From Oceaniferula marina (GTDB lineage: Bacteria; Verrucomicrobiota; Verrucomicrobiia; Verrucomicrobiales; Akkermansiaceae): DNA of 64,000 bases. The DNA is taken from the NCBI RefSeq assembly GCF_013391475.1, contig NZ_JACBAZ010000004.1, positions 62,001 through 126,000 of the forward strand, in the 5' to 3' direction. Both the position numbers and the translations under genes were made by a program. Every line of letters begins with the position of its first letter. The first letter of the stretch is position 1. Shown in pieces: positions 1 to 64,000 of this stretch. The notes below the pieces were generated by a model. The model worked only from the letters and a program-made list of their open reading frames with translations. It made no database searches and had not been told where the DNA came from.

Positions 1-666
1 ATTTTTGTGCTCGACGGCAAGCCCTTTGCGGCGCCAGTGGTAATGTGGAACCACCTTGCGCAGTGGGATGTTGTGTTTATACATCAACCAGGCCGTCAGT
101 TTGGCCGTGCGCTCCAAGGTTGCCCGGCGGCTATTCCCCCGGTTTTCGCACATTTCAATCCCGATACTGTAGTTGTTCCCGGGTCCGTCAAAATCAGCGT
201 GCTCACCTTGTTCGTTGGTTGGCAGATGCTGCACACAACGGTACTGGTCCACTGAATAGTGCCAGGTGAGGTACCCGATGCGGTTTCCACCGCGGCGCTT
301 ACGGGCTCTGAGCTTCCCATTGTTCAAGGCCAGCGAGTGGCGCCAGGCATCGGCGCTAGGAGAATAGTTCTGGGTACTGTGAATCGTAATGTAACGAGGA
401 TTCATCCGTCGCGTCACCTTCCGTCCGTGACGCCCTTTCGGGATATACGACTTTTTGACATTCGCCTCGGCATACAGCTTCGTCGGGCTTTTTTTGGGTT
501 TGGAGGGAACAAACATCCCGCCGGTCGAGGCCGTCGCTCCGTAATCCGACCCTGCCCCCGACCTGTCTTTCTTTGTCAGGGACGGTTGGGATGAGCAAGC
601 CGACCAGGTCAACGCAGCCAAAACCGCGCCAACACTCCAGAGCCAAGTACAATTACCCCATTTCAT
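1..666 (-). CDS. N-acetylmuramoyl-L-alanine amidase, CwlA/XlyA-like lipoprotein (C-terminus beyond window)
   Basis: Reading the minus strand from the ATG at 666 gives 222 codons open to the window edge, so the C-terminus is missing. The N-terminus has a hydrophobic segment ending in SAC, a plausible lipobox, then a Ser/Lys-rich linker. The rest resembles Amidase_2 enzymes, which cleave the bond between N-acetylmuramate and L-alanine in peptidoglycan. Visible family motifs are ITIHST (first zinc-ligand His), HYSVD, NYSIGIEMCENRG, and near the edge VVPHYHWRRKG (second zinc-ligand His), close to the 'HxHWSGKxCP' region of CwlA-type enzymes. The Cys-Pro end of that motif lies outside the window. 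A periplasmic cell-wall role (turnover or recycling) is inferred. Plus-strand ORFs here are shadows. Confidence 0.8.
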   Translation of the reverse strand, partial: MKWGNCTWLWSVGAVLAALTWSACSSQPSLTKKDRSGAGSDYGATASTGGMFVPSKPKKSPTKLYAEANVKKSYIPKGRHGRKVTRRMNPRYITIHSTQNYSPSADAWRHSLALNNGKLRARKRRGGNRIGYLTWHYSVDQYRCVQHLPTNEQGEHADFDGPGNNYSIGIEMCENRGNSRRATLERTAKLTAWLMYKHNIPLRKVVPHYHWRRKGLAVEHKN

Positions 667-805
667 GCCGGTAGTATACCGTAAACTTAACTTAACTAAA
701 GAAATGTTTTAAAAAAATTTGTCATCGTCCGGGCCGCAAGGAATTGCGATGATTAACACCACCCCCCAACATAAAGGCAGGTCAAAAATACCGCCCGAAA
801 GGACA

Positions 806-1927
806 TCATTTACCAGCCAGCTGGTATGATGAAATGGCTTCAACCACTTCATTTTCATCATCGGTGCAGAGCAGGTAATCTGCGTATTTTTTCCCCTCTG
901 CCAATTGCGAGATACAATCAAAAAGCATGGTGTCTTGCTGATAGCGCTGCTTACCCAGGAAAACCATCGGGCTCACGTAATCGAAGGTAACGTAGTGGTT
1001 TTGGGTGGCATCCATGAAGATCTCCTGAGTGGTGCCGGCACTTCCAGGGGCATAGATGATCCCGTAATGGGAAATGGCGAGTAAGCCATCTTCCCGAATA
1101 CTATTGGAAAAGTACTTCGCGATTCGGAGTGAAAACAAATTCGTGGGTTCATGCCCGTAAAACCAGGTGGGAACCGCCAGACTTGAGCACCCATGTGGAT
1201 GCATTTCCAGCACTTGCTGGGCTCGCTGCACATAATGTTCATCGGTATAGACTGGAGCTTCACAAAGAATTTCCAGAGCTTCATCCAATGCCTCCACGGA
1301 TGAGTTCCCCATCCATGCTCCCAGATTGGCGGCCTCCATGATCCCGGGACCACCGCCGGAAGCGATATAATAACCTCTCTGGGTCAACGCTCGGGCAATC
1401 AGAGCGACCTTGCGGAAATACGGATCGGTCCGAGGCGTGCTGTGCCCCCCCATGATGCCGACCACTTTCTTTTTACCGTCATTTTCAACCCTCCCTTCAA
1501 GCAAATCGCCCAAGGCGTCATCGATTGCGTGGTCATGGATTCGCTGGGCCATTAATTCAAGCACATCGGCCTGGGTTCTCCCTTGCTCGTGGAAATGATC
1601 GTAAATCCGTTTATCCCGGCTGAGGTCCTCCTCGTGGGTCCAGCCCTCCATCAATTCCTCACGAGAATACAAGGCGTGTCGATGAGGGTGGTAGGGCAAA
1701 CCCGGAATGGTCGGAAAAATCAAAGCTCCTTTTTTCCGCAAACTCTCGAGATCCACGCCATCGGGGAAGCCACAACCAAGGAACACCGCTCCCTCACAAT
1801 CAACTTCGGACCAATCCAAATCCTGGAGCCTAAGGTCCAGGCCCTGAACCACCGCTCCCTTGAGCTTCCCATGCTGACGACGAAATGCAGCAATACTATC
1901 GATCTCTCTCAATACCTGACGTCCCAT
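806..1927 (-). CDS. LOG-family Rossmann-fold protein (possible nucleotide monophosphate nucleosidase)
   Basis: This 373-aa protein starts at an ATG and carries the LOG (Lonely Guy) signature: GGGPGIMEAAN at about residues 192-202 and APGSAGTTQE at about 293-302, where the usual PGGxGTxxE has Ser in place of the second Gly. LOG-family enzymes hydrolyse nucleoside 5'-monophosphates to a free base and ribose 5-phosphate; larger bacterial members such as PpnN act on purine nucleotides. The roughly 150-residue N-terminal extension makes this a long version. It sits 22 bases after hpt on the same strand, so a joint role in purine base recycling is plausible. The exact substrate cannot be read from sequence. 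Confidence 0.75.
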   Translation of the reverse strand: MGRQVLREIDSIAAFRRQHGKLKGAVVQGLDLRLQDLDWSEVDCEGAVFLGCGFPDGVDLESLRKKGALIFPTIPGLPYHPHRHALYSREELMEGWTHEEDLSRDKRIYDHFHEQGRTQADVLELMAQRIHDHAIDDALGDLLEGRVENDGKKKVVGIMGGHSTPRTDPYFRKVALIARALTQRGYYIASGGGPGIMEAANLGAWMGNSSVEALDEALEILCEAPVYTDEHYVQRAQQVLEMHPHGCSSLAVPTWFYGHEPTNLFSLRIAKYFSNSIREDGLLAISHYGIIYAPGSAGTTQEIFMDATQNHYVTFDYVSPMVFLGKQRYQQDTMLFDCISQLAEGKKYADYLLCTDDENEVVEAISSYQLAGK

Positions 1928-1949
1928 AATGTTTCTCCCGTTTTCTCTT

Positions 1950-2489
1950 TTAAGATGAAATCACCTCTTCTTTCAAAATCCCGACATAGGGAAGATTGCG
2001 GTAACGGTCCTGATAATCCAACCCATAACCCACAACAAATTCATTCGCGATGACGAAGCCGGTGTAATCGGCCTCTTTCACCGTATCCCTCGGAATGTCC
2101 TTGGCCAGTAAGACGCAGGTTTTTACATCCTCCGCCCCTTGATCCTTCAGCTTTTTCGTCACTGCCTCCATGGTCAGGCCAGTATCGAGAATATCATCCA
2201 GCAAGAGCACATGTTTACCATGAAGGTCCGGCTGATGGTTATCGAGGAAAAGCACCTCCCCACTACTCTTCAATCCACCATGGTAACTGGAAACATTAAG
2301 CAGTTCAAACTCCATCGGCAAAGGGATATGGCGGATCAGGTCCGCAACGAATAACACAGCTCCTTTCAACAAGGCCACGGCCACCATCGGCTTCCCCTCA
2401 AAGTCTGCAATGATCCTTTCGGCCAACACCACCAGACGGCGACGAATCACATCCTCATCAATCAGAACCTTCTCTATATCCTCATGCAT
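1950..2489 (-). CDS. hpt: hypoxanthine phosphoribosyltransferase
   Basis: The protein of about 179 aa has the type I PRTase PRPP-binding loop VLLLDDILDTGLT (about residues 94-106) and the upstream flexible-loop region around LLNVSSYHGG. It transfers phosphoribosyl from PRPP to hypoxanthine or guanine in the cytoplasmic purine salvage pathway. I chose the ATG at 2489 (MHEDIEKV) because HPRT proteins begin close to this point and an AGGG lies a few bases upstream; a start at 2525 would add 12 residues. It follows the UbiA-like gene by about 50 bases and precedes the LOG gene, suggesting cotranscription. Confidence 0.88.
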   Translation of the reverse strand: MHEDIEKVLIDEDVIRRRLVVLAERIIADFEGKPMVAVALLKGAVLFVADLIRHIPLPMEFELLNVSSYHGGLKSSGEVLFLDNHQPDLHGKHVLLLDDILDTGLTMEAVTKKLKDQGAEDVKTCVLLAKDIPRDTVKEADYTGFVIANEFVVGYGLDYQDRYRNLPYVGILKEEVISS

Positions 2490-2537
2490 GGGTCGAACCC
2501 TAGCAAAAAACGGGCGGGCTTCCAACCGCCATCCTGA

Positions 2538-3467
2538 TCAAAACACCAAAAAGATCGGGAGAGGGATCAAAAGCGCGATATCAGCCAGAACCCGCTGGGC
2601 GTTTGCGGAAAAATGGTCACGATAATGGTTCACCCCCTGCAATACAGCTGCCGCAACCATCACGGCATAATAAAAAGGTTTGGAATATTCATCCGCATAC
2701 ATGGCGGCAAACACCAGGGAGCCTCCGGCAAGCACAATCAAACCAAAGGTCAGGGTGGACTCATGCCCATACGCGGTTTCTTGATCCGGAGCCGATTCCG
2801 CTCGCTCCCATAAATCAATGGCGGTGATGTTCATCATACAGAGCAAACCAAAGATAAGCATTTCCCGGCACTGGTGGAAGATCACGAGTAGTGTCCGAAT
2901 CACCATCCAGCCAAAATTCCAAATGGCGTCAATCAATCCTGTGTTCCTCATGGCGTACACCACGTCATTAAAATCCGTCACCAATAAGCTCGCGTTGGCC
3001 GCATTCACCGGAATCCCCACCCCCATCGCAAAAATCATCCCCGCCAAGAAATTCTTCACAAAGGGGACATCGCGCCCTTGAAAAAAGGCCACCAAAAAAT
3101 ACAAACCACATAACATGATCGCCACCAAACCGGCTGAAAACATCGAGCGGGGTAACACATACAGGGCCTGGTACATGCAAGCACTCCCAATCCCCAGAAC
3201 CAAGACCACCAGCAACCACCTCCATCGCCAGTGAAACGCATGTCTGGGCGAAGACTCCCGGATATCCGGATGACTCCAACCATCAAACAATCGGTCGGCC
3301 ACATACACACACCAGATAGCGGCCGGAAGCACCCACCACGCGGTCGGGTGCACATACTCCACCCTCAAAGCCCGGGCCAACATCCACATCCACGCCACCG
3401 CCACCAGCGGAGCGTCCAGGCTCAACAAATTGGGCAATAACCAGATTGGAGGTCGATTCTTTTCCAT
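2538..3467 (-). CDS. polytopic membrane protein, UbiA prenyltransferase-like
   Basis: The 309-aa protein is almost entirely hydrophobic, with roughly eight predicted membrane segments. It carries DRLFD at residues 58-62 after a hydrophobic helix, which resembles the first Asp-rich motif of UbiA-superfamily prenyltransferases, and NITAIDLWER near residue 215, a weak match to the second. UbiA enzymes attach isoprenoid chains to aromatic or other acceptors in the membrane. The second Asp motif is poorly conserved, so the assignment to a working prenyltransferase is tentative. Neighbours give no substrate clue. Confidence 0.5.
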   Translation of the reverse strand: MEKNRPPIWLLPNLLSLDAPLVAVAWMWMLARALRVEYVHPTAWWVLPAAIWCVYVADRLFDGWSHPDIRESSPRHAFHWRWRWLLVVLVLGIGSACMYQALYVLPRSMFSAGLVAIMLCGLYFLVAFFQGRDVPFVKNFLAGMIFAMGVGIPVNAANASLLVTDFNDVVYAMRNTGLIDAIWNFGWMVIRTLLVIFHQCREMLIFGLLCMMNITAIDLWERAESAPDQETAYGHESTLTFGLIVLAGGSLVFAAMYADEYSKPFYYAVMVAAAVLQGVNHYRDHFSANAQRVLADIALLIPLPIFLVF

Positions 3468-3537
3468 CGGTGTTCTTCCTTCTGTCGCCGCCCGCGAGTT
3501 GGGGAATCGACCGTGCGACGGGAAGGTTTATTCGAAA

Positions 3538-3789
3538 TTAGTGTTGGTGACCGTCATGGCCGTCTTTGGCTTCAGCCGAGGAGTCCTTGGTCTTTTTATC
3601 GGCCTGTTCATGACCTGAATGATCTTTTTTATCACCATGGGTATCATGCCCGCCATGACCGTGCTCTTGCACAGGGTACAGGCGCTTGGTCCCCTTCTCT
3701 TCTCCTTGATCTTCCCACTCATGACGTTCACAGGAAATGAAGGAGAACAGACCGACGATAGCGAATGCACTGATGATGATTTGTTTCAT
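3538..3789 (-). CDS. small histidine-rich lipoprotein
   Basis: About 83 aa from the ATG at 3789 (MKQIIISAF); a start at 3804 is also possible. The N-terminus is a signal peptide ending in FISC, a typical lipobox. The mature part begins CERHEWED and then becomes low-complexity His/Asp/Lys/Gly, with runs such as EHGHGGHDTHGD and KDGHDGHQH. Clustered histidines suggest binding of divalent metals such as zinc, nickel or copper, but this is inference. It lies between the UbiA-like gene and the large repeat lipoprotein gene, all on the minus strand. No named family recognised. Confidence 0.65.
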   Translation of the reverse strand: MKQIIISAFAIVGLFSFISCERHEWEDQGEEKGTKRLYPVQEHGHGGHDTHGDKKDHSGHEQADKKTKDSSAEAKDGHDGHQH

Positions 3790-3851
3790 GTCAGGGGTTT
3801 CCATACCGCATCCCGACAGGAAAGCAAGGCGACATTACCCCGGAATTTTGG

Positions 3852-5936
3852 CTATTGCGTCAGTATCCCGGATTCGGGCGCGTCCCAGCGAATCCTCCAT
3901 TCCTCCTGCCATACCGGAAACCATCGTTTTTCATCTGCGAGCTTCCCCAGCGGTGTCTGCCCACACCTGCGAACCAATGCCTTGTAATAACGATCCGCCC
4001 GCTCCGGATCCTGAGCGGCAATCCACATCCCGGCCTGCCAAAACATCGCTGCCGCCCGAGGGTCCTGCCGGGGCAGCAGATGAGCAGCCTTCCATGCCAA
4101 CTCCCCTGCATCATAGTAGTGAACGGGGGTCATCGTCGTGACGGAGCGACCATAGCGCTTCAAACGATTCAACTCCCCCGCGCTCATCGAGGGCACGGGC
4201 TCGGGCACATCAAAAGAATGGTATGGCTCCATCAAGCCGGCCGCCACCGCCCGGGGGTATGGTCGGCATCCGTTACTCAACCAGAACAAGCGACGCCCAT
4301 AAGTCACGTGATCTTCGGCTACGGACCATAGGAGCTGGGCACGTTGTTCTTTCGGCAAGGACTCGTCCATTGCCCGGCGGTATCGCTCAACATAAGAATC
4401 GAAGGCCTTCCAATCAGCCTCCGGCAAATAAGTCCGGGCATTTTTAAAATACCGCTCACGAGCAAGTCTACGTCCCAACAACCGGGACAACCATTCGTGA
4501 CCAGCGGCATCTTGAATGTTTTGTTTTCGAACGTATACCAACAACTCCTCAACCCCCATCAACGACTCGGCAACATAGGCAGCATCACTCATGAAGCCAC
4601 CATCCAGAAACGCACGCAACGCCTCCGCATATTTTTCCTGAGCCAGCAAAACCGCCGCATAGTCACCGTAGGCAAATGTCCGGCGCTGGCGGAGCCACTG
4701 CTTCTTACCCGAAGTGGCATAGAACTCGCTTTCCCAAATTTGCTCACCACCATCCTGCTCGGGATCGATCAAAGCAAGATAGGATGCAAATGACTTTTCA
4801 GCCTGTGCAAAACGTCCCCCCTTGGCCTCCAATTTACCCTTCACCCAGTAAACGTCCGGATTCTCTTTCGCAGCCAGAGCCGCGTATCGCAAAGCCTGCG
4901 CATCCATCCCCGCCTCGTAAGTCACCCGGGCAAGCACCCCCGCCATCTCTTCAGATTGAGCGACTTCATGCCCATCCAAGACTTTCAGCCATGCATCCGC
5001 CATCGACTTGGAGTCTTCCGAATCGTCACCCCAGCGCAAGCCTGAGGCGATCAGCTTACAGAGGTAAAGAGAAAAGGCCTGCCGGCGTTCAGGCTTGAGA
5101 GCACACATCTCCATCATCGCCTCCCCATCCTGTTGCAAGCCCAAATTCAAAACCAATTTTACAGCTCGAGCCGCTTCGGCGGCATCCAAATCCCCCGACG
5201 CCCCCATCTCAAGGTACGTATCCAGCGCCAGTGCATATTCACCACTGAGATAGGCAAAACGAGCCCTCCACCCCTGCCGATTTTTACCGATCTCCAGGCT
5301 GTCGTGAAATCCTTCATCCAGCGACTTTTCCAACTGTTTAAACCAACCCAGCGATTTCCCTGGCCCCGACGACGTTTTTGCCAGCATCCAATACGCCCAA
5401 CTGGTCCGGTACATGCGTTCATCACCGGGCAGTGCCAACAACTCAATCCAAGCACGCCGGGCTGCAGCGCTATCGCCTCGATGGTAGGCGATCGCCCCCT
5501 CAAGATAATGTTGAAATTCACGTGGCAACTCCTTGAGCCAAACATCCAACTCCCACTTCTTTTTTAAGGCAGCGAAATCCTGATCCTTCAATTGATCAAT
5601 CCCCTGCATCTGCAAACGGCACCGACAATAAGCATCAAAAAACTCATCGTTCAAACCGGGAGCTGCAGCATCCAAATCCAGCTTATCCACCTCCAATGTC
5701 CGGGATCGCTGAGCATCCAATTGCCAGAGCCCCTTCTCCACAGCCGGAGGAGGCTCATTGGCCAGAGGAAACATCGAAGACAAGGCCGTAGGTGATGCTT
5801 GAAACAACTTATTCCCCCAGCCCAGCATCCGAATCGGATACTCAGGGCTACAGGCCCACACCATGCCCCAACCTGCAAGCAACGAAGCGAGCCACGCCCC
5901 CTTTCCTTGCGACCACAACCATTCCTTAGCCATCAT
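3852..5936 (-). CDS. large TPR-like lipoprotein paired with the DUF3142 protein
   Basis: The 694-aa product starts at tandem ATG codons (5936 and 5933). A hydrophobic signal segment ends in VWAC, a probable lipobox, followed by SPEYPIRMLG. This resembles the 'CGPDFPxxLL' start of a little-studied family of repeat proteins. The rest is Trp- and Ala-rich helical sequence consistent with degenerate tetratricopeptide repeats (for example residues 340-420). It ends 63 bases before the next gene and begins 47 bases after the DUF3142 gene, so the two are probably cotranscribed. I expect an envelope scaffold, but the function is unknown. Confidence 0.6.
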   Translation of the reverse strand: MMAKEWLWSQGKGAWLASLLAGWGMVWACSPEYPIRMLGWGNKLFQASPTALSSMFPLANEPPPAVEKGLWQLDAQRSRTLEVDKLDLDAAAPGLNDEFFDAYCRCRLQMQGIDQLKDQDFAALKKKWELDVWLKELPREFQHYLEGAIAYHRGDSAAARRAWIELLALPGDERMYRTSWAYWMLAKTSSGPGKSLGWFKQLEKSLDEGFHDSLEIGKNRQGWRARFAYLSGEYALALDTYLEMGASGDLDAAEAARAVKLVLNLGLQQDGEAMMEMCALKPERRQAFSLYLCKLIASGLRWGDDSEDSKSMADAWLKVLDGHEVAQSEEMAGVLARVTYEAGMDAQALRYAALAAKENPDVYWVKGKLEAKGGRFAQAEKSFASYLALIDPEQDGGEQIWESEFYATSGKKQWLRQRRTFAYGDYAAVLLAQEKYAEALRAFLDGGFMSDAAYVAESLMGVEELLVYVRKQNIQDAAGHEWLSRLLGRRLARERYFKNARTYLPEADWKAFDSYVERYRRAMDESLPKEQRAQLLWSVAEDHVTYGRRLFWLSNGCRPYPRAVAAGLMEPYHSFDVPEPVPSMSAGELNRLKRYGRSVTTMTPVHYYDAGELAWKAAHLLPRQDPRAAAMFWQAGMWIAAQDPERADRYYKALVRRCGQTPLGKLADEKRWFPVWQEEWRIRWDAPESGILTQ

Positions 5937-5983
5937 TTATTTACTACTCGTTGCATTTTTTACATCTGTCAGAAAAAATCAAA

Positions 5984-7270
5984 TCATTCCCGGCATTCGA
6001 TGATTCGAAACCCGGCCTCAGGCTGAACATGATAACGGAACCAGGCCACAGCCAAAGACGTTCCCGGCGGCATGGGCCGAGGGTCTCCCCCCTGCCACTT
6101 CAGCACGGCCTTTGAGTCGCGCTCCAAATGAGACACCTTGTATGCTCCCATACCATCAGAAGTAAGGCAATAGCCGGACAACCACGAAACCTGAAGCACC
6201 CTCGGCAATTCAAGATTGGCCACGGTCTTGTTTTCCAGCTTGAGTAGATACATCCCATCATCCTGAGGTTCCATTTTCATCGACCATTGCTTTTCAACCT
6301 CCATCCCCTGCATCACACGCTGCAGGCTGGCCCAAGTCCAATTCATCGACTCACCGTCAACCGGAAGTCGATACCAGATCACGCCGATCATGGACTCAGG
6401 TCGGCTCTCTTCCCATTCCCTAACCAAAGATGCCATTTCTTGGTGATCCGCTCCTCTCAATTGATAGGTCACCCCCTGCCGCAGCTCCTCCCCCTCGGAA
6501 ACAACATCCAGAATCCCACCATCCACCCCTACCCCCACAGCATGACGATACGTAGGTAAGGCAATCAAAAAAGGAACCCCCAACTCACCACACTGCCAAG
6601 CTGCCTCACGCGCCAATTCAGGATCACACAGCCGCTGTCCGCCCCCATATCCTAACAAGCCATGCACTTGCATCACATACCTGTCAGCATACTCCACCAA
6701 CGAACTAAACCCGTCCCGCCCCAACCAGTCTGGCAAACACGTCAGCTCGAGCCGATGATCAGGAAACGCACGGCGAAGAGCAGCGCACAAGCGAACATAA
6801 TCCGAGAGCTTGCCAGAGGGACAGTCGTAGTCGATTTGAAAAACAGAGGTCATCCCGGCATAGTGGCCCAACAAAGACACAATCCGGTCACAACTTTCCC
6901 GGTCCCAGGCGGATATCGAAGCTCCGGAGGCAATCCGGACGGCTAGTGAAACCTCGTGACCACGGGCATAGGCCTCCGGATCTGCAAACCGTTGAACCTC
7001 CCACGAACCATCACCTTTTCGATCCACCTCAGCCACTAATACACAAACTCCGTCGAATTGTTCGGCCCGTTCCTTGACAGCAGCCCCCACCGGATCAGTC
7101 CACACCCGCTGCCAAACATAGACCTCCTGCGCCATCGGTTGAAGCGGCGACGTTTTATTGTCCTTTAGAAAAACCAAAGATCCGACAAGCAAACAGACCA
7201 GAAATCCAGCAACTGACAGCGTCCTTGCTCTTTGCTTATTTTCTATCGCCGCCGATCTCATGATTGCCAT
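5984..7270 (-). CDS. DUF3142-like exported or membrane-anchored protein
   Basis: The 428-aa protein has an N-terminal hydrophobic segment (about residues 18-36, VAGFLVCLLVGSLVFL) acting as signal or anchor. The body contains EVYVWQRVWTDPV near residue 50, QIDYDCPSGKLSDY near 145 and LTCLPDWLG near 175, features I associate with DUF3142. The order of strands and acidic residues suggests a TIM-barrel-like, possibly glycoside-hydrolase-related fold, though no catalytic activity can be claimed. It is the first gene of the minus-strand series and is divergent from floA across 141 bases, which must hold promoters for both. Its companion is the repeat lipoprotein downstream. Confidence 0.55.
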   Translation of the reverse strand: MAIMRSAAIENKQRARTLSVAGFLVCLLVGSLVFLKDNKTSPLQPMAQEVYVWQRVWTDPVGAAVKERAEQFDGVCVLVAEVDRKGDGSWEVQRFADPEAYARGHEVSLAVRIASGASISAWDRESCDRIVSLLGHYAGMTSVFQIDYDCPSGKLSDYVRLCAALRRAFPDHRLELTCLPDWLGRDGFSSLVEYADRYVMQVHGLLGYGGGQRLCDPELAREAAWQCGELGVPFLIALPTYRHAVGVGVDGGILDVVSEGEELRQGVTYQLRGADHQEMASLVREWEESRPESMIGVIWYRLPVDGESMNWTWASLQRVMQGMEVEKQWSMKMEPQDDGMYLLKLENKTVANLELPRVLQVSWLSGYCLTSDGMGAYKVSHLERDSKAVLKWQGGDPRPMPPGTSLAVAWFRYHVQPEAGFRIIECRE

Positions 7271-7411
7271 TCAAACACCTCCCCTTTCTAGCGGCTGAAA
7301 CCCTCAATGCAATCTGGGAAAAACAAATCCTGGCAATTTTGATCATGTTTGCTTGCAAGCCGGTAATTTCCAGACAGAGTAGCTATGATTTTAACCCATT
7401 CCTGAGACACC

Positions 7412-8449
7412 ATGATGCCAGCACCCATTCTAGCCGAACTTCCCATCGGCCCCATCCTACTCGTTATCGCCCTTATCTTCGGATTCGTCTTTTTGATGAT
7501 TCTTCTGAAGTTCTTCAAAACCTGGCTTCGGGCCAAGCTCTCCCAAGCGACCGTCAGCATGGGCAGCCTGATCGGTATGTGGCTTCGAAAAGTCCCCTTC
7601 GGACTGATTGTCGACAGCCGTATCACCGCCGTGAAAGCCGGACTCCCATTCACTACCGAAATGTTGGAAGCCCACTACCTTTCAGGTGGTGACGTTGCCC
7701 ATGTCGTGCTGGCAATGATCGCGGCTGACAAAGCCGGCATCTCCCTCTCCTTTGACCGAGCCTGCGCGATCGACCTCGCCACCAAAGACACAGGAAAAAC
7801 CGTGCTCGAAGCTGTCCGAACCTCCATCAACCCGAAAGTCATCGACTGCCCTAACCCGGCAAGCGGCAGCACCAAAATCACGGCCGTGGCCAAAGACGGA
7901 ATCGCCGTCAACGCCCGCGCCCGAGTCACCGTGCGGACCAACCTCGACCGCTTCGTCGGGGGAGCCACCGAGGAAACCATCATCGCCCGGGTCGGCGAAG
8001 GCATTGTGACCTCCGTCGGTTCAGCCGGTTCCTACAAGAATGTGCTCGAAAACCCGGACTCCATTTCCAAACTGGTTTTACAAAAGGGAGTCGATTCTTC
8101 GACAGCCTTCGAGATTCTCTCCATCGACATCGCGGATGTGGACGTGGCCGATAACATCGGAGCGCGCCTTCAGGCTGAACAAGCCGAAGCCGACAAGCAA
8201 GTGGCTCAGGCAAAAGCAGAAATGCGTCGTGCCGCCGCTGTTGCCGCCGAGCAGGAAATGTCCGCCCGGACCCAGGAAATGCGCGCCAAGGTGGTCGAAG
8301 CCGAAGCCGAGATCCCCATGGCCATGGCCGAAGCCTTCCGCAACGGCAACCTCGGCATCATGGACTTCGTCAAATACCAGAATGTCACCGCAGACACCCG
8401 CATGCGCGATTCCATCGCCGGAGGTGATGCCACTGAAACATCTGAATAA
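7412..8449 (+). CDS. floA: flotillin-like protein FloA
   Basis: This 345-aa protein matches the FloA (YqfA) family: an N-terminal membrane segment (about residues 10-35, [20 protein letters not shown]), a SPFH/band-7-like domain, and an Ala/Glu-rich coiled coil (about residues 250-310, [20 protein letters not shown]). A typical stretch is [16 protein letters not shown]. Flotillins scaffold membrane microdomains and influence envelope fluidity and signalling. Two in-frame ATGs sit at the start (7412, 7415). A small membrane-anchored protein follows 71 bases later with an intercistronic stem-loop between them. Confidence 0.92.
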
Positions 8450-8459
8450 TTCCCAAGCC

Positions 8460-8487
8460 GGGGAGAGTCCTTAAACCGGCTCTCCCC
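8460..8487 (+). other. intercistronic stem-loop downstream of floA
   Basis: GGGGAGAG (8460-8467) pairs with CTCTCCCC (8480-8487) around a 12-base loop. There is no T-run after it, so it is more likely a 3'-end stabiliser or partial attenuator between floA and the next gene than a full intrinsic terminator. Confidence 0.5.
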
Positions 8488-8520
8488 GCACACCTTCAAT
8501 CTCACGCCCCCCGACTACTC

Positions 8521-9006
8521 ATGGAATTTGACGGCCAACTGATTTTTCTGCTGCTCTTTGTTTTGATCAGTGGGATCAAATGGTTTGTCGAACAGGTCAA
8601 AAATAAAGGACAAAAACCTCACGACGTCTCAGAAGACCTCGAGGAAATTTACGACGACTTCCGGGAACAGATCCGGCGCCGTCAGACAGAGCTACAGGAT
8701 CCGATCGAAGAACAAGTTCCGCATCACGCCAGAGAGAACACGCCCCCACCCCTACCCGTAGCAGCCCCTGTTCAACAGGAATATATCCCTGACCCCTTAC
8801 CTCAAGTCCGCAAGGTAAAACGTCCCCAACTCAGCGCTGCCGAACAAGCGGCTCTCGCCAACCTCCAGCAGCGTTCGCGCTCAGGCCGCAACACACGCTC
8901 CAAAGGGCAACAAAACATCCGCGATTTACTGAGCTCTCCCCAATCCGCACAGCAGGCCATCCTGCTTCATGAGATTCTGGGAAAACCCAAATCCCTGCAA
9001 AGCTAA
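8521..9006 (+). CDS. conserved membrane-anchored protein next to FloA
   Basis: The 161-aa protein has one N-terminal membrane segment (residues 8-22, IFLLLFVLISGIKWF) followed by a cytoplasmic region rich in Glu, Arg and Gln, a Pro-rich linker (about 75-100), and a C-terminal helix ending in QAILLHEILGKPKSL. That C-terminal pattern, roughly 'AxxxxEILGxPxxL', looks like a signature I associate with small proteins of this phylum. It lies just downstream of floA on the same strand, so a microdomain-related role is possible. No function is known to me. It converges with the helicase gene. Confidence 0.6.
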   Translation: MEFDGQLIFLLLFVLISGIKWFVEQVKNKGQKPHDVSEDLEEIYDDFREQIRRRQTELQDPIEEQVPHHARENTPPPLPVAAPVQQEYIPDPLPQVRKVKRPQLSAAEQAALANLQQRSRSGRNTRSKGQQNIRDLLSSPQSAQQAILLHEILGKPKSLQS

Positions 9007-9029
9007 CAACGGCATCAGGAAACTCCGGC

Positions 9030-11069
9030 TTACCAGGAAGAAACCTTCCATTCCTCGGTCATCTCATCCGGAATGGCATCGAGAAATCGGGACGGTCGCA
9101 TCATGTATTCCCCGGTATAGCTCTTCGGATTGGTCATCGGATAGGTTAAATACAACTGATCCTTGGCACGGGTCACGGCGACGTAAAACAAGCGGCGCTC
9201 TTCTTCAAACATCTGCTCGTCCCCCGTCTCCAGGACGCGGCCGTTGGGAAACATGCCGTCGGCCAACCAAACCAGAAAAACCACTTTCCACTCCAGTCCC
9301 TTCGCCTGGTGAATCGATGACAGCATGACGCTCTCGTCATCTTCTTTGCGTTGGTTTTTCTGCGGATCTCCGTCAACCGATGACATCAGTGACAGCTGGG
9401 CCAAAAACTCCAGCACATCATCGAACCCCTCACCATATTCCATGAGCTGCTCGATATCCTGCTTGCGGTGTTCGTAGTTATCAAAACTCGCCCGCATATA
9501 ATCATCATAGACGCCCTCCAGGATGCTAAACAACATATCGGACGGGCGGGCGAAGCCACCATCCACCACCAACTCATCGAGCGTATAACACAACTGCTGC
9601 CAGCTATCTTTCGCTTTGGCGGGCACCCGGAATGTCAACATGATCGGCGAAAACGACTCCGGCACGCTGATCCCTTGCCCCAGCTCACAAGCCGACCAAG
9701 CACGCCACAGATTATCAGCGGTTTTATCTCCCACGCCTGGCAGCATCAGCGCCACCCTCTTGAAACTCACCTCATCCCTTGGATTCACCACCAGACGAAT
9801 CAAAGCAGAAACATCCTTGATGTGGGCCTGCTCAAAAAACCGTAAACCACTCGTGATCTGAAAAGGAACCTTGCGGCGGGTCAGCTCCATCTGAATCTCC
9901 ATACTCTGGTAATGCGCTCGATACAAAACCGCAATATCACTCGGCTCCAAGCCCTCGCCGATCAACTCTTCGATCCTCTCAGCCACAAATTCCGCCTGAA
10001 ACGACGGGTCATCCAATGGAACCAAGGCCGGAACCATGGCTCCGCCGTCCCGCACAGCCCGTAGCTCCTTTTCATATTGCACCCGGTTCGGACGAATCGC
10101 CGCATTCGAAAGCTCGAGCACTTCGGGGACACTTCGGTAGTTGGTTTCAATTTTAAACACCTCGGCGTCCGGATATTTTTTGTGGAACGATAAAATATTA
10201 TCCATGTCCGCACCACGCCACGAATAAATCGATTGGGCATCATCTCCCACCACCATCAAACATTGACGATCCCCAACCAATAGATCAATCAAATCACACT
10301 GGACCCGGTTGGTGTCCTGATATTCGTCAACCAACACATGCCGGAATTTCCGCTGGTAGAGACTCCGCAGATCGTCGTGCTGCTGTAACAACTTCAATGT
10401 CTGCACCAAGAGATCATCAAAATCCATCGAGTTGTTTTGTTTTTTTCTCGCCTGATATGACCGATGCACCGATTTGATCTCTTCTATCCAACGAGCCACC
10501 TGCGGGAACTGATACTCGACGACATCATCGATACTCTCACAAGTATTCTCGGACAGACTGAAAATCGAGATCAAGACATCCACCTTGGGGAAACGCTTAC
10601 TGGCGGCTCCACCAGTATCCAGCGGCAACTCCTTGATCACCTGCTTCATCATGGCCTTCTGGTCATCCCGATCCAAAATGGAAAACGACCGGGTATAGCC
10701 CAGGTCCTCGGCATGCCTGCGCAATATCCGGTTTCCAATCGAGTGAAAGGTTCCACTCCACAGAGCGCTGACATCGCTAGGAATCAACTGCTCAACCCGT
10801 TCGATCATCTCCCGGGCGGCCTTGTTGGTGAATGTCAACAAGAGGATCTTCCCTGGATCCTCCCCCTGATCAAGCAACCACGCTACCCGGTGGGTCAAGG
10901 TCCGGGTCTTCCCGGAACCCGCTCCGGCGATCACAAGTGCGGGGCCAGGTTTCGAGCGCACAACTGCATACTGTTGAGCATTCAACTCCGCCTCATAATC
11001 TATGCCGGAAATCCCCTGAGAACTCCCCGGCTTCGACCGAGCTGATTTCATCCGATACTCACGTGCCAT
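9030..11069 (-). CDS. UvrD/PcrA/Rep-type superfamily 1 DNA helicase
   Basis: About 679 aa with the complete SF1A helicase motif set: Q-motif region LNAQQYAVV, Walker A GAGSGKT, motif II DEYQDTN, motif III GDDAQSIYSWRGA, motif IV ETNYRS, and late motifs around SSIHQAKGLEWKVVF and RRLFYVAVTRAKD. Such enzymes are ATP-driven 3'-5' helicases acting in repair and replication restart. It is somewhat shorter than typical UvrD (about 720 aa), nearer to Rep. The track frame begins at a TTG (11087); I prefer the ATG at 11069 (MAREYRMK), with another ATG at 11051. I cannot decide between UvrD, PcrA and Rep. Confidence 0.9.
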   Translation of the reverse strand: MAREYRMKSARSKPGSSQGISGIDYEAELNAQQYAVVRSKPGPALVIAGAGSGKTRTLTHRVAWLLDQGEDPGKILLLTFTNKAAREMIERVEQLIPSDVSALWSGTFHSIGNRILRRHAEDLGYTRSFSILDRDDQKAMMKQVIKELPLDTGGAASKRFPKVDVLISIFSLSENTCESIDDVVEYQFPQVARWIEEIKSVHRSYQARKKQNNSMDFDDLLVQTLKLLQQHDDLRSLYQRKFRHVLVDEYQDTNRVQCDLIDLLVGDRQCLMVVGDDAQSIYSWRGADMDNILSFHKKYPDAEVFKIETNYRSVPEVLELSNAAIRPNRVQYEKELRAVRDGGAMVPALVPLDDPSFQAEFVAERIEELIGEGLEPSDIAVLYRAHYQSMEIQMELTRRKVPFQITSGLRFFEQAHIKDVSALIRLVVNPRDEVSFKRVALMLPGVGDKTADNLWRAWSACELGQGISVPESFSPIMLTFRVPAKAKDSWQQLCYTLDELVVDGGFARPSDMLFSILEGVYDDYMRASFDNYEHRKQDIEQLMEYGEGFDDVLEFLAQLSLMSSVDGDPQKNQRKEDDESVMLSSIHQAKGLEWKVVFLVWLADGMFPNGRVLETGDEQMFEEERRLFYVAVTRAKDQLYLTYPMTNPKSYTGEYMMRPSRFLDAIPDEMTEEWKVSSW

Positions 11070-11162
11070 GTCCGCAAAGATTAACAAGCCCCACCGCGAT
11101 GAGAAGCGGCAATATCAAAGAAATCCTGATTCTTAAGCTCCACACTTAGCGCAGGTAAAAAA

Positions 11163-11187
11163 ATAGCCACCCGCCATGGGTGGCTAT
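11163..11187 (-). terminator. intrinsic terminator of the Cys/Lys repeat protein gene
   Basis: ATAGCCACCC (11163-11172), loop GCCAT, GGGTGGCTAT (11178-11187): a perfect 10-bp stem. On the minus strand it is followed by a T-run (A-run at 11157-11163 on plus). It lies 28 bases beyond the stop codon of the gene ending at 11215. Confidence 0.85.
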
Positions 11188-11214
11188 ACGAGTTAAAATC
11201 TTACTTAAAAAGTA

Positions 11215-11505
11215 TTACACCAAGGTGGCCTCATCCTGCTTGCCGCATTCTTTCTTCTTACCACAGTCCTTTTTCTTTTTTCCTGGGCAGGATTCTGCGA
11301 GCAGTGTGGCTTCATCCTTTTTGTCGCAGCCTTTTTTCTTACCGCAATCTTTTTTCTTTGCGGAACAGCCTTCGACAAGAAGCGTCGCCTCATCCTTTTT
11401 ACCGCAGCCTTTTTTCTTCTTTCCCGAACAGCCGCCGTCTTCAGCCGCTACGTTCATCACAGCAAAGGAAGATGCCAACAGGAATGTCATGGTCAATTTA
11501 ATCAT
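11215..11505 (-). CDS. secreted Cys/Lys-rich repeat protein A
   Basis: A 96-aa product from the ATG at 11505 (MIKLTMTFLL); a start at 11553 would precede the signal peptide by 16 residues. The signal peptide ends at VAA, and the mature protein begins EDGGCSGKKKKGC. It is then built from three repeats, each a Cys/Gly/Lys block closed by DEATL[LV] (about residues 38-43, 63-68 and 91-96; the last is the C-terminus). The mature part is strongly basic and Cys-rich. It shares its mature N-terminus and repeat logic with the protein encoded at 14481-14996. Metal binding, polyanion binding or processing into peptides are all possible; no known family recognised. Confidence 0.65.
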   Translation of the reverse strand: MIKLTMTFLLASSFAVMNVAAEDGGCSGKKKKGCGKKDEATLLVEGCSAKKKDCGKKKGCDKKDEATLLAESCPGKKKKDCGKKKECGKQDEATLV

Positions 11506-11811
11506 GGTTTGTTTAGTGGTTTTGTTTAGTGGTTTTGTTGTTTGGAAATCCATCTCCTGATGAATTTCTCAGTTTAACCCCTCTTCGGAACAGCTCCATC
11601 AGGTGCTGGACTCCAGAGAAAAGGCAAACAGAGGTATGAAAACACCGCTGAATCCGGGGAGTTTCGCATCCATTTCAAAAATTGCAAAAAAAGATTCATC
11701 TTTCTGTGCCATCAACCAGATTACTTCACTTTCAATTTCCAGAAAACAGGATGTTCTCGAGAGCAGCTCTGTAACGTTTTTCGATACGTTGCAGGCCCCT
11801 GCTGTTTTTTT
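11506..11811. other. intergenic stretch upstream of repeat protein A, no gene seen
   Basis: It should hold the minus-strand promoter and leader of the Cys/Lys repeat protein gene. Two copies of GTTTAGTGGTTTTGTT-like sequence occur close together near 11508-11541. I see no convincing ORF or RNA gene on either strand. Confidence 0.4.
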
Positions 11812-12000
11812 TCAGCGGGCTTCCATACAGACAACGCTTCTGAGCCCCAGCCAGCTTTCACGGAGTTTGGCAAAACGCTCGAAATCATCAAACCCTTCAC
11901 TATGAGCCATCGTAGCAGCAAGGGCCATAACGATGATTTCACCGAAAAGGGCGGTGAAAGATGAACGCAAGGCAGCGCGTATGGACCGAGAATGGCTGGG
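11812..12000 (-). pseudogene. probable relic of an ISAs1-type transposase N-terminal region
   Basis: The minus strand is open for 63 codons from 12000 to a stop at 11812-11814. Part of the translation reads EIIVMALAATMAHSEGFDDF followed by ERFAKLRESWLG. This recalls the N-terminal region of ISAs1/H-repeat-associated transposases, which typically read '(D)IIxxAxxAxxxGxxxxxDIExFxxAKxxWL'. The similarity stops after SWLG, and the rest of a roughly 370-aa transposase, including the DDE residues, is absent, so this would be a decayed fragment. The identification rests on pattern memory alone. It lies within the accessory region just upstream of the glycosidase gene. Confidence 0.42.
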
Positions 12001-12079
12001 GTGTTTCCTCGTTCTTGTATGAGACCAGAGCGTGTTTGCTAAATCAAACCAAGAGGGTCCTTGTGGACTTGAAGGAAAA

Positions 12080-14353
12080 ATGAAGATACAAAAAATACTG
12101 ACTGGAGCGCTTATAGCGGTCGCCTGTATGGAAATGATCGGAGGGCAAGATGTGCTTGCTGAAGAAATTTCAGTCGTAAAGGATCAGGTAAACTGGGAAC
12201 AATTCCTTAGTCGTCACGACTTAACTTGGGAAACCATGCCTCGAAAATGGCACGAAGGCGCATTTCTTGGCAATGGTTTGATGGGGGCTGTCATTTATCA
12301 AGACGGTGACCGGGCCTTGCGTTGGGATGTCGGCCGCGCGGATGTGACATCACATCGCCGCGACAACAGTCGCCTACCAATTGGGCAGTTCTATCTTGAA
12401 ACAGCTGGAAAAATTCTGAGTGGCACCATGCGCCAGGATCTTTGGAATGCCGAAGTCACAGCCACCGTTAAGACCGACAAGGGAGAGCTGACGATCCAAA
12501 CCCTAACACCATCCGGAGAGAATATTATCGCCGTTGAAGTGACAGCCACCGGAGAGGAAAAGGCTGCCGTATTTAGGTTTCAGCCCAAACATGGCTTGGA
12601 TTTTCGCAACATGGTTCAAAGGCAACGCTTTCCAGAGGACAAACCAAACCCTCCACCCAGTCTTGAGTCAACCGATCATGGTCAAGTTGCCCTGCAGAAG
12701 CGGCTTGGCGGAGGTGAATATGCTACGGCTTGGCGTGAAGTAAAAAGCGAGAGGAAACGATTGGTTTATTTAACTGTCGCGGATGTCTACCCATCAGGTG
12801 AAGCAAAAAAACAAGCTCTGGAAACTCTCGACGAAGTATGCGGAAAGTCATTTACCAGCATGATAAAAACGCACCGACAGTGGTGGCATCAGTATTACCC
12901 TAAAAGTTTTATTTCCATCCCGGATACCCGAATGGAAAGCTTTTACTGGATTCAGATGCACAAACTGGCCTGTGCGACGCGCAGTGACGGCGTGCCGATG
13001 GATCTGCTTGGCCCTTGGTATGTCGACACCTATTGGCCACGTGTCTGGTGGAATTTAAATATCCAGATCGCTTACAGCCCAGTCTATACCGCCAATCACC
13101 TGGAGTTGGGTGAATCATTTACCAAAATGGTGGACCGGAACCGAAAAAATTTTGAGCTAAATGCCAAAAATATCTATGGTATCGACAATGGGGCTACAGT
13201 TCCCCATACCACCTGTTATGAAGGGCTTCGCGGTAATGGAAGTACGGCCCCAGATAAATACATTAACCCGGCTGACTTTACCTGGGGATTGTTTAATTAC
13301 TGGCAACATTACAAATACTCGATGGATAAGTCTCTGGTAACCGACCGCGAGAGACATGCTTTTTATGATATGCTACGCAAAAGCGTTAACGTCTATCTGC
13401 ACGCAATGAAAGTGGGAGACGATGGTAAATATCACCTTCCGGTTTGGATGTCTCCGGAATACGCACAAGTCGCGGATAACAACTACAATATTTCAATGTG
13501 CCGCTGGGCCTGCGGGGTTCTACTTGATTTGAATAAACGCTACCAGCTGGATGATGAGTTGGCACCAAAATGGCAGGATCTACTGGATAAACTGGTGGAT
13601 TATCAGGTTGATAAAACTGGCTATATGATGGGTAAGGATATGCCGATGAAAAAATCCCATCGGCACTGGGCTCATTTGCAGATGTTGTTTCCACTTTGTC
13701 AGGTGAACCTAGAGGATCCAACAGAGCGGGCACTGGCTGAAACGTCGATCCGGCACTGGCTGACGGTCGATCAAGGTCGCCAAATTTTCGGGTGGTCGGG
13801 CGCGGCAGCATCGTGCCTCTACTCACAGCTTGGCGATGGGAATAAGGCATTGGAATGGTTACTGAATCACCACAATCAGAAACGGTTTGTTATGCCCAAT
13901 ACGATGTATGTTGAAGGAAAACCGGTCATAGAATGCTCGCTCTTCGCAGCCAAATCCCTGCAGGACATGCTCTTACAGAGCCATGGAGGTCAGATCCACG
14001 TATTTCCAGCCATACCACAAATTTGGCAAGATTCTATTTTTCATAACTTACGAGCTGAAGGAGCTTTCCTCGTAAGTGCAAAATCCAAGGGAGGGAAAAC
14101 CCTTTGGGTCAGAGTTAAAAGTCTGGCTGGCGAACCGTGTGTTATACAGTCCAATTTTGACGGACCATTAAAGCAAATCGGGGGGCGAGTGTCGTCAGTC
14201 ACAAGAAAGGCCGACAATACATACGAGCTTGCACTGCAAAAAGGCGAGGAGATTGTTCTTTATACGGGTAAAGAGACTGACCTCGCCGTTCAGCCATTGC
14301 CAGGGGACTCAGATCTTAGCAATTTTTATGGACTGCCGGATAGGCGGAAATAG
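12080..14353 (+). CDS. secreted six-hairpin glycoside hydrolase, GH95-like
   Basis: A 757-aa product from the ATG at 12080, preceded by GAAGGA a few bases upstream; the longer frame from 12032 lacks a signal peptide at its start. The N-terminus (MKIQKILTGALIAVACMEM) is a signal peptide. The start of the mature part, with MPRKWHEGAFLGNGLMGAVI, matches the beta-sandwich entry of GH95-like enzymes, and the middle is an (alpha/alpha)6 barrel (for example MDLLGPWYVDTYWPRVWWNL split around residue 320). A late ECSLFAAKSLQDMLLQSHGG segment is also typical. GH95 enzymes cut terminal alpha-L-fucose or galactose, so a role in degrading sulfated or fucosylated glycans is likely but unproven. Base composition is AT-richer than the flanks, suggesting acquisition. 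Confidence 0.72.
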   Translation: MKIQKILTGALIAVACMEMIGGQDVLAEEISVVKDQVNWEQFLSRHDLTWETMPRKWHEGAFLGNGLMGAVIYQDGDRALRWDVGRADVTSHRRDNSRLPIGQFYLETAGKILSGTMRQDLWNAEVTATVKTDKGELTIQTLTPSGENIIAVEVTATGEEKAAVFRFQPKHGLDFRNMVQRQRFPEDKPNPPPSLESTDHGQVALQKRLGGGEYATAWREVKSERKRLVYLTVADVYPSGEAKKQALETLDEVCGKSFTSMIKTHRQWWHQYYPKSFISIPDTRMESFYWIQMHKLACATRSDGVPMDLLGPWYVDTYWPRVWWNLNIQIAYSPVYTANHLELGESFTKMVDRNRKNFELNAKNIYGIDNGATVPHTTCYEGLRGNGSTAPDKYINPADFTWGLFNYWQHYKYSMDKSLVTDRERHAFYDMLRKSVNVYLHAMKVGDDGKYHLPVWMSPEYAQVADNNYNISMCRWACGVLLDLNKRYQLDDELAPKWQDLLDKLVDYQVDKTGYMMGKDMPMKKSHRHWAHLQMLFPLCQVNLEDPTERALAETSIRHWLTVDQGRQIFGWSGAAASCLYSQLGDGNKALEWLLNHHNQKRFVMPNTMYVEGKPVIECSLFAAKSLQDMLLQSHGGQIHVFPAIPQIWQDSIFHNLRAEGAFLVSAKSKGGKTLWVRVKSLAGEPCVIQSNFDGPLKQIGGRVSSVTRKADNTYELALQKGEEIVLYTGKETDLAVQPLPGDSDLSNFYGLPDRRK

Positions 14354-14387
14354 AAAAAACTCCACCAAAAATGATGGAGTTTTTTTT
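14354..14387 (+). terminator. bidirectional intrinsic terminator
   Basis: AAAAAACTCCA (14354-14364), 10-base loop, TGGAGTTTTTT (14375-14385) with further T to 14387. It starts right at the glycosidase stop codon. Read on the minus strand it also ends in a T-run, so it can serve the convergent repeat-protein gene. Confidence 0.85.
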
Positions 14388-14480
14388 CGACAGTCCAAGC
14401 CTCCCACATAGGGGTGGCTGAAAGCAATAGCCCGAGCCTCCAATCAAGGGCTCTGCGCCCATGATTTCAAATGGAAACTC

Positions 14481-14996
14481 TCAGACTAAGGTGTCTTCCT
14501 TCTTTTTATCATCCTTTTTCTTGTCCTTGTGATCGTCACAAGTGTCACAAGCTAAGGTGTCTTCCTTTTTCTTGTCGTCTTTCTTCTTGTCCTTGTGATC
14601 GTCACAGGTGTCACAAGCTAAGGTGTCTTCCTTCTTCTTGTCGTCTTTCTTCTTATCCTTGTGGTCGTCACAAGTGTCACAAGCTAAGGCGTCTTCCTTC
14701 TTCTTGTCGTCTTTCTTCTTATCCTTGTGGTCGTCACAAGTGTCGCAGGCCAATTCACTATCATGTTTTTTGTCTGCTCCTTTTTTCTTATCGTCATCAC
14801 TTTTTTCAGTGATCAAGGCTGGATCATCTGCATCGTCACCTTTTTTCTTGCCCTTATCGCACTCAGTTTGAATCAGGGTTGCTTCGCTTTTTTTTGCACC
14901 GTCGCATTTTTTCTTTCCTGAACAGCCGCCATCTTCAGCCCCCAGAGGAAGCAATAATAAGGATGACGCCAGCATGCATGAGGTTATCAATTTCAT
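14481..14996 (-). CDS. secreted Cys/Lys/Asp-rich repeat protein B
   Basis: A 171-aa product from the ATG at 14996 (MKLITSCMLA). The signal peptide ends near PLGA, and the mature protein starts EDGGCSGKKKCDG, nearly the same as protein A. Next come two diverged blocks closed by SEATLI and DPALIT, one closed by DSELA, and then four almost identical 22-residue repeats of the form CDTCDDHKDKKKDDKKKED followed by TLA; the last ends in EDTLV at the C-terminus. Each repeat has a CDTC pair and alternating Lys/Asp runs, so the protein is highly charged but near balanced. Predicted disordered. Function unknown; metal binding or an extracellular ionic matrix are guesses. Confidence 0.65.
   Translation of the reverse strand: MKLITSCMLASSLLLLPLGAEDGGCSGKKKCDGAKKSEATLIQTECDKGKKKGDDADDPALITEKSDDDKKKGADKKHDSELACDTCDDHKDKKKDDKKKEDALACDTCDDHKDKKKDDKKKEDTLACDTCDDHKDKKKDDKKKEDTLACDTCDDHKDKKKDDKKKEDTLV
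14486..14749 (-). repeat. four 66-bp tandem repeats within repeat protein B
   Basis: Copies begin at 14486, 14552, 14618 and 14684, each starting CTAAGG on the plus strand. They differ at only a few positions, mostly synonymous C/T changes. They are contiguous, in frame (22 codons) and without spacers, so this is a coding minisatellite and not a CRISPR array. Confidence 0.9.
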
Positions 14997-15526
14997 AATG
15001 TGTAGTTGTTTTAGGGTTTGTTGTGAGCCCCCAAACACGGGAGCTCATCGTATAGACCGTAGCCCATATAAGCTAACATAGTTACCCTCTTTTAAAAAAA
15101 CGCCACCAAAAATCGAAAAAACAGCCAAGCATTCAAGACAACATGCCTCAAATTCCACCCTGGAGATCACGCTTCAAATGACTCGCCCTTCAGATGGCCC
15201 ACATCCATCCCACACCCCGTCCCATCTATAACCCATAGGCTTCCCTCAGCTTCCCCTTGCCTGACTCTATGCCGATATCCCCAGCCCCATAAGACCGCCT
15301 CCACACAAAAAAAATAAAAAAAATCCGGCAGACTCATGATCCCCCGGATTTACTTAATAAAAATTGACTACTTCGCACACGTAATACCATTTGAGTGGTA
15401 TAAAAGGTCGATCGCGGCACAAAGCCTCACAAGCGAATCTCGCGCCTCAGCAAGGCACATTCGTGAACAAGCCACAAGCGCTTCAGCCAAGCAAAAAGCC
15501 CGGGAAACGGTAGCGCTCAATCTGTG
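14997..15526. other. intergenic stretch, no gene seen
   Basis: About 530 bases. It includes the upstream region of repeat protein B, a C-rich part near 15200-15290 and an A-rich tract near 15305-15320. An inverted repeat ATACCA/TGGTAT lies around 15386-15403. The plus-strand ORF from 15336 has no protein-like features and overlaps the small minus-strand gene. Confidence 0.4.
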
Positions 15527-15552
15527 GAAATTGCAGCCTAGGCTGCAATTTC
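15527..15552. repeat. 26-bp perfect palindrome
   Basis: GAAATTGCAGCCT followed directly by its exact reverse complement, centred on CCTAGG. It overlaps the stop codon of the 75-aa minus-strand ORF. No T-run follows on either strand, so an intrinsic terminator is doubtful; it could be a protein-binding or recombination site. Confidence 0.8.
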
Positions 15553-15765
15553 GTAATGCTCCGCAATGTCGCGCAATATACGATCGCGACGGTCACGGGC
15601 ACTTTCCAAGCAGTGGGTCTTCAGCGAAAACCTCAGACGCTCGGATGTGGCGTCACTTTTGTGCACCGTCAGGTGGCACCACCACACACCTCGATTGTTC
15701 CACAGATGATGATTGGGGTTATCTTCGTTTACACGCAGAGCTAAGCGGGTTTTACTTTTAGCCAT
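15538..15765 (-). CDS. 75-aa protein resembling the N-terminal arm region of tyrosine recombinases
   Basis: Starting at the ATG at 15765 (MAKSKTRLALRV), the short protein contains NNRGVWWCHLTVHK and RLRFSLKTHCLESARDRRD before the stop. This pattern, an aromatic-rich strand followed by 'SLxTxxxxxARxxRDxIL', is typical of the arm-type DNA-binding region at the N-terminus of phage-type integrases. The catalytic domain is missing: the frame stops after about 75 codons and I see no continuation downstream. It may be a truncated integrase or a small stand-alone DNA-binding protein. The frame is open further upstream to 15969 but that part does not look coding. Confidence 0.45.
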   Translation of the reverse strand: MAKSKTRLALRVNEDNPNHHLWNNRGVWWCHLTVHKSDATSERLRFSLKTHCLESARDRRDRILRDIAEHYEIAA

Positions 15766-16169
15766 AATTCTAGTGATGTTTTCTATTTCTGTGTTAATGT
15801 CCGGTCTCTTCCCGGCTGACGCAACACTGTATACCTCAGCAATTCGCATACCGCAATATAAAAATATAATATTTATAAAGATACTAATGATTAGTGTCTG
15901 AATGGTCACACAATCAACTTGCGAGGGATTGCAGATCGGGGAGCTTTTCCAGAGAATAGCAACGTCCATGTGGGTATCTCGCTAGCATCTCAACCAGCAG
16001 CTTCTTCGATAGATACCGGAGGAGCATCCCTGCCCCGAAGCCCATTACTCGTGGATCGGCTGAAACAACACTCGAGAACCCTCATGGATCCGAGTCTGCG
16101 TTTGTGACAAAGTCGTCACACAGGCTGCCGCACAATGCCACTTAAGCATCAGGGCTCCGCTCCATTCAA
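15766..16169. other. intergenic stretch, no gene seen
   Basis: Roughly 400 bases, AT-rich near 15840-15900 (candidate promoter region for the small integrase-arm-like ORF on the minus strand). No RNA gene or supported ORF found. Confidence 0.4.
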
Positions 16170-17642
16170 CTAGGCATGCTCCAAAGCAGCCCCCAAAGCG
16201 TCGAGCAAGGCATCCGTGGATTCCATTCCCACAGAGATGCGGATCAAGTGGCGGTCCAGCCCACAACCTTCAGCCCAGGCAAGCTCATCGTAATGAGCCA
16301 ACAAGGTAAACGGGCACGCCAAAGAAAAATCCGTCCCCAAGCTCGGGCCCTTACTCATTTGCAAAGAATCAAAAAACTTAGCTGAGCGCTTCCTGTTTTT
16401 AAGCACAAACGACAGCAATCCGCCATATCCACCCTCTGGACGCTTGATGCGTTCATACATTTCAGGCGTGGTGAACTTCGGATAGTACAAGTGTTCAACC
16501 GCCGGGTGCTCACGCAGCATTTCCGCCACAGCCTCTCCATTTTCATTGGATGCGTGCATCCTCTCGGCGAAGTTGGCAATATTCTCGTTCAACACCCGGG
16601 CGTCCCCCTCGAACATCCTGGAGCGTCCAGGGCAGTCATTGTCAAAAAAACCAAGCAAGTCTGAATACATCGGAGAGCTGGAACAAACCGTCACCTGCCC
16701 CGCCATGACATCACCTTTCCCTGATACCCACTTGGTCAAGCTGGTGGTAATGATATCCGCATACTGATCGACCTGAATATTGGCCACCGAACACGTCGTA
16801 TCATCCACAACCAGAGGAACCCCACCTTCACGGCAAGCGTCAGCCACCGCGGGCAAATCGATCGTCCGAAGCAGCGGGTTACTCGGGGCTTCACAAAAAA
16901 CAGCCGCAAACTCCCCCTTGGCAATCCGACGGAGCGCTTCCTCAAAAGACTCTCCTTCCGCATGGTTGAGAAAAACCACCCCGCTACCAAAATGATTCTG
17001 CACCCTCAGGGCATCGACGTATGGGAACTCAAGCTGCAGCGTTTTTTTCCCCGGAGCCATCATGGTGACGGCTCGGAAAATAGCAAAAATCGCCGACATC
17101 CCATTCTCATAGAGAAAGACATCGGATTCCGCATAATCCCCAAACTCGGCAAGTTCCTTGCGCAAGGCCTCGACAGCAAAACCAGGCTCCCCGCCTTTAC
17201 CTTGCAGCACTCGCTCCGCCTGACGGCTGCTGATGATCTCACCCGTATATCGCCAGTATTCCATCGCCACGGGATAATCGTCCTCTGGAACAATCAAAGC
17301 CTGTAAGCCCTCGTAACTGACAATCCTCAAGGCCGCGCCCGTCCGCTTTTCAACAAACCGCTGAGCCCGCTGGGCAGCATCCCGGGTAGGGAAAACAACC
17401 ACCTGGGAACCCGGGCTCGCCACGGCATCCTTTGCCTCAGCAAATAGACGGGCCACCGACGGATGAACAAAAAAACGAGGGTATCCGCAACGCATCCGGT
17501 TGATCACCTTGTCCCGGCCTTCCTCATATCCAAGAACAGCATCCCAAGTAGGCAGACACACCGAACACGCATGCTGCGAAATCGGCAGCGGCATCCCCAG
17601 GTCGTCCACGTTCCACGCAGGCTCTGTTTTCAAGTCTCTCAA
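16170..17642 (-). CDS. cystathionine gamma-synthase-like PLP enzyme, fungal-type long form
   Basis: A Cys/Met-metabolism PLP-dependent protein of about 490 aa. The PLP lysine lies in SLTKWVSGKGDVMAG, with VVDDT before it as the cofactor-binding Asp region. Ahead of the catalytic domain is an extension of about 150 residues containing CSVCLPTWDAVLGYEEGRD and GYPRFFVHPSV, which resembles fungal cystathionine gamma-synthases. The expected reaction joins an activated homoserine with cysteine in methionine synthesis. The start is unsure: the frame is open to 17756, but only non-ATG codons precede the homologous part. I chose TTG at 17642 (RDLKTEPAW follows); GTG at 17609 and ATG at 17594 are alternatives. 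It is monocistronic. Confidence 0.72.
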   Translation of the reverse strand: MRDLKTEPAWNVDDLGMPLPISQHACSVCLPTWDAVLGYEEGRDKVINRMRCGYPRFFVHPSVARLFAEAKDAVASPGSQVVVFPTRDAAQRAQRFVEKRTGAALRIVSYEGLQALIVPEDDYPVAMEYWRYTGEIISSRQAERVLQGKGGEPGFAVEALRKELAEFGDYAESDVFLYENGMSAIFAIFRAVTMMAPGKKTLQLEFPYVDALRVQNHFGSGVVFLNHAEGESFEEALRRIAKGEFAAVFCEAPSNPLLRTIDLPAVADACREGGVPLVVDDTTCSVANIQVDQYADIITTSLTKWVSGKGDVMAGQVTVCSSSPMYSDLLGFFDNDCPGRSRMFEGDARVLNENIANFAERMHASNENGEAVAEMLREHPAVEHLYYPKFTTPEMYERIKRPEGGYGGLLSFVLKNRKRSAKFFDSLQMSKGPSLGTDFSLACPFTLLAHYDELAWAEGCGLDRHLIRISVGMESTDALLDALGAALEHA

Positions 17643-18065
17643 AATCTGAGCAGGGCAATAGTCCAGCCAGCCCAGATTACAAGCCCACTTTCTTATAAAA
17701 TCCGACAGCAAGAAAGAGCATGTGCTGTTTTCCGTCGAATAAATCAAAAAAAACAAAGCTCGTTGGCGTTACATTTATGAGAAATCCGCTGGCGTCGGGC
17801 TACAGTCCATGAAAGTCTGAGACCAGCAATCCATTCCCAACCGTCTGAGCCTATACCACGTAAAGGATCTAGACCTTGGGAATATGGGCACCCAGAAGAC
17901 TCTCCCAGAAGATTCTGACGCCCAAGACACCCATCATACCGTCGATACACGTCCGGAATCAGTTGATTCCAGCAAAAGAGAAGCCATGTTTCTCGGCAGC
18001 ACGTATTCGGCACCCCGCCAGACACTATTTCACAAGCCAAGCTCCCACCATCTTTCAGTCATCCC
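17643..18065. other. divergent intergenic region, no gene seen
   Basis: It separates the PLP enzyme gene from the DUF4175 operon and must hold both promoters. A 98-codon minus-strand ORF (17744-18040) lacks recognisable motifs and is judged spurious. Confidence 0.4.
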
Positions 18066-20780
18066 ATGCCAGACGAGCAACCACAGTCCACGCCTCCCAA
18101 GCAAGCCCCGATGCCCGACGGCCTGCGCACCCAGCTGGAACAGTTTAAAACACAACTCTGGAAAATCAAAGTCGCCGAAGCCATTCTCGCTGGGTTTTTC
18201 GGTCTGCTGTTGTCCTACCTCCTCGTCTTCGGTTTGGACCGATTCATGGAAACCCCGAATTCCCTGCGTCTGCTGATTCTCGTTCTCGGGGTCTCCCTGT
18301 TTTCGCTCTTTGCCCCCTACTGGATCAGACGCTGGGTCTTTGGCCACCGCCAGGAAAACCAACTCGCCAGGCTCATTTCCCGCAGATTTCCCAAATTGGG
18401 TGACCGACTCCTTGGAGTGGTCGAACTCCAAAACCAGCAGGAAACCAAAGAAACGCTCTCGCCCGAACTTCGTTCGGCCGCCATGCGAACCGTCGCAGCA
18501 GAAACGGCGAAACGCGACCTGCTTGACGCCCTGCCCGCAGCCCGTCACCGCAAAGGGGGGCTTGTGGTTATGGCTCTTCTTGCCCTTTCAGCCACTGCAA
18601 TGATCAGCGTTCCCGACGCCGGAATCAACTCCCTGAAACGCTGGCTCATGCCACTCTCAAACACCGAACGCTACACCTTCACCCAACTTGATCTCTCGAA
18701 CATCTCCCAACCCCATCACGTCCCATACGGAGAATCCTTCAGCATCACCATCCCACTTTCAGAAAACACCAACCGCCACCCTGATAGCGCCCGCGCCCAA
18801 TACGGCAACGGCGAATGGATCGAAGCGCCACTCGTCAACCGCAGCTACACCTTCACCTTTCCAGGACAAAGAGCCAAAGACCATATCCACCTTGAAGCGG
18901 ACGACGCCCGACACAGTTTGCCTGTAGAGCCCGTCATCCGTCCTGAAATGGAACAGGTTCAAGCCATGATCGAATTACCCGCTTACCTCCAAAGAGACAA
19001 AGTGAGTGCCGATCTCCGGGCCGGCTACCTTTCAGTGCTGGAAGGCAGCCAGGTCACCATCCAAACGACCATCAACCGGGCCATATCGGCAGCCGGAGCC
19101 AAAGTCATCCACCTTCCAAAAGAAGCACCCGAGGCTCTCCCGCTACCAGAATCCGCTGAGGCTGCAGAATCCGCCACCACGGCTGAAACAGAAGATCCAT
19201 CGGCAAGCCCGGACGCACATCCCGAACAAAAGATGGTGCTCACGATCAATGAACGCAAGCTGACAACCCCGGCCATCACCATGCCGGATCACGCGCTCCT
19301 GATCCCAGTGGAATGGACCGATATCTACAACCTCAAGCCGGACACCTCGCTCAAAATCCGCCTCGAGAACACACAAGATCAAAGCCCGTCCACTTACATT
19401 CAGGGAGTGGAGCGCCAGCACATCATGCTGGTAGAAGAGACGCTCAGTTTCGAAGTTCTGGCTGAAGACGATTACGGATTGAAAGCATGCGGTCTGAGCT
19501 GGGAGGGTGAATTTACCAAACCAACCAGCCAGCAAGCGGCCAAAGGTGAACTCACCCTGGCTCAGGGAGCGCCGACCAAAACCACCCTGAACCAATCTTT
19601 TTCATTCTCTCCGATCAATATGGGCATTGAGCCCCAGAAGCTCATCCTCCGCTCCTGGACCGAAGATTACAAACCGGACCGCAAGCGAGTCTACTCGGAA
19701 CCGATCGTGCTCTACATCCTCACCCGTGATGAACACGCCCAAGTACTTAAAAACGAATTTGACCGTGCCATCGGAGAACTCGAAGACATCGCCCGCAAGG
19801 AACAAAACCTCAACGACGAAAACCAACGGATCGAACGCAATGATGCGGAAAAGCTACAAGATGAGACCAACCTCAAAAAAATCCAGAGTCAGCAAGATGC
19901 CGAGCGCGAGAACAAAGAGCGGATGCAGCGCCTGACCGAAAAGATGGAAAAGCTCTTCAAAGATGCCGTCCGCAACGGAGAGATCGATAAAGAGGCCCTG
20001 CAAAAAATGGGGAAAGCCCTCCAGAACATGCGGGAACTCGGGGCCCAGGACCTGCCAAAGGTCGAACAAAAACTTCAGGACGCCCAAAGCCAACGCAACA
20101 CCGCGGAAAAAACCAAAAAAGATCTACAAGAAGCGATCGAAGAGCAAAAAAAAGCTCTCGCCAAAATGAAACAGGCGCTCAAGGACGCCAATGAAGCCAA
20201 CCGCAATTTTGAAGCCAGCACCTTCGTCAACCGCCTGAAACGGGCGGCCACCGAAGAAGACGGTATTGCCTCCACCTTCATCGACTCGATCGACGATTTG
20301 ATCGGAGCCACCTTCGAAGAACTCGATCCGGTCCAGCAGAGAGCCGTCAAAGAGGCACACAACCAGCAACGGCAAACAGCCAGCGACGTCCGGTGGATTC
20401 AAGAGGACCTCGCCCACTACTATGCTCGCACCCAGAAAGAAGAACATAAAACTCTGGTAGAAGAAATGCGCAGCTCGCGCATCGATGAAGCGATGGAATT
20501 CTTATCCAATCAAGTTGCCTCCAACATTTCCGTCAAATCTCTGATCGAAGCCAAACGGCAGGCTGAACAACTACGCAAATGGGCCAAGCAACTTGAAGGA
20601 GACCAAGGAGGCGGCGGCGGCGGCGGCCAAGGCGGCGGCCAACCATCCCAGGAAGACAAAGACTTTGAATTCATGCTGAAGGTCATGCGCATGATCCAGA
20701 AAGAACAAGACATCCGCGAGCGGACCCGGGCCCTCGAAGACCTCAAACGCTCACTCAAGCTCGAAACCCCAACGAACTAA
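18066..20780 (+). CDS. DUF4175-like membrane protein with long coiled coil
   Basis: A 904-aa protein. Two membrane segments lie near residues 37-57 and 66-87, and a third near 163-185 (GGLVVMALLALSATAMISV). A large extracytoplasmic beta-rich part follows (about 190-550), then a charged coiled coil (about 560-720, rich in E, K, Q) and a Gly-rich segment near 845-860 before a short C-terminal helix. This layout is that of DUF4175-type proteins, whose function is not established. It is the first gene of an apparent operon running to 27020. A role in envelope organisation is inference. Confidence 0.65.
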   Translation: MPDEQPQSTPPKQAPMPDGLRTQLEQFKTQLWKIKVAEAILAGFFGLLLSYLLVFGLDRFMETPNSLRLLILVLGVSLFSLFAPYWIRRWVFGHRQENQLARLISRRFPKLGDRLLGVVELQNQQETKETLSPELRSAAMRTVAAETAKRDLLDALPAARHRKGGLVVMALLALSATAMISVPDAGINSLKRWLMPLSNTERYTFTQLDLSNISQPHHVPYGESFSITIPLSENTNRHPDSARAQYGNGEWIEAPLVNRSYTFTFPGQRAKDHIHLEADDARHSLPVEPVIRPEMEQVQAMIELPAYLQRDKVSADLRAGYLSVLEGSQVTIQTTINRAISAAGAKVIHLPKEAPEALPLPESAEAAESATTAETEDPSASPDAHPEQKMVLTINERKLTTPAITMPDHALLIPVEWTDIYNLKPDTSLKIRLENTQDQSPSTYIQGVERQHIMLVEETLSFEVLAEDDYGLKACGLSWEGEFTKPTSQQAAKGELTLAQGAPTKTTLNQSFSFSPINMGIEPQKLILRSWTEDYKPDRKRVYSEPIVLYILTRDEHAQVLKNEFDRAIGELEDIARKEQNLNDENQRIERNDAEKLQDETNLKKIQSQQDAERENKERMQRLTEKMEKLFKDAVRNGEIDKEALQKMGKALQNMRELGAQDLPKVEQKLQDAQSQRNTAEKTKKDLQEAIEEQKKALAKMKQALKDANEANRNFEASTFVNRLKRAATEEDGIASTFIDSIDDLIGATFEELDPVQQRAVKEAHNQQRQTASDVRWIQEDLAHYYARTQKEEHKTLVEEMRSSRIDEAMEFLSNQVASNISVKSLIEAKRQAEQLRKWAKQLEGDQGGGGGGGQGGGQPSQEDKDFEFMLKVMRMIQKEQDIRERTRALEDLKRSLKLETPTN

Positions 20781-20813
20781 CCCCCCATCATAACTCAAAC
20801 CATCACCATCGTC

Positions 20814-21509
20814 ATGAAGCTCTCATCCATCACTCTGGTCTGCGCGGCCATCACTACTCCGGTTTTACTGGGCGAAACCGGAGATCCCAAAACCAGTACC
20901 CAACCTGATCGGCAAGCCATCGAACAAGGGGTTCAACAACATGAAAAAGGAGCCCAAAAACTCGCCTTTGAACAAGACGACCTTTCGGCCGATGTCCAAG
21001 ACCTCATCGATGAACAAACCGACCCGGAAGTGATCAAACTGCTCGGAGAGGTCGAACTCATCATGGCTGAAGCCACCGACTTACTCGAGCAAACCGATAC
21101 CGGAGGTGCTACCATCGCGGTGGAAACCGAGGTCATCGAAAAAATATTCGACGCTGCGAAAAAGAAACAACAGCAATCCGGCGGCGGATGACAGAGTAGC
21201 CAAAAGAGCATGGGTTCCATGCTCGAAATGATGCAAAACATGATGCAAGGCGGCCAAGACGTTGGCAAAGCCCCGGGCGAAGGTCAGCAACCTGGTGAAG
21301 GCCAGGGTGAAGGCCAAGGCAACGGCGGTGGCGGCCAAGGAAGCTCAGACGGAGGAGGCCAACCCGGAGACCCGGATAACACCGATCCCAACAGCGAGCG
21401 TCGGGTGCCCAAAAATTCAGGCAACACCGGAGGCTCCCTTCCCCGTGAGTTCCAAAAAGCCATGGACGCCTACAACAAAGGAGCCAAAGAACAACTCAAG
21501 AAGCCATAA
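20814..21509 (+). CDS. secreted low-complexity protein interrupted by an in-frame UGA (21189-21191)
   Basis: Two parts in the same frame. The first (125 codons, 20814-21191) has a signal peptide (MKLSSITLVCAAITTPVLLG), then a helical region with DLSADVQDLIDEQTDPEVIK, ending in KKQQQSGGG and a TGA. The frame continues without other stops through QSSQKSMGSMLEMMQNMMQ, a Gly/Gln/Glu-rich linker, and a motif-like end ERRVPKNSGNTGGSLPREFQ. The two parts together make sense as one protein of 230-231 aa. A perfect 8-bp hairpin begins 14 bases after the TGA. Options are a nonsense mutation, a sequence error, UGA readthrough or selenocysteine insertion, or separate translation from ATG 21210. It sits 33 bases after the DUF4175 gene. 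Confidence 0.6.
21206..21224 (+). promoter_or_regulatory. hairpin downstream of the in-frame UGA (SECIS-like geometry)
   Basis: GAGCATGG, loop GTT, CCATGCTC: a perfect 8-bp stem. The loop starts 22 bases after the UGA. Bacterial SECIS elements are hairpins in roughly this distance range with G near the start of the apical loop. The bulged U of the E. coli fdhF element is absent. Whether SelB binds it is unknown. Confidence 0.35.
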
Positions 21510-21586
21510 GTTCCCCCAAACATTCCCCACCAATCCATTTTCCAGAAGGACTCCACCCAGTGCGGTGTCATCCATCCCATCCACCC

Positions 21587-22573
21587 ATGAAACGTCTACT
21601 TTGCATCTTTCTCGCCGCTCCTATGCTTCTGCAAGCTCAATCGCTTCCCAGAAGACAGAACGATGTCATCCCGGTGCAGGTGGAAACCATGTATACCAAA
21701 GGCCTGCGCTATCTCTCGAACACCCAAACCGCTGACGGGTGCTGGGCCGGGGGCAACAGCGGATCCCGTCCAGGTGTGGTTGGCCTCTGCCTGCTTGCCT
21801 TTCTGGCTCACGGAGAAGATCCCAACCATGGCCCCTACGCCCAGAAAATCAGTAAATCCCTGAACTTTCTGCTCGAAGCTCAGAAGAAAAACGAGCAGGG
21901 ATACATGGGGCCCCAAATGTATGATCATGGCTTTGCAACGCTAGCCCTGGCCGAATGCTACGGCATGGTCGATGACAAGCGCATCGCTCCGGCATTACAA
22001 AAAGCAGTGGATTTGATCCTGAAATCCCAGGAAAGCAACCCGCGCAAAGCATGGCGTTACGACCCCACCACCCGGACCGCCGACACCACCGTTTCAGGCT
22101 GTCAGATTGTCGCGCTACTCGCCGCCCGAAATGCAGGTATCCCCGTCCCGGATAAAGCACTCGATCAAGCCCTCGCTTATATGAAGTCGTGCCGCAGCTC
22201 GAACGGAGCCTATGGATACACCAGCAAAGGAGGAGGACGCCTCACCCTGAGTGCCATCGGTTCACTCTGTTACTCACTGGCAAAAAAGAAAGACGAAGCC
22301 GGGTTTGCAAAAACCACCGAATACCTCAAACAGAACATCAAGGTCCAGGAAGGAACCTACCCATTCTACTTCCGCTACTACATGTCCCAAGCGCTGTTCC
22401 AGGCCGACGTTGAACTCTGGGAAAGCTGGAATAAAGACAATATCCGCCTGCTCTCAGTCACCCAGCTGCCCGATGGCTCGTGGGCTGGCAACCACGGCAA
22501 TGCCTTCAGCACAGCCGGAGCCCTGCTCTCACTTGCCTTGAACTATCGCTTCCTACCGATCTACGAAAAATAA
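21587..22573 (+). CDS. secreted squalene-cyclase/prenyltransferase-like alpha/alpha-toroid protein
   Basis: About 328 aa from the ATG at 21587 (MKRLLCIFLAAPMLLQAQS, a signal peptide); the frame is open nine codons earlier. The mature protein carries repeats of the prenyltransferase/squalene-oxidase type: GLRYLSNTQTADGCWAGG near the start and QLPDGSWAGNHGNAFSTAGA near the end, both resembling QW motifs. The family's catalytic Asp motif (DxDD) is not visible, so cyclase activity is unlikely; such toroid folds also serve binding roles. It is encoded between the low-complexity protein and the triple paralogs, with only 3 bases to the next gene. Confidence 0.7.
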   Translation: MKRLLCIFLAAPMLLQAQSLPRRQNDVIPVQVETMYTKGLRYLSNTQTADGCWAGGNSGSRPGVVGLCLLAFLAHGEDPNHGPYAQKISKSLNFLLEAQKKNEQGYMGPQMYDHGFATLALAECYGMVDDKRIAPALQKAVDLILKSQESNPRKAWRYDPTTRTADTTVSGCQIVALLAARNAGIPVPDKALDQALAYMKSCRSSNGAYGYTSKGGGRLTLSAIGSLCYSLAKKKDEAGFAKTTEYLKQNIKVQEGTYPFYFRYYMSQALFQADVELWESWNKDNIRLLSVTQLPDGSWAGNHGNAFSTAGALLSLALNYRFLPIYEK

Positions 22574-22576
22574 ACC

Positions 22577-24130
22577 ATGAAACCAAGTAACTTTCTCATC
22601 ACCCTTGGCTTACTGGCCACCCCTGTGCTGGGTGCCGAGCCCGCAACCTCTCCATCGGACGCCGCAAATCAACCCGGCGATATGATCCGCTTCAGCAACG
22701 AGGATACCCTTCATGGCGAATTTCGCTCCTTTGCAGGAAAAGACAGCCTGACATGGAGCAGCCCGGAATCCAAGGAGCCGATCACCTTTCAAACCAAAAA
22801 ACTCCACCGCATCGTACTCAACAACGGCCAGGCACGGCAGAGCCTGAAACACACATCCGCGATCCACCTGATCAATGGGGATGTCATCCCCGGCCTGATT
22901 ACCGAGGTGAATGAATCACTCGTCAAAATCCAAACCGAACACCTCGGAAACATTGATGTTCCTCGAGACACGGTCTCCCATCTGACACCAAGCCCATTCG
23001 GAGGCAAACTGCTCTACTATGGACCACTGAGCACCGAAGGTTGGAAAACGATGGCGCCCACCCAAGATAAGAAAAAAGAAAAAGACGAAGAAAAAGCCGA
23101 AAAACCAGCTCAGGAAAACGAGGCCGCAAAGCCTCAAAATGAAGCGGACGCCAAAGCCAAGGAAGAAAAAGAAAAAAAGCAAGCGACCTGGCAGCACGTA
23201 GCCAACGCATGGTATGCAGGCAAGGACAAGTCGATCTATCTGGTTCGGGAAAATGCCCTTCCCGACCGCTGTAAGCTGAGCTTTGATCTGGCATGGCAAG
23301 GATCGCTCTACGCCAATGTCGTCCTCCACGCCGACTTCGCTCCACCCGAAGCCAAAGAACAGGAAGAAGAGCACAAGCATAGCCGCAGCTACAACAACAC
23401 GCCGGGGCACTGCTATATTCTCAACGTCACCAGCCATAGCGCCACGCTCTCGTCCATTACCTACGATGACAACGGTAAACCCCACTCCAACCGCTTCGAT
23501 GACACACGGGCGTCACTCGGACTTTCAGGCAAAGAACATACAAGTATCGAACTACGGATTGACCGACCACAAAAATCCATTCTCCTCTTTTCTGATGGTC
23601 AATTCCGGTGCAAATGGGATCTTGGAGAAACATACGACGGCAAAGGAAACCACCTCGCCTTTCGTAACCTCGGCTATAACCACGCCAAACTCAGAGTCAG
23701 CAACATCGCCATCAGCCATTGGAATGGCATGAAGGATTCCGCCCAGAGCATGAGCCACAGCAAGCGAGACGTCATCTTGCTCAACAACGGGCTGGACCGC
23801 TTCTCAGGAACCCTGAAACACCTCCGGAACCAACAAGTTAGTTTCGTCGGGTCCTACGACAGCGAACTCACGATCCCACTCGAAGAAGTTCAGGAAATCC
23901 ACCTTGCCTCCAACGGACAAAAAAAATCGGAAGCCGACACCGCCCGCCACGTCTATTTCTACATCTATCCATACGGCCGGATCTCAGGAACCCCCAGCCA
24001 GTCACAAAACGGCACCACCAGCATCAGCAACGATCTCTTGGGTGAACTCAAACTCAATACGAACTACGTCAACATTATCGACTTTTCACATAACAACAGC
24101 CTACTCGATCTCTGGGATGACAATTTCTAA
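22577..24130 (+). CDS. secreted paralog 1 of 3: NGD-repeat protein with LamG-like middle
   Basis: A 517-aa product with a signal peptide (MKPSNFLITLGLLATPVLGA). It has repeated short beta modules of the pattern 'NGDxxxGxxxxxxxxxxxIxTxxxGxIxIPxxxVxxL' at about residues 90-135 (LINGDVIPG, then GNIDVPRDTV) and near 390-440 (LNNGLDRFSG, LTIPLEEVQEI). Between them lie a Lys/Glu-rich linker (about 160-205) and a beta-rich segment resembling concanavalin-like (LamG/DUF1080-type) domains, with FDLAWQGSLYANVVLHADF. It overlaps the next gene by 14 bases. Glycan binding is a guess from the fold; no function known. Confidence 0.6.
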   Translation: MKPSNFLITLGLLATPVLGAEPATSPSDAANQPGDMIRFSNEDTLHGEFRSFAGKDSLTWSSPESKEPITFQTKKLHRIVLNNGQARQSLKHTSAIHLINGDVIPGLITEVNESLVKIQTEHLGNIDVPRDTVSHLTPSPFGGKLLYYGPLSTEGWKTMAPTQDKKKEKDEEKAEKPAQENEAAKPQNEADAKAKEEKEKKQATWQHVANAWYAGKDKSIYLVRENALPDRCKLSFDLAWQGSLYANVVLHADFAPPEAKEQEEEHKHSRSYNNTPGHCYILNVTSHSATLSSITYDDNGKPHSNRFDDTRASLGLSGKEHTSIELRIDRPQKSILLFSDGQFRCKWDLGETYDGKGNHLAFRNLGYNHAKLRVSNIAISHWNGMKDSAQSMSHSKRDVILLNNGLDRFSGTLKHLRNQQVSFVGSYDSELTIPLEEVQEIHLASNGQKKSEADTARHVYFYIYPYGRISGTPSQSQNGTTSISNDLLGELKLNTNYVNIIDFSHNNSLLDLWDDNF

Positions 24131-25445
24131 ACATTCTTTGCTCAAACCTCTGACTGCGGTGGCCATGACCGTATTCGGTTCTGTGCCCGGAACACTGGTC
24201 GCTGATATCATCGAACTCCAAGGAGGTGATGTCCTCACAGGGGATATCAAAGCGCTCGATGCCAAGACCGTAACACTCCAATCCCCACTCACCCCCACCC
24301 CGCTGGCAATCAAAGCCGAACACATCGGCAATATCAGTTTCTCAGCAAAAGAGTCCACCCCGGAAAAACACAACGAGCAGCTCACCCTGAGTAACGGCGA
24401 CATCCTCCCGTGTCAGGTCATAGCGCTCAATGACCAATCACTGCAAATCTCCACTTGGTATGCAGGTGACTTCAACATCCCGCGCGAACACCTCAGAGCT
24501 CTACAATTCGGACTTCAGGAAAACAAGCTGATCTATCAGGGGAATGATGACCCGTCCCAATGGACAACCCGTGAAGGACGTTGGTCATACAACGAGGGCA
24601 AGGGCTACCAATGCCAAAATGTCGGGACGCTTGCCCGCAAACTCGAACTGAGTGAGAACCTCCTCATCAACTTATCCCTTGTCTGGAAAGAAAGCCCAAA
24701 CTTCGCCTTCCGCTTCTGCGCGGAAAATGACAAAGCCACCACCAAACAGAATTGTTACGAACTGACATTCAATTCATCCGGTTTGAAAATCAGCCGCTGC
24801 CTCACCAACCGAACCCAAATCTCACTGGCAAGCATCAACCTCAAACCTCACGAAATCGACGAACAAAAACTCGACGTCGAACTCAGGGTGGATCGCAAAA
24901 CGGGTAAAATCACCCTACTGCTCGACGGCGCTGAGCGTGGATTCTGGATGGACACCTTTGAAGCCCCCGAAGGAAACTACATCATCCTCAACAACCGCTC
25001 CAACCGTGGATACGGATTTTTCATCGACCAGCTCACCGTCCGCAACTGGAACGCCGGAAACCTCCGCAAACTAACAGATAAAAAATATGCGGAAACCAGT
25101 GACCTTCTGGCTGACATCAACGGTGAGCATCTGACAGGCAAACTCCTCACGATCAACAAGGGGGCCGAAGGTGGACTCACCGTTTCCCTGTCCCGCCCGC
25201 ACGCCACCAAGCCGGCCAAGGTTCCGGGAAAGCTTATCGACACCCTGTTTTTTGGTAGGGACAAAGACAGCCCAACGGTCGCACAAGGAAACTACACCGT
25301 CGAATTTGTCGGAGGTGGCCAACTCCAACTCCAGTCCCCCACACTCGACCGCGGAAAAATCACCACCAAACATCCGATCCTCGGCAACTGCACCATCGAT
25401 ACCAGCGCCGTGTCCCGAATCACCCAACGTAAAAATACTCCCTAA
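24117..25445 (+). CDS. secreted paralog 2 of 3: NGD-repeat protein with LamG-like middle
   Basis: About 442 aa. I take the ATG at 24117 (MTISKHSLLK), which overlaps the end of the previous gene by 14 bases and starts a signal peptide ending near TLVA; the longer frame from 23904 is a shadow in the preceding gene. Modules: GGDVLTGDIKAL (about residue 40), SNGDILPCQVIAL (about 95) with NIPREHLRAL, then a LamG-like middle with NLSLVWKESPNFAFRFCAEN, and a C-terminal module (ADINGEHLTGKLLTI). Same architecture as its neighbours, so they probably arose by tandem duplication and may form a complex. Confidence 0.6.
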   Translation: MTISKHSLLKPLTAVAMTVFGSVPGTLVADIIELQGGDVLTGDIKALDAKTVTLQSPLTPTPLAIKAEHIGNISFSAKESTPEKHNEQLTLSNGDILPCQVIALNDQSLQISTWYAGDFNIPREHLRALQFGLQENKLIYQGNDDPSQWTTREGRWSYNEGKGYQCQNVGTLARKLELSENLLINLSLVWKESPNFAFRFCAENDKATTKQNCYELTFNSSGLKISRCLTNRTQISLASINLKPHEIDEQKLDVELRVDRKTGKITLLLDGAERGFWMDTFEAPEGNYIILNNRSNRGYGFFIDQLTVRNWNAGNLRKLTDKKYAETSDLLADINGEHLTGKLLTINKGAEGGLTVSLSRPHATKPAKVPGKLIDTLFFGRDKDSPTVAQGNYTVEFVGGGQLQLQSPTLDRGKITTKHPILGNCTIDTSAVSRITQRKNTP

Positions 25446-25478
25446 GCGGCCTGGCTCCCGGACCGTTCCTTATCTATC

Positions 25479-27020
25479 ATGAAGCCTCTCACGCATATTT
25501 CTGCTCTTTCCTGTAGTCTCATCGGATTGCTTTGTCCGCTCATGAGTCAGGCTCAGGACGTCCAGATTGAACAGGCACTGGAAGAAGCCCTGCAAGCTGC
25601 CGTTGTCGAAGTCGCCGACCCGGACAAAGCCAACACTCCCGAGCAAACAGAAGAAAGCAAGACCGAGGAGCGAGACCCGACATCTTCTCGCATTTTCCTC
25701 ATGAACGGGGACAAGCTCAAAGGGACCCCCGAAGACCTCGATCCGGAAAATAGAATCCTGTTCAACGCGGAAAGCCTGCAACAAGCGGCGGCCTTCCCAC
25801 TCGAACAAGTGCTGCGCCTCCAGTTGGGAAATTGGAAAATGCGTGAATATCCGGCAACCCTCGCCCGGATCCAGCTCTGGCCACGTTACATCGGCCCCAC
25901 AACCAGCGACACGATCACTGGAGCCCTCCATGAATTGAGCCCCGAGCACATCACGCTCAAAACCTGGTACGGCGGACTCATCCCCATCAAACGCTCAATG
26001 GTGAAGTCCCTGCGCATCATCAACAACAGCCCTGGAAGCTATTTCGGCCCCAACAATATCAAAGAGTGGACACTCAGCTCCGGCAAAGGGAGCTGGCAGT
26101 TCTCCAATGGAGCCCTTGCCTCACGGGCAAGCGGCGGTATCGGACGTGACATGAAACTGGGTGAAAAGTCCCATATCAGCTTCGACCTCAGCTGGACCAA
26201 CTCCACCCGCTTCCGCATGCTGCTCTACTCCAACGACCTCAGCAGTGACCGACCCAACGCATGTTATGACATCACGCTCAACGGCAGCTACTGTTACCTT
26301 CAAACCAAAGGCAAAGCAAAAAAAGGAGTGCAACGTTTCGGAGGAGGCCGCTGGCCGAGACTCACCATCCCCTCGGATTCAAAACGAGTTCATTTTGATA
26401 TTTTTGCCAACCGGAAAACCGGGACCTTCACCGTTTACATCAACGGCGTGAGGGGCTGCCTGCTGCAATCCACCAACCCGGATCCGGAAGATCTCGGAAC
26501 CAACCTCTCGTTTGTCGCCGAAGAACGCCACCCGATTGAAATCTCCGGCCTGACCATCACCCCGTGGAATGGCACCAGTTTCCCCAACTCCAACAATAAC
26601 TTCTCCGGCAAAGAATCAGACGAAGAGAATGAGGACGATGGCGAGGAAGCACCGGAAGAATCGCCACACAACATCATCCTAACCAACGGCGACGAAGTTC
26701 CAGGAACCGTCGGCAAAGTCGAAGACGGCAGGATGATCGTTGAAACGGAATACACCCCGATCAAGATCCCCATCAAACGCATCAAATCGCTTTCTCTCGG
26801 AGATGAGGAAAACCAACCGATCATGAAATCCGGAGACGTCCGCTGCTGGTTCCACCAAGGAGGTTTCATCACCCTACAGCTCAAGCAGCTTAAAGATGGC
26901 AAACTCTCAGGCTACAGCCAGGCATTTGGAGATGTCACCCTCGACCTTGAAGCCTTCCATCAAATTGACTTCCACATCTACGATAGAGAAGCCAACCAAC
27001 GGCGCAGCCACCTCCGGTAG
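25479..27020 (+). CDS. secreted paralog 3 of 3: NGD-repeat protein with LamG-like middle
   Basis: A 513-aa product with a signal peptide ending around SQA (MKPLTHISALSCSLIGLLCP), then an acidic linker. Modules: LMNGDKLKGTPEDL (about residue 75), TITGALHELSPEHITLKTWY with GLIPIKRSMVKSL (about 145-185), the LamG-like middle (FDLSWTNSTRFRMLLYSND), and LTNGDEVPGTVGKV with KIPIKRIKSLSL near the end. A Glu/Asp-rich strip lies around residues 375-395. It closes the operon; selB follows 88 bases later. Confidence 0.6.
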   Translation: MKPLTHISALSCSLIGLLCPLMSQAQDVQIEQALEEALQAAVVEVADPDKANTPEQTEESKTEERDPTSSRIFLMNGDKLKGTPEDLDPENRILFNAESLQQAAAFPLEQVLRLQLGNWKMREYPATLARIQLWPRYIGPTTSDTITGALHELSPEHITLKTWYGGLIPIKRSMVKSLRIINNSPGSYFGPNNIKEWTLSSGKGSWQFSNGALASRASGGIGRDMKLGEKSHISFDLSWTNSTRFRMLLYSNDLSSDRPNACYDITLNGSYCYLQTKGKAKKGVQRFGGGRWPRLTIPSDSKRVHFDIFANRKTGTFTVYINGVRGCLLQSTNPDPEDLGTNLSFVAEERHPIEISGLTITPWNGTSFPNSNNNFSGKESDEENEDDGEEAPEESPHNIILTNGDEVPGTVGKVEDGRMIVETEYTPIKIPIKRIKSLSLGDEENQPIMKSGDVRCWFHQGGFITLQLKQLKDGKLSGYSQAFGDVTLDLEAFHQIDFHIYDREANQRRSHLR

Positions 27021-27062
27021 CGAACCATGACTTGATTGGCCTCCTCCAGGGAAGGTTTCGAG

Positions 27063-27083
27063 CAACTTGAAACTTGCAAGTTG
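27063..27083 (+). promoter_or_regulatory. hairpin in the selB 5' leader
   Basis: CAACTTG, loop AAACTTG, CAAGTTG, ending 25 bases before the selB ATG. It sits just upstream of the purine-rich stretch (AGGGGGA) that is probably the ribosome-binding site. E. coli represses selAB through SelB binding to a SECIS-like leader element; whether this does likewise is speculation. Confidence 0.3.
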
Positions 27084-27108
27084 GAACATCAGGGGGAAAT
27101 CTTTCGTC

Positions 27109-29022
27109 ATGCATCTCATTCTTGGCACCGCAGGTCATATTGACCACGGAAAATCCTCACTGGTCAGAGCGCTTACCGGAACCGACCCCGACCGCCTTCC
27201 CGAGGAAAAAGCACGCGGTGTGACGATCGAGCTGGGCTTTGCCCACCTCTCACTGCAAGACGACCACCAAACATACGAATTAGGGATCATTGATGTCCCC
27301 GGCCACGCCGATTTTGTCAACAACATGGTTTCGGGGGTCGGAGCGCTGGATATCGCCCTCTTCATCATCGCAGCCGATGACGGTTGGATGCCTCAATCTG
27401 AAGAACACCTGCACATCCTCACCTACCTCGGAGTCAAGCGGGTCATCATTGCGATGACCAAAAGCGATCTCTGCGACGATGTTCCCTTTGCCATTGAAGT
27501 CCTCCGCGATGAACTTCAGGGCACCGATATGGCCGAGGCCCCCATCGTACCGGTCTCATCAACCACAGGGGAAGGCATCGACCAGCTAAAACAAACCCTG
27601 CTACAAGAACTCAAACACTGCACCGCAGCCGCTGACAACGGCAAGCCAAGGCTCGCCATCGACCGCATTTTTTCTCCCAAAGGCTCAGGTACCGTAGTCA
27701 CAGGGACCCTCACCGGAGGCCACGTGAACCTCGGGGACACACTGACCTTACAGCCACTCGGCATCCCCGCCCGCGTCCGCTACATCCAAAACCACAATCA
27801 GGCACTGGAACAAGCCCAGCCCGGAATGCGTACCGCACTCAACCTACCCGACCTGCCGATTGCCAGCCCCGGCAAGCCAGGGGCCCAACGAGGTCACACC
27901 CTGACCACCGAGACCACAGGCCAAGCAAGCACCACACTCGATGTCCTGCTCACTCGTCTGAGCCGCCCCATCCCCGGAAGCCAGGATCGACCACTCCGTC
28001 ACACCGAAACCGTCATCCTCCACCACGGGTCGGCCCGCTGCCAGGCACGCGTGATTCTTCACGGCCAGAACCAACTGCAACCCGGAGAATCCTGCCTGGC
28101 TCAACTACGGCTGGAAACTCCAGTGCTGCTTCTGAGCGGCGACCGTATCGTCCTTCGCGACGGAGCCCAACAACACACTCTCGCAGGGGGAACCATCCTC
28201 GATGCCCTGGCTGAGCGCCCGGGCTTCCGCACCGATGAACGGGCCGAATTCCTACAGCAACGGGTTCAGGCCCCCGGCACCCCGCGGCAAGACCTGCTAT
28301 CTCTGATCCACTACAAACATCAGCTCCCAGCCGACCAAGCTCTCCCCAACCACCCCGCATCCGTATCAACGATCCAAGATGTTCAGACCGATGAAATCGA
28401 GCAAGGCAGCATCATTCGCCACGGCGATACGCTACTCGATGCCCCCTGGTGGAAGCAGATCCTCCAACAAGCCGAAATGCTTATCCAACAATGGCACCAA
28501 ACCCAGCCCGATCTTCCGAGCATGCCATTAGAAGAACTTGAAAAGTCCTTACCCGATTGCCCCCAAGTGCTCTTCCGCATCTTGCCCGAAGCCCTCGAAT
28601 TAAAAGGGTATCAACGGCAAGGCAAAGGGATCGCCCACAGCAGCCACCAACTGACCCTGCCCGAACACCTCGCAGCCGACGCCAAAAACATCCTCAAGGC
28701 ACTGGACCAGGCAGGACTCCAACCTCCCAACAAAGCAGAACTCACCCCCACCCCGCAAGCCCAGCAAGCGATGCAGTTTTTGATTCGATCAAAGGAGGTC
28801 ATCGAACTCGACCCCAAGGTGGTCATCAGCCGCAGCAGCCGGGATCATGCTATTCACCTCGTCTCCAACTTCCTCACAAGCCGCGGCCAAGGTACCGCCA
28901 GCGAGCTGCGCCAAGAACTCGACAGCACACGGAAAGTCGTGATGCCACTGCTCGAACACCTCGACGCCATCGGCATCACGAGCCGCAACGAGAACTACCG
29001 CACGCTTCAACCGACGAACTAA
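27109..29022 (+). CDS. selB: selenocysteine-specific translation elongation factor SelB
   Basis: About 637 aa from the ATG at 27109 (MHLILGTAGHIDHGKSSLVR); upstream codons in the frame add nothing family-like. The G domain shows GHIDHGKS (G1), EEKARGVTIELGFAHL (switch region typical of SelB, lacking the EF-Tu form), DVPGHADFV (G3) and TKSD (G4). Domains II-III follow, then C-terminal winged-helix domains (for example FLTSRGQGTASELRQELD near the end) that bind SECIS RNA. SelB carries Sec-tRNA to recoded UGA codons. No selA, selD or tRNA-Sec is visible in the window. It implies that this genome encodes selenoproteins. Confidence 0.92.
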   Translation: MHLILGTAGHIDHGKSSLVRALTGTDPDRLPEEKARGVTIELGFAHLSLQDDHQTYELGIIDVPGHADFVNNMVSGVGALDIALFIIAADDGWMPQSEEHLHILTYLGVKRVIIAMTKSDLCDDVPFAIEVLRDELQGTDMAEAPIVPVSSTTGEGIDQLKQTLLQELKHCTAAADNGKPRLAIDRIFSPKGSGTVVTGTLTGGHVNLGDTLTLQPLGIPARVRYIQNHNQALEQAQPGMRTALNLPDLPIASPGKPGAQRGHTLTTETTGQASTTLDVLLTRLSRPIPGSQDRPLRHTETVILHHGSARCQARVILHGQNQLQPGESCLAQLRLETPVLLLSGDRIVLRDGAQQHTLAGGTILDALAERPGFRTDERAEFLQQRVQAPGTPRQDLLSLIHYKHQLPADQALPNHPASVSTIQDVQTDEIEQGSIIRHGDTLLDAPWWKQILQQAEMLIQQWHQTQPDLPSMPLEELEKSLPDCPQVLFRILPEALELKGYQRQGKGIAHSSHQLTLPEHLAADAKNILKALDQAGLQPPNKAELTPTPQAQQAMQFLIRSKEVIELDPKVVISRSSRDHAIHLVSNFLTSRGQGTASELRQELDSTRKVVMPLLEHLDAIGITSRNENYRTLQPTN

Positions 29023-29530
29023 GCCCGCCACCACGGAAAAACATCGGTTTTCTGACTATTTCACAAGCGCTGGGCCGCAAAAAAGAGTTTGCCAAACCCG
29101 CATCTTTCCTACATAGTGCGCCCGTCTGGACGACGAAGCATCCGGAATGGTTTGCCATTCGCTCCTGATCAGTTCATCTGACAGTCCCCGTGACCGCCCC
29201 CCGATCCACCCGATCAAGCCAATCACCAGCCTGAGACGGCTGGACTTGGTCAGTCACCGGACAAGGAGCAAGCCCGATCCGACCAATTGGTCAGTTCACC
29301 TACGCATCCCCACCATCCCTTGCTGTGCAAGATCTCCACCTCCCCGGGCTCGCAACCTTGAATGCCCCGATCAGGACGTGATTGATCTAACCTACTCCAT
29401 ACCAGAGGTCTATCCAGACAAAGACGATATCGCTATCCAAGATATCAACAAAACAGCCCCACGCATCCCTACCCTACCCTTTCCTTTCCTCCAAAAATTT
29501 ATTTTTGATTCCCCTTTCCCCTACATTTTT
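29023..29530 (+). promoter_or_regulatory. long C-rich leader of rho
   Basis: 508 bases without a credible gene. The last 75 bases before the rho ATG are almost free of G and rich in C and T, the composition favoured for Rho loading (rut). Rho genes are often autoregulated by Rho-dependent termination in their leader; this is inferred here from composition. The frame of rho is open back to 29147, but that stretch does not look coding. Confidence 0.4.
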
Positions 29531-31345
29531 ATGAGTGATTCATCCACACAGGATCTGAGCCCAGACCCCAAAACCTCAACCGGAACTCCGGCAGAAAGCT
29601 CAGAGGCCAAGCCCGCAGCTAAAAAGGCAGCAAAAAAAGCCGCCAAGAAAACAGCTAAAAAAGCGGCAAAAAAGGCAGCCAAAAAAACGGCTAAAAAAGC
29701 CGCCAAGAAAACGGCTAAAAAGGCAGCAAAAAAGGCAAAGCCCCAAGAAAAAAACATCATTCAGGATGAACTTCCTCTCGATGCGGCACCCACAAGTGCC
29801 CCTACTCCAGCTGCCCCGGAACCCCGCCCGGTAGCGACTACGCCCCCCGTCAAGGACCATGCAGAGGTGAGCGACCAACCCGCTCCCCCCCAAGCTCCAA
29901 AACAAGCTGAAAACGCAAACTCTCATCCGCCAGAGGAGCAGGAAACACCCAAAATGGGCAGGGTCAAAGGCTTGGGGCCCATTCGAAAAAAAGAACGCTC
30001 ACCCCAGTCGAGAAACCAAAACAAACGCCGAGGAAACGATTCGAGCAGAGACGACCAAGCATCTTCGGAAGCCTCTGCCAAAGACGGACGTCAGGGACGT
30101 CAGGGACGAGGCAAGCGCAACAACAACCGGAACCAGAATAATCGCAATCAAAACAACCGGAACCAGAACAACCGCGGAAAGCAAAAACGAGAACGCAAAC
30201 CTGTGGTTCTCACCGGTGATCCGGTAGCGGTCAATGGCATGCTCGAACTGGCCCCCAAAGGCTTTGGCTTCCTGCGCGTCCCCGAGAAAAAATTCGAACA
30301 ATGCAAAATGGACGTCTTTGTGCCACCGGATTTCATCCGAACCCACGGCCTGCGTGCTGGCGTCTGGATCCACGGTTCCGCCCAGGAAGGTCCCCGAGGC
30401 CCCCAGCTCACCAAAATCGACACCATCAACGAACTCACGCCCGAGGAAGCGTTCAAATTGCCGCATTTTGAAGAACTCAAAGCCGTCAACCCGAACCGCA
30501 GGATTGCCTTTGAAACCACCCCCGACCGTTACACCACCCGGGTGCTCGACATCATCGCCCCGGTCGGCCGCGGCCAACGTGGCTTGATTGTATCCCCACC
30601 TCGCTCGGGAAAAACCACCCTGCTTCTGCATATGGCCGAAGCCATCAGAGAAAAATACGATGAGTCCATCCACTTGATTATCCTTCTGGTCGATGAACGC
30701 CCCGAAGAAGTCACGGAATTTAGACGGACACTGCCTGACGCCGAAATCTACGCCAGCTCTAACGATGACCCTGCACGCAACCACGCGCGCATTGCTGAAA
30801 TGTGCATCGAACGGGCCAAACGTCTGGTCGAAGGGGGCAAGGATGTCCTCGTTCTGATGGATTCCATTACCCGCTTGGCACGTGCCTATAACAACGCCAA
30901 CCGAGGCGGAGGCAAAAAAGGAGGCAAAGGACGAGGGTATCAAAGCGGAGGTATTGTCGCCGGAGCACTGGAAATGCCCCGTCGCATTTTCGCAGCAGCC
31001 CGCAATACGCGAAACGCAGGCTCCCTCACCATTCTGGCTACGGCCTTGGTGCAAACCAACGCCCGCGCCGATGAAGCGATCTTCCAAGAGTTCAAAGGCA
31101 CCGGTAATATGGAGCTCATGCTCGACCGCCGGATCGCCGAACAGTATATCTATCCCGCCGTGGATATTTTCAAATCCGGAACACGGCGTGAAGAACTGAT
31201 CATGGCCGACCACCTCTTGCATAAAATCAACCTGATCCGGCGCGGCCTTGCAGGGCACCGACCGGAAGAAGCCATGGAACGTCTCCTGTTTTTCCTGAAA
31301 CGCTTTCCTAACAACGCTCAGATGCTTCTCGAAATCAAAGGCTGA
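29531..31345 (+). CDS. rho: transcription termination factor Rho with histone-H1-like N-terminal tail
   Basis: About 604 aa from the ATG at 29531 (MSDSSTQDL). Residues about 30-75 are Lys/Ala repeats (KKAAKKTAKKAAKK type), followed by a Pro-rich linker and an Asn/Arg-rich tract with NRNQNN repeats (about 195-220). The conserved core starts near 230: RNA-binding domain LELAPKGFGFLRVP, then Walker A SPPRSGKTTLL (about 355-365), VDERPEEVTEF, and the R-loop region near RNTRNAGSLTI. Rho is a hexameric RNA-dependent ATPase that ends transcription. Disordered basic insertions are known in Rho from several phyla; this one is unusually H1-like. Confidence 0.95.
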   Translation: MSDSSTQDLSPDPKTSTGTPAESSEAKPAAKKAAKKAAKKTAKKAAKKAAKKTAKKAAKKTAKKAAKKAKPQEKNIIQDELPLDAAPTSAPTPAAPEPRPVATTPPVKDHAEVSDQPAPPQAPKQAENANSHPPEEQETPKMGRVKGLGPIRKKERSPQSRNQNKRRGNDSSRDDQASSEASAKDGRQGRQGRGKRNNNRNQNNRNQNNRNQNNRGKQKRERKPVVLTGDPVAVNGMLELAPKGFGFLRVPEKKFEQCKMDVFVPPDFIRTHGLRAGVWIHGSAQEGPRGPQLTKIDTINELTPEEAFKLPHFEELKAVNPNRRIAFETTPDRYTTRVLDIIAPVGRGQRGLIVSPPRSGKTTLLLHMAEAIREKYDESIHLIILLVDERPEEVTEFRRTLPDAEIYASSNDDPARNHARIAEMCIERAKRLVEGGKDVLVLMDSITRLARAYNNANRGGGKKGGKGRGYQSGGIVAGALEMPRRIFAAARNTRNAGSLTILATALVQTNARADEAIFQEFKGTGNMELMLDRRIAEQYIYPAVDIFKSGTRREELIMADHLLHKINLIRRGLAGHRPEEAMERLLFFLKRFPNNAQMLLEIKG

Positions 31346-31435
31346 TCCCTTGATTGGTAATCCGTGATAGATGATTAATCATTATCAACACGGACAACCT
31401 GCTTCCCAACTTACCGACTTTCAGACTCCACCACC

Positions 31436-33232
31436 ATGTCTACCGAGCTCACTCGTAATTTCTCGATCATTGCCCACATCGATCACGGCAAGACCACGCT
31501 GTCCGACCGACTGCTGGAACACACAAAAACCGTCTCCCAACGCGAACAACAGGACCAGCATCTCGATGCCATGGATCTGGAACGTGAACGCGGGATCACC
31601 ATCAAATCCCACCCGGTCACCATGGAATACACCGCCAAAGACGGTGTTACCTATCAGCTTAACTTGCTCGACACACCCGGCCACGTCGACTTCTCATACG
31701 AAGTCTCCCGATCTCTGGCCGCTTGTGAAGGGGCGCTGTTGATTGTGGATGCAGCCCAAGGGGTGGAGGCTCAAACCATGGCCAACCTCCATTTGGCCCA
31801 CGAACAAGATCTCGCCATCATCCCGGTCATCAATAAAATCGACCTACCGTCCTGCGACCTGCCCAAAGTAAACAAGCAATTGGAGGACATCATTTGTATT
31901 CCTGCTGAAGAGGCCATCCCGGCATCTGCTAAAAATGGCATTGGCATCGAAGATATCCTCGAGGCGGTGGTCGAACGCGTCCCCGCCCCCGTCGAAGATG
32001 CTGATGGACTACTCCGGGCCTCGGTCTTCGACTCCGTCTATGACAATTTCCGAGGTGTGGTTTCTTATGTCCGGGTCGTTTCCGGAAGCATGAAGCGCGG
32101 CACACGCATCAAGCTGTTCCACACCACCAAGACTTACGAAATCAAGGAAGTTGGGGTCTTTACTCCCGGCATGAGCAAACGTGACGAACTCAAGGCCGGT
32201 GATGTCGGCTACGTCATTGCCAACATGAAATCTGCCGACGAGGTCAAGATTGGTGACACCATCACCGACAACACCCACCCCTGCCCAAAACCCCTCGACG
32301 GATTCAAGGAAATCCAGCCGATGGTCTTCTCCGGGATCTATCCGGTAGAGTCCTCGGACTTCGAAGCCCTGAAACTGGCTATGGGCAAACTGCAAATCAA
32401 TGATGCCGCATTCACCTGGCAGTCTGAGTCCTCCGTGGCCCTGGGCTTTGGTTTCCGCTGCGGATTCCTTGGTCTCCTGCATATGGAAATCATTCAGGAA
32501 CGACTCCGCCGCGAGTTCAACATGGATATCATTTCCACCTACCCATCCGTGATCTACGAGGTGACCAAGACCAATGGAGAGGAGCTGCTCATCGATAACC
32601 CCTGCATGCTTCCCGAATCCCAGGAGGTTCAGGAAATCCGTGAGCCGATCGTCCGGGTCTACATCATGATCCCCAGCGATTACATCGGGGAGATTATGAA
32701 ACTCGTCATGGAAAAACGAGGTGAGATGGAGCACACCGAAACCATCGATGAAACCCGGGTCATGCTGACCTGCACTCTGCCACTCTCTGAAATCCTGATC
32801 GACTTCAACGACAAGCTCAAATCCATGACCCGGGGATACGGATCAATGGACTACGAGCACGCCGGTTACAAACCCGGTAAACTGGTCAAGATGGAGATTC
32901 TTATTGCGAGTGAACCCGTGGATGCCTTTGCCTCAATCGTGCACCAAGATAAGGCGGCACCATACGGTCGGCAGCTCTGTAAAAAGCTCAAGGAAGTCAT
33001 TCCTCAACAACTGTTTGTTGTGGCCCTGCAGGCTGCCATCGGCGGCAAAATCATCGCCCGGGAATCGATCTCGGCGATGCGCAAAAATGTGACCGCCAAG
33101 TGTTACGGCGGTGATATTTCCCGAAAGCGCAAACTGCTGGAAAAACAGAAAAAGGGTAAGGCCAAAATGAAGGCCATCGGTAAAGTCAACATCCCCCAGG
33201 ACGCCTTCATCAAGGTGCTGAAGAATGATTGA
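31436..33232 (+). CDS. lepA: elongation factor 4 (LepA)
   Basis: The 598-aa protein has the usual LepA length and motifs: AHIDHGKTTLSDRLLE (G1), ERERGITIK (G2 region), LLDTPGHVDFSYEV (G3), NKIDLP (G4), and the LepA-specific C-terminal domain ending near KAIGKVNIPQDAFIKVL. It is a ribosome-dependent GTPase that acts in translation under stress and in initiation/assembly. It lies 90 bases after rho on the same strand. Confidence 0.96.
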   Translation: MSTELTRNFSIIAHIDHGKTTLSDRLLEHTKTVSQREQQDQHLDAMDLERERGITIKSHPVTMEYTAKDGVTYQLNLLDTPGHVDFSYEVSRSLAACEGALLIVDAAQGVEAQTMANLHLAHEQDLAIIPVINKIDLPSCDLPKVNKQLEDIICIPAEEAIPASAKNGIGIEDILEAVVERVPAPVEDADGLLRASVFDSVYDNFRGVVSYVRVVSGSMKRGTRIKLFHTTKTYEIKEVGVFTPGMSKRDELKAGDVGYVIANMKSADEVKIGDTITDNTHPCPKPLDGFKEIQPMVFSGIYPVESSDFEALKLAMGKLQINDAAFTWQSESSVALGFGFRCGFLGLLHMEIIQERLRREFNMDIISTYPSVIYEVTKTNGEELLIDNPCMLPESQEVQEIREPIVRVYIMIPSDYIGEIMKLVMEKRGEMEHTETIDETRVMLTCTLPLSEILIDFNDKLKSMTRGYGSMDYEHAGYKPGKLVKMEILIASEPVDAFASIVHQDKAAPYGRQLCKKLKEVIPQQLFVVALQAAIGGKIIARESISAMRKNVTAKCYGGDISRKRKLLEKQKKGKAKMKAIGKVNIPQDAFIKVLKND

Positions 33233-33265
33233 TGCACGAACCGTTCTCAAAGCAGGCGCTCCATC

Positions 33266-33697
33266 ATGAATGCACTTCGCCGTGGTGCCACATCCCGAGC
33301 CACATCCCGAGCCACATCCCGATGCTGGGCCCTGCTCATCCTGATTGCCACCATCGGTCTAGGTCTCTTCTCCCGCTCACCTAGCGTCCCCCATTCATCG
33401 TTTCTCGGTCAATACGCGGGCGACACGCTCTGGGCCATGGCCGTTTATTGGTCCATCAGGATGGTCTTTCATCGTGCTAAAATCCGTCACCTTGCGGCCG
33501 GAGCGCTCGTCTTTGCTTACGCCATCGAGTTATCCCAGCTCTATCAATCCGAGTGGATCACCCCAATCAGAAACCATCCATTGGGAGCCCTCATCCTGGG
33601 GCACGGCTTTCTGTGGTCCGACCTCCTGTGCTACGCCACAGGCATCCTCGTCGCCGGAGCCATCGACCTCACAATACAAAATACGAAACGCAGTTAG
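33266..33697 (+). CDS. DUF2809 family membrane protein
   Basis: The 143-aa protein has about four hydrophobic segments and the DUF2809 pattern: YAGDTLWAMAVYW, then AIELSQLYQSEW and LGHGFLWSDLLCYATGI. The function of the family is not established. The N-terminus includes a triple ATSR repeat created by a perfect 12-bp tandem repeat (33287-33322), which varies protein length without breaking the frame. It starts 33 bases after lepA. Confidence 0.75.
   Translation: MNALRRGATSRATSRATSRCWALLILIATIGLGLFSRSPSVPHSSFLGQYAGDTLWAMAVYWSIRMVFHRAKIRHLAAGALVFAYAIELSQLYQSEWITPIRNHPLGALILGHGFLWSDLLCYATGILVAGAIDLTIQNTKRS
33287..33322 (+). repeat. three perfect copies of a 12-bp tandem repeat
   Basis: GCCACATCCCGA is repeated three times inside the start of the DUF2809 gene, encoding ATSR three times. 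Unit length is a multiple of three, so slippage would keep the frame. Confidence 0.9.
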
Positions 33698-33909
33698 ACA
33701 TTCAGTAAAACAACCACCCCATCCGTGTTTGAGCCACAATACTGAATAAGAACGGGCCCCAGCTTGATTGATTCAACACTTGGCATGAATGGTCAATTTC
33801 TATCGATTACCGCCACTCGTCGCATCCTCACACATGCGATACTAACAACCGTCATATTTACTTTCCCCCACCTTCGATAGACCCTAGTGTTGGATCCCCG
33901 CCCAACATA

Positions 33910-34581
33910 ATGAACGACATCCAACAAGCGCTTGAAGCTTCCCTTGAAGACTTCGCCATTTCTCGATCCGAACGCAAGGAGCTTAAATCCATGCTTGCAA
34001 GCATCCAGGGAAACCGAGCAGAACAGGCAAAGGTCCGTCAACTCGCGTTCCGTCTAGCGACGAAAGCCATGCAAGAAGTCGGTGAAATCACCGCCATGGA
34101 CTGGCTGCAAGGCGTCATCAAACTTCTCTACAACAATGAAATGGAAATTAAATCCAGCGCTTACTTCAGCCCGGGAGATGATTGCCTTCACCGTATTCGC
34201 AGACTGATTTCCGAAAGTAGACATTCACTTGATATTTGTTTGTTCACTCTGACCGATAACCGCATTGTTCAAAAGCTGGAAGACGCCTGGTCACGCAATC
34301 TAAAGATCCGAATCATCACCGACAATCTGAAATCGGAAGACCTCGGTTCTGACATCGAGTATTTGGAACAACTGGGGATCCCGTGCAGGTATGACCAAAG
34401 CTCGGCGCACATGCACCATAAATTTGCCATCGCCGATGCCGATCTGTTACTTACAGGCAGCTATAATTGGACCCGCTCTGCCAGCACAGAAAACAACGAG
34501 AACATCCTCGTCACCAATCAGCACAAGCTCGTGCACGCGTTCCAAAAAGAGTTCGAGCGGCTCTGGAAGCAATTGGGCTAA
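33910..34581 (+). CDS. phospholipase D-like domain protein (single HKD motif)
   Basis: A 223-aa protein with an N-terminal helical region (about 1-70) and a PLD-like domain. The HKD motif is HHKFAIAD with GSYNWTRSA after it. LDICLFTLTDNRI and NLKIRIITDNL are typical strands. Proteins with one HKD motif dimerise; relatives include the Nuc endonuclease and cardiolipin hydrolases. Substrate (nucleic acid or lipid) cannot be told. No signal peptide is seen, so it is probably cytoplasmic. It stands alone, 212 bases after the DUF2809 gene. Confidence 0.8.
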   Translation: MNDIQQALEASLEDFAISRSERKELKSMLASIQGNRAEQAKVRQLAFRLATKAMQEVGEITAMDWLQGVIKLLYNNEMEIKSSAYFSPGDDCLHRIRRLISESRHSLDICLFTLTDNRIVQKLEDAWSRNLKIRIITDNLKSEDLGSDIEYLEQLGIPCRYDQSSAHMHHKFAIADADLLLTGSYNWTRSASTENNENILVTNQHKLVHAFQKEFERLWKQLG

Positions 34582-34653
34582 GCCCAGCCGGCTCCTTCTT
34601 TTTGTCAGATTTTCCTCGCCCTGAGCCCTGACTTCCCCTAGATAATACTAGTT

Positions 34654-35307
34654 ATGCGTAATCTCGCCATTGGTGATATCCACGGTTGTCTCAAGGCCCT
34701 TGAGACACTGGTCGATTTTGTAGACCCGAAACCGGAGGACACGCTGATCACCCTCGGTGATTACATCGACCGTGGCCCCCAATCGAAAGGGGTCATTGAA
34801 TACCTTATTGAGCTCAGAAAAAGCCACAAGCTCATTGCCCTCAAAGGCAACCATGAGGCCATGATGGAAGATGCCCGCACCAATGACGAAGACCTCATGA
34901 ACTGGCTGCTGAACGGAGGTATCGAAACCCTCACTTCGTTTTGTGCGGTCGAATTCGCACAAATTCCCAGCAGCTGTTGGGAGTTTTTTCAATCCTGTCA
35001 GGACTATTACGAAACCAACGATCACATCTTCGTTCATGCTGGTCTCATCCCCGATATGACGCTCGACGAACAGCCGGGTGAAGCCCTCTACTGGCTTCGT
35101 TTTTTCGATACGGAGCACCACATGTCAGGAAAAACCATCATCTGTGGCCACACGCCTCAGCGAAATGGGAAACCCACCGCCGAAGAACACGCTATCTGCA
35201 TCGATACCTGGGCATGCAACAAAGGTTGGCTGACATGCCTCGACGTGGAGTCAGGTCGGTATTGGCAGGCCAACCAAAAAGGGAAAACTCGCAAGGGAAA
35301 ACTCTAA
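34654..35307 (+). CDS. PPP-family metallophosphatase (serine/threonine phosphatase-like)
   Basis: A 217-aa protein with the three classic metallophosphoesterase blocks: GDIHG (residues 7-11), GDYIDRG (about 36-42) and GNHE (about 67-70), plus ICGHTPQ late in the chain. Bacterial relatives act as PrpA-type protein phosphatases or as diadenosine tetraphosphatases. The 72-base gap to the PLD gene and the same direction leave an operon open. Substrate not assignable. Confidence 0.85.
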   Translation: MRNLAIGDIHGCLKALETLVDFVDPKPEDTLITLGDYIDRGPQSKGVIEYLIELRKSHKLIALKGNHEAMMEDARTNDEDLMNWLLNGGIETLTSFCAVEFAQIPSSCWEFFQSCQDYYETNDHIFVHAGLIPDMTLDEQPGEALYWLRFFDTEHHMSGKTIICGHTPQRNGKPTAEEHAICIDTWACNKGWLTCLDVESGRYWQANQKGKTRKGKL

Positions 35308-35323
35308 ACCCACCAGAAACCAG

Positions 35324-35376
35324 CGGGCAAGGTCGCCTTGTCCCCAAACTTTGGTGTAGACCCGGGCAAGGTCGCC
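35324..35376. repeat. pair of 14-bp direct repeats
   Basis: CGGGCAAGGTCGCC occurs at 35324-35337 and 35363-35376. The first copy can also fold (GGGCAAGG with CCTTGTCC, one G-T pair). Possibly an intergenic repeat family; only these two copies were noticed. Confidence 0.6.
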
Positions 35377-35428
35377 CAATCTACGGTGTCCATCCGGCGT
35401 GCAACCGCACCTGAACATCAGGGCACAA

Positions 35429-35453
35429 AAAAGCCCGGTAGACCCGGGCTTTT
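35429..35453 (-). terminator. intrinsic terminator of tRNA-Asp, probably bidirectional
   Basis: AAAAGCCCGG (35429-35438), loop TAGAC, CCGGGCTTTT (35444-35453): a perfect 10-bp stem. On the minus strand a T-run follows, 13 bases past the tRNA CCA end. Confidence 0.88.
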
Positions 35454-35466
35454 GGCTGCTTGCAAG

Positions 35467-35543
<77 letters not shown>

Positions 35544-35658
35544 TTGCTTGCTGTTGTCGCTTCAGGCTTGCTTAGCTTTCGCTTGCTCGCCGTCGGCGGG
35601 CGGAAACTAGTCAGAAACCCAGCCAATGGCAATACCTTTTTTGCGAAAAAATGCATTT

Positions 35659-36585
35659 TTATTTCAGAGCCTCAACGGCGGCCTCCAGACTCTCTGTATC
35701 TTCGATGGAAATGACCTTTACGGCCTTATCGATCCGCCCCATGAGGCCAGCCAGAACCTTGCCTGGTCCGAGTTCTACGAAAGTCGTGTAGCCGTCGGCA
35801 ATCAGTTGCTGCATCGATGCTGTCCAGCGGACGGATCCAGTCACCTGCTGTTCGAGCATGGCCTTGATATCGGCCTCTCCTGAGACGCTCCGGGCCTCGA
35901 AGTTACAAACCACGGGGATCGAAGGTTCGGCCAATGAGGTTTCTGCCAGAACGCCAGCCAATTTGTCCTGGGCTGAGCTCATCAAGCGGGAATGATACGC
36001 ACCGGCAACCTTCAGCTTGCGTCCCATGCGAATCCCCCGGCCTTTGGCTTCGGCTACGGCCTTATCAATGCCTTCCTCACTACCGGACAGCACAATCTGT
36101 CCGATGGCATTGAAGTTGGCGACATCAACATCGCAATCTGCGGCGAGTTGAACGACCGCTTCTTCATCGCCACCAATCATGGCAGCCATGGCGCCATCTG
36201 TTGCATCACAAGCTTCTTCCATGAAGGCTCCACGCTGGGCTACCAGTGAGAGTCCGGTTTCAAAATCGAAGGTTCCGGCCACGGCGTGGGCGGTAAACTC
36301 GCCCAATGAAAGTCCGGCAGCAGCGGCGGGCTTTAATTCCGGTAGTTTTTCCTGGAGAACCGCCAAGCAAGCGAGCCCGTGCACATAGAGTGCAGGCTGG
36401 CAACGGGATGTCCGGGTCAATTCTTCGTCGGGTCCGGAAAACATCACCTCGCTGAGTGAGAAATCCAAAGCCGCATCGGCTTGTTCAAAAAGTTTTTGGG
36501 CAACAGGATAGGCCTTGGCCAGATCCTCACCCATACCCACTTTTTGAGCTCCCTGTCCGGAAAATAAGAATACAACGTTGTTCAT
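35659..36585 (-). CDS. fabD: malonyl-CoA:acyl carrier protein transacylase FabD
   Basis: The 308-aa protein has the expected length and motifs: FLFSGQGAQKVGMG at the N-terminus, the nucleophile motif GLSLGEF (serine about residue 94), the malonyl-specific Arg in VAQRGAFMEEA, and GAYHSRLM with the catalytic His near residue 200. It loads malonyl groups onto acyl carrier protein for fatty-acid synthesis. It stands alone here, apart from the usual fab cluster, between two tRNA genes. Confidence 0.95.
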   Translation of the reverse strand: MNNVVFLFSGQGAQKVGMGEDLAKAYPVAQKLFEQADAALDFSLSEVMFSGPDEELTRTSRCQPALYVHGLACLAVLQEKLPELKPAAAAGLSLGEFTAHAVAGTFDFETGLSLVAQRGAFMEEACDATDGAMAAMIGGDEEAVVQLAADCDVDVANFNAIGQIVLSGSEEGIDKAVAEAKGRGIRMGRKLKVAGAYHSRLMSSAQDKLAGVLAETSLAEPSIPVVCNFEARSVSGEADIKAMLEQQVTGSVRWTASMQQLIADGYTTFVELGPGKVLAGLMGRIDKAVKVISIEDTESLEAAVEALK

Positions 36586-36796
36586 AACGCATCCGCTTTA
36601 GACCATCCCCATGCGACACGCAAGCCTTACAGAAAATACTTACCATTTCTTCAAAAACTAAACTTGCCAAATCTCCCGTTTTAGGTGAATTTCCCATCGC
36701 TCTGCGGCAGGAGGAAACTCCCGCCAGACGTCTGATCGACAAATCATCATGATTTTGATCTGATTCAGCCCGGCAATGGGACGGAATCAAAGCAAT

Positions 36797-36884
36797 GGAG
36801 AGGTGGCAGAGTGGTTGAATGCACCGGTCTTGAAAACCGGCAAGCCGCAAGGCTTCGTGGGTTCGAATCCCACCCTCTCTGCCA
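36797..36884 (+). tRNA. tRNA-Ser (anticodon TGA), CCA encoded
   Basis: 88 nt starting GGAGAGGTGGCAGAGTGG. The long variable arm (AAGCCGCAAGGCTT) marks a class II tRNA. The anticodon in TCTTGAAAA is TGA, hence serine. The acceptor stem closes with a G-T pair at position 1-72. The CCA end lies inside a large inverted repeat. Confidence 0.93.
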
Positions 36885-36921
36885 GACGCCAGCATATCTC
36901 AGGATATGCTGGCGTCTGGCA
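36880..36921 (+). repeat. 19-bp perfect inverted repeat covering the tRNA-Ser 3' end
   Basis: TGCCAGACGCCAGCATATC, loop TCAG, then its exact complement to 36921. It starts at the last acceptor-stem base and includes discriminator and CCA. A weak TTT follows, so it may act as terminator of the tRNA and separate it from gltS. Confidence 0.9.
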
Positions 36922-36954
36922 TTTATAGAGCTTACACTCACAACATACTCAGCC

Positions 36955-38181
36955 ATGACTTTTGCAGACAGCACCCTCTATGTTGACTCGTTTCTTTCTG
37001 TCACCCTCGGTATTCTCGTCCTTTTCATCGGACGGAGGATCAACGGGGCATCCAAGCTATTGAAAGAATTCAGCATCCCCACACCGGTTTCCGGAGGTCT
37101 TTTGATCTCCGTAACCATTGCGCTCATTTACTTCACCTTCGACGTTGCCGTTGAATTTGACATGGCGGCACGCGACGGCTTACTGGTATACTTTTTTACC
37201 ACCATTGGTATCAATGCGAGCCTGAAAGACCTGCTCAAGGGAGGCAAGCCTCTGATCATCCTCCTCCTTATCACCATTGGCTACATGGTGATTCAAAACT
37301 TAACCGGGATTACGGTTGCCAGCCTGTTCGGTCTTTCTGGAGCGGTGGGCATGCTTGGAGGCTCCGTCTCCCTGATCGGAGGCCACGGCACCGCCATTGC
37401 CTGGGCACCCAAGATTGCGGAAAGCCATCAGATCGAAAATGCTATGGAGATCGGTGTCGCCTGTGCCACCTTCGGCTTGATTTTGGCCAGTTTGATGGGT
37501 GGCCCTATCGCCAAATTTCTCATCAAAAAACATCAACTCAAAGGAAATACCGATGAACAACTCGAGGTGGGAGTCACCAATGATCAAATAGAGGATAAAC
37601 GCGTCGATTATATGGATTTCCTCGATGCCATTCTCGCCATTCACGTCTGTCTCGTCCTAGGGTACTTCATCAATCAAGGAATAGGCCAACTCGGGCTGGA
37701 CCTCCCTCTCTTTGTCAGCTGTCTCTTTGCTGGCATCCTCGTCACCAACCTCACGCCCAAAGGCCTCCCTCGGATCACGGGAACCGCTTGGCCCGCCCGC
37801 AAACCAGCCATGGCCATGGTTGCCGATATTTCACTCGGAACCTTCCTCGCCATGTCACTGATGAGCATGCAGCTCTGGACTTTGTTTGAGCTGGCCGGAC
37901 CCATTTTCACCATCCTTGCAGCCCAATTCGTGATTGCCATTTTGATCAACCTGTTCGTTGTGTTCCCAGCCATGGGCAAAAACTACGATGCCGCGGTTGT
38001 CTGTGCAGGTTTCGGGGGAATCTCGCTCGGATCCACTCCGACCGCGATGGCCAACATGTCTGCCGTAGCCAAACGCTACGGAGCATCCCACCTGGCCTTT
38101 ATCATTGTGCCCTTGGTCTGTGCCTTTTTCATCGACCTCGCCAATGCCGTGCTCATCCCCTATTTCCTCGGTAAATTTTAA
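36955..38181 (+). CDS. gltS: sodium/glutamate symporter GltS
   Basis: About 408 aa from the ATG at 36955 (MTFADSTLYVDSF); the longer frame from 36811 runs through the tRNA and is wrong. About ten membrane segments; family features are GRRINGASKLLKEFSIPTPV (split by the first loop), GGSVSLIGGHGTAIAWAP and the inverted-repeat counterpart CAGFGGISLGSTPTAMANM. It imports glutamate with sodium. Its stop overlaps by 4 bases with the convergent dicarboxylate/glutamate carrier gene. Confidence 0.93.
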   Translation: MTFADSTLYVDSFLSVTLGILVLFIGRRINGASKLLKEFSIPTPVSGGLLISVTIALIYFTFDVAVEFDMAARDGLLVYFFTTIGINASLKDLLKGGKPLIILLLITIGYMVIQNLTGITVASLFGLSGAVGMLGGSVSLIGGHGTAIAWAPKIAESHQIENAMEIGVACATFGLILASLMGGPIAKFLIKKHQLKGNTDEQLEVGVTNDQIEDKRVDYMDFLDAILAIHVCLVLGYFINQGIGQLGLDLPLFVSCLFAGILVTNLTPKGLPRITGTAWPARKPAMAMVADISLGTFLAMSLMSMQLWTLFELAGPIFTILAAQFVIAILINLFVVFPAMGKNYDAAVVCAGFGGISLGSTPTAMANMSAVAKRYGASHLAFIIVPLVCAFFIDLANAVLIPYFLGKF

Positions 38182-39509
38182 TCGCTCGTGGCGTAAATCG
38201 CCTCACCCTCTGAGCGGGCAATGCAGACGGCCGCACAGGAGTCCCCAAACACATTGACCGCGGTCCTACTCATATCGAGCAAACGGTCCACGGAGAGGAG
38301 GGCCACCACTGCCATATCCGCATTTTTCACACCCGAACTATTCAAGATCAGGAGAATTGCGACCAAACTGGCCGACGGCACACCGGCGACGCCGATGCTC
38401 GTCAACAAGGCGGTCACCACCACAGCAAACTGGGCAGCCAAACCAAAGTTCTCCCCCATAACTTGGGCAACAAACAACACCGCGACACATTCATAGAGAG
38501 CCGTTCCATCCATGTTCACCGTCGCCCCAAGCGGCAAAGTAAAACTCGAGATCCTTTTTGAAACGCCGGCATTATTTTGGATACAATGCATTGTCTCAGG
38601 AAGTGTAGCCGACGACGATGCCGTGGAAAATGCCGTGAGCAATGCCATGCGCATTCCACGGAAATGGGCCAGCGGGTCGATCTTTCCGATGTATTTCAAG
38701 ACCAGAGGCATCACAACAAACAGATGCAAGCCCAGAGCTACGACCACAGTGCCAAAATATTTCCCGAGTACCACAAACAACTCCACGCCACTTTCATAGA
38801 TCGTGGGCACCATCAATCCAAATACTCCGATCGGGGCCAAGGCCATGATCCACTGCGTAACCCGAATCATCACGTCGTAGATCCCCTGAATACTCCCTGA
38901 TAAGGGCGACATCCTATCAACCGGCAATTGAGTCATCGCCACAGCAAAGAGGATGGAGAAAAAAATCAAGCCCAACAACTGGCCGTTATTTGATGCCGCC
39001 TGGACCACGTTAGGAGGGATCATCTTTTTAAAGAGATCGGCAAAATCACCTGCTTTTTTTTCTCCGGCGACGGCCACCTTTTCTTTTTCTTCATCCGAAG
39101 CACCGGCAGCCTGTTGCTCCAACGCCGCACGAATCTCTAAATCCGGTTCCCCTCCGCTTAAGCCGGGCTGAATGGTATTGACCAACAACAAGCCGACCAG
39201 CACAGCAAAAAAAGTCGTGGTCATATAAAAACCAACGGTCTTCAACCCAAGGCGGCCAAACCCTTCCACGCCACCAAGACTCGCGATCCCCGAAATAATC
39301 GCACTCATCACCAAGGGCACGATGATCATTTTCAAAGCCTGAATAAAAAGCCCTCCGACAAAACCACAAACGGTGATCGTGTTCAACATCACCCCCCTCC
39401 CCCAATCATCTTCAGCGAAGATCCCATCAAGGGCCCTGAATCCTGAGGCCAACAGAGTGGCCAATAACAAAGCGATCAGTATCTGCCAGTGTGCTGCAAG
39501 TTTTTTCAT
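38178..39509 (-). CDS. dicarboxylate/amino acid:cation symporter (DAACS family)
   Basis: The 443-aa protein has eight membrane helices with the two re-entrant hairpin motifs of GltPh-type carriers: FSTASSSATLPET (HP1) and VNMDGTALYECVAV (TM7), plus IGVAGVPSASLVAIL (HP2). A charged loop of about 35 residues (about 127-160) is longer than usual. It moves glutamate, aspartate or C4-dicarboxylates with sodium or protons. It is convergent with, and overlaps, gltS. Confidence 0.92.
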   Translation of the reverse strand: MKKLAAHWQILIALLLATLLASGFRALDGIFAEDDWGRGVMLNTITVCGFVGGLFIQALKMIIVPLVMSAIISGIASLGGVEGFGRLGLKTVGFYMTTTFFAVLVGLLLVNTIQPGLSGGEPDLEIRAALEQQAAGASDEEKEKVAVAGEKKAGDFADLFKKMIPPNVVQAASNNGQLLGLIFFSILFAVAMTQLPVDRMSPLSGSIQGIYDVMIRVTQWIMALAPIGVFGLMVPTIYESGVELFVVLGKYFGTVVVALGLHLFVVMPLVLKYIGKIDPLAHFRGMRMALLTAFSTASSSATLPETMHCIQNNAGVSKRISSFTLPLGATVNMDGTALYECVAVLFVAQVMGENFGLAAQFAVVVTALLTSIGVAGVPSASLVAILLILNSSGVKNADMAVVALLSVDRLLDMSRTAVNVFGDSCAAVCIARSEGEAIYATSD

Positions 39510-39597
39510 GCTGGCGACCCTAACGCAAGATGACTCCCGAGGAAATAGTAAAAGCCCACCTCATGACAGGTCATGTCACTCAACAAAAAAGCAAGCT

Positions 39598-41550
39598 TCA
39601 GGTCTTCCGGGAAACTTCCAACAAAAAAATGATCCTTTGTCGGCTCGAGCCTAACGATCTGGCACGGCTCAATGCTTCTTGAGGCTTGATTCGCTGGGCC
39701 AAGGACCTCGCCACGTCATCCTCTGCCTTCAGGCGCAGCTTTTCAGAAGTGATCGCTTGCACTGATTGCTGGGCGCCGGTCACATCCAGCTTGCCTACCA
39801 AAGTCCTTGCAAGATACCCATAGGTGGCATCACGGCGACTCAGGCTATTGATTTTTTCGGCCAAAAACATGGAGGTGCTCGCATCCCGGCGTTCAGCATA
39901 TGCCACGGCGAGATCCGATTGGATACGATCCAGAGTCGCAATCGAGGAAACCAGGTCGGCCGCACGGCCGGCATCCTCCAACATCGACAATGCCTGGCGG
40001 CTGTCTCCTTGTTTTTGCCTCATTCTCGCCATTGATACGAGAGCGAGAGCTTTTTCGTCGGGACGATCAATCTCTTGCAAGGTATTGTAGGCACTCAAAT
40101 GGTCTCCATCAGCTGCGGCGGCCTGAGCAATCCCACGATACGCCCGGTTCCGTTCACGTTCGGAATGGATACGCAATGCGACGTTACGGGCCAGGCCCGG
40201 ACTCCCGATATCAGCGGTTACGGTAGAAACCGAGCGCAGCGCCCGCTCTCTTACTGATTTAACAGGGATCGAGGAGGTGCTGACCAGTGATCGGCTCAAA
40301 TCTCCTGAGCGAGCGAGCTCTACCGAGAGGGTCTCGAGCGCATACGATTTTTCAGAATCTCCGCGGATTCGGCTGCTCACATACTCACTAATCGAGAACC
40401 GGCCCACGCGGGCCAACTCAGCCGATAACTCTCTGAGTGTTGTATCCTCGAGAGTGGGGTCCGTGATCCTCTGCAACAAGTTCATACCGCCGAGGGAGTC
40501 ACCAGAGCGCACACGGTAGCGGGCGAGAGAAGCCAGCGTTGCATTTTTTACACGGTCATTTCGAATCAGTTGTACCGACTGCTCGGCCTGGATAAAATCT
40601 TTCTGGACGGCGCGTTTCATCGCAATACGTCTGTAGGCATCATCCTTTTTATTCAGATTGACGATGGTGCTGACGGTCTGCATGGCCAACGAGCCACCTT
40701 CAAAAGACGCTTCACTTTCCGCAATCGCAACCAAAGCCACATCTCGGGCACCGGCATTGATGATCTGACCAACGAGGTTTCTGGCAATATCCACCCTCCC
40801 CTGTCTAGCCGACCACGCGGCCACTTCGGAAATGGCTCGCTCCCGTTCATAGGGGTTTTGAATATTCTGCAATGCCGCCGTGGCTTCATCATTCAGTCGT
40901 TGAGCCAGCATCACCTTGACAACTTCTCTGACCGCAATCGATGATTTTTGGCTATCGTCGGGATCTGCTGCCATCTTTTCAGCCATCAATAAAATATCCC
41001 GTGCAGCGTCTTTTTGCCCCTGACTATATTGCACCTTACCCACGGCGATCAGATTCTGCCATGGCTTTTCACTTTTCATGGCCAAAGAAAAAGCCTCGGT
41101 CATGATGCTCTCACGAAGCATCATTCTGGCATCCTGACCGTGCTTGGCCACGGCTGCCGAGGGCTTAAGTGTGGGGCGCTTTGCTACAGCAACAGGCTTG
41201 GCTTTCCCTTTTGCTCCGTTTTGAGAATCTTTCGGTGAAGCTTTTGCCACTTGTTTTCCCGCTTTTGGCTTAGCCCCCGTTGCTTTTTTTCCCGCCTCAG
41301 GCTCCTTGGAGGGACCGCCTCCATGCTTCCCACTCCGTGTCCGAACTTCAAGGGGCTCGGAGGATGCCGGACGACCATGAAACACCGTCGAAGATGACCG
41401 CGCACGCACAGAGCTCGAGAGCTCATCACTCCCGTCTTTCTGAACAGGCTTAAATATGGCTACCGCACCAAGATAAAGCGTCCAAATCGAAACCAGAACA
41501 ATCCCTGAAGGGACGATCATGTGTTTCCAATGAATGTTTAACGCTCTCAT
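39598..41550 (-). CDS. membrane-anchored TPR-like repeat protein
   Basis: The 650-aa product has one membrane segment (about residues 13-33, VPSGIVLVSIWTLYLGAVAI), then a Lys/Ala/Pro-rich disordered stretch (about 45-140), then about 500 residues of short helical repeats with patterns such as ERERAISEVAAWSARQGRVD and ERNRAYRGIAQAAAADGDH. These look like degenerate tetratricopeptide or HEAT-like repeats with repeated Arg/Ala faces. A protein-interaction scaffold in the periplasm is likely. No family name recognised. It is divergent from the ABC export operon across 237 bases. Confidence 0.55.
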   Translation of the reverse strand: MRALNIHWKHMIVPSGIVLVSIWTLYLGAVAIFKPVQKDGSDELSSSVRARSSSTVFHGRPASSEPLEVRTRSGKHGGGPSKEPEAGKKATGAKPKAGKQVAKASPKDSQNGAKGKAKPVAVAKRPTLKPSAAVAKHGQDARMMLRESIMTEAFSLAMKSEKPWQNLIAVGKVQYSQGQKDAARDILLMAEKMAADPDDSQKSSIAVREVVKVMLAQRLNDEATAALQNIQNPYERERAISEVAAWSARQGRVDIARNLVGQIINAGARDVALVAIAESEASFEGGSLAMQTVSTIVNLNKKDDAYRRIAMKRAVQKDFIQAEQSVQLIRNDRVKNATLASLARYRVRSGDSLGGMNLLQRITDPTLEDTTLRELSAELARVGRFSISEYVSSRIRGDSEKSYALETLSVELARSGDLSRSLVSTSSIPVKSVRERALRSVSTVTADIGSPGLARNVALRIHSERERNRAYRGIAQAAAADGDHLSAYNTLQEIDRPDEKALALVSMARMRQKQGDSRQALSMLEDAGRAADLVSSIATLDRIQSDLAVAYAERRDASTSMFLAEKINSLSRRDATYGYLARTLVGKLDVTGAQQSVQAITSEKLRLKAEDDVARSLAQRIKPQEALSRARSLGSSRQRIIFLLEVSRKT

Positions 41551-41787
41551 GATGTGTGATCTTTCGCTACGCCGCTCTCCGGCATTCGACAGGCAAGCAT
41601 TCGGCAGCTTCCGTTACCTGCAATACGACCACCCACATCTGCATTTTTCAGCCATCTTAACTATTTTCACAACAAAGCTGCGCCCCACCTCACCACCGCC
41701 TAAACCATTGTTTATCAATCACTCAACGATTTCAAACTCACCATCAGCGATAATTTTTTATCATTTACCTGACCCTTTCGTGATTTT

Positions 41788-42768
41788 ATGATCAATGCAA
41801 TGATGTCGTTTTCCATTCCCTATCTACTTGGCGGACTATCCCTACTCATGCTGATCGGTCCGTCGTGTTCGAAACAACGCGAAGAAGCTCTGGGAACCTT
41901 GGAATGGGACCGAATCAACGGGCGGGCTGTTGACTCCGAAACCATCGTTGAAATATACGCCAAGGAAGGTGAACCCGTTGAGCGTGGACAAAAAATCCTC
42001 AAACTGGACACCCGGGTTCAAGAAGCCCAGGTTGCCAGACTGAGGGCCAATATGGAGCAAGCATCATGGAACCTTCAACAGCTTCAACACGGTTACCGCA
42101 GTGAAGAAATCGCGCGAGCACAAGCCGAGTTCGAGGGAGCACAGGCCAACCGAAAAGCGATGGAGATCGAATACCAACGGAAACAAGAACTCAAGGACAG
42201 CACCGCCGTCAGCCAACGTGAGGTCAACCTGAGCGCCAATGCCTACGCCCAGTCCCAGGCCAAGGAACAAGCAGCCAAGGAACAACTCAACATGCTCAAA
42301 AAAGGCTACCGCAAGGAGGAAATTGAACAGGCAAAATCACACCTCGCCGCAGCTCAGGCCGAACTCAATCACGCCAAAGAACAACTTAGTCGCTACACCG
42401 TGACGGCGGAACGGGCCGGGCTTTTGGACAGCCTGCCATTCAAACTCGGTGACAAACCACCGGTTGGAGCCGTCGTTTCAACCATCCTAGCGGGTAAGGC
42501 CCCGTGGGCCCGTGTCTACCTTCCCGCTCCTTGGCTTAGCCGGATTAAAGCTGGCGACCAGGTCGACATCATGGTGGACGGAAGAGAGCAGCCCATCCAA
42601 GGAACGGTCAGGCATATTGAATCCAACGCATCGTTTACGCCCTATTATACCCTTTCCGAGGAAGACCGCTCCCGACTTTCCTATGTTACGGAAATCGATC
42701 TTGATCCTGAAATAGCCAAAGATTTTCCACTTGGTCTGCCCGTTCGAATGCTTGAGCCACATGAATGA
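41788..42768 (+). CDS. HlyD-family periplasmic adaptor lipoprotein
   Basis: A 326-aa protein with a signal peptide ending in GPSC (possible lipobox). It has split lipoyl motifs (EGEPVERGQKILKLD near residue 55 and YTVTAERAGLLDSLPF near 205) around a long alpha-hairpin (about 80-195, rich in Ala/Gln/Glu), as in YbhG/YhiI-type membrane fusion proteins. It would link the ABC transporter to an outer-membrane TolC-like channel, which is not encoded here. The ATPase gene overlaps its end, so the two are translationally coupled. Confidence 0.85.
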   Translation: MINAMMSFSIPYLLGGLSLLMLIGPSCSKQREEALGTLEWDRINGRAVDSETIVEIYAKEGEPVERGQKILKLDTRVQEAQVARLRANMEQASWNLQQLQHGYRSEEIARAQAEFEGAQANRKAMEIEYQRKQELKDSTAVSQREVNLSANAYAQSQAKEQAAKEQLNMLKKGYRKEEIEQAKSHLAAAQAELNHAKEQLSRYTVTAERAGLLDSLPFKLGDKPPVGAVVSTILAGKAPWARVYLPAPWLSRIKAGDQVDIMVDGREQPIQGTVRHIESNASFTPYYTLSEEDRSRLSYVTEIDLDPEIAKDFPLGLPVRMLEPHE

Positions 42769-43678
42769 TGTTGTCATAACCGTTGAAGGGCTAACCAAAC
42801 AGTTTGGAGCCTTGACCGCTGTGGACGGGATCGACATGTCGATCCGCCGTGGTCAGGTGCATGGTTTTCTGGGGCCAAACGGGTCGGGAAAAACAACCGC
42901 CATCCGAATGATGTGTGGGCTGATGCAAGCATCCCGGGGAAACATTAGCGTACTCGGCATGCCCGTTCCGGAACAAGCAGCCATCGTTCGCCGCCATGTT
43001 GGCTATATGACCCAGCGCTTTTCTCTTTACGAAGATATGACAGTTCGTGAAAACATGCGTTTTTTATGCCAAGTCCACGGTATGAAACGCCAGCGCCGCC
43101 GCGAAAGAATCAGCGAAGTACTTGAACAATTTAACTTGGAGCCTCTGACCCATCAACGCGTTGGTCCGATGTCGGGAGGGCAAAAACGGCGCATTGCCCT
43201 GGCCGCAGCAGTCCTGACTCAACCCGAACTCCTGATTCTCGACGAACCGACCTCCGAAGTCGACCCGAACACCCGCCGGGAAATGTGGGAACACTTTTTT
43301 AATCTCGCCCAACAAGGAACCACCCTTCTGGTGTCCACCCATCTCATGGATGAAGCCGAGCGATGCCATCACCTGACGATCATGAATCAGGGTCGAATCG
43401 TAGCAGACGGAGCAGTCATGGCGTTAAAGCAGAGCCTCCCCAACCAAGTGCTTGAGGTCAAAGGAGGAGAAGTCACCCCGATGGTTCCAGTCTTGGCTGC
43501 GCTCGACAGCGTGAGCCACGTCAGTCAGGTTGGCATCGCCCTCAGGGTGCTAAGCACCAAAAATTCAGCCCGCCATGACATCTTGGAGGTTCTCCCGTCT
43601 GGCATGTCGGTGGAGCCGGTTGCCGCAAGTATCGAAGATGTCTTTGTCCAAGCCACCAGCGAAGGGAGACGGGCATGA
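42761..43678 (+). CDS. ABC exporter ATPase (drug/lipid type)
   Basis: About 305 aa from the ATG at 42761 (MNDVVITVEG), overlapping the HlyD gene by 8 bases. Walker A GPNGSGKTT (about 38-46), Q-loop MTQRFSLY, signature MSGGQKRRIALAA and Walker B LLILDEPTSEVD are present. The pattern 'GYMTQRFSLYEDMTVREN' is characteristic of YbhF/CcmA-type exporters. One nucleotide-binding domain, so it would work as a dimer with the permease encoded next. The stop overlaps the permease start. Confidence 0.92.
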   Translation: MNDVVITVEGLTKQFGALTAVDGIDMSIRRGQVHGFLGPNGSGKTTAIRMMCGLMQASRGNISVLGMPVPEQAAIVRRHVGYMTQRFSLYEDMTVRENMRFLCQVHGMKRQRRRERISEVLEQFNLEPLTHQRVGPMSGGQKRRIALAAAVLTQPELLILDEPTSEVDPNTRREMWEHFFNLAQQGTTLLVSTHLMDEAERCHHLTIMNQGRIVADGAVMALKQSLPNQVLEVKGGEVTPMVPVLAALDSVSHVSQVGIALRVLSTKNSARHDILEVLPSGMSVEPVAASIEDVFVQATSEGRRA

Positions 43679-44793
43679 GGTCCGGAGTTGGTTTTTCACT
43701 GGCCCGGATCTGGGCCATCTGTATTAAGGAGATCACCCAGCTTCGGCGTGACCGACTCACCTTCGCCATGGTCGTCATCATTCCGTTGATGCAACTGTTG
43801 ATGTTCGGATATTCAATCAACACCAAAGTCCGCAACATTCCTATTGCTGTCTGCGACCACAGTGCATCCTCATTCTCCCGCCAACTAGCAGAGGATGTTC
43901 AGGCCTCCCAAGTGGTGACGATTTCTTCCTATGTCGATCACCCGGAAACGCTGCATTCCATGGTCCGCAACGGTGAAGTTTCCGCCGGCCTCTACATTCC
44001 GCAAGACAGTGAACGACGGTATTACGCCGAGGACAAGGAAGCCGTCGCCCAACTCATCGTCGACGGCTCGGATACCGTCATGGCCAGCGCTCTCAAATCG
44101 CTGGGGCACTTCCCCTTCATCCCCGGCGGCGTCTCATCCTTCACCCACAACCCGGGAGATATTTCAGTCACGTTGCTCTACAACCCAGCTCAACGATCCG
44201 AGCTCAATACCGTGCCCGGCCTGCTCGGATTAATCCTAACCATGACCATGGTCATGTTCACCGCGATCGCCATCGTAAGAGAACGGGAAAGAGGCAATAT
44301 GGAGCTCCTGATTGCCACTCCTGTCCACACGGTTGAACTCATGTTAGGAAAACTCATTCCGTATGTGTTCATTGGCTTGATTCAAATGGGGATCATCCTT
44401 TGGCTCGGACAACTGCTTTTTCAGGTGCCCGTCTCAGGCAGTTGGATTTTATTAATCACCAGCTGCCTTCTTTTCATTTTCGCCAACCTTGGGCTCGGCC
44501 TGCTACTATCAACCATTGCTCCGAATCAGATGGGAGCAATGCAATTGTTTATCTTCATCTTTCTCCCATCCATTCTCTTATCCGGTTTTATGTTTCCCTA
44601 TCAGGGCATGCCGGTGCTTGCCCAGAAACTTGCCGAACTGCTCCCGATGACTCACTTCATGCGCATCATTCGGGGGATCATTCTGCGCGATGCCGAATGG
44701 AGTGGCATCCAAGCGGACATGCGCTTTTTGGCTGGATTTTTCATCGTCACGCTCAGCCTTGCCATTCTGAGGTTTCGTCAGAGATTGGATTAA
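43675..44793 (+). CDS. ABC-2 type permease
   Basis: The 372-aa protein has the YhiI/YbhS-like layout: membrane segment near residues 30-48 (FAMVVIIPLMQLLMFGYSI), a periplasmic domain to about 180, then five membrane segments with the family motif MTMVMFTAIAIVRERERGN (split helix 2-coupling region) and LLPMTHFMRIIRGIILRDA near the end. It starts in the ATGA overlap with the ATPase. With one permease gene it should form a homodimer. Substrate unknown; drugs or envelope lipids are usual. Confidence 0.9.
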   Translation: MRSGVGFSLARIWAICIKEITQLRRDRLTFAMVVIIPLMQLLMFGYSINTKVRNIPIAVCDHSASSFSRQLAEDVQASQVVTISSYVDHPETLHSMVRNGEVSAGLYIPQDSERRYYAEDKEAVAQLIVDGSDTVMASALKSLGHFPFIPGGVSSFTHNPGDISVTLLYNPAQRSELNTVPGLLGLILTMTMVMFTAIAIVRERERGNMELLIATPVHTVELMLGKLIPYVFIGLIQMGIILWLGQLLFQVPVSGSWILLITSCLLFIFANLGLGLLLSTIAPNQMGAMQLFIFIFLPSILLSGFMFPYQGMPVLAQKLAELLPMTHFMRIIRGIILRDAEWSGIQADMRFLAGFFIVTLSLAILRFRQRLD

Positions 44794-44919
44794 TGGACTT
44801 GAGCCAACCCGTCATACACAGGCTTTTTACTAGACAGTCTCCCCATGTTGCTATCTGGTGATTTGTGAATCCTCGCATCCCCTGATGCGGGCGTCTTCAA
44901 CACAAACCAAACTACCACC

Positions 44920-45849
44920 ATGAACACAACGTTCCAACTTACCCCGACATCTCTCCTGGCAGCAAGCCTTGCCGCAGGAGCTTTGTTCAGCAGCTGCAAA
45001 CCCAAACAGGAATCCACGGAGACCACGGGCACAACAGCCGAAGCAACAAGCCAAAAAGTGCTCCGCTTCTCAGCCATCCCCGACCAAGACACCACCGCCC
45101 AAACCGAACGCTATGCCCCGGCCGCAAAATGGCTATCCAAACAGCTTGGCGTCACTTTCGAATTTGTTCCCTCCAGCGATTATGCTGCATCGGTGGATAA
45201 GTTTGAAAACGGCGACATCCAGCTTGCCTGGTTCGGCGGCGTCAGTGGAGTGCAAGCCCGTGACGCGATCAAAGGCTCACGAGCTCTCGTTGCGGGAGCC
45301 AAGGACCTCGAATTCAAATCCTACTTCATTGCCAATGCATCCACCGGCCTGACCAAATCGGATGAATTCCCGAAAGGGATTGGCAACATGACCTTTACCT
45401 TCGGCAGCTCCGGCTCGACCTCGGGATGCATCATGCCCGCCTTCTTCATTCTGGAGAATAGCGGTAAAGGGCCGCTCGATTTCTTCAGCCAGAAGCCTGG
45501 TTTCTCAGGAGCGCATGATAAAACCGCCATCCAAGTTCAGAATGGTGTCTTCCAAACAGGCGCCATGAACTACAGCACTTACGACCGCATGGTTGCGGAG
45601 AAGAAAATCGACCCCGCAAAGTGTCTGGTCATCTGGGAGACTCCACCCTATGCCGACTACAACTTCACCGCGCACGGTGATCTGGACAAAACCTTCGGCG
45701 AAGGATTCACCGACAAACTGCAAACAGCTCTGCTTGAATGCAAAGACCCTGCGGTTTTAAAAGCCTTCGACCGCAAACAATTTGTCAAAGTGGACAACAG
45801 CACATTCCAGGGCATCGCCGATGTCATGAAGAAGGTGAAACTCAAGTAA
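44920..45849 (+). CDS. putative selenate/phosphonate-type ABC substrate-binding lipoprotein
   Basis: The 309-aa protein begins with a signal peptide ending in FSSC, a lipobox. The body matches the PhnD-like periplasmic binding family: FSAIPDQDTTAQTERYAPAA, PSSDYAASVDKFENGDIQLA, WFGGVSGVQARD and TFTFGSSGSTSGCIMP. Among these, the 'IPDQ...AWFGGxSGVQAR...PPYADYN' pattern is the one associated with putative selenate ABC transporters. Selenate binding is therefore likely but rests on a comparative-genomic family assignment that I recall without checking. No ATPase or permease gene follows; an intrinsic terminator does, so it acts as a single gene here. Confidence 0.7.
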   Translation: MNTTFQLTPTSLLAASLAAGALFSSCKPKQESTETTGTTAEATSQKVLRFSAIPDQDTTAQTERYAPAAKWLSKQLGVTFEFVPSSDYAASVDKFENGDIQLAWFGGVSGVQARDAIKGSRALVAGAKDLEFKSYFIANASTGLTKSDEFPKGIGNMTFTFGSSGSTSGCIMPAFFILENSGKGPLDFFSQKPGFSGAHDKTAIQVQNGVFQTGAMNYSTYDRMVAEKKIDPAKCLVIWETPPYADYNFTAHGDLDKTFGEGFTDKLQTALLECKDPAVLKAFDRKQFVKVDNSTFQGIADVMKKVKLK

Positions 45850-45876
45850 ACGAGCCACGAACACTTTTTACATCAC

Positions 45877-45909
45877 AGAACCCACATCTTCGGGCGTGGG
45901 TTCTTTTTT
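45877..45909 (+). terminator. intrinsic terminator after the substrate-binding protein gene
   Basis: AGAACCCAC (45877-45885), 10-base loop, GTGGGTTCT (45896-45904), then T to 45909. Located 27 bases after the stop codon. Confidence 0.9.
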
Positions 45910-46020
45910 GTTACTGATGTAATTGAGATTGATTAACTCCAGATAGAAATGCAAGAATCATGCCTTTATGGCGTGACGTGAGGACGAGCTTGAAAGCATT
46001 CGACATCACAAAAAAAACTT

Positions 46021-47691
46021 CTACTTTGTCGCGGCTTCTAATGGGATAACACCGACCCTTTGAGCGAAATTGTCATAGGCTTCAATAAGCCGTTTTGTAA
46101 GTTCGGGATCCTTCCCTGAAATATCGATACTTTCACCAGGGTCTTTACTGAGGTCATACACTTGCCATTTCTCGGTTCCATAGGGTTTCACAGCCCAAGA
46201 TGCCTTATAGTTACCCATACGAATAGCTTTGAGATCATTATATTCCCAGCCCAATGGATCATTTGGACCGTAGATGAAAGGCTTATCTTTGGATAAAAAG
46301 GATACAAGGGATTTACCCAAGGGCTGTTCCATTTTCTCTCCCTCATGTGTTTTAGGATATGAGGTCCCTGCAAGTTCCATAAAAGTCGGAGCCAAATCCA
46401 TAACATGACTCACCGCGTGTACAGTCTCCCCCTTAAAGGCCACGCCGGGACCACTGATAATAAGTGGAGACCGAATGCCTCCCTCAGCCAGGTAATGCTT
46501 GTAGAGATGAAAGGGGGTTGAACTCGCCTGAGCCCATCCCGGGCCTTGAGCAATTCTGGAAGCACGCTTGCCCCAGTTTTCAATTCGATTATCAGAATTC
46601 CTCTCAACCCAGGCCTCATCGGTTCCAGGATACATATGCATCTCAAAACCATTGGCTCCATTATCTGAGAAAAATAAGATCAGGGTGTTTTCTCGTTTCC
46701 CAGACTTTTCCAAATAATCTATAACGCGACCGACATGGTGGTCGATATTATTCACCATTGCTGCGTAAATTTCCATCCGGCGAATTTCATGTTTCTTTTG
46801 TTCATGGCTTAACTCTTTCCACGTAGGAATTCCTTTGACCCAAGGACCCAAGTCAGCGCCTTTGGGAAGAATCCCCATTGCTTTCATACGAGCCAAACGC
46901 TGCTTTCTCAGTTGATTATAGCCCTTTTCGTAATCCCCCTTCCCATGCTCCAGCCACTTATCGGGAACATGAAGAGGGTCATGGGGAGCAGTGTAGGCAA
47001 GATAGGCGAAAAAGGGTTTAGAGTCTTTTTGTTCATCGATGTATTTTATGATTTGATTTGTGTAGAACTCGGTTGAGTAAAAACCCTTGGGGACCCTAGT
47101 ACGCACACCATCCTCACGATAGGTGGGGGTGTAGCTAGCGTACATCATCCACTCGTCATCAAAATGACTCGCCCCCCCTTGTAAGAGGGTGAAGGAGCGG
47201 CTAAAACCCCGTTTAGAGGGATCTTGCTCAGGCGTATGACCTAGGTGCCACTTTCCAGCCATGTATGTGTGATACTGTGCTTTTTTTAAGATACTCGCCA
47301 CTGATATTACCCGTTCATTGAGACTCCCCTCGTAACCTGGCTTTCCCTTCTGGTTTTCCGATAAACGTTCATACATGTTACCAAGGCCAGCAACGTGATT
47401 ATCATGCCCGGTTAACAACATGGAACGTGTAGCGGAACAACTAGGACCGGCATAGAAATTGGTAAATTTCACCCCCTGATTCGCCAGAGCATCCAGATTA
47501 GGTGTGGCAATCTCCCCCCCGAAAGGAGAGATATCAGAATACCCCATATCATCTACGGCGATCAAAAGAATGTTGGGCTTACTCTCAGCAGAAAGACTCG
47601 AATTACAAACAATTCCGGAACATATGAACAGTGCGGCTGCTATTGCTAGAAAATGACAGTTTCTGAAAAGAAGGTAGGGATTTGTATTCAT
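46021..47691 (-). CDS. secreted arylsulfatase-type sulfatase
   Basis: About 556 aa from the ATG at 47691 (MNTNPYLLFRNC); the frame opens earlier only at a TTG (47799). A signal peptide precedes SAESKPNILLIAVDDMGYSD. The formylglycine motif is C85-S-A-T-R89, within GPSCSATRSMLLTG, so it needs an anaerobic or FGE-type maturase encoded elsewhere. FFSDNGANGF and GKWHLGHTPE complete the metal and sulfate site. It should remove sulfate esters from glycans outside the cytoplasm. Composition is AT-richer than its neighbours, hinting at acquisition. It follows lpxI in the same direction but is probably independent. Confidence 0.9.
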   Translation of the reverse strand: MNTNPYLLFRNCHFLAIAAALFICSGIVCNSSLSAESKPNILLIAVDDMGYSDISPFGGEIATPNLDALANQGVKFTNFYAGPSCSATRSMLLTGHDNHVAGLGNMYERLSENQKGKPGYEGSLNERVISVASILKKAQYHTYMAGKWHLGHTPEQDPSKRGFSRSFTLLQGGASHFDDEWMMYASYTPTYREDGVRTRVPKGFYSTEFYTNQIIKYIDEQKDSKPFFAYLAYTAPHDPLHVPDKWLEHGKGDYEKGYNQLRKQRLARMKAMGILPKGADLGPWVKGIPTWKELSHEQKKHEIRRMEIYAAMVNNIDHHVGRVIDYLEKSGKRENTLILFFSDNGANGFEMHMYPGTDEAWVERNSDNRIENWGKRASRIAQGPGWAQASSTPFHLYKHYLAEGGIRSPLIISGPGVAFKGETVHAVSHVMDLAPTFMELAGTSYPKTHEGEKMEQPLGKSLVSFLSKDKPFIYGPNDPLGWEYNDLKAIRMGNYKASWAVKPYGTEKWQVYDLSKDPGESIDISGKDPELTKRLIEAYDNFAQRVGVIPLEAATK

Positions 47692-47819
47692 ATTAATCCC
47701 GAACATAGATCCCCGCGACGGCATGCCAAGAACAATCGGCAACGCCCCCATGCGCCTTTCCATCAACCTCAAACCAGTGGAGGGAGTTAAGACAAGCAAT
47801 AGAAAATCGCTTCTATGGG

Positions 47820-48629
47820 CTACAAGGCCACGATGCTGATTTTATGCTCGCGGCACAATTGTTCGACTTCCGCGCGCCCCAACATCAGAGTTTTATCAGC
47901 CTCGATGGCAATGACGCCCACTCCTGACTTGGCGCAATTTTTCACGGTGTCCGGCCCAACAACCGGCACATCAAAACGAAAATCCTGATTGGGTTTGGAA
48001 ACCTTCGCCAGGGTGATGTTTTTCCCATGACCGAGTTCACCTCCGCGGCGGATGCAGGCATTGGTACCTTCAAAGGCCTCTACCGCAAGCACCGTCCCGT
48101 GGCGAACCACCACGGTTTGACCAATATCCAGGCGGCTGGTCTCCTTGGCTATCCGGAAACCAAAGCGGGCATCCTCCAGAGCCTTCTCCTTCAGTCGCGG
48201 GCCAACGACCATACCTGCGCCAGGCAGGCGGTCTTCGAGAAAAGTAGTGGCGGGCAGCAAATGAATACCATCTTTTTCCAATTCATCGGCGATGCCTCCA
48301 AACAAGGTTTCGGCATTGCGCTCCTTCACTCTGGCCAACAGCATCATGGTGCGAACATCCGGTCTCAGGTCAAATAAGTTTCGCGGGGTGATTTGCCCAA
48401 CCATCACCGCCTCGGCAACTTTCTGTCGCTTGAAAAATTTGATCATCTTCCCCAACTGCCCCACCCGAAACCAATCGTGGGCGTCCACTTCATCCACCAA
48501 GGAGGGCTCGGTCTCATCAACCACACCAGCCAGAACCAAACGAAGGTCTTCCCCCGATGCGTGGGCCGCGTCGATAAAGGTCTTGGGGTAAATCCCCCGA
48601 CCGGCAATGATTCCGATGGTGCGTGACAT
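47820..48629 (-). CDS. lpxI: UDP-2,3-diacylglucosamine pyrophosphatase LpxI
   Basis: The 269-aa protein matches LpxI (DUF1009) in length and sequence: GIIAGRGIYPKTFIDAA at the N-terminus, MVGQITPRNLFDLRPD near residue 95 and VVGPDTVKNCAKSGVGVIAI near the end. LpxI hydrolyses UDP-2,3-diacylglucosamine to lipid X in lipid A synthesis, an alternative to LpxH. Its presence implies a lipopolysaccharide-type outer membrane. It lies 23 bases after trpB. Confidence 0.93.
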   Translation of the reverse strand: MSRTIGIIAGRGIYPKTFIDAAHASGEDLRLVLAGVVDETEPSLVDEVDAHDWFRVGQLGKMIKFFKRQKVAEAVMVGQITPRNLFDLRPDVRTMMLLARVKERNAETLFGGIADELEKDGIHLLPATTFLEDRLPGAGMVVGPRLKEKALEDARFGFRIAKETSRLDIGQTVVVRHGTVLAVEAFEGTNACIRRGGELGHGKNITLAKVSKPNQDFRFDVPVVGPDTVKNCAKSGVGVIAIEADKTLMLGRAEVEQLCREHKISIVAL

Positions 48630-48652
48630 GGGGGCAGGCTAGCGAAAAGACA

Positions 48653-49858
48653 TTACTTAAGCAAGTACTTGGCAGCTTGCTCGACGTCCTTATCACCCCG
48701 CCCTGATAGATTGGCGATAATCACGCTGTCCTCTGACATTGATGGAGCGGTTTTGGAGACATAAGCCATCGCGTGGGAACTTTCCAAAGCTGGTAAGATC
48801 CCTTCGGTTTCAGCAAGCTCTTTGAATGCGGCCAATGCCTCGTCATCCGTTGCGTAAGAATACTCAGCCCGGCCGATATCTTTGAGGTAGGCATGTTCCG
48901 GTCCAACGGCGGCGTAATCAAGTCCGGCGCTGACCGAGTGAGTCAATTCAATCTGTCCATCCTCATTTGCCAACAACCAGGTTTTCGACCCTTGCAGAAC
49001 TCCAAGCTTTCCACCTTGGAATCGAGCGGCATGCCGCTCGGGAATAATACCGTCTCCACCAGCCTCAACACCCATCATACGGACCGATTCATCACCGATA
49101 AAAGGATGAAACAAGCCGATCGCATTGGATCCACCACCGACACAGGCGACCAATAAATCGGGGAGTCGACCTTCCTGCTCAAGAATCTGCTCGCGGGCCT
49201 CCAGGCCGATCACCCGGTGAAAATCGCGCACCATCATCGGGAACGGGTGAGAGCCCAAGGCAGAGCCAAGGATATAATGAGTGTATTCCACACTGGAAAC
49301 CCAATCACGTAAGGCCTCATTCACGGCCTCCTTGAGAGTCGCCTGACCACTGGTCACAGGAACGACCTTGGCCCCGAGCAATTCCATCCGGGCCACATTC
49401 AATGCCTGGCGCTCCATATCGACCGCTCCCATGTAAACGATACACTCCATACCAAATCGGGCACACACCGTGGCGGTGGCCACACCGTGTTGCCCGGCCC
49501 CGGTTTCTGCAATGATCCGCTTTTTGCCCAAACGCTTCGCCAAAAGAATCTGACCAATCGCATTGTTGATTTTATGGGCACCGGTGTGAAGTAGGTCTTC
49601 TCGCTTGAGATAGATTTTGGCGCCACCAAGCTTCTCGGTCCAGCGTTCGGCAAAATACAGAGGTGTCGGACGGCCGCAGTATTGCCGCAGCAAATAGTCG
49701 AGTTCCTTTTGGAATTCGGGGTCCAGCTTGGTTTTTTCGTATTCCTCCGCAAGCGTTTGCATCGGGTCCATCAAGGTTTCCGGGACAAACATCCCGCCAT
49801 AGGTTCCGAAGTGCCCGTGAGCATCGGGGAGTCGTTCTGTTGAGGTTGTCGCTGACAC
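48653..49858 (-). CDS. trpB: tryptophan synthase beta chain
   Basis: The 401-aa protein has the TrpB1 pattern: [13 protein letters not shown] at the start, PLP lysine K96 in [30 protein letters not shown] and the phosphate-binding GGGSNAIG. It condenses indole and serine to tryptophan with TrpA. I take the GTG at 49858 as start (preceded by AAGGAG about 12 bases upstream). No trpA is adjacent. Confidence 0.96.
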
Positions 49859-49918
49859 GCGCGCAAACTAGTCTCCTTGCTCGCTTCCTGCAAGTCTGGA
49901 CTTTGCCCCCCTCCGAGA

Positions 49919-50668
49919 CTAATAACCGGATAAAAACCGCATCTCCAAACGTCCGGTTCTGACGTTTTGAGTAATGATACAAAATGACTTGGAGTCGGCC
50001 ACCAAGGGATATGCCTTAGAAGTTTGCTCAACCCAACGCGCTCTCCCCCCCTCGCCCGGGAGCAGACGATACACACGCAGGTGGGCCACATCGGGTTGAA
50101 TCAGACGAGTTGACCGACCGGTAGCGGCTTTCAAAAGAACAGGTTTTCCCTTGCCTTGACGGAAGGCTAGTTCCTCGCCCGATTGGTTCATCATGTAGAT
50201 GTGGTTTTTGGGAAGCACCTTCTCGTGCATCGGCAAGACCAAGGGGGTTACCGTCGTTGCATTCTTGCCTGAGGGGGTAAGCACCACCAAATATTCACCC
50301 GAAGAGGGAAGCTGGAATTCAGTCCACTTGGTGAGGTTTTCCTCTGACGCCTCTTCTTCGGCAATCGTTTCTGCCCCCCGGTAAAGCACGCATCGCTTGC
50401 CTCCCCGATAGCTCACGGACTTTGTCCGGCGCCCCTGTTTAAAGGAAACAGATCTATAATCCCCTCCGGATTGGATAAAAAAGTTCCCGTGAATTTTCGG
50501 CAATTTACCGGTCTTTGCCGGCCCTTCCACCAAGCGTGCCTGAGGCGCATTCGCCGGAACCAAAAAGACCAGTGCCGCCTGAATTTCCACATCCTCTGCC
50601 CGTAACGGTTCCAGACACACGAGCCAAGCAACCAAAACACAGTATAACAACTTCAAAAGAACATTCAT
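49919..50668 (-). CDS. secreted protein following the Verru_Chthon cassette protein A
   Basis: The 249-aa product has a signal peptide (MNVLLKLLYCVLVAWLVCLE, cleavage after about LRA). The body is beta-rich, with VFLVPANAPQARL, a SFKQGRRTKSVSYRGGKRC segment and LRVYRLLPGEGGRARWVEQ. No known domain recognised. It starts 31 bases after the cassette protein gene on the same strand, so it probably belongs to the same secretion or surface-structure set. Confidence 0.55.
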   Translation of the reverse strand: MNVLLKLLYCVLVAWLVCLEPLRAEDVEIQAALVFLVPANAPQARLVEGPAKTGKLPKIHGNFFIQSGGDYRSVSFKQGRRTKSVSYRGGKRCVLYRGAETIAEEEASEENLTKWTEFQLPSSGEYLVVLTPSGKNATTVTPLVLPMHEKVLPKNHIYMMNQSGEELAFRQGKGKPVLLKAATGRSTRLIQPDVAHLRVYRLLPGEGGRARWVEQTSKAYPLVADSKSFCIITQNVRTGRLEMRFLSGY

Positions 50669-50699
50669 CGTGACGAGAACTCATACGGTCTGAGTTATC

Positions 50700-53600
50700 T
50701 TATATTTCATCCTCACTCAACCAACGAAACCGCATGACTTGGAATCTTCTCCCCAACCGACGGTTGAGTTCACTCAGGTCCTCATTTTGACTCCACTTCC
50801 CACTCCCATCCTCGGGTGATGACCACTGCCATCGATGCGCCATCTCACTGGAGTCATCCGAAGCGTCAACGTAGTCGAGTCCTCGCTGGACAATGGCCTC
50901 ACAATAGGCTTTCGCAACAATCTGGCCCTTGCCATTTCTCGCATCCCCATATGAGCGAATGGTAAAGGTATCAGAGCGGGCCGTCATCAAATGCCCCAAG
51001 CGAGCCAAGACATCCGCCTGGGTCAAGGTCCCCGGGGTGCCATACGCGGAATGATGCCTGATCGCCTTGGCGTTGACTTTGCCATTCAAGTAATCGGACT
51101 CGTTCCATTCGGATCCAAGCTGAGCATCGGGAATCTCCGCATTGCTCTGATTAAACACGCCATTGATATCTGTGGCGTCAATCGCGGATTGAACCGTCCC
51201 AGCATACAACACGGCATCCGGATCCACCGAAGCCCCCAGGACAGATTTTCGATACTGCAGATCGGTCGAAAGGCTCCGGTTCACAAATTGAGACAAGGAG
51301 CAAAACGGCCCACGCAACTTGACCTGCCTGACCATGTGCTCAGCCAAAGATTCAATTTCTTCCATCGTCAGAGCCCGGTAAACCGCACCGGAGTAATACC
51401 TCCTGTCTTTGACTTCCACCGGTTGCTGGGCATCCGCCTGCGCATTTACATACATCCCCCTGGGAAAACCCACCAAATCATCCGAAATCACATCGCCCGG
51501 AGAACTGAGCAGCCCACGGGTGGATGACAAAAATGCTTTCCATGCCTCCACCGAAGTCGAATTAATATTAAAGGCCCCATCCACCAGCACGTGGCCCGCT
51601 GATTGGTGGACGTCATTCATCAGCTCAGCATCAATCTCGCCCACCGGACGCAGGGATCGGTTCGCCACTTTTTGCTGAAACTCGTCCACTCCGTCAAAGG
51701 ACTCTCCGCTTTCCTGCCCGGTCAAAAAATAGCGATCCCACAGGGCCTCGTTGTAGCGGAATGAATGATCGTAAATATTGAACGGAGGCACATATGACTT
51801 CCCGTCCCACATCGCCAGAGACGTTTTATTGAGCGGCAAATGTGGTGATGCCATGGCATTGCCAATCGCATTCATGGGCATCAAAGAATCTGTCGAAGCT
51901 GAATGACTCATATCATTGGTCAGACTATTCATAATTTTACCGACATCCAGATGACGAAAATGTCCAAGCGACATGATTCGGAGCTCACGCCTGCGAACAG
52001 GATACAGCACACTCTTGGAAACCCCGCCTGTAACCGTATCATCGTAACCCACATAAACCTGGGCATCGGCGGTCATGTCCGGCTGAACCAAATCAAACAA
52101 TCCCCGGCCGCAGGCAATGGCACTCAAATACAAAAAAGGAGCATTAAAACCTTTGTAAACGCCCTGGCGACTACCGGCCCCATTATACAGAGCCATCCAT
52201 GGAGCAAGATAACGGTTTGAGCTTTGCCCTCCGTAGCTCCCGGCGGTGTGCCCCGAACCAAAGGAGTCTCCCATTTCTTCACCAAAGTACCGGGAGGTGT
52301 CAGCCATCTTGCGAATCACCACACCGGCGTACTTCGGGCTCTCGGTTCCATTCGCGTCTGCCACAGGCAAACGCTGCCCGTCATCCACGATTGTGGGTGT
52401 AAAAGAAGGCACATTCGAGGCATTGACCACGTGCTGCCACAGCCAGTTCACCCTCTCAAAGCCCGGTGTATTCCCGCTCGTCAGGCGCCCAAGATCTCCG
52501 CTGTTTCGAAACCCTCCCAGATCAATTTCAGGCAACATGTCCTCCATCGACTCCCCGGGCAGCTTCTTCACCCGGATTTTCATATGCTTCATGTACACCG
52601 AGCGGCCAACTGATTCGGAAATATCGGTCAAGGCCGTCAGTGCCTGACTCACCCGGCCGCTTTTCTGTTCTCGGTTTTCAGTCAGACCAAAGACAACAGA
52701 AGCCCCTGGCTCCAGTGTGTATCTCGGGATTTGAAATGCCATACTGGTGATGGCGTAGCGGTAAGAGGAATTGGCGTAAGGATAGAACAGACGCTTTCCC
52801 CCTACGAAATCGCCAGAGCCGACAACGCCTTTTCCATATCCTTCTTTATAGCGGTATGCTTTCCATGATCGATTCTGGGGGAAGTGAAAATGCACTGGCG
52901 TGGACAGATCACCTGTCCCCCAATCTCGATTGGTGTAATAAGAATAGTGCCCTTGTCCCGCAGAGGTCATCGTCACGTTGTAGGGGTTCCAAAACACAAA
53001 CAAGGGCATAAAATGCATACGAAGATAAAACTCCCAATAATCGGATTCCGCGCCCCCTTGCGCTGAGCTGTCTTTCACTACGATCGGCTGAGAGACGGAA
53101 TAATCGATGGCAATCTGAGCCCGCAATAGAACCGGGGAGCGCCTCAACAAACGCGCCTTCATCTTGGAATTTGACATCCCCTGCTCAAACAAATGAGGCC
53201 GACTGTCACCACTTTCCAAGGTGTTGGCATATTGGGACATCACCGGAACCGGAGCCTGCCCTACCAATTCCGGCTCAAAGGATTCCTCTCCCCCGCGGAC
53301 ATACGCGCGGTATACCTCCCATGGCGTGCCCGGGTAATTGCGAAAACTCACATTGGCTGAACCATTCGCATCCGGATCCAATGGAAAACTCCAATTTTTG
53401 AATAAAAAGACCGGATTATCGCGATGCTCCTGCTCATCCCCCTCATGAGCAATCAAATCCTGAAACTCTGCATCATCTACATTGACCGCCGACGTCAAAT
53501 TTTTCTTCAGCCCACCCAATTTTACATCCGTCAGCAGACCGTAGGAATCGGCCGTAAGGTCATGCGGGAAACGTTTCTTCAAATGTTCGCGCAGGCTATC

Positions 53601-54500
53601 AGATGCCAACTCCAGAGATGATACACTGATGTATTTCCGGGCATGTTCACTGAGATGTTCAGAATCCAGTAAATCCTCACCCAAGGATAACAAATCATAA
53701 GAGGCAGGGGCCAGCACTGCATTGAAGTCCCCGCGGGTGCCATCCCCCCCAGCCACAAGTGACTGATTGGATGGTCGGTCGCGATCGCGCAAATTGATCC
53801 GGGCCTTCACTCCGTTGTCACTAACCCAATAAGCATAAGACCCGGTTTTACCAGGACCTGCATGAACATCCACCAGAGGCACCCTGACCCGATCCTCATC
53901 CTTTTCGGCCGACCTCCCAGCCAATTCTACCCATTCACCCTCAATAGGGTCATGGGCCGTCACATACCCCTCGGGGTAGTCTTCCCCCTTCTGTGGCTGA
54001 AAATGGTTCAGATCATAACGCTCATTACCCGAAACGAGGACCGCTCCGGCATGTGCCACTTTTCTGAGAAACACCCCATTGCCATACTTTGCGTGCTGAT
54101 AATCATAGGGCCCCTCACCCACCGCCGTCGTCGGCCACACCACAGAATAACGAGCATGGTCAAGCTCCGGGTCAACCTGCTCATCCAAGGCCGAAAGAGA
54201 CCGCATATCGAGCATATCCGATCTACCTGTAACCACCTGATCAGGTCCTGCATATTTTTGCAACTCGCCAAGAGCGACCATCAAGGCCATACGCGCGTTC
54301 GACCTTGCCACCTGCCGGTAATCGTCATGCGCCGATGATCGGACCTCCACCACACTCATTTGCAATAGGGCCAAGGTCACCAAAGCAAGGCAGAGCATCA
54401 CACTCAGGGTTGCAACCAAGGAAAATCCTGGAGCCCCAGAAACCCGACTACGAGCAACACGCTGATTCGCTGAGATGAATACATGTTGACGACGCAGCAT
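50700..54500 (-). CDS. Verru_Chthon cassette protein A (large pilin-like surface protein)
   Basis: About 1266 aa from the ATG at 54500 (MLRRQHVFIS). The N-terminus has a type IV prepilin-like start: basic leader, G25 then FSLVATLSVMLCLALVTLAL, and a helix continuing to VVEVRSSAHDDYRQVARSNA. Unlike true pilins, Glu at mature position 5 is missing. The remaining sequence is long and beta-rich, with many Gly/Ser/Asp. This is the pattern of Verru_Chthon cassette protein A, normally found in a four-gene cassette (A-D). Only protein A is seen here, plus one secreted protein downstream. Function is unknown; an assembled surface structure is expected. Confidence 0.72.
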   Translation of the reverse strand: MLRRQHVFISANQRVARSRVSGAPGFSLVATLSVMLCLALVTLALLQMSVVEVRSSAHDDYRQVARSNARMALMVALGELQKYAGPDQVVTGRSDMLDMRSLSALDEQVDPELDHARYSVVWPTTAVGEGPYDYQHAKYGNGVFLRKVAHAGAVLVSGNERYDLNHFQPQKGEDYPEGYVTAHDPIEGEWVELAGRSAEKDEDRVRVPLVDVHAGPGKTGSYAYWVSDNGVKARINLRDRDRPSNQSLVAGGDGTRGDFNAVLAPASYDLLSLGEDLLDSEHLSEHARKYISVSSLELASDSLREHLKKRFPHDLTADSYGLLTDVKLGGLKKNLTSAVNVDDAEFQDLIAHEGDEQEHRDNPVFLFKNWSFPLDPDANGSANVSFRNYPGTPWEVYRAYVRGGEESFEPELVGQAPVPVMSQYANTLESGDSRPHLFEQGMSNSKMKARLLRRSPVLLRAQIAIDYSVSQPIVVKDSSAQGGAESDYWEFYLRMHFMPLFVFWNPYNVTMTSAGQGHYSYYTNRDWGTGDLSTPVHFHFPQNRSWKAYRYKEGYGKGVVGSGDFVGGKRLFYPYANSSYRYAITSMAFQIPRYTLEPGASVVFGLTENREQKSGRVSQALTALTDISESVGRSVYMKHMKIRVKKLPGESMEDMLPEIDLGGFRNSGDLGRLTSGNTPGFERVNWLWQHVVNASNVPSFTPTIVDDGQRLPVADANGTESPKYAGVVIRKMADTSRYFGEEMGDSFGSGHTAGSYGGQSSNRYLAPWMALYNGAGSRQGVYKGFNAPFLYLSAIACGRGLFDLVQPDMTADAQVYVGYDDTVTGGVSKSVLYPVRRRELRIMSLGHFRHLDVGKIMNSLTNDMSHSASTDSLMPMNAIGNAMASPHLPLNKTSLAMWDGKSYVPPFNIYDHSFRYNEALWDRYFLTGQESGESFDGVDEFQQKVANRSLRPVGEIDAELMNDVHQSAGHVLVDGAFNINSTSVEAWKAFLSSTRGLLSSPGDVISDDLVGFPRGMYVNAQADAQQPVEVKDRRYYSGAVYRALTMEEIESLAEHMVRQVKLRGPFCSLSQFVNRSLSTDLQYRKSVLGASVDPDAVLYAGTVQSAIDATDINGVFNQSNAEIPDAQLGSEWNESDYLNGKVNAKAIRHHSAYGTPGTLTQADVLARLGHLMTARSDTFTIRSYGDARNGKGQIVAKAYCEAIVQRGLDYVDASDDSSEMAHRWQWSSPEDGSGKWSQNEDLSELNRRLGRRFQVMRFRWLSEDEI

Positions 54501-54750
54501 AACAACGATGTAAATACATCGATACCGACCTGAGATCAAGCAGCTTCCAAACAATCGTTCAAATCTGAACATACTCACCAACAAATCGCTCATCCCCCCC
54601 CCACTCTGGGACTACAAAGCTCCCCATGACGGCTGCGGGAGCTATGGTCGAACTCCGAAAAAGAGAGTTAACATGCCATCCAACATGCCATCCGGCAAAA
54701 AAAGTCCTCGCCACAAGGTGTAGCCAGACTCTAGCAGAGTTCTGGCAAGG

Positions 54751-55122
54751 CTATGAACTCTCCTCGTCTTCCTCGACGGGAGGAGCTTTGGGGAGTTTTT
54801 CCACCTCATCCAGGATGTTCACCATCTCGACACCACGCTCGGCTGAGGTATCGAGTCGGAAGCTCAGAATCGGAGTGCAGCGCAACACCACCCGCTTGGC
54901 CACACGGCTCTGGATCAAGCCGCGCTTTTGGCTGAGTTTTTCCATGACGCCACCGCTCGGGCCTCCAAGCACGCCAACAAAAACCTTGGCTTCACGCAAA
55001 TCCGGAGTGATCTCCACCCCATTGACGGACACCAACAAATTGGGGAACTCAAAATCCTTCTGCACAACCGTGCTAATTTCACGGCGAAGCAATTCGTTGA
55101 TTCGGTCTAATCGTTGGGACAC
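54751..55122 (-). CDS. rbfA: ribosome-binding factor A
   Basis: The 123-aa protein starts at a GTG (55122) with SQRLDRINELLRREISTVV, typical RbfA, followed by the KH-like core (VSVNGVEITPDLREAKVFV) and an acidic tail (EEDEESS). It helps mature the 30S subunit. It is the last gene of the nusA-infB-rbfA operon, 41 bases after infB. Confidence 0.92.
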   Translation of the reverse strand: MSQRLDRINELLRREISTVVQKDFEFPNLLVSVNGVEITPDLREAKVFVGVLGGPSGGVMEKLSQKRGLIQSRVAKRVVLRCTPILSFRLDTSAERGVEMVNILDEVEKLPKAPPVEEDEESS

Positions 55123-55163
55123 GGGATGGATGATGATCGGTTGGGATTCAAGTGGTGGTCCAC

Positions 55164-57302
55164 TTAGAGCGTTTGCTCAACTTTTTCGAGAATGTAACAT
55201 TCAATCACGTCACCTTCTTCATACTCATCGAAGTCACCCAGACGGATACCGCAATCGATTCCTTGTTTGACTTCCTCTACCTCGTCCTTGACCCGGCGCA
55301 GGGTCGACATCTTGCCATCAAAGACAGGAACGCCACCGCGCAGGACACGGGCGTGAGCGGTACGGGTCACCTTGCCATCCTTGACAATACAACCGGCAGC
55401 GCGACCACGCTTCACTTTAAATACCTGGGCGACCTCGGCGTGACCAATGATCGTCTCGCGCGTCAACGGATCAAGCAAGCCAAGCATCGCTTCCTCAACC
55501 GTATCGATGAGTTCGTAAACGATGGAGAACAGTTTCACCTGCACATTTTCACGTTTGGCAGCACGAACCGCATTGGCTTCCACCTTGGTGTTGAATCCAA
55601 GAACGATGGCATCTGACGAACTGGCCATCATGATGTCGGTTTCGGTGATCGCTCCGGCAGCAGCACCAATAAAGCGGGCTTCCACCTTGTCACTCTTGAT
55701 CTCACCAATCGCATTTTCGATGGCCTGAACCGACCCCTGCACGTCACCTTTGAGGATCAGCTTGAGTTGTGCTTTGGTATCGCCCTGAACCATCGAAAGA
55801 AGATCTTCCATCCGGCTCTTCTTCGGACGCTGAAGCCGGCTCGCCCGCTTCTTCTCAAGTCGCTCTTCAGAAAGTTTCTTGGCAGCGCGATCGTTTTTCA
55901 TCTGGACGAGTTCATCGCCCACATGAGGAAGTTCGGCAAAACCGAGCACCTCAACCGGAGTTGCGGGTCCAGCCTCTTTGACTGATTCACCCAGATCGTT
56001 GAGCATCGTCTTAACCTTACCAGCGTAAGGGCCGCAAATGAATGGCATACCAGTCTTCAAGGTTCCGGCCTGCACCATCACGGTGGCGGTCGGCCCACGC
56101 CCGGGTTGCACGCTGGCTTCAATCACAGCGGCACGGGCATTGGCACGTGGGTTGGCTTTCAGTTCAAGCACTTCGGCCTGGAGCGCCATAAGCTCCAATA
56201 ATTCTTCCATTCCCTGACCTGTAATCGCAGAGACTTCCACACATTCGGTATCGCCACCAAAGTCTACTGGGTTCAAACCGTGCTCCATCAATTGGGTTTT
56301 TACCCGTGTTGGGTCAGCGCCCTGGGTATCACATTTATTGATGGCCACAATGATGGTCTTCTCATTATTTCTGGCGTGCTCGATGGCCTCCTTTGTTTGA
56401 GGCATGATCCCGTCATCCGCAGCCACAACAAGCACCACGATGTCGGTTACGCCAGCACCACGGGCGCGCATTTCGGTAAAGACCGAGTGCCCGGGTGTAT
56501 CGATAAAGGAAATAGGACGCCCCTCGTGTTCAACGCGATAAGCTCCAATGTGCTGGGTAATACCTCCGGCCTCACCAGAAGTCACGCGACTCTTGCGAAC
56601 GTAGTCGAGCAAGGATGTCTTACCGTGATCAACATGCCCCATGAATGTAATAATGGGAGCTCTGAGTTCCAGCTTCTCCTCGGGTTCATGTTCAACCGCC
56701 TTTGGCTCCTTGACCTTCTTCTTTTTCTTGTGCACGCCACCGCCTTTTTCACGCTTTTCACGCTCAAAGACATAGTTGTGCATCTGGCAAAGCTTTTCCG
56801 CAATTTCCGGCTCAATCGCTTGGTGAGGTGCGACAAAAACCTCAAGCTTGATCAAATCGGCCATCAACTGGAAGGGCTTCAGCTCCATCAGATCAGCCAA
56901 ATCACTGACAATGATCGGAGGCTTGATGGTAATCACATTCCCCTCCTTGACTTCGGCCATAGGCTCGGGCTCTTCTTCACTGGAAGGAATCTCTTCCTCA
57001 ACCTCCTCGACCGGAGCCTCCACGGCTTTACTCGCTACAAACTCGTCGGCCTTTTTATCCAGGACCTTGGAAATCGAGGGCATGGCGGCACCTGATCCTT
57101 TTTTCTTATGGATCAGGGATGTTTTTTTCTTTTCCCCCTCATCCTCGAAAATATCCAGCGCAGCCTTTTTCTTCTCTCCAATGCTCTCCACCTTTGTGGC
57201 TTCGACTCGTTGACGCTCACGGCGCGACAACTTCTTTGCGGATTCATCGATCAAATCGAGAACCTCTTTGTTTTTTTTAGGTTTATCGCTGGAGTCTGCC
57301 AT
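55164..57302 (-). CDS. infB: translation initiation factor IF-2
   Basis: The 712-aa protein has a Lys/Glu-rich N-terminal part (about 1-210), the IF2N-like module, then the G domain: [15 protein letters not shown] (G1), [12 protein letters not shown] (G2), DTPGHSVF (G3) and NKCD (G4). Domains II-IV follow, ending with [16 protein letters not shown]. It delivers initiator tRNA to the small subunit. It lies between nusA and rbfA as in many bacteria. Confidence 0.97.
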
Positions 57303-57386
57303 ACTGGGTGATGGTTGGGATAGAATTGTGTTTAAGCTTGGATTGTGGGATTTGGAAAAATAGGCAAAGGCGAAAAAGGAAACGAC

Positions 57387-58652
57387 TTAGGCGTCGCTGC
57401 CATTGGAGGCCGCTTTGGACAGAACATCGCGGGCGGCCTCTTCGCTGATCCCGAGTTGAGCAATAATATACTCCTCGGGCATCTGGGCAACAAGCTCGGC
57501 TGTCGCACCACCGGCGCGGAACAGCTTGTCTGCCATCTCGGAATCGAGCCCAAGCTGGTCTGCCAGGCTGGATGCGGCGTCTTCTACGCGGGCTTCAAAT
57601 TGTTCATGTTGGCTTTCATCTTTACTCACCTGGACTTCCCAGCCGAGCAATTTGGCGGTCAAGCGGGCATTCTGACCACGGCGACCAATCGCCTTGCTCA
57701 GTTCATCCTCATCGACCGTTACGGAGACAACCTTATTGGCTTCATCGAGTTTGATGGAGCGGATATTGGCAGGTTTCAATGCTTCCACCACAAAAGTAGC
57801 CGGATCGGAATTCCAGCGAATAATATCCACTTTTTCGTTATTCAACTCACGGACGATATTTTTCACCCGGGCTCCACGGAGACCAACACAGGCGCCGACG
57901 GGGTCGACTTTTTCGTCATTACTCGCGACCGCAACCTTGGTCCGGTAACCGGCTTCACGGGCGATACCACGCAGATCCACGGTTCCGTCGGCAATTTCCG
58001 CCACTTCGGACTCAAAAAGACGGCGCACGAAGTTCGGGTGACTACGGGAAAGAATAATTTCAGGGCCGCGGTTCTCATTTTCAACAGCAACCACGTAAAC
58101 TCGGATGCGATCCCCGATATTGTAATCCTCGGTCACCACCCGCTCACGCGACGGAATACGGCCTTCGAATTTACCCAGATCAATCATGACGTCGCTCTTC
58201 TCAAAACGACGCACTGTCCCACTGACGATATCACCGGCACGGTCCTTGTATTCGTCATAAATCATCTCCTTTTCAGCCATGCGGAGACGCTGCATCATCG
58301 TCTGCTTTGCTGTCTGAGTGGCAATCCGTCCAAAGTTCTTCGGCGTGACGTTGAAGTCCAGTTCGTCGCCAACCTCGGCATCCGCCTTATTTTTACGGGC
58401 CAAGGACACGGGGACCTCATTAAACTTATCGAGATAATCGTCATCTGCCACGACACTCAGCGATGCGTAAATCACGGTATCTCCCTTACGAGTATCGATA
58501 TCAGCACGAATCTTCTCAATTTTATCGGCACCTGGAACCATTTTGCGATATGCCGAAATAAAAGCAAATTCGAGTGCTCCGAGAACTTTTTCACGGGCAA
58601 TCCCCTTCTCCTTTTCGTAATAATCGATGAGTGCGACAATATCGTTGGTCAT
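57387..58652 (-). CDS. nusA: transcription termination/antitermination factor NusA
   Basis: About 421 aa from the ATG at 58652 (MTNDIVALIDYYEKEKGI); the frame is open to 58766 but upstream residues are not NusA-like. Domains: N-terminal RNAP-binding part (1-125), S1 (SGTVRRFEKSDVMIDLGKFE, about 138-200), KH1-KH2 (GLRGARVKNIVRELNNEKVD and AIGRRGQNARLTAKLLGWEV), and a C-terminal acidic helical part. It modulates pausing and termination. No rimP is seen upstream, where it is usual. Confidence 0.95.
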   Translation of the reverse strand: MTNDIVALIDYYEKEKGIAREKVLGALEFAFISAYRKMVPGADKIEKIRADIDTRKGDTVIYASLSVVADDDYLDKFNEVPVSLARKNKADAEVGDELDFNVTPKNFGRIATQTAKQTMMQRLRMAEKEMIYDEYKDRAGDIVSGTVRRFEKSDVMIDLGKFEGRIPSRERVVTEDYNIGDRIRVYVVAVENENRGPEIILSRSHPNFVRRLFESEVAEIADGTVDLRGIAREAGYRTKVAVASNDEKVDPVGACVGLRGARVKNIVRELNNEKVDIIRWNSDPATFVVEALKPANIRSIKLDEANKVVSVTVDEDELSKAIGRRGQNARLTAKLLGWEVQVSKDESQHEQFEARVEDAASSLADQLGLDSEMADKLFRAGGATAELVAQMPEEYIIAQLGISEEAARDVLSKAASNGSDA

Positions 58653-58921
58653 GGCTTTGCTTGTATAAAATGAAAAACGGTCAAATCTGTTTAGGTCACT
58701 CCCCGAGACACAAAAGAGTGGGTCTGATGACCCACCCCCGAGTATTCGCAGAGCTGATGCGCACACCCCATAGAGCTGAATGAGCGTCCTGACAAGCAGA
58801 AACTCATTCTTTCTTACCGAATTACAAGCGATTTCGACCGCTAAAACAACTCACCTAGCAATCTTCAAAGAAGCTAGCGAATCGGACAGCCATACGAAAA
58901 ACGGCCACAATCAAGGCCCCA

Positions 58922-59584
58922 TCAGGGAGCCAGTCGGTCAATCGCCCAGCCATCCCCCTGACGTGAATACAAAAAACGATCATGCACACGCCCCTTGCCC
59001 CCTTGCCAGAACTCCATCCTCAGAGGCCTGACCCGGTATCCGCCCCAAAACGAAGGAAGAGGAATCTCCCCACCTTTAAATTTCTGTCGAAGTTCAGCAA
59101 ACTTGTTCATCAACAATGACCGCGAATCAATCACACTGGACTGGTCCGACACCCAGGCACCGATCTGACTCTCGCGGGGACGTGAAGCAAAATATTTCAT
59201 GGACTCAGCGACACTCACCTTTTCGACATCGCCCTCGACTCGAACCTGCCGCTCAAGCGGCAACCAGGGAAAAAGCATCGCCGCCTTGGCACAGACATCC
59301 AGCTCCTTCGCCTTGGCACTTCCATAATTCGTGTAAAAAACAAATCCAGAGGCATCAAAAAACTTCATCAGGACCGTGCGCGATGCCGGATACCCATCGA
59401 GAGCAAGCGTCGAAAGCACCAACGCATTGGGTTCTTCCAACTGAACCTCCCGGGCTTCGGCAAACCAGCGCTCAAATTGCACTACCGGATCATTTGCCAA
59501 ATCGGAACGGCGCAATTCACGGCTACCGTATTCTTCTCGCATTGCCGCGATCTCCTCACGACTCATTTCACGCTCTTCGCTCAT
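58922..59584 (-). CDS. pdxH: pyridoxamine 5'-phosphate oxidase
   Basis: About 220 aa from the ATG at 59584 (MSEEREMSREEIAAMREEYG); the longer frame from 59686 adds 34 unlikely residues. Family marks: ANDPVVQFERWFAEA, RTVLMKFFDASGFVFYTNY with FMN-binding Arg and Lys, FPWLPLERQVRVEGDVEKVS, WGGYRVRPLRMEFWQGGKGR and HDRFLYSR at the end. It oxidises pyridoxine or pyridoxamine phosphate to PLP. It is divergent from rplI and stands alone. Confidence 0.93.
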   Translation of the reverse strand: MSEEREMSREEIAAMREEYGSRELRRSDLANDPVVQFERWFAEAREVQLEEPNALVLSTLALDGYPASRTVLMKFFDASGFVFYTNYGSAKAKELDVCAKAAMLFPWLPLERQVRVEGDVEKVSVAESMKYFASRPRESQIGAWVSDQSSVIDSRSLLMNKFAELRQKFKGGEIPLPSFWGGYRVRPLRMEFWQGGKGRVHDRFLYSRQGDGWAIDRLAP

Positions 59585-59706
59585 CGGCGCCAGCCTAGCC
59601 AGCCTGGCCAACATGGCAATATTGAATTCTACACGAAATCCTGCTTGACTCCCCGCTAAAACGACTCTATCTCCTGCCTCCCGCAACGTAACGAACCCTT
59701 TTTCCC

Positions 59707-60183
59707 ATGGCCACTACAGAAGTAATTCTCCGCGAAAAAATCAACCAACTCGGCGCCGAAGCCGACGTCGTAACCGTCAAAGCTGGCTACGCCCGCAACT
59801 ACCTCATCCCCCAAGGTAAAGCGTTCGAAGCCACCAAAGGCAACCTCAAGCAGCTCGAATCCCTGCAAGCCAAGCGCGTCGAGCGTGAAGCCGCCGAACT
59901 CCAGGAAGCCCAGGAGCTCTCCGGTAAGATCGCCAAGCTCAAGCTTGAGTTCACATTGGAAACCGGTCAGGGAGGCAAAGCCTTCGGATCCGTCACCAAC
60001 ATCGACATCCATAAACAACTCTCTGATAAAGGAATCGAAATCGACCGCCACGCTATCGCCCTGGACGGACCGATCAAGACATCCGGCAAAAAAGACATCG
60101 AAGTCAAATTGCACAGCAGCGTCAGCACCACACTTAAAATCAACGTTACCGTTGAAGGTGAAGACAAAGAAGCTGCGGAGTAA
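59707..60183 (+). CDS. rplI: 50S ribosomal protein L9
   Basis: The 158-aa protein shows the L9 N-domain pattern VKAGYARNYLIPQGKA and a long central helix with a C-terminal domain (GKAFGSVTNIDIHKQLSDKG). It binds 23S rRNA at the L1 stalk base. It is monocistronic here (rpsF, ssb and rpsR are not adjacent), with a strong terminator. Confidence 0.97.
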   Translation: MATTEVILREKINQLGAEADVVTVKAGYARNYLIPQGKAFEATKGNLKQLESLQAKRVEREAAELQEAQELSGKIAKLKLEFTLETGQGGKAFGSVTNIDIHKQLSDKGIEIDRHAIALDGPIKTSGKKDIEVKLHSSVSTTLKINVTVEGEDKEAAE

Positions 60184-60208
60184 TCCAAGCCTATATCCAA
60201 GTTTTTAC

Positions 60209-60244
60209 AAATGCCGCCTCCCGTCACCGGGATGCGGCATTTTT
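60209..60244 (+). terminator. intrinsic terminator of rplI
   Basis: AAATGCCGC (60209-60217) pairs with GCGGCATTT (60234-60242) around an inner CCCG/CGGG hairpin, followed by a short T-run. Confidence 0.88.
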
Positions 60245-60421
60245 CTTTCCAAGATGATGGTCATCTGATCTGAAACAAGCTGGCATCACCCCAGCAAGAA
60301 GAAAACCAATCGACCGCCAGTGGCCGCCACCCCACCCGGTTGGGACACCTCGGGGCTGAGAGATGCAAGGGCGCGAGAGTGCATGATCACCTCGCCCCAT
60401 TTCAAGCTCACCTTAGCGACA

Positions 60422-61540
60422 TCATCGACGAGCTTTTGCCAATCGGGCGACAAAGTCCACCATTTGAGGCTCACATTCCTCGAGTTTTTCCACCAGCTTC
60501 AATTGGGTTCTGGCACGGTCCAGGTTGTGGGCCTCTCGCTGGGTTTTAAAATAGACATCCCCCTCAAGGTAGTCAGTAAGGAACCGAATACCGATCTCCA
60601 ACGAAATCAAAATACCGGAAAAGGCCAAGTGCTCGATCTCGGCATCGCTGAGACAGTCACAACCATTCATGTATCCTTCAGCCAAAGCCTCAAACATCGG
60701 CATCCGCACTTCCACCTTGGACAAATCCTGCTCATCCTCAGCCGCCGGACTGACCGCAGTTCTCACCAAATCACCAAAATCATAGAGCGCAAGCCCAGGC
60801 ATCACGGTATCCAAGTCGATCACACAAACCGCCTCGTCGGTCTCCGTATCCATCATCACGTTGTTAATTTTGGTATCGTTATGCGTGATCCGCTCGGGAA
60901 TCACTCCGGCATCTTTCAGATCGAGCAACTTGGAAACAATCGCTTGCCGCTCACGGATAAACTCCACTTCAGGCATCGACGAAGCAAGTCGACCTTTTAC
61001 ATCGGCTTCAATCACCTCCATCAAGCGCTGGTAGCGTTTCGGCGTGTTATGAAAATCCGGAATGGTTTCTTCAATATCCTCAACCGGGATATCACTCACC
61101 AAATCCTGAAACGAACCAAATGCCTGGGCTGCCTGGTACGCCTGTCGAGTATTCTCAACGATGTCATACGTCTGACATCCTTCGATAAAATTGTAACACC
61201 TCCAAATTCCACCACCTTCTCCTTGCGCATAAAACCTCCCTCCACGTGCTGGATAAAGATTCAAGGTCTGACCACCCAAATCCCGCTTCACCCGCAACAC
61301 CTTCCAGTTGATATGGCGGGTCACCATCTCGACATTACGCATCACGGCGTGCGGATCCTTGAACACATTGGCATTAATCCGCTGCAAGATGTAACGATTC
61401 ACCTTCCCGCTCGGCCGTTTAAACGTCGCCATAAAGGTTGAGTTAATATGCCCACTGTACACTTCCTCACCACAAACAAACTCACCGGCAATGGCAAATT
61501 CATGGGCGACATCCTCAATATGGCTTTCGTCATCAATCAT
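60422..61540 (-). CDS. phosphotransferase-family sugar kinase, N-acetylhexosamine 1-kinase-like
   Basis: The 372-aa protein belongs to the aminoglycoside-phosphotransferase-like kinase fold: ITHNDTKINNVMMD (catalytic loop with Asp) and VCVIDLDTVMPGLALYDFGD (metal-binding Asp). The combination NDTKxNN ... DLDTVMPGLxxYDFGD is that of N-acetylhexosamine 1-kinases (NahK), which make GlcNAc-1-P or GalNAc-1-P for sugar-nucleotide synthesis. The N-terminus has GHINSTFMATF and YILQRINANVFKDP. Substrate remains inferred. It precedes the phosphatase region with a 62-base gap. Confidence 0.78.
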   Translation of the reverse strand: MIDDESHIEDVAHEFAIAGEFVCGEEVYSGHINSTFMATFKRPSGKVNRYILQRINANVFKDPHAVMRNVEMVTRHINWKVLRVKRDLGGQTLNLYPARGGRFYAQGEGGGIWRCYNFIEGCQTYDIVENTRQAYQAAQAFGSFQDLVSDIPVEDIEETIPDFHNTPKRYQRLMEVIEADVKGRLASSMPEVEFIRERQAIVSKLLDLKDAGVIPERITHNDTKINNVMMDTETDEAVCVIDLDTVMPGLALYDFGDLVRTAVSPAAEDEQDLSKVEVRMPMFEALAEGYMNGCDCLSDAEIEHLAFSGILISLEIGIRFLTDYLEGDVYFKTQREAHNLDRARTQLKLVEKLEECEPQMVDFVARLAKARR

Positions 61541-61602
61541 AGCTCTTCTCTTTCTTACTTTCTATCAGCAGCTCTCGCACGGCGCAGGCAAGGAGCCCAT
61601 CA

Positions 61603-62070
61603 TTAGTCATTCAACGCTTTTTTAATACCCGGCACGGCCAAATCCATCACAGCAGCCACTTCCTCATAAGCATCCACCCCCATCCCGAATGGGTCCGGGA
61701 TATCAGCTCCCTCCATTCCCTCATCCGGGGAAATAAAATCACACATCAGCCGAATTTCAGCCTCACACGCAGGGAAAGCATACCTCAGCATTTGAGCATG
61801 AGAAGAGGTCATGGGAATCACTAAATCAACCCCCTCCAATAGGTCTTCGTCCACAGACTGACTCCGAAAGCCATCCATCCCAGCGGATTTAGAAGCAAGG
61901 ATCGCATGCGTTTCCCGGCTCATCTTTTGCCCAGGCATGGCAGCAACTCCGGCAGATGCCACGCTGATATTCAAGCCATCTTCAAGGGCAACCTTCAACA
62001 GAGCCTCTGCCATCGGGCTTCGACAAGTGTTTCCAGTACAGACAAATAAAACTGACTTTTTCGCGGACAT
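61603..62070 (-). CDS. low-molecular-weight protein-tyrosine-phosphatase
   Basis: The 155-aa protein has the active-site loop CTGNTCRS at residues 11-18 (catalytic C11, R17, CX5R) and a DPFG motif near residue 132 with the general-acid Asp. Such enzymes dephosphorylate tyrosine kinases of polysaccharide export or protein arginine phosphate. The N-acetylhexosamine-kinase-like gene downstream hints at a link to surface polysaccharide, but this is weak. Confidence 0.88.
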   Translation of the reverse strand: MSAKKSVLFVCTGNTCRSPMAEALLKVALEDGLNISVASAGVAAMPGQKMSRETHAILASKSAGMDGFRSQSVDEDLLEGVDLVIPMTSSHAQMLRYAFPACEAEIRLMCDFISPDEGMEGADIPDPFGMGVDAYEEVAAVMDLAVPGIKKALND

Positions 62071-62152
62071 GAGACTCCCTTGTAAAAAATTGTGGCATAG
62101 GGTGCAAGCGTAAGCTGCCCCTATGCCACAATTATTGATTCAACCAATTTGA

Positions 62153-64000
62153 CTACTTCGCTTTCAGCTGGAATGAGATCCGCTGACGGCCGTCTTCCTT
62201 GCGGGTATGGAGCGTCATTTCGTCAAGCGACTCCAGAGACTTAAGCGCTTTCACAATCATTGGCTTATTGGTCGTAAAGTCCTCACGGGCACTCTCCGAG
62301 GGAATCAATTCCTCGGCGTGTTTATCAACCAGTGTGAGCCACTCATTGGCATACTGGTTCAGCACCTTGAAATCGAACTTCATCCAGCAGCCTCGGCGTT
62401 TGCTGTTATCGGACTGATATTTGGCAGCCAAACTCTCCGAGAACATCTTGGATGTGGAGGCAAAGAACAAGTCGTCACTGACGGACACCGAAGGAACAAA
62501 ATCATCATTCTGGAATGGAATGGCCATAAACCAGGTTTTAAGATCATTTTTCTCACTGCTCATCGGCGCCTGCATCGGGATTTCTTCTCCGACCATTTCA
62601 CTGACGGTCTTCAAGATCTTCTCAGCCGAAGTATTGATTTGCTTCCACGACGCCTGTAACTGGGAGCGGTCATCCACTTTGCTGACAAAACCAATCCGGG
62701 GCATTTTCCCTTCATCCAACAGAACTTTGGGAACGTTTGGCACCTTGGGCAGCGATCCGTTAACATCAACCACCAAGGCAGACTCTCCACCAAGACCGGC
62801 CGAAAGATCAGCACTCAAGGCCCGCCAAATACCCAGGGCATCATTTCGGAACGTGCCGTCAAACATCTCAACCCCTTGCTTGAATTCATTGAAGTCGGGA
62901 TCATCGATATCCAAAGCCGCAACCCGCTTGGTTACCATATACGTGGTCTCGCCAAGCGTGTCCATGTATTCGAGCATCTTCTGCCCGTAGTCTTTGTCAT
63001 CTACCCAGTTTGCGAATAAGAGGGTCCCGCTACCATCCTCCAACGAGGAGAAGGTGTGGGGGGCATCAAGATCCAATGCCGGTGAATTCGAGCCACCAAC
63101 CACTTCAATCTTAATTCCATCTTCGAGATAAACCACTCCAGCCGAATCCGAAACGGTGAACAACGATGCCAATTTCTCACCCTGCTGACTCAAACTTTCC
63201 AGCAATACTTCAACGTCCTGTGTATCCCCGAGAGAAGAGGCGTCACCCAGGCCATCCTTCAAGCCGTTGGCAAAGGAGCCCACCATTCGATAAACAATGG
63301 AACTGAGGCTACCCACTCCATCCATGACATCAGCCTCACAGTATCCGACGGTCAGCAAATCCTTGCTTAAATAGGAATCAACAAATGCCATACTCTTATG
63401 GGCACAGAGGGAGTCCTCTGCCTTATCGACAAACACCAGATCCTCTTCGGACTGACCAAAGAAAGTAATCACGTAGTCGTCCATGATGCCATTCACAGCA
63501 ACAAAGCTCTTACTGGCCAGGGTCTTTTTGAATGCCTCGATGTCGGCGATATCGATCACCTCCTGCATTTCTTCGATCGTGTCATCGTCAATCTTTTCAG
63601 AGAGGATTTTGCCGTCCACCTTGTATCCGGAGAATTCAACATCACCTCGTTTGATCGTAATCGGTTCTGCCGCATCATCGAACATCATTTCCAAAATGGA
63701 AAAGCTTTGCTCCAGCTGAGCAAACACTTCCTCGCGGGTCTCTTCATCCGAAACTTTCGCTCCCTGATAATAAGAAGGCATGTCAAAAGACCCAAGCATT
63801 GCAGTCAGTTCCTTAGGAATGTCCTTCAGGTAGCCATCTTTGAACAAGGCTTCAAAATCCGGCTCAAAATCTTCACCGTCAGCGACAAATCCGTCCCCCA
63901 TCGCCACCCCCGTCCGGGCACCGTAATAAGCAAATCGCTCATACAGCTTCAATACCAGATCGAAAGCCTCTCCCGTACCTTTGCCATAAGCCGCAAAATA
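62153..64000 (-). CDS. uncharacterised protein, N-terminus beyond window
   Basis: The minus-strand frame is open from the right window edge (616 codons with stop); the apparent start at 63952 is only a TTG, so the true start lies outside. The first residues in the window read YFAAYGKGTGEAFDLVLKLY. The sequence is acidic, moderately hydrophobic and rich in Asp, Ser and Lys, with patterns such as SYLSKDLLTVGYCEADVMDG and MFSESLAAKYQSDNSKRRG. I do not recognise a family. The periodic strand-turn pattern with many charged residues suggests a periplasmic or surface protein, but no signal peptide can be checked. Confidence 0.5.
   Translation of the reverse strand, partial: YFAAYGKGTGEAFDLVLKLYERFAYYGARTGVAMGDGFVADGEDFEPDFEALFKDGYLKDIPKELTAMLGSFDMPSYYQGAKVSDEETREEVFAQLEQSFSILEMMFDDAAEPITIKRGDVEFSGYKVDGKILSEKIDDDTIEEMQEVIDIADIEAFKKTLASKSFVAVNGIMDDYVITFFGQSEEDLVFVDKAEDSLCAHKSMAFVDSYLSKDLLTVGYCEADVMDGVGSLSSIVYRMVGSFANGLKDGLGDASSLGDTQDVEVLLESLSQQGEKLASLFTVSDSAGVVYLEDGIKIEVVGGSNSPALDLDAPHTFSSLEDGSGTLLFANWVDDKDYGQKMLEYMDTLGETTYMVTKRVAALDIDDPDFNEFKQGVEMFDGTFRNDALGIWRALSADLSAGLGGESALVVDVNGSLPKVPNVPKVLLDEGKMPRIGFVSKVDDRSQLQASWKQINTSAEKILKTVSEMVGEEIPMQAPMSSEKNDLKTWFMAIPFQNDDFVPSVSVSDDLFFASTSKMFSESLAAKYQSDNSKRRGCWMKFDFKVLNQYANEWLTLVDKHAEELIPSESAREDFTTNKPMIVKALKSLESLDEMTLHTRKEDGRQRISFQLKAK

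Follow-up and report, generated by a model that had tools for sequence, protein, structure and literature searches.

A candidate selenoprotein family of Akkermansiaceae with selenocysteine predicted in a low-complexity linker

Locus, reading frame and hairpin

The window analysed here, a stretch of 64,000 nucleotides from Oceaniferula marina (contig NZ_JACBAZ010000004.1), carries on its plus strand a candidate selenoprotein gene (20814..21509). It is preceded by a gene for a DUF4175-like coiled-coil partner (18066..20780, plus strand), assigned from synteny and because other families of the order encode it in one ORF together with the downstream domain, and followed by a conserved neighbour encoding a squalene-cyclase/prenyltransferase-like toroid protein (21590..22573, plus strand; DUF6288 above cut-off). 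Further along the same strand are three consecutive genes for proteins of about 510 aa (22577..27020), conserved operon members with no confident family, and selB (27067..29022; TIGR00475, E = 1.3e-91, above cut-off), encoding the selenocysteine (Sec)-specific elongation factor that would decode UGA. The order of the DUF4175-like gene, the selenoprotein gene, the prenyltransferase-like gene and the genes for hypothetical proteins is conserved in relatives with or without the UGA. Of these three hypothetical proteins, two have a weak LB_137-type match in common. On the minus strand, an ORF at 14481-15038 contains an almost exactly repeated unit, TLACDTCDDHKDKKKDDKKKED, rich in Cys and Lys/Asp.

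The frame 20814-21509 contains a single internal TGA (21189-21191, plus strand), stays open from there up to the TAA at 21507-21509 that closes it, and would encode 231 residues with Sec at position 126; if the UGA is taken as a stop, an ORF of 20814-21191 terminates with it. An 8-bp stem, GAGCATGG-GTT-CCATGCTC, begins 14 nt past the UGA. Its 5' arm occupies 21206-21213, the loop GTT (GUU) 21214-21216 and the 3' arm 21217-21224, and the loop starts 22 nt from the UGA. The coordinates of the split frame given in the original prediction are exact, and the perfect stem at 14 bases with a loop starting G-U at 22 bases was confirmed from the sequence. For the 45 nt that follow the UGA, the MFE is -14.5 kcal/mol, compared with -7.2 +/- 1.95 in dinucleotide shuffles (z = -3.7), and 1 of 200 shuffles folds equally well.

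At nine TGA codons of the window, the frame is open for at least 120 codons ahead of the TGA and for at least 100 beyond it, and two of these nine frames have a bSECIS-like hairpin; the hairpin alone is therefore weak evidence, and a comparison between species is needed. The TGA at 60266, beyond which the frame extends for 390 codons, was rejected as an off-frame shadow.

Orthologs, hairpin conservation and selenocysteine machinery

Orthologs were searched for in two sets, 98 related genomes and 260 from the same family, and were found in most. Among the extracted frames, the orthologs of 45 species genomes carry either one UGA or two, in frame and within the same short linker, distributed over four genera (seven genomes in g1, the genus of the window, 13 in g16, 21 in g9 and four in g10), and all belong to one Verrucomicrobiales family, Akkermansiaceae. 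The coding frame is conserved on both sides of the UGA in all 45. Two UGAs are present in 13 genomes, and the upstream UGA alone in three. The internal stops are UGA only, with no UAA or UAG seen inside the linker among the extracted ortholog frames. In a tree of 91 orthologs the UGA states are clustered, yet have changed repeatedly; only this broad pattern is used, as the counting rule mislabelled G287 (as U0) and G281 (as U1). Frameshifts suspected from split BLAST hits in G008, G012, G014, G020, G026 and G032 were dismissed, the frames being continuous and the alignments split by repeat-rich linkers.

This recurrence bears on two simpler explanations. The UGA could be a nonsense mutation, a sequencing error or the mark of a decaying pseudogene: in the window's Gly-rich linker one substitution would turn GGA into TGA, and UGA-less relatives have Gly, Gln or Ser there. 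However, 45 independent assemblies have a UGA in this linker along with a conserved hairpin and downstream frame, and this explanation, now of negligible probability, is refuted by the recurrence of the UGA across species. Alternatively, the locus could hold two cistrons, the first stopping at the UGA and the second restarting at the hairpin ATG (ATG GGT TCC ATG); restart at the ATG codons past the UGA is conceivable, but in over 100 species without the UGA a single protein is encoded continuously across the site, and the restarted product would have no signal peptide. Since this arrangement also leaves unexplained the link to the Sec machinery and the UxxC and UxxU variants described below, it was rejected on the species comparison as very improbable.

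The hairpin sequence (A/G)GC ATG GGT NCC ATG CTN, that is (A/G)GCATGGGTNCCATGCTN, is present in 45/45 UGA-bearing genes, and the apical loop is GU(U/G/C), with the GU invariant. The third codon positions are also constrained. The Gly codon of the hairpin is GGT in 45/45, whereas GGT makes up 16% of the Gly codons in the remainder of these genes; the following codon is NCC in 45/45, compared with 43% C-ending triplets among their other Ala/Ser NCN codons. Of the Gly codons at the hairpin position of UGA-less orthologs, 5/24 are GGT, and G277 has neither the UGA nor the loop U (GGA). The stem is nearly invariant across orthologs, so that covariation is possible at the outermost pair only. The selD hairpins of the same genomes have the same loop type, G-GU-N-C. 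The selD of the window genome itself (G000:C1:756478-757398, outside the window) contains one in-frame UGA, as in most relatives with the Sec trait.

Published constraints on bSECIS elements comprise an upper stem of 4-16 bp, an apical loop of 3-9 nt, a G at loop position 1 or 2 that usually precedes G or U, a UGA-to-loop distance of 16-37 nt and an MFE of at most -7.5 (PMC13188914, section 5). The putative SECIS hairpin at 21206..21224 has an 8-bp stem, a 3-nt loop with the GU that is invariant in 45/45, a distance of 22 nt and, over the 45-nt segment, an MFE of -14.5 kcal/mol; for minimal hairpins the values are -8.7 to -11.1. An Rfam search returned no SECIS or other family above threshold. 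The hairpin AGCATGGGTGCCATGCTG is kept without a UGA in L202 and in two related genomes, G036 and G045, both selA-bearing; the hairpin alone thus does not imply a UGA, and these three look like SECIS relics.

The distribution of the UGA follows that of the Sec machinery. selA is over the cut-off or clearly present in 41/45 UGA-bearing genomes, and the remaining 4/45 have SelB over the cut-off; the window genome encodes selA and selD, a tRNASec over the cut-off and, within the window, selB. No internal UGA was found, among the matches listed, in 113 homolog-bearing genomes without selA, a set in which some genomes were not read individually and the weakest homolog matches lie outside those listed. 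In genera g3, g7, g11 and g13, none of which has selA, all orthologs listed or read have an uninterrupted frame. The UGA is also absent in 20 selA-bearing genomes that have the gene. The association of UGA with selA gives a Fisher p of 1.3e-20, computed without phylogenetic correction. The original prediction placed selB about 6 kb downstream, correctly, and counted its proximity as support. This support was rejected: selB lies near the gene only in g1, where it also accompanies the UGA-less copies L161, L162 and L181, and the selB-containing neighbourhood was not seen around UGA-bearing copies of other genera. The proximity is uninformative for this reason; it is a genus-specific synteny and no evidence for recoding.

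UGA-C is a leaky stop context, and C follows most UGAs of the family, suggesting ordinary readthrough or a selenium-independent switch between two products, of which the truncated N-terminal domain would be a plausible one. Against this, the stops are always UGA and never UAA or UAG, they are confined to Sec-trait genera, the loop GU and the third bases of the hairpin codons are constrained, and UxxC, UxxU and Cys variants occur. Readthrough was rejected on the species comparison and is judged improbable. Neither it nor a nonsense mutation, the two alternatives raised at the outset, can explain the recurrent UGA, the hairpin, the link to the Sec machinery and the Cys variants together.

On the sequence comparison, the UGA and its hairpin stand far above chance. 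The gene very probably encodes a selenoprotein in which the UGA is read as Sec, belonging to a family that the catalogue consulted does not list. Recoding to Sec, as originally proposed, is supported by the UGA and the invariant-loop hairpin in 45 species, all with Sec machinery, and the proposed look for a UGA at this codon in relatives found it in four genera. In the mechanism envisaged, SelB-GTP-Sec-tRNASec would bind the loop and insert Sec at residue 126 to give the 231-aa protein, and when selenium is absent the product would stop at residue 125.

The selenocysteine site and the encoded protein

The linker of the window gene reads GGGUQSSQKSMGSML (U, Sec). Other linkers with one Sec are GGTUPSSGMSMGAML and SPUQGEGQSMGAML, while relatives include a UxxC type (SQUPSCSQSPSMGAML), a UxxU type (KGUGGUESNKKSMG) and a two-Sec linker (SQUPSAGGUPSRQKSMGAML). 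Redox-type motifs thus occur in some relatives (UPSC, UGGU, UKSNU and UPSAGGU), and the remark that the site lacks a redox partner, true of the window's own copy, is untrue of the family. Cys at this codon in relatives had been named as a sign of recoding. It was found at or near the Sec position in four Sec-less species, G057 (KQCSGG), G235 (SQCKGG), L226 (QQCKGG) and L217 (GGKCESS), but the majority of Sec-less relatives lack both residues there. Because Cys replaces Sec in only these four species, and dozens of others have Gly, Gln or Ser, Sec would not be required for the core role of the family. The Sec site is, as far as these sequences go, optional, with Sec-less lineages retaining the protein mostly without Cys.

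The predicted architecture comprises a signal-peptide-like N-terminus (judged by eye), a three-helix bundle, Sec126, a Met-rich helix (127-144), a disordered Gly/Gln/Pro linker and a conserved C-terminal helix. AlphaFold2 places helices at 33-67, 71-92, 98-121, 127-144 and 211-229, with a mean pLDDT of 64.7. A fold search of the predicted structure gave no significant solved fold (all E > 1), and no thioredoxin-like or other known redox fold was found among its results. The protein is probably exported, and Sec would lie in a flexible turn between the three-helix bundle and the Met-rich helix of an envelope protein. Its selenol could form a redox or soft-metal site, which in some relatives would include a partner Cys or another Sec, whereas the window copy has no such partner; such a role for the envelope protein is our guess, held with less than even confidence.

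NCBIfam 20.0 returned nothing above cut-off for the protein, and Pfam only a sub-threshold match to DUF4175 (PF13779), at 15.8 bits against a gathering score of 27.3. In other families of the order, the domain forms the C-terminal part of a single ORF of 1014-1226 aa (L235-L238), whose N-terminal part matches the gene upstream in the window (18066..20780). The protein thus appears to be the split-off C-terminal part of the DUF4175-like protein encoded just upstream. The fused proteins L237 and L238 have Cys clusters (CSNCSSC and CKSCSSC) in the Gly-rich linker of the upstream part, and the matching linker of the window's upstream gene reads GGGGGGGQGGGQ, without Cys. The clusters fit thiol chemistry in the system without proving it.

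Relation to known selenoproteins and the two-UGA genes

The family matches none of the 119 prokaryotic selenoprotein families catalogued in Table 1 of a 2026 catalogue (PMC13188914), and the text of the deep-Sep paper describes no such family (PMC12013277). In the open-access literature, no selenoprotein papers were found on Roseibacillus and none of relevance on Akkermansiaceae; this comparison covers open-access sources only, and an earlier mention of the family may exist. The family would add a selenoprotein to this lineage. It resembles bacterial SelB/bSECIS selenoproteins (PMC13188914) in its in-frame UGA, bSECIS-compliant hairpin, accompanying Sec machinery, UGA-bearing homologs in other species, and UxxC and UxxU motifs in some members. 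It differs in that Sec would lie in a low-complexity linker of a helical, apparently exported protein instead of a Trx-like fold, that most UGA-less homologs are without Cys, and that the number (1-2) and position of Sec vary. SelD of the same genomes shares the UGA and the apical loop type (G-GUU-C or G-GUC-C), but its UGA-to-loop distance is about 33-34 nt, compared with 22 nt here, and the proteins are unrelated. The relation to DUF4175 (PF13779, including Acinetobacter AdvA) consists of the position just downstream of a DUF4175-like gene, the fusion to a DUF4175-like part in a single ORF, seen in other families within the order, and the weak profile match, which falls short of the gathering score; DUF4175 was found in only one paper in the open-access literature, and no Sec is reported for it in the papers found.

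Published selenoprotein searches rely largely on Sec/Cys pairs, and would tend to miss this family because its Cys counterparts are mostly absent. Further selenoproteins may stay hidden likewise, with Sec in a disordered linker and usually no Cys counterpart. The natural variants of the family (one Sec, two Secs, UxxC, Cys, none, or a relic hairpin) form a series on the benefit, gain and loss of Sec.

The two-UGA genes offer a direct way to test how a single bacterial SECIS can act on more than one UGA. In most two-UGA members the loop lies 40 nt from the upstream UGA, beyond the 16-37 nt range. In the two-UGA genes of g9 the first UGA is 33 nt before the SECIS stem, with the loop at 40 nt, and a 6-bp hairpin (e.g. 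GCCGGC...GCCGGC) between the first UGA and the SECIS encloses the second UGA. Among 11 distinct sequences, spacer pair 11-30 is CG in five, GC in four and GU in two, and pair 15-26 is CG in nine and UA in two. Changes on both sides of a pair occur in nine cells, mainly between C-G and G-C and between C-G and U-A in the spacer helix, and 92.9% of cells pair across both helices. The covariation score was reached by 0/500 shuffles, and slid registers collapse with almost no covariation; as the 11 sequences are related and coding, the covariation is taken as moderate evidence. A single SECIS might tentatively be proposed to serve both UGAs through a collapsible spacer: the spacer hairpin would fold most of the 33-nt spacer away and bring the distal UGA within reach of the SECIS, and the ribosome would then open this hairpin, allowing the same SECIS to serve the second UGA at 22 nt. 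The spacer hairpin persists in G268, G287 and G291, which keep the upstream UGA alone.
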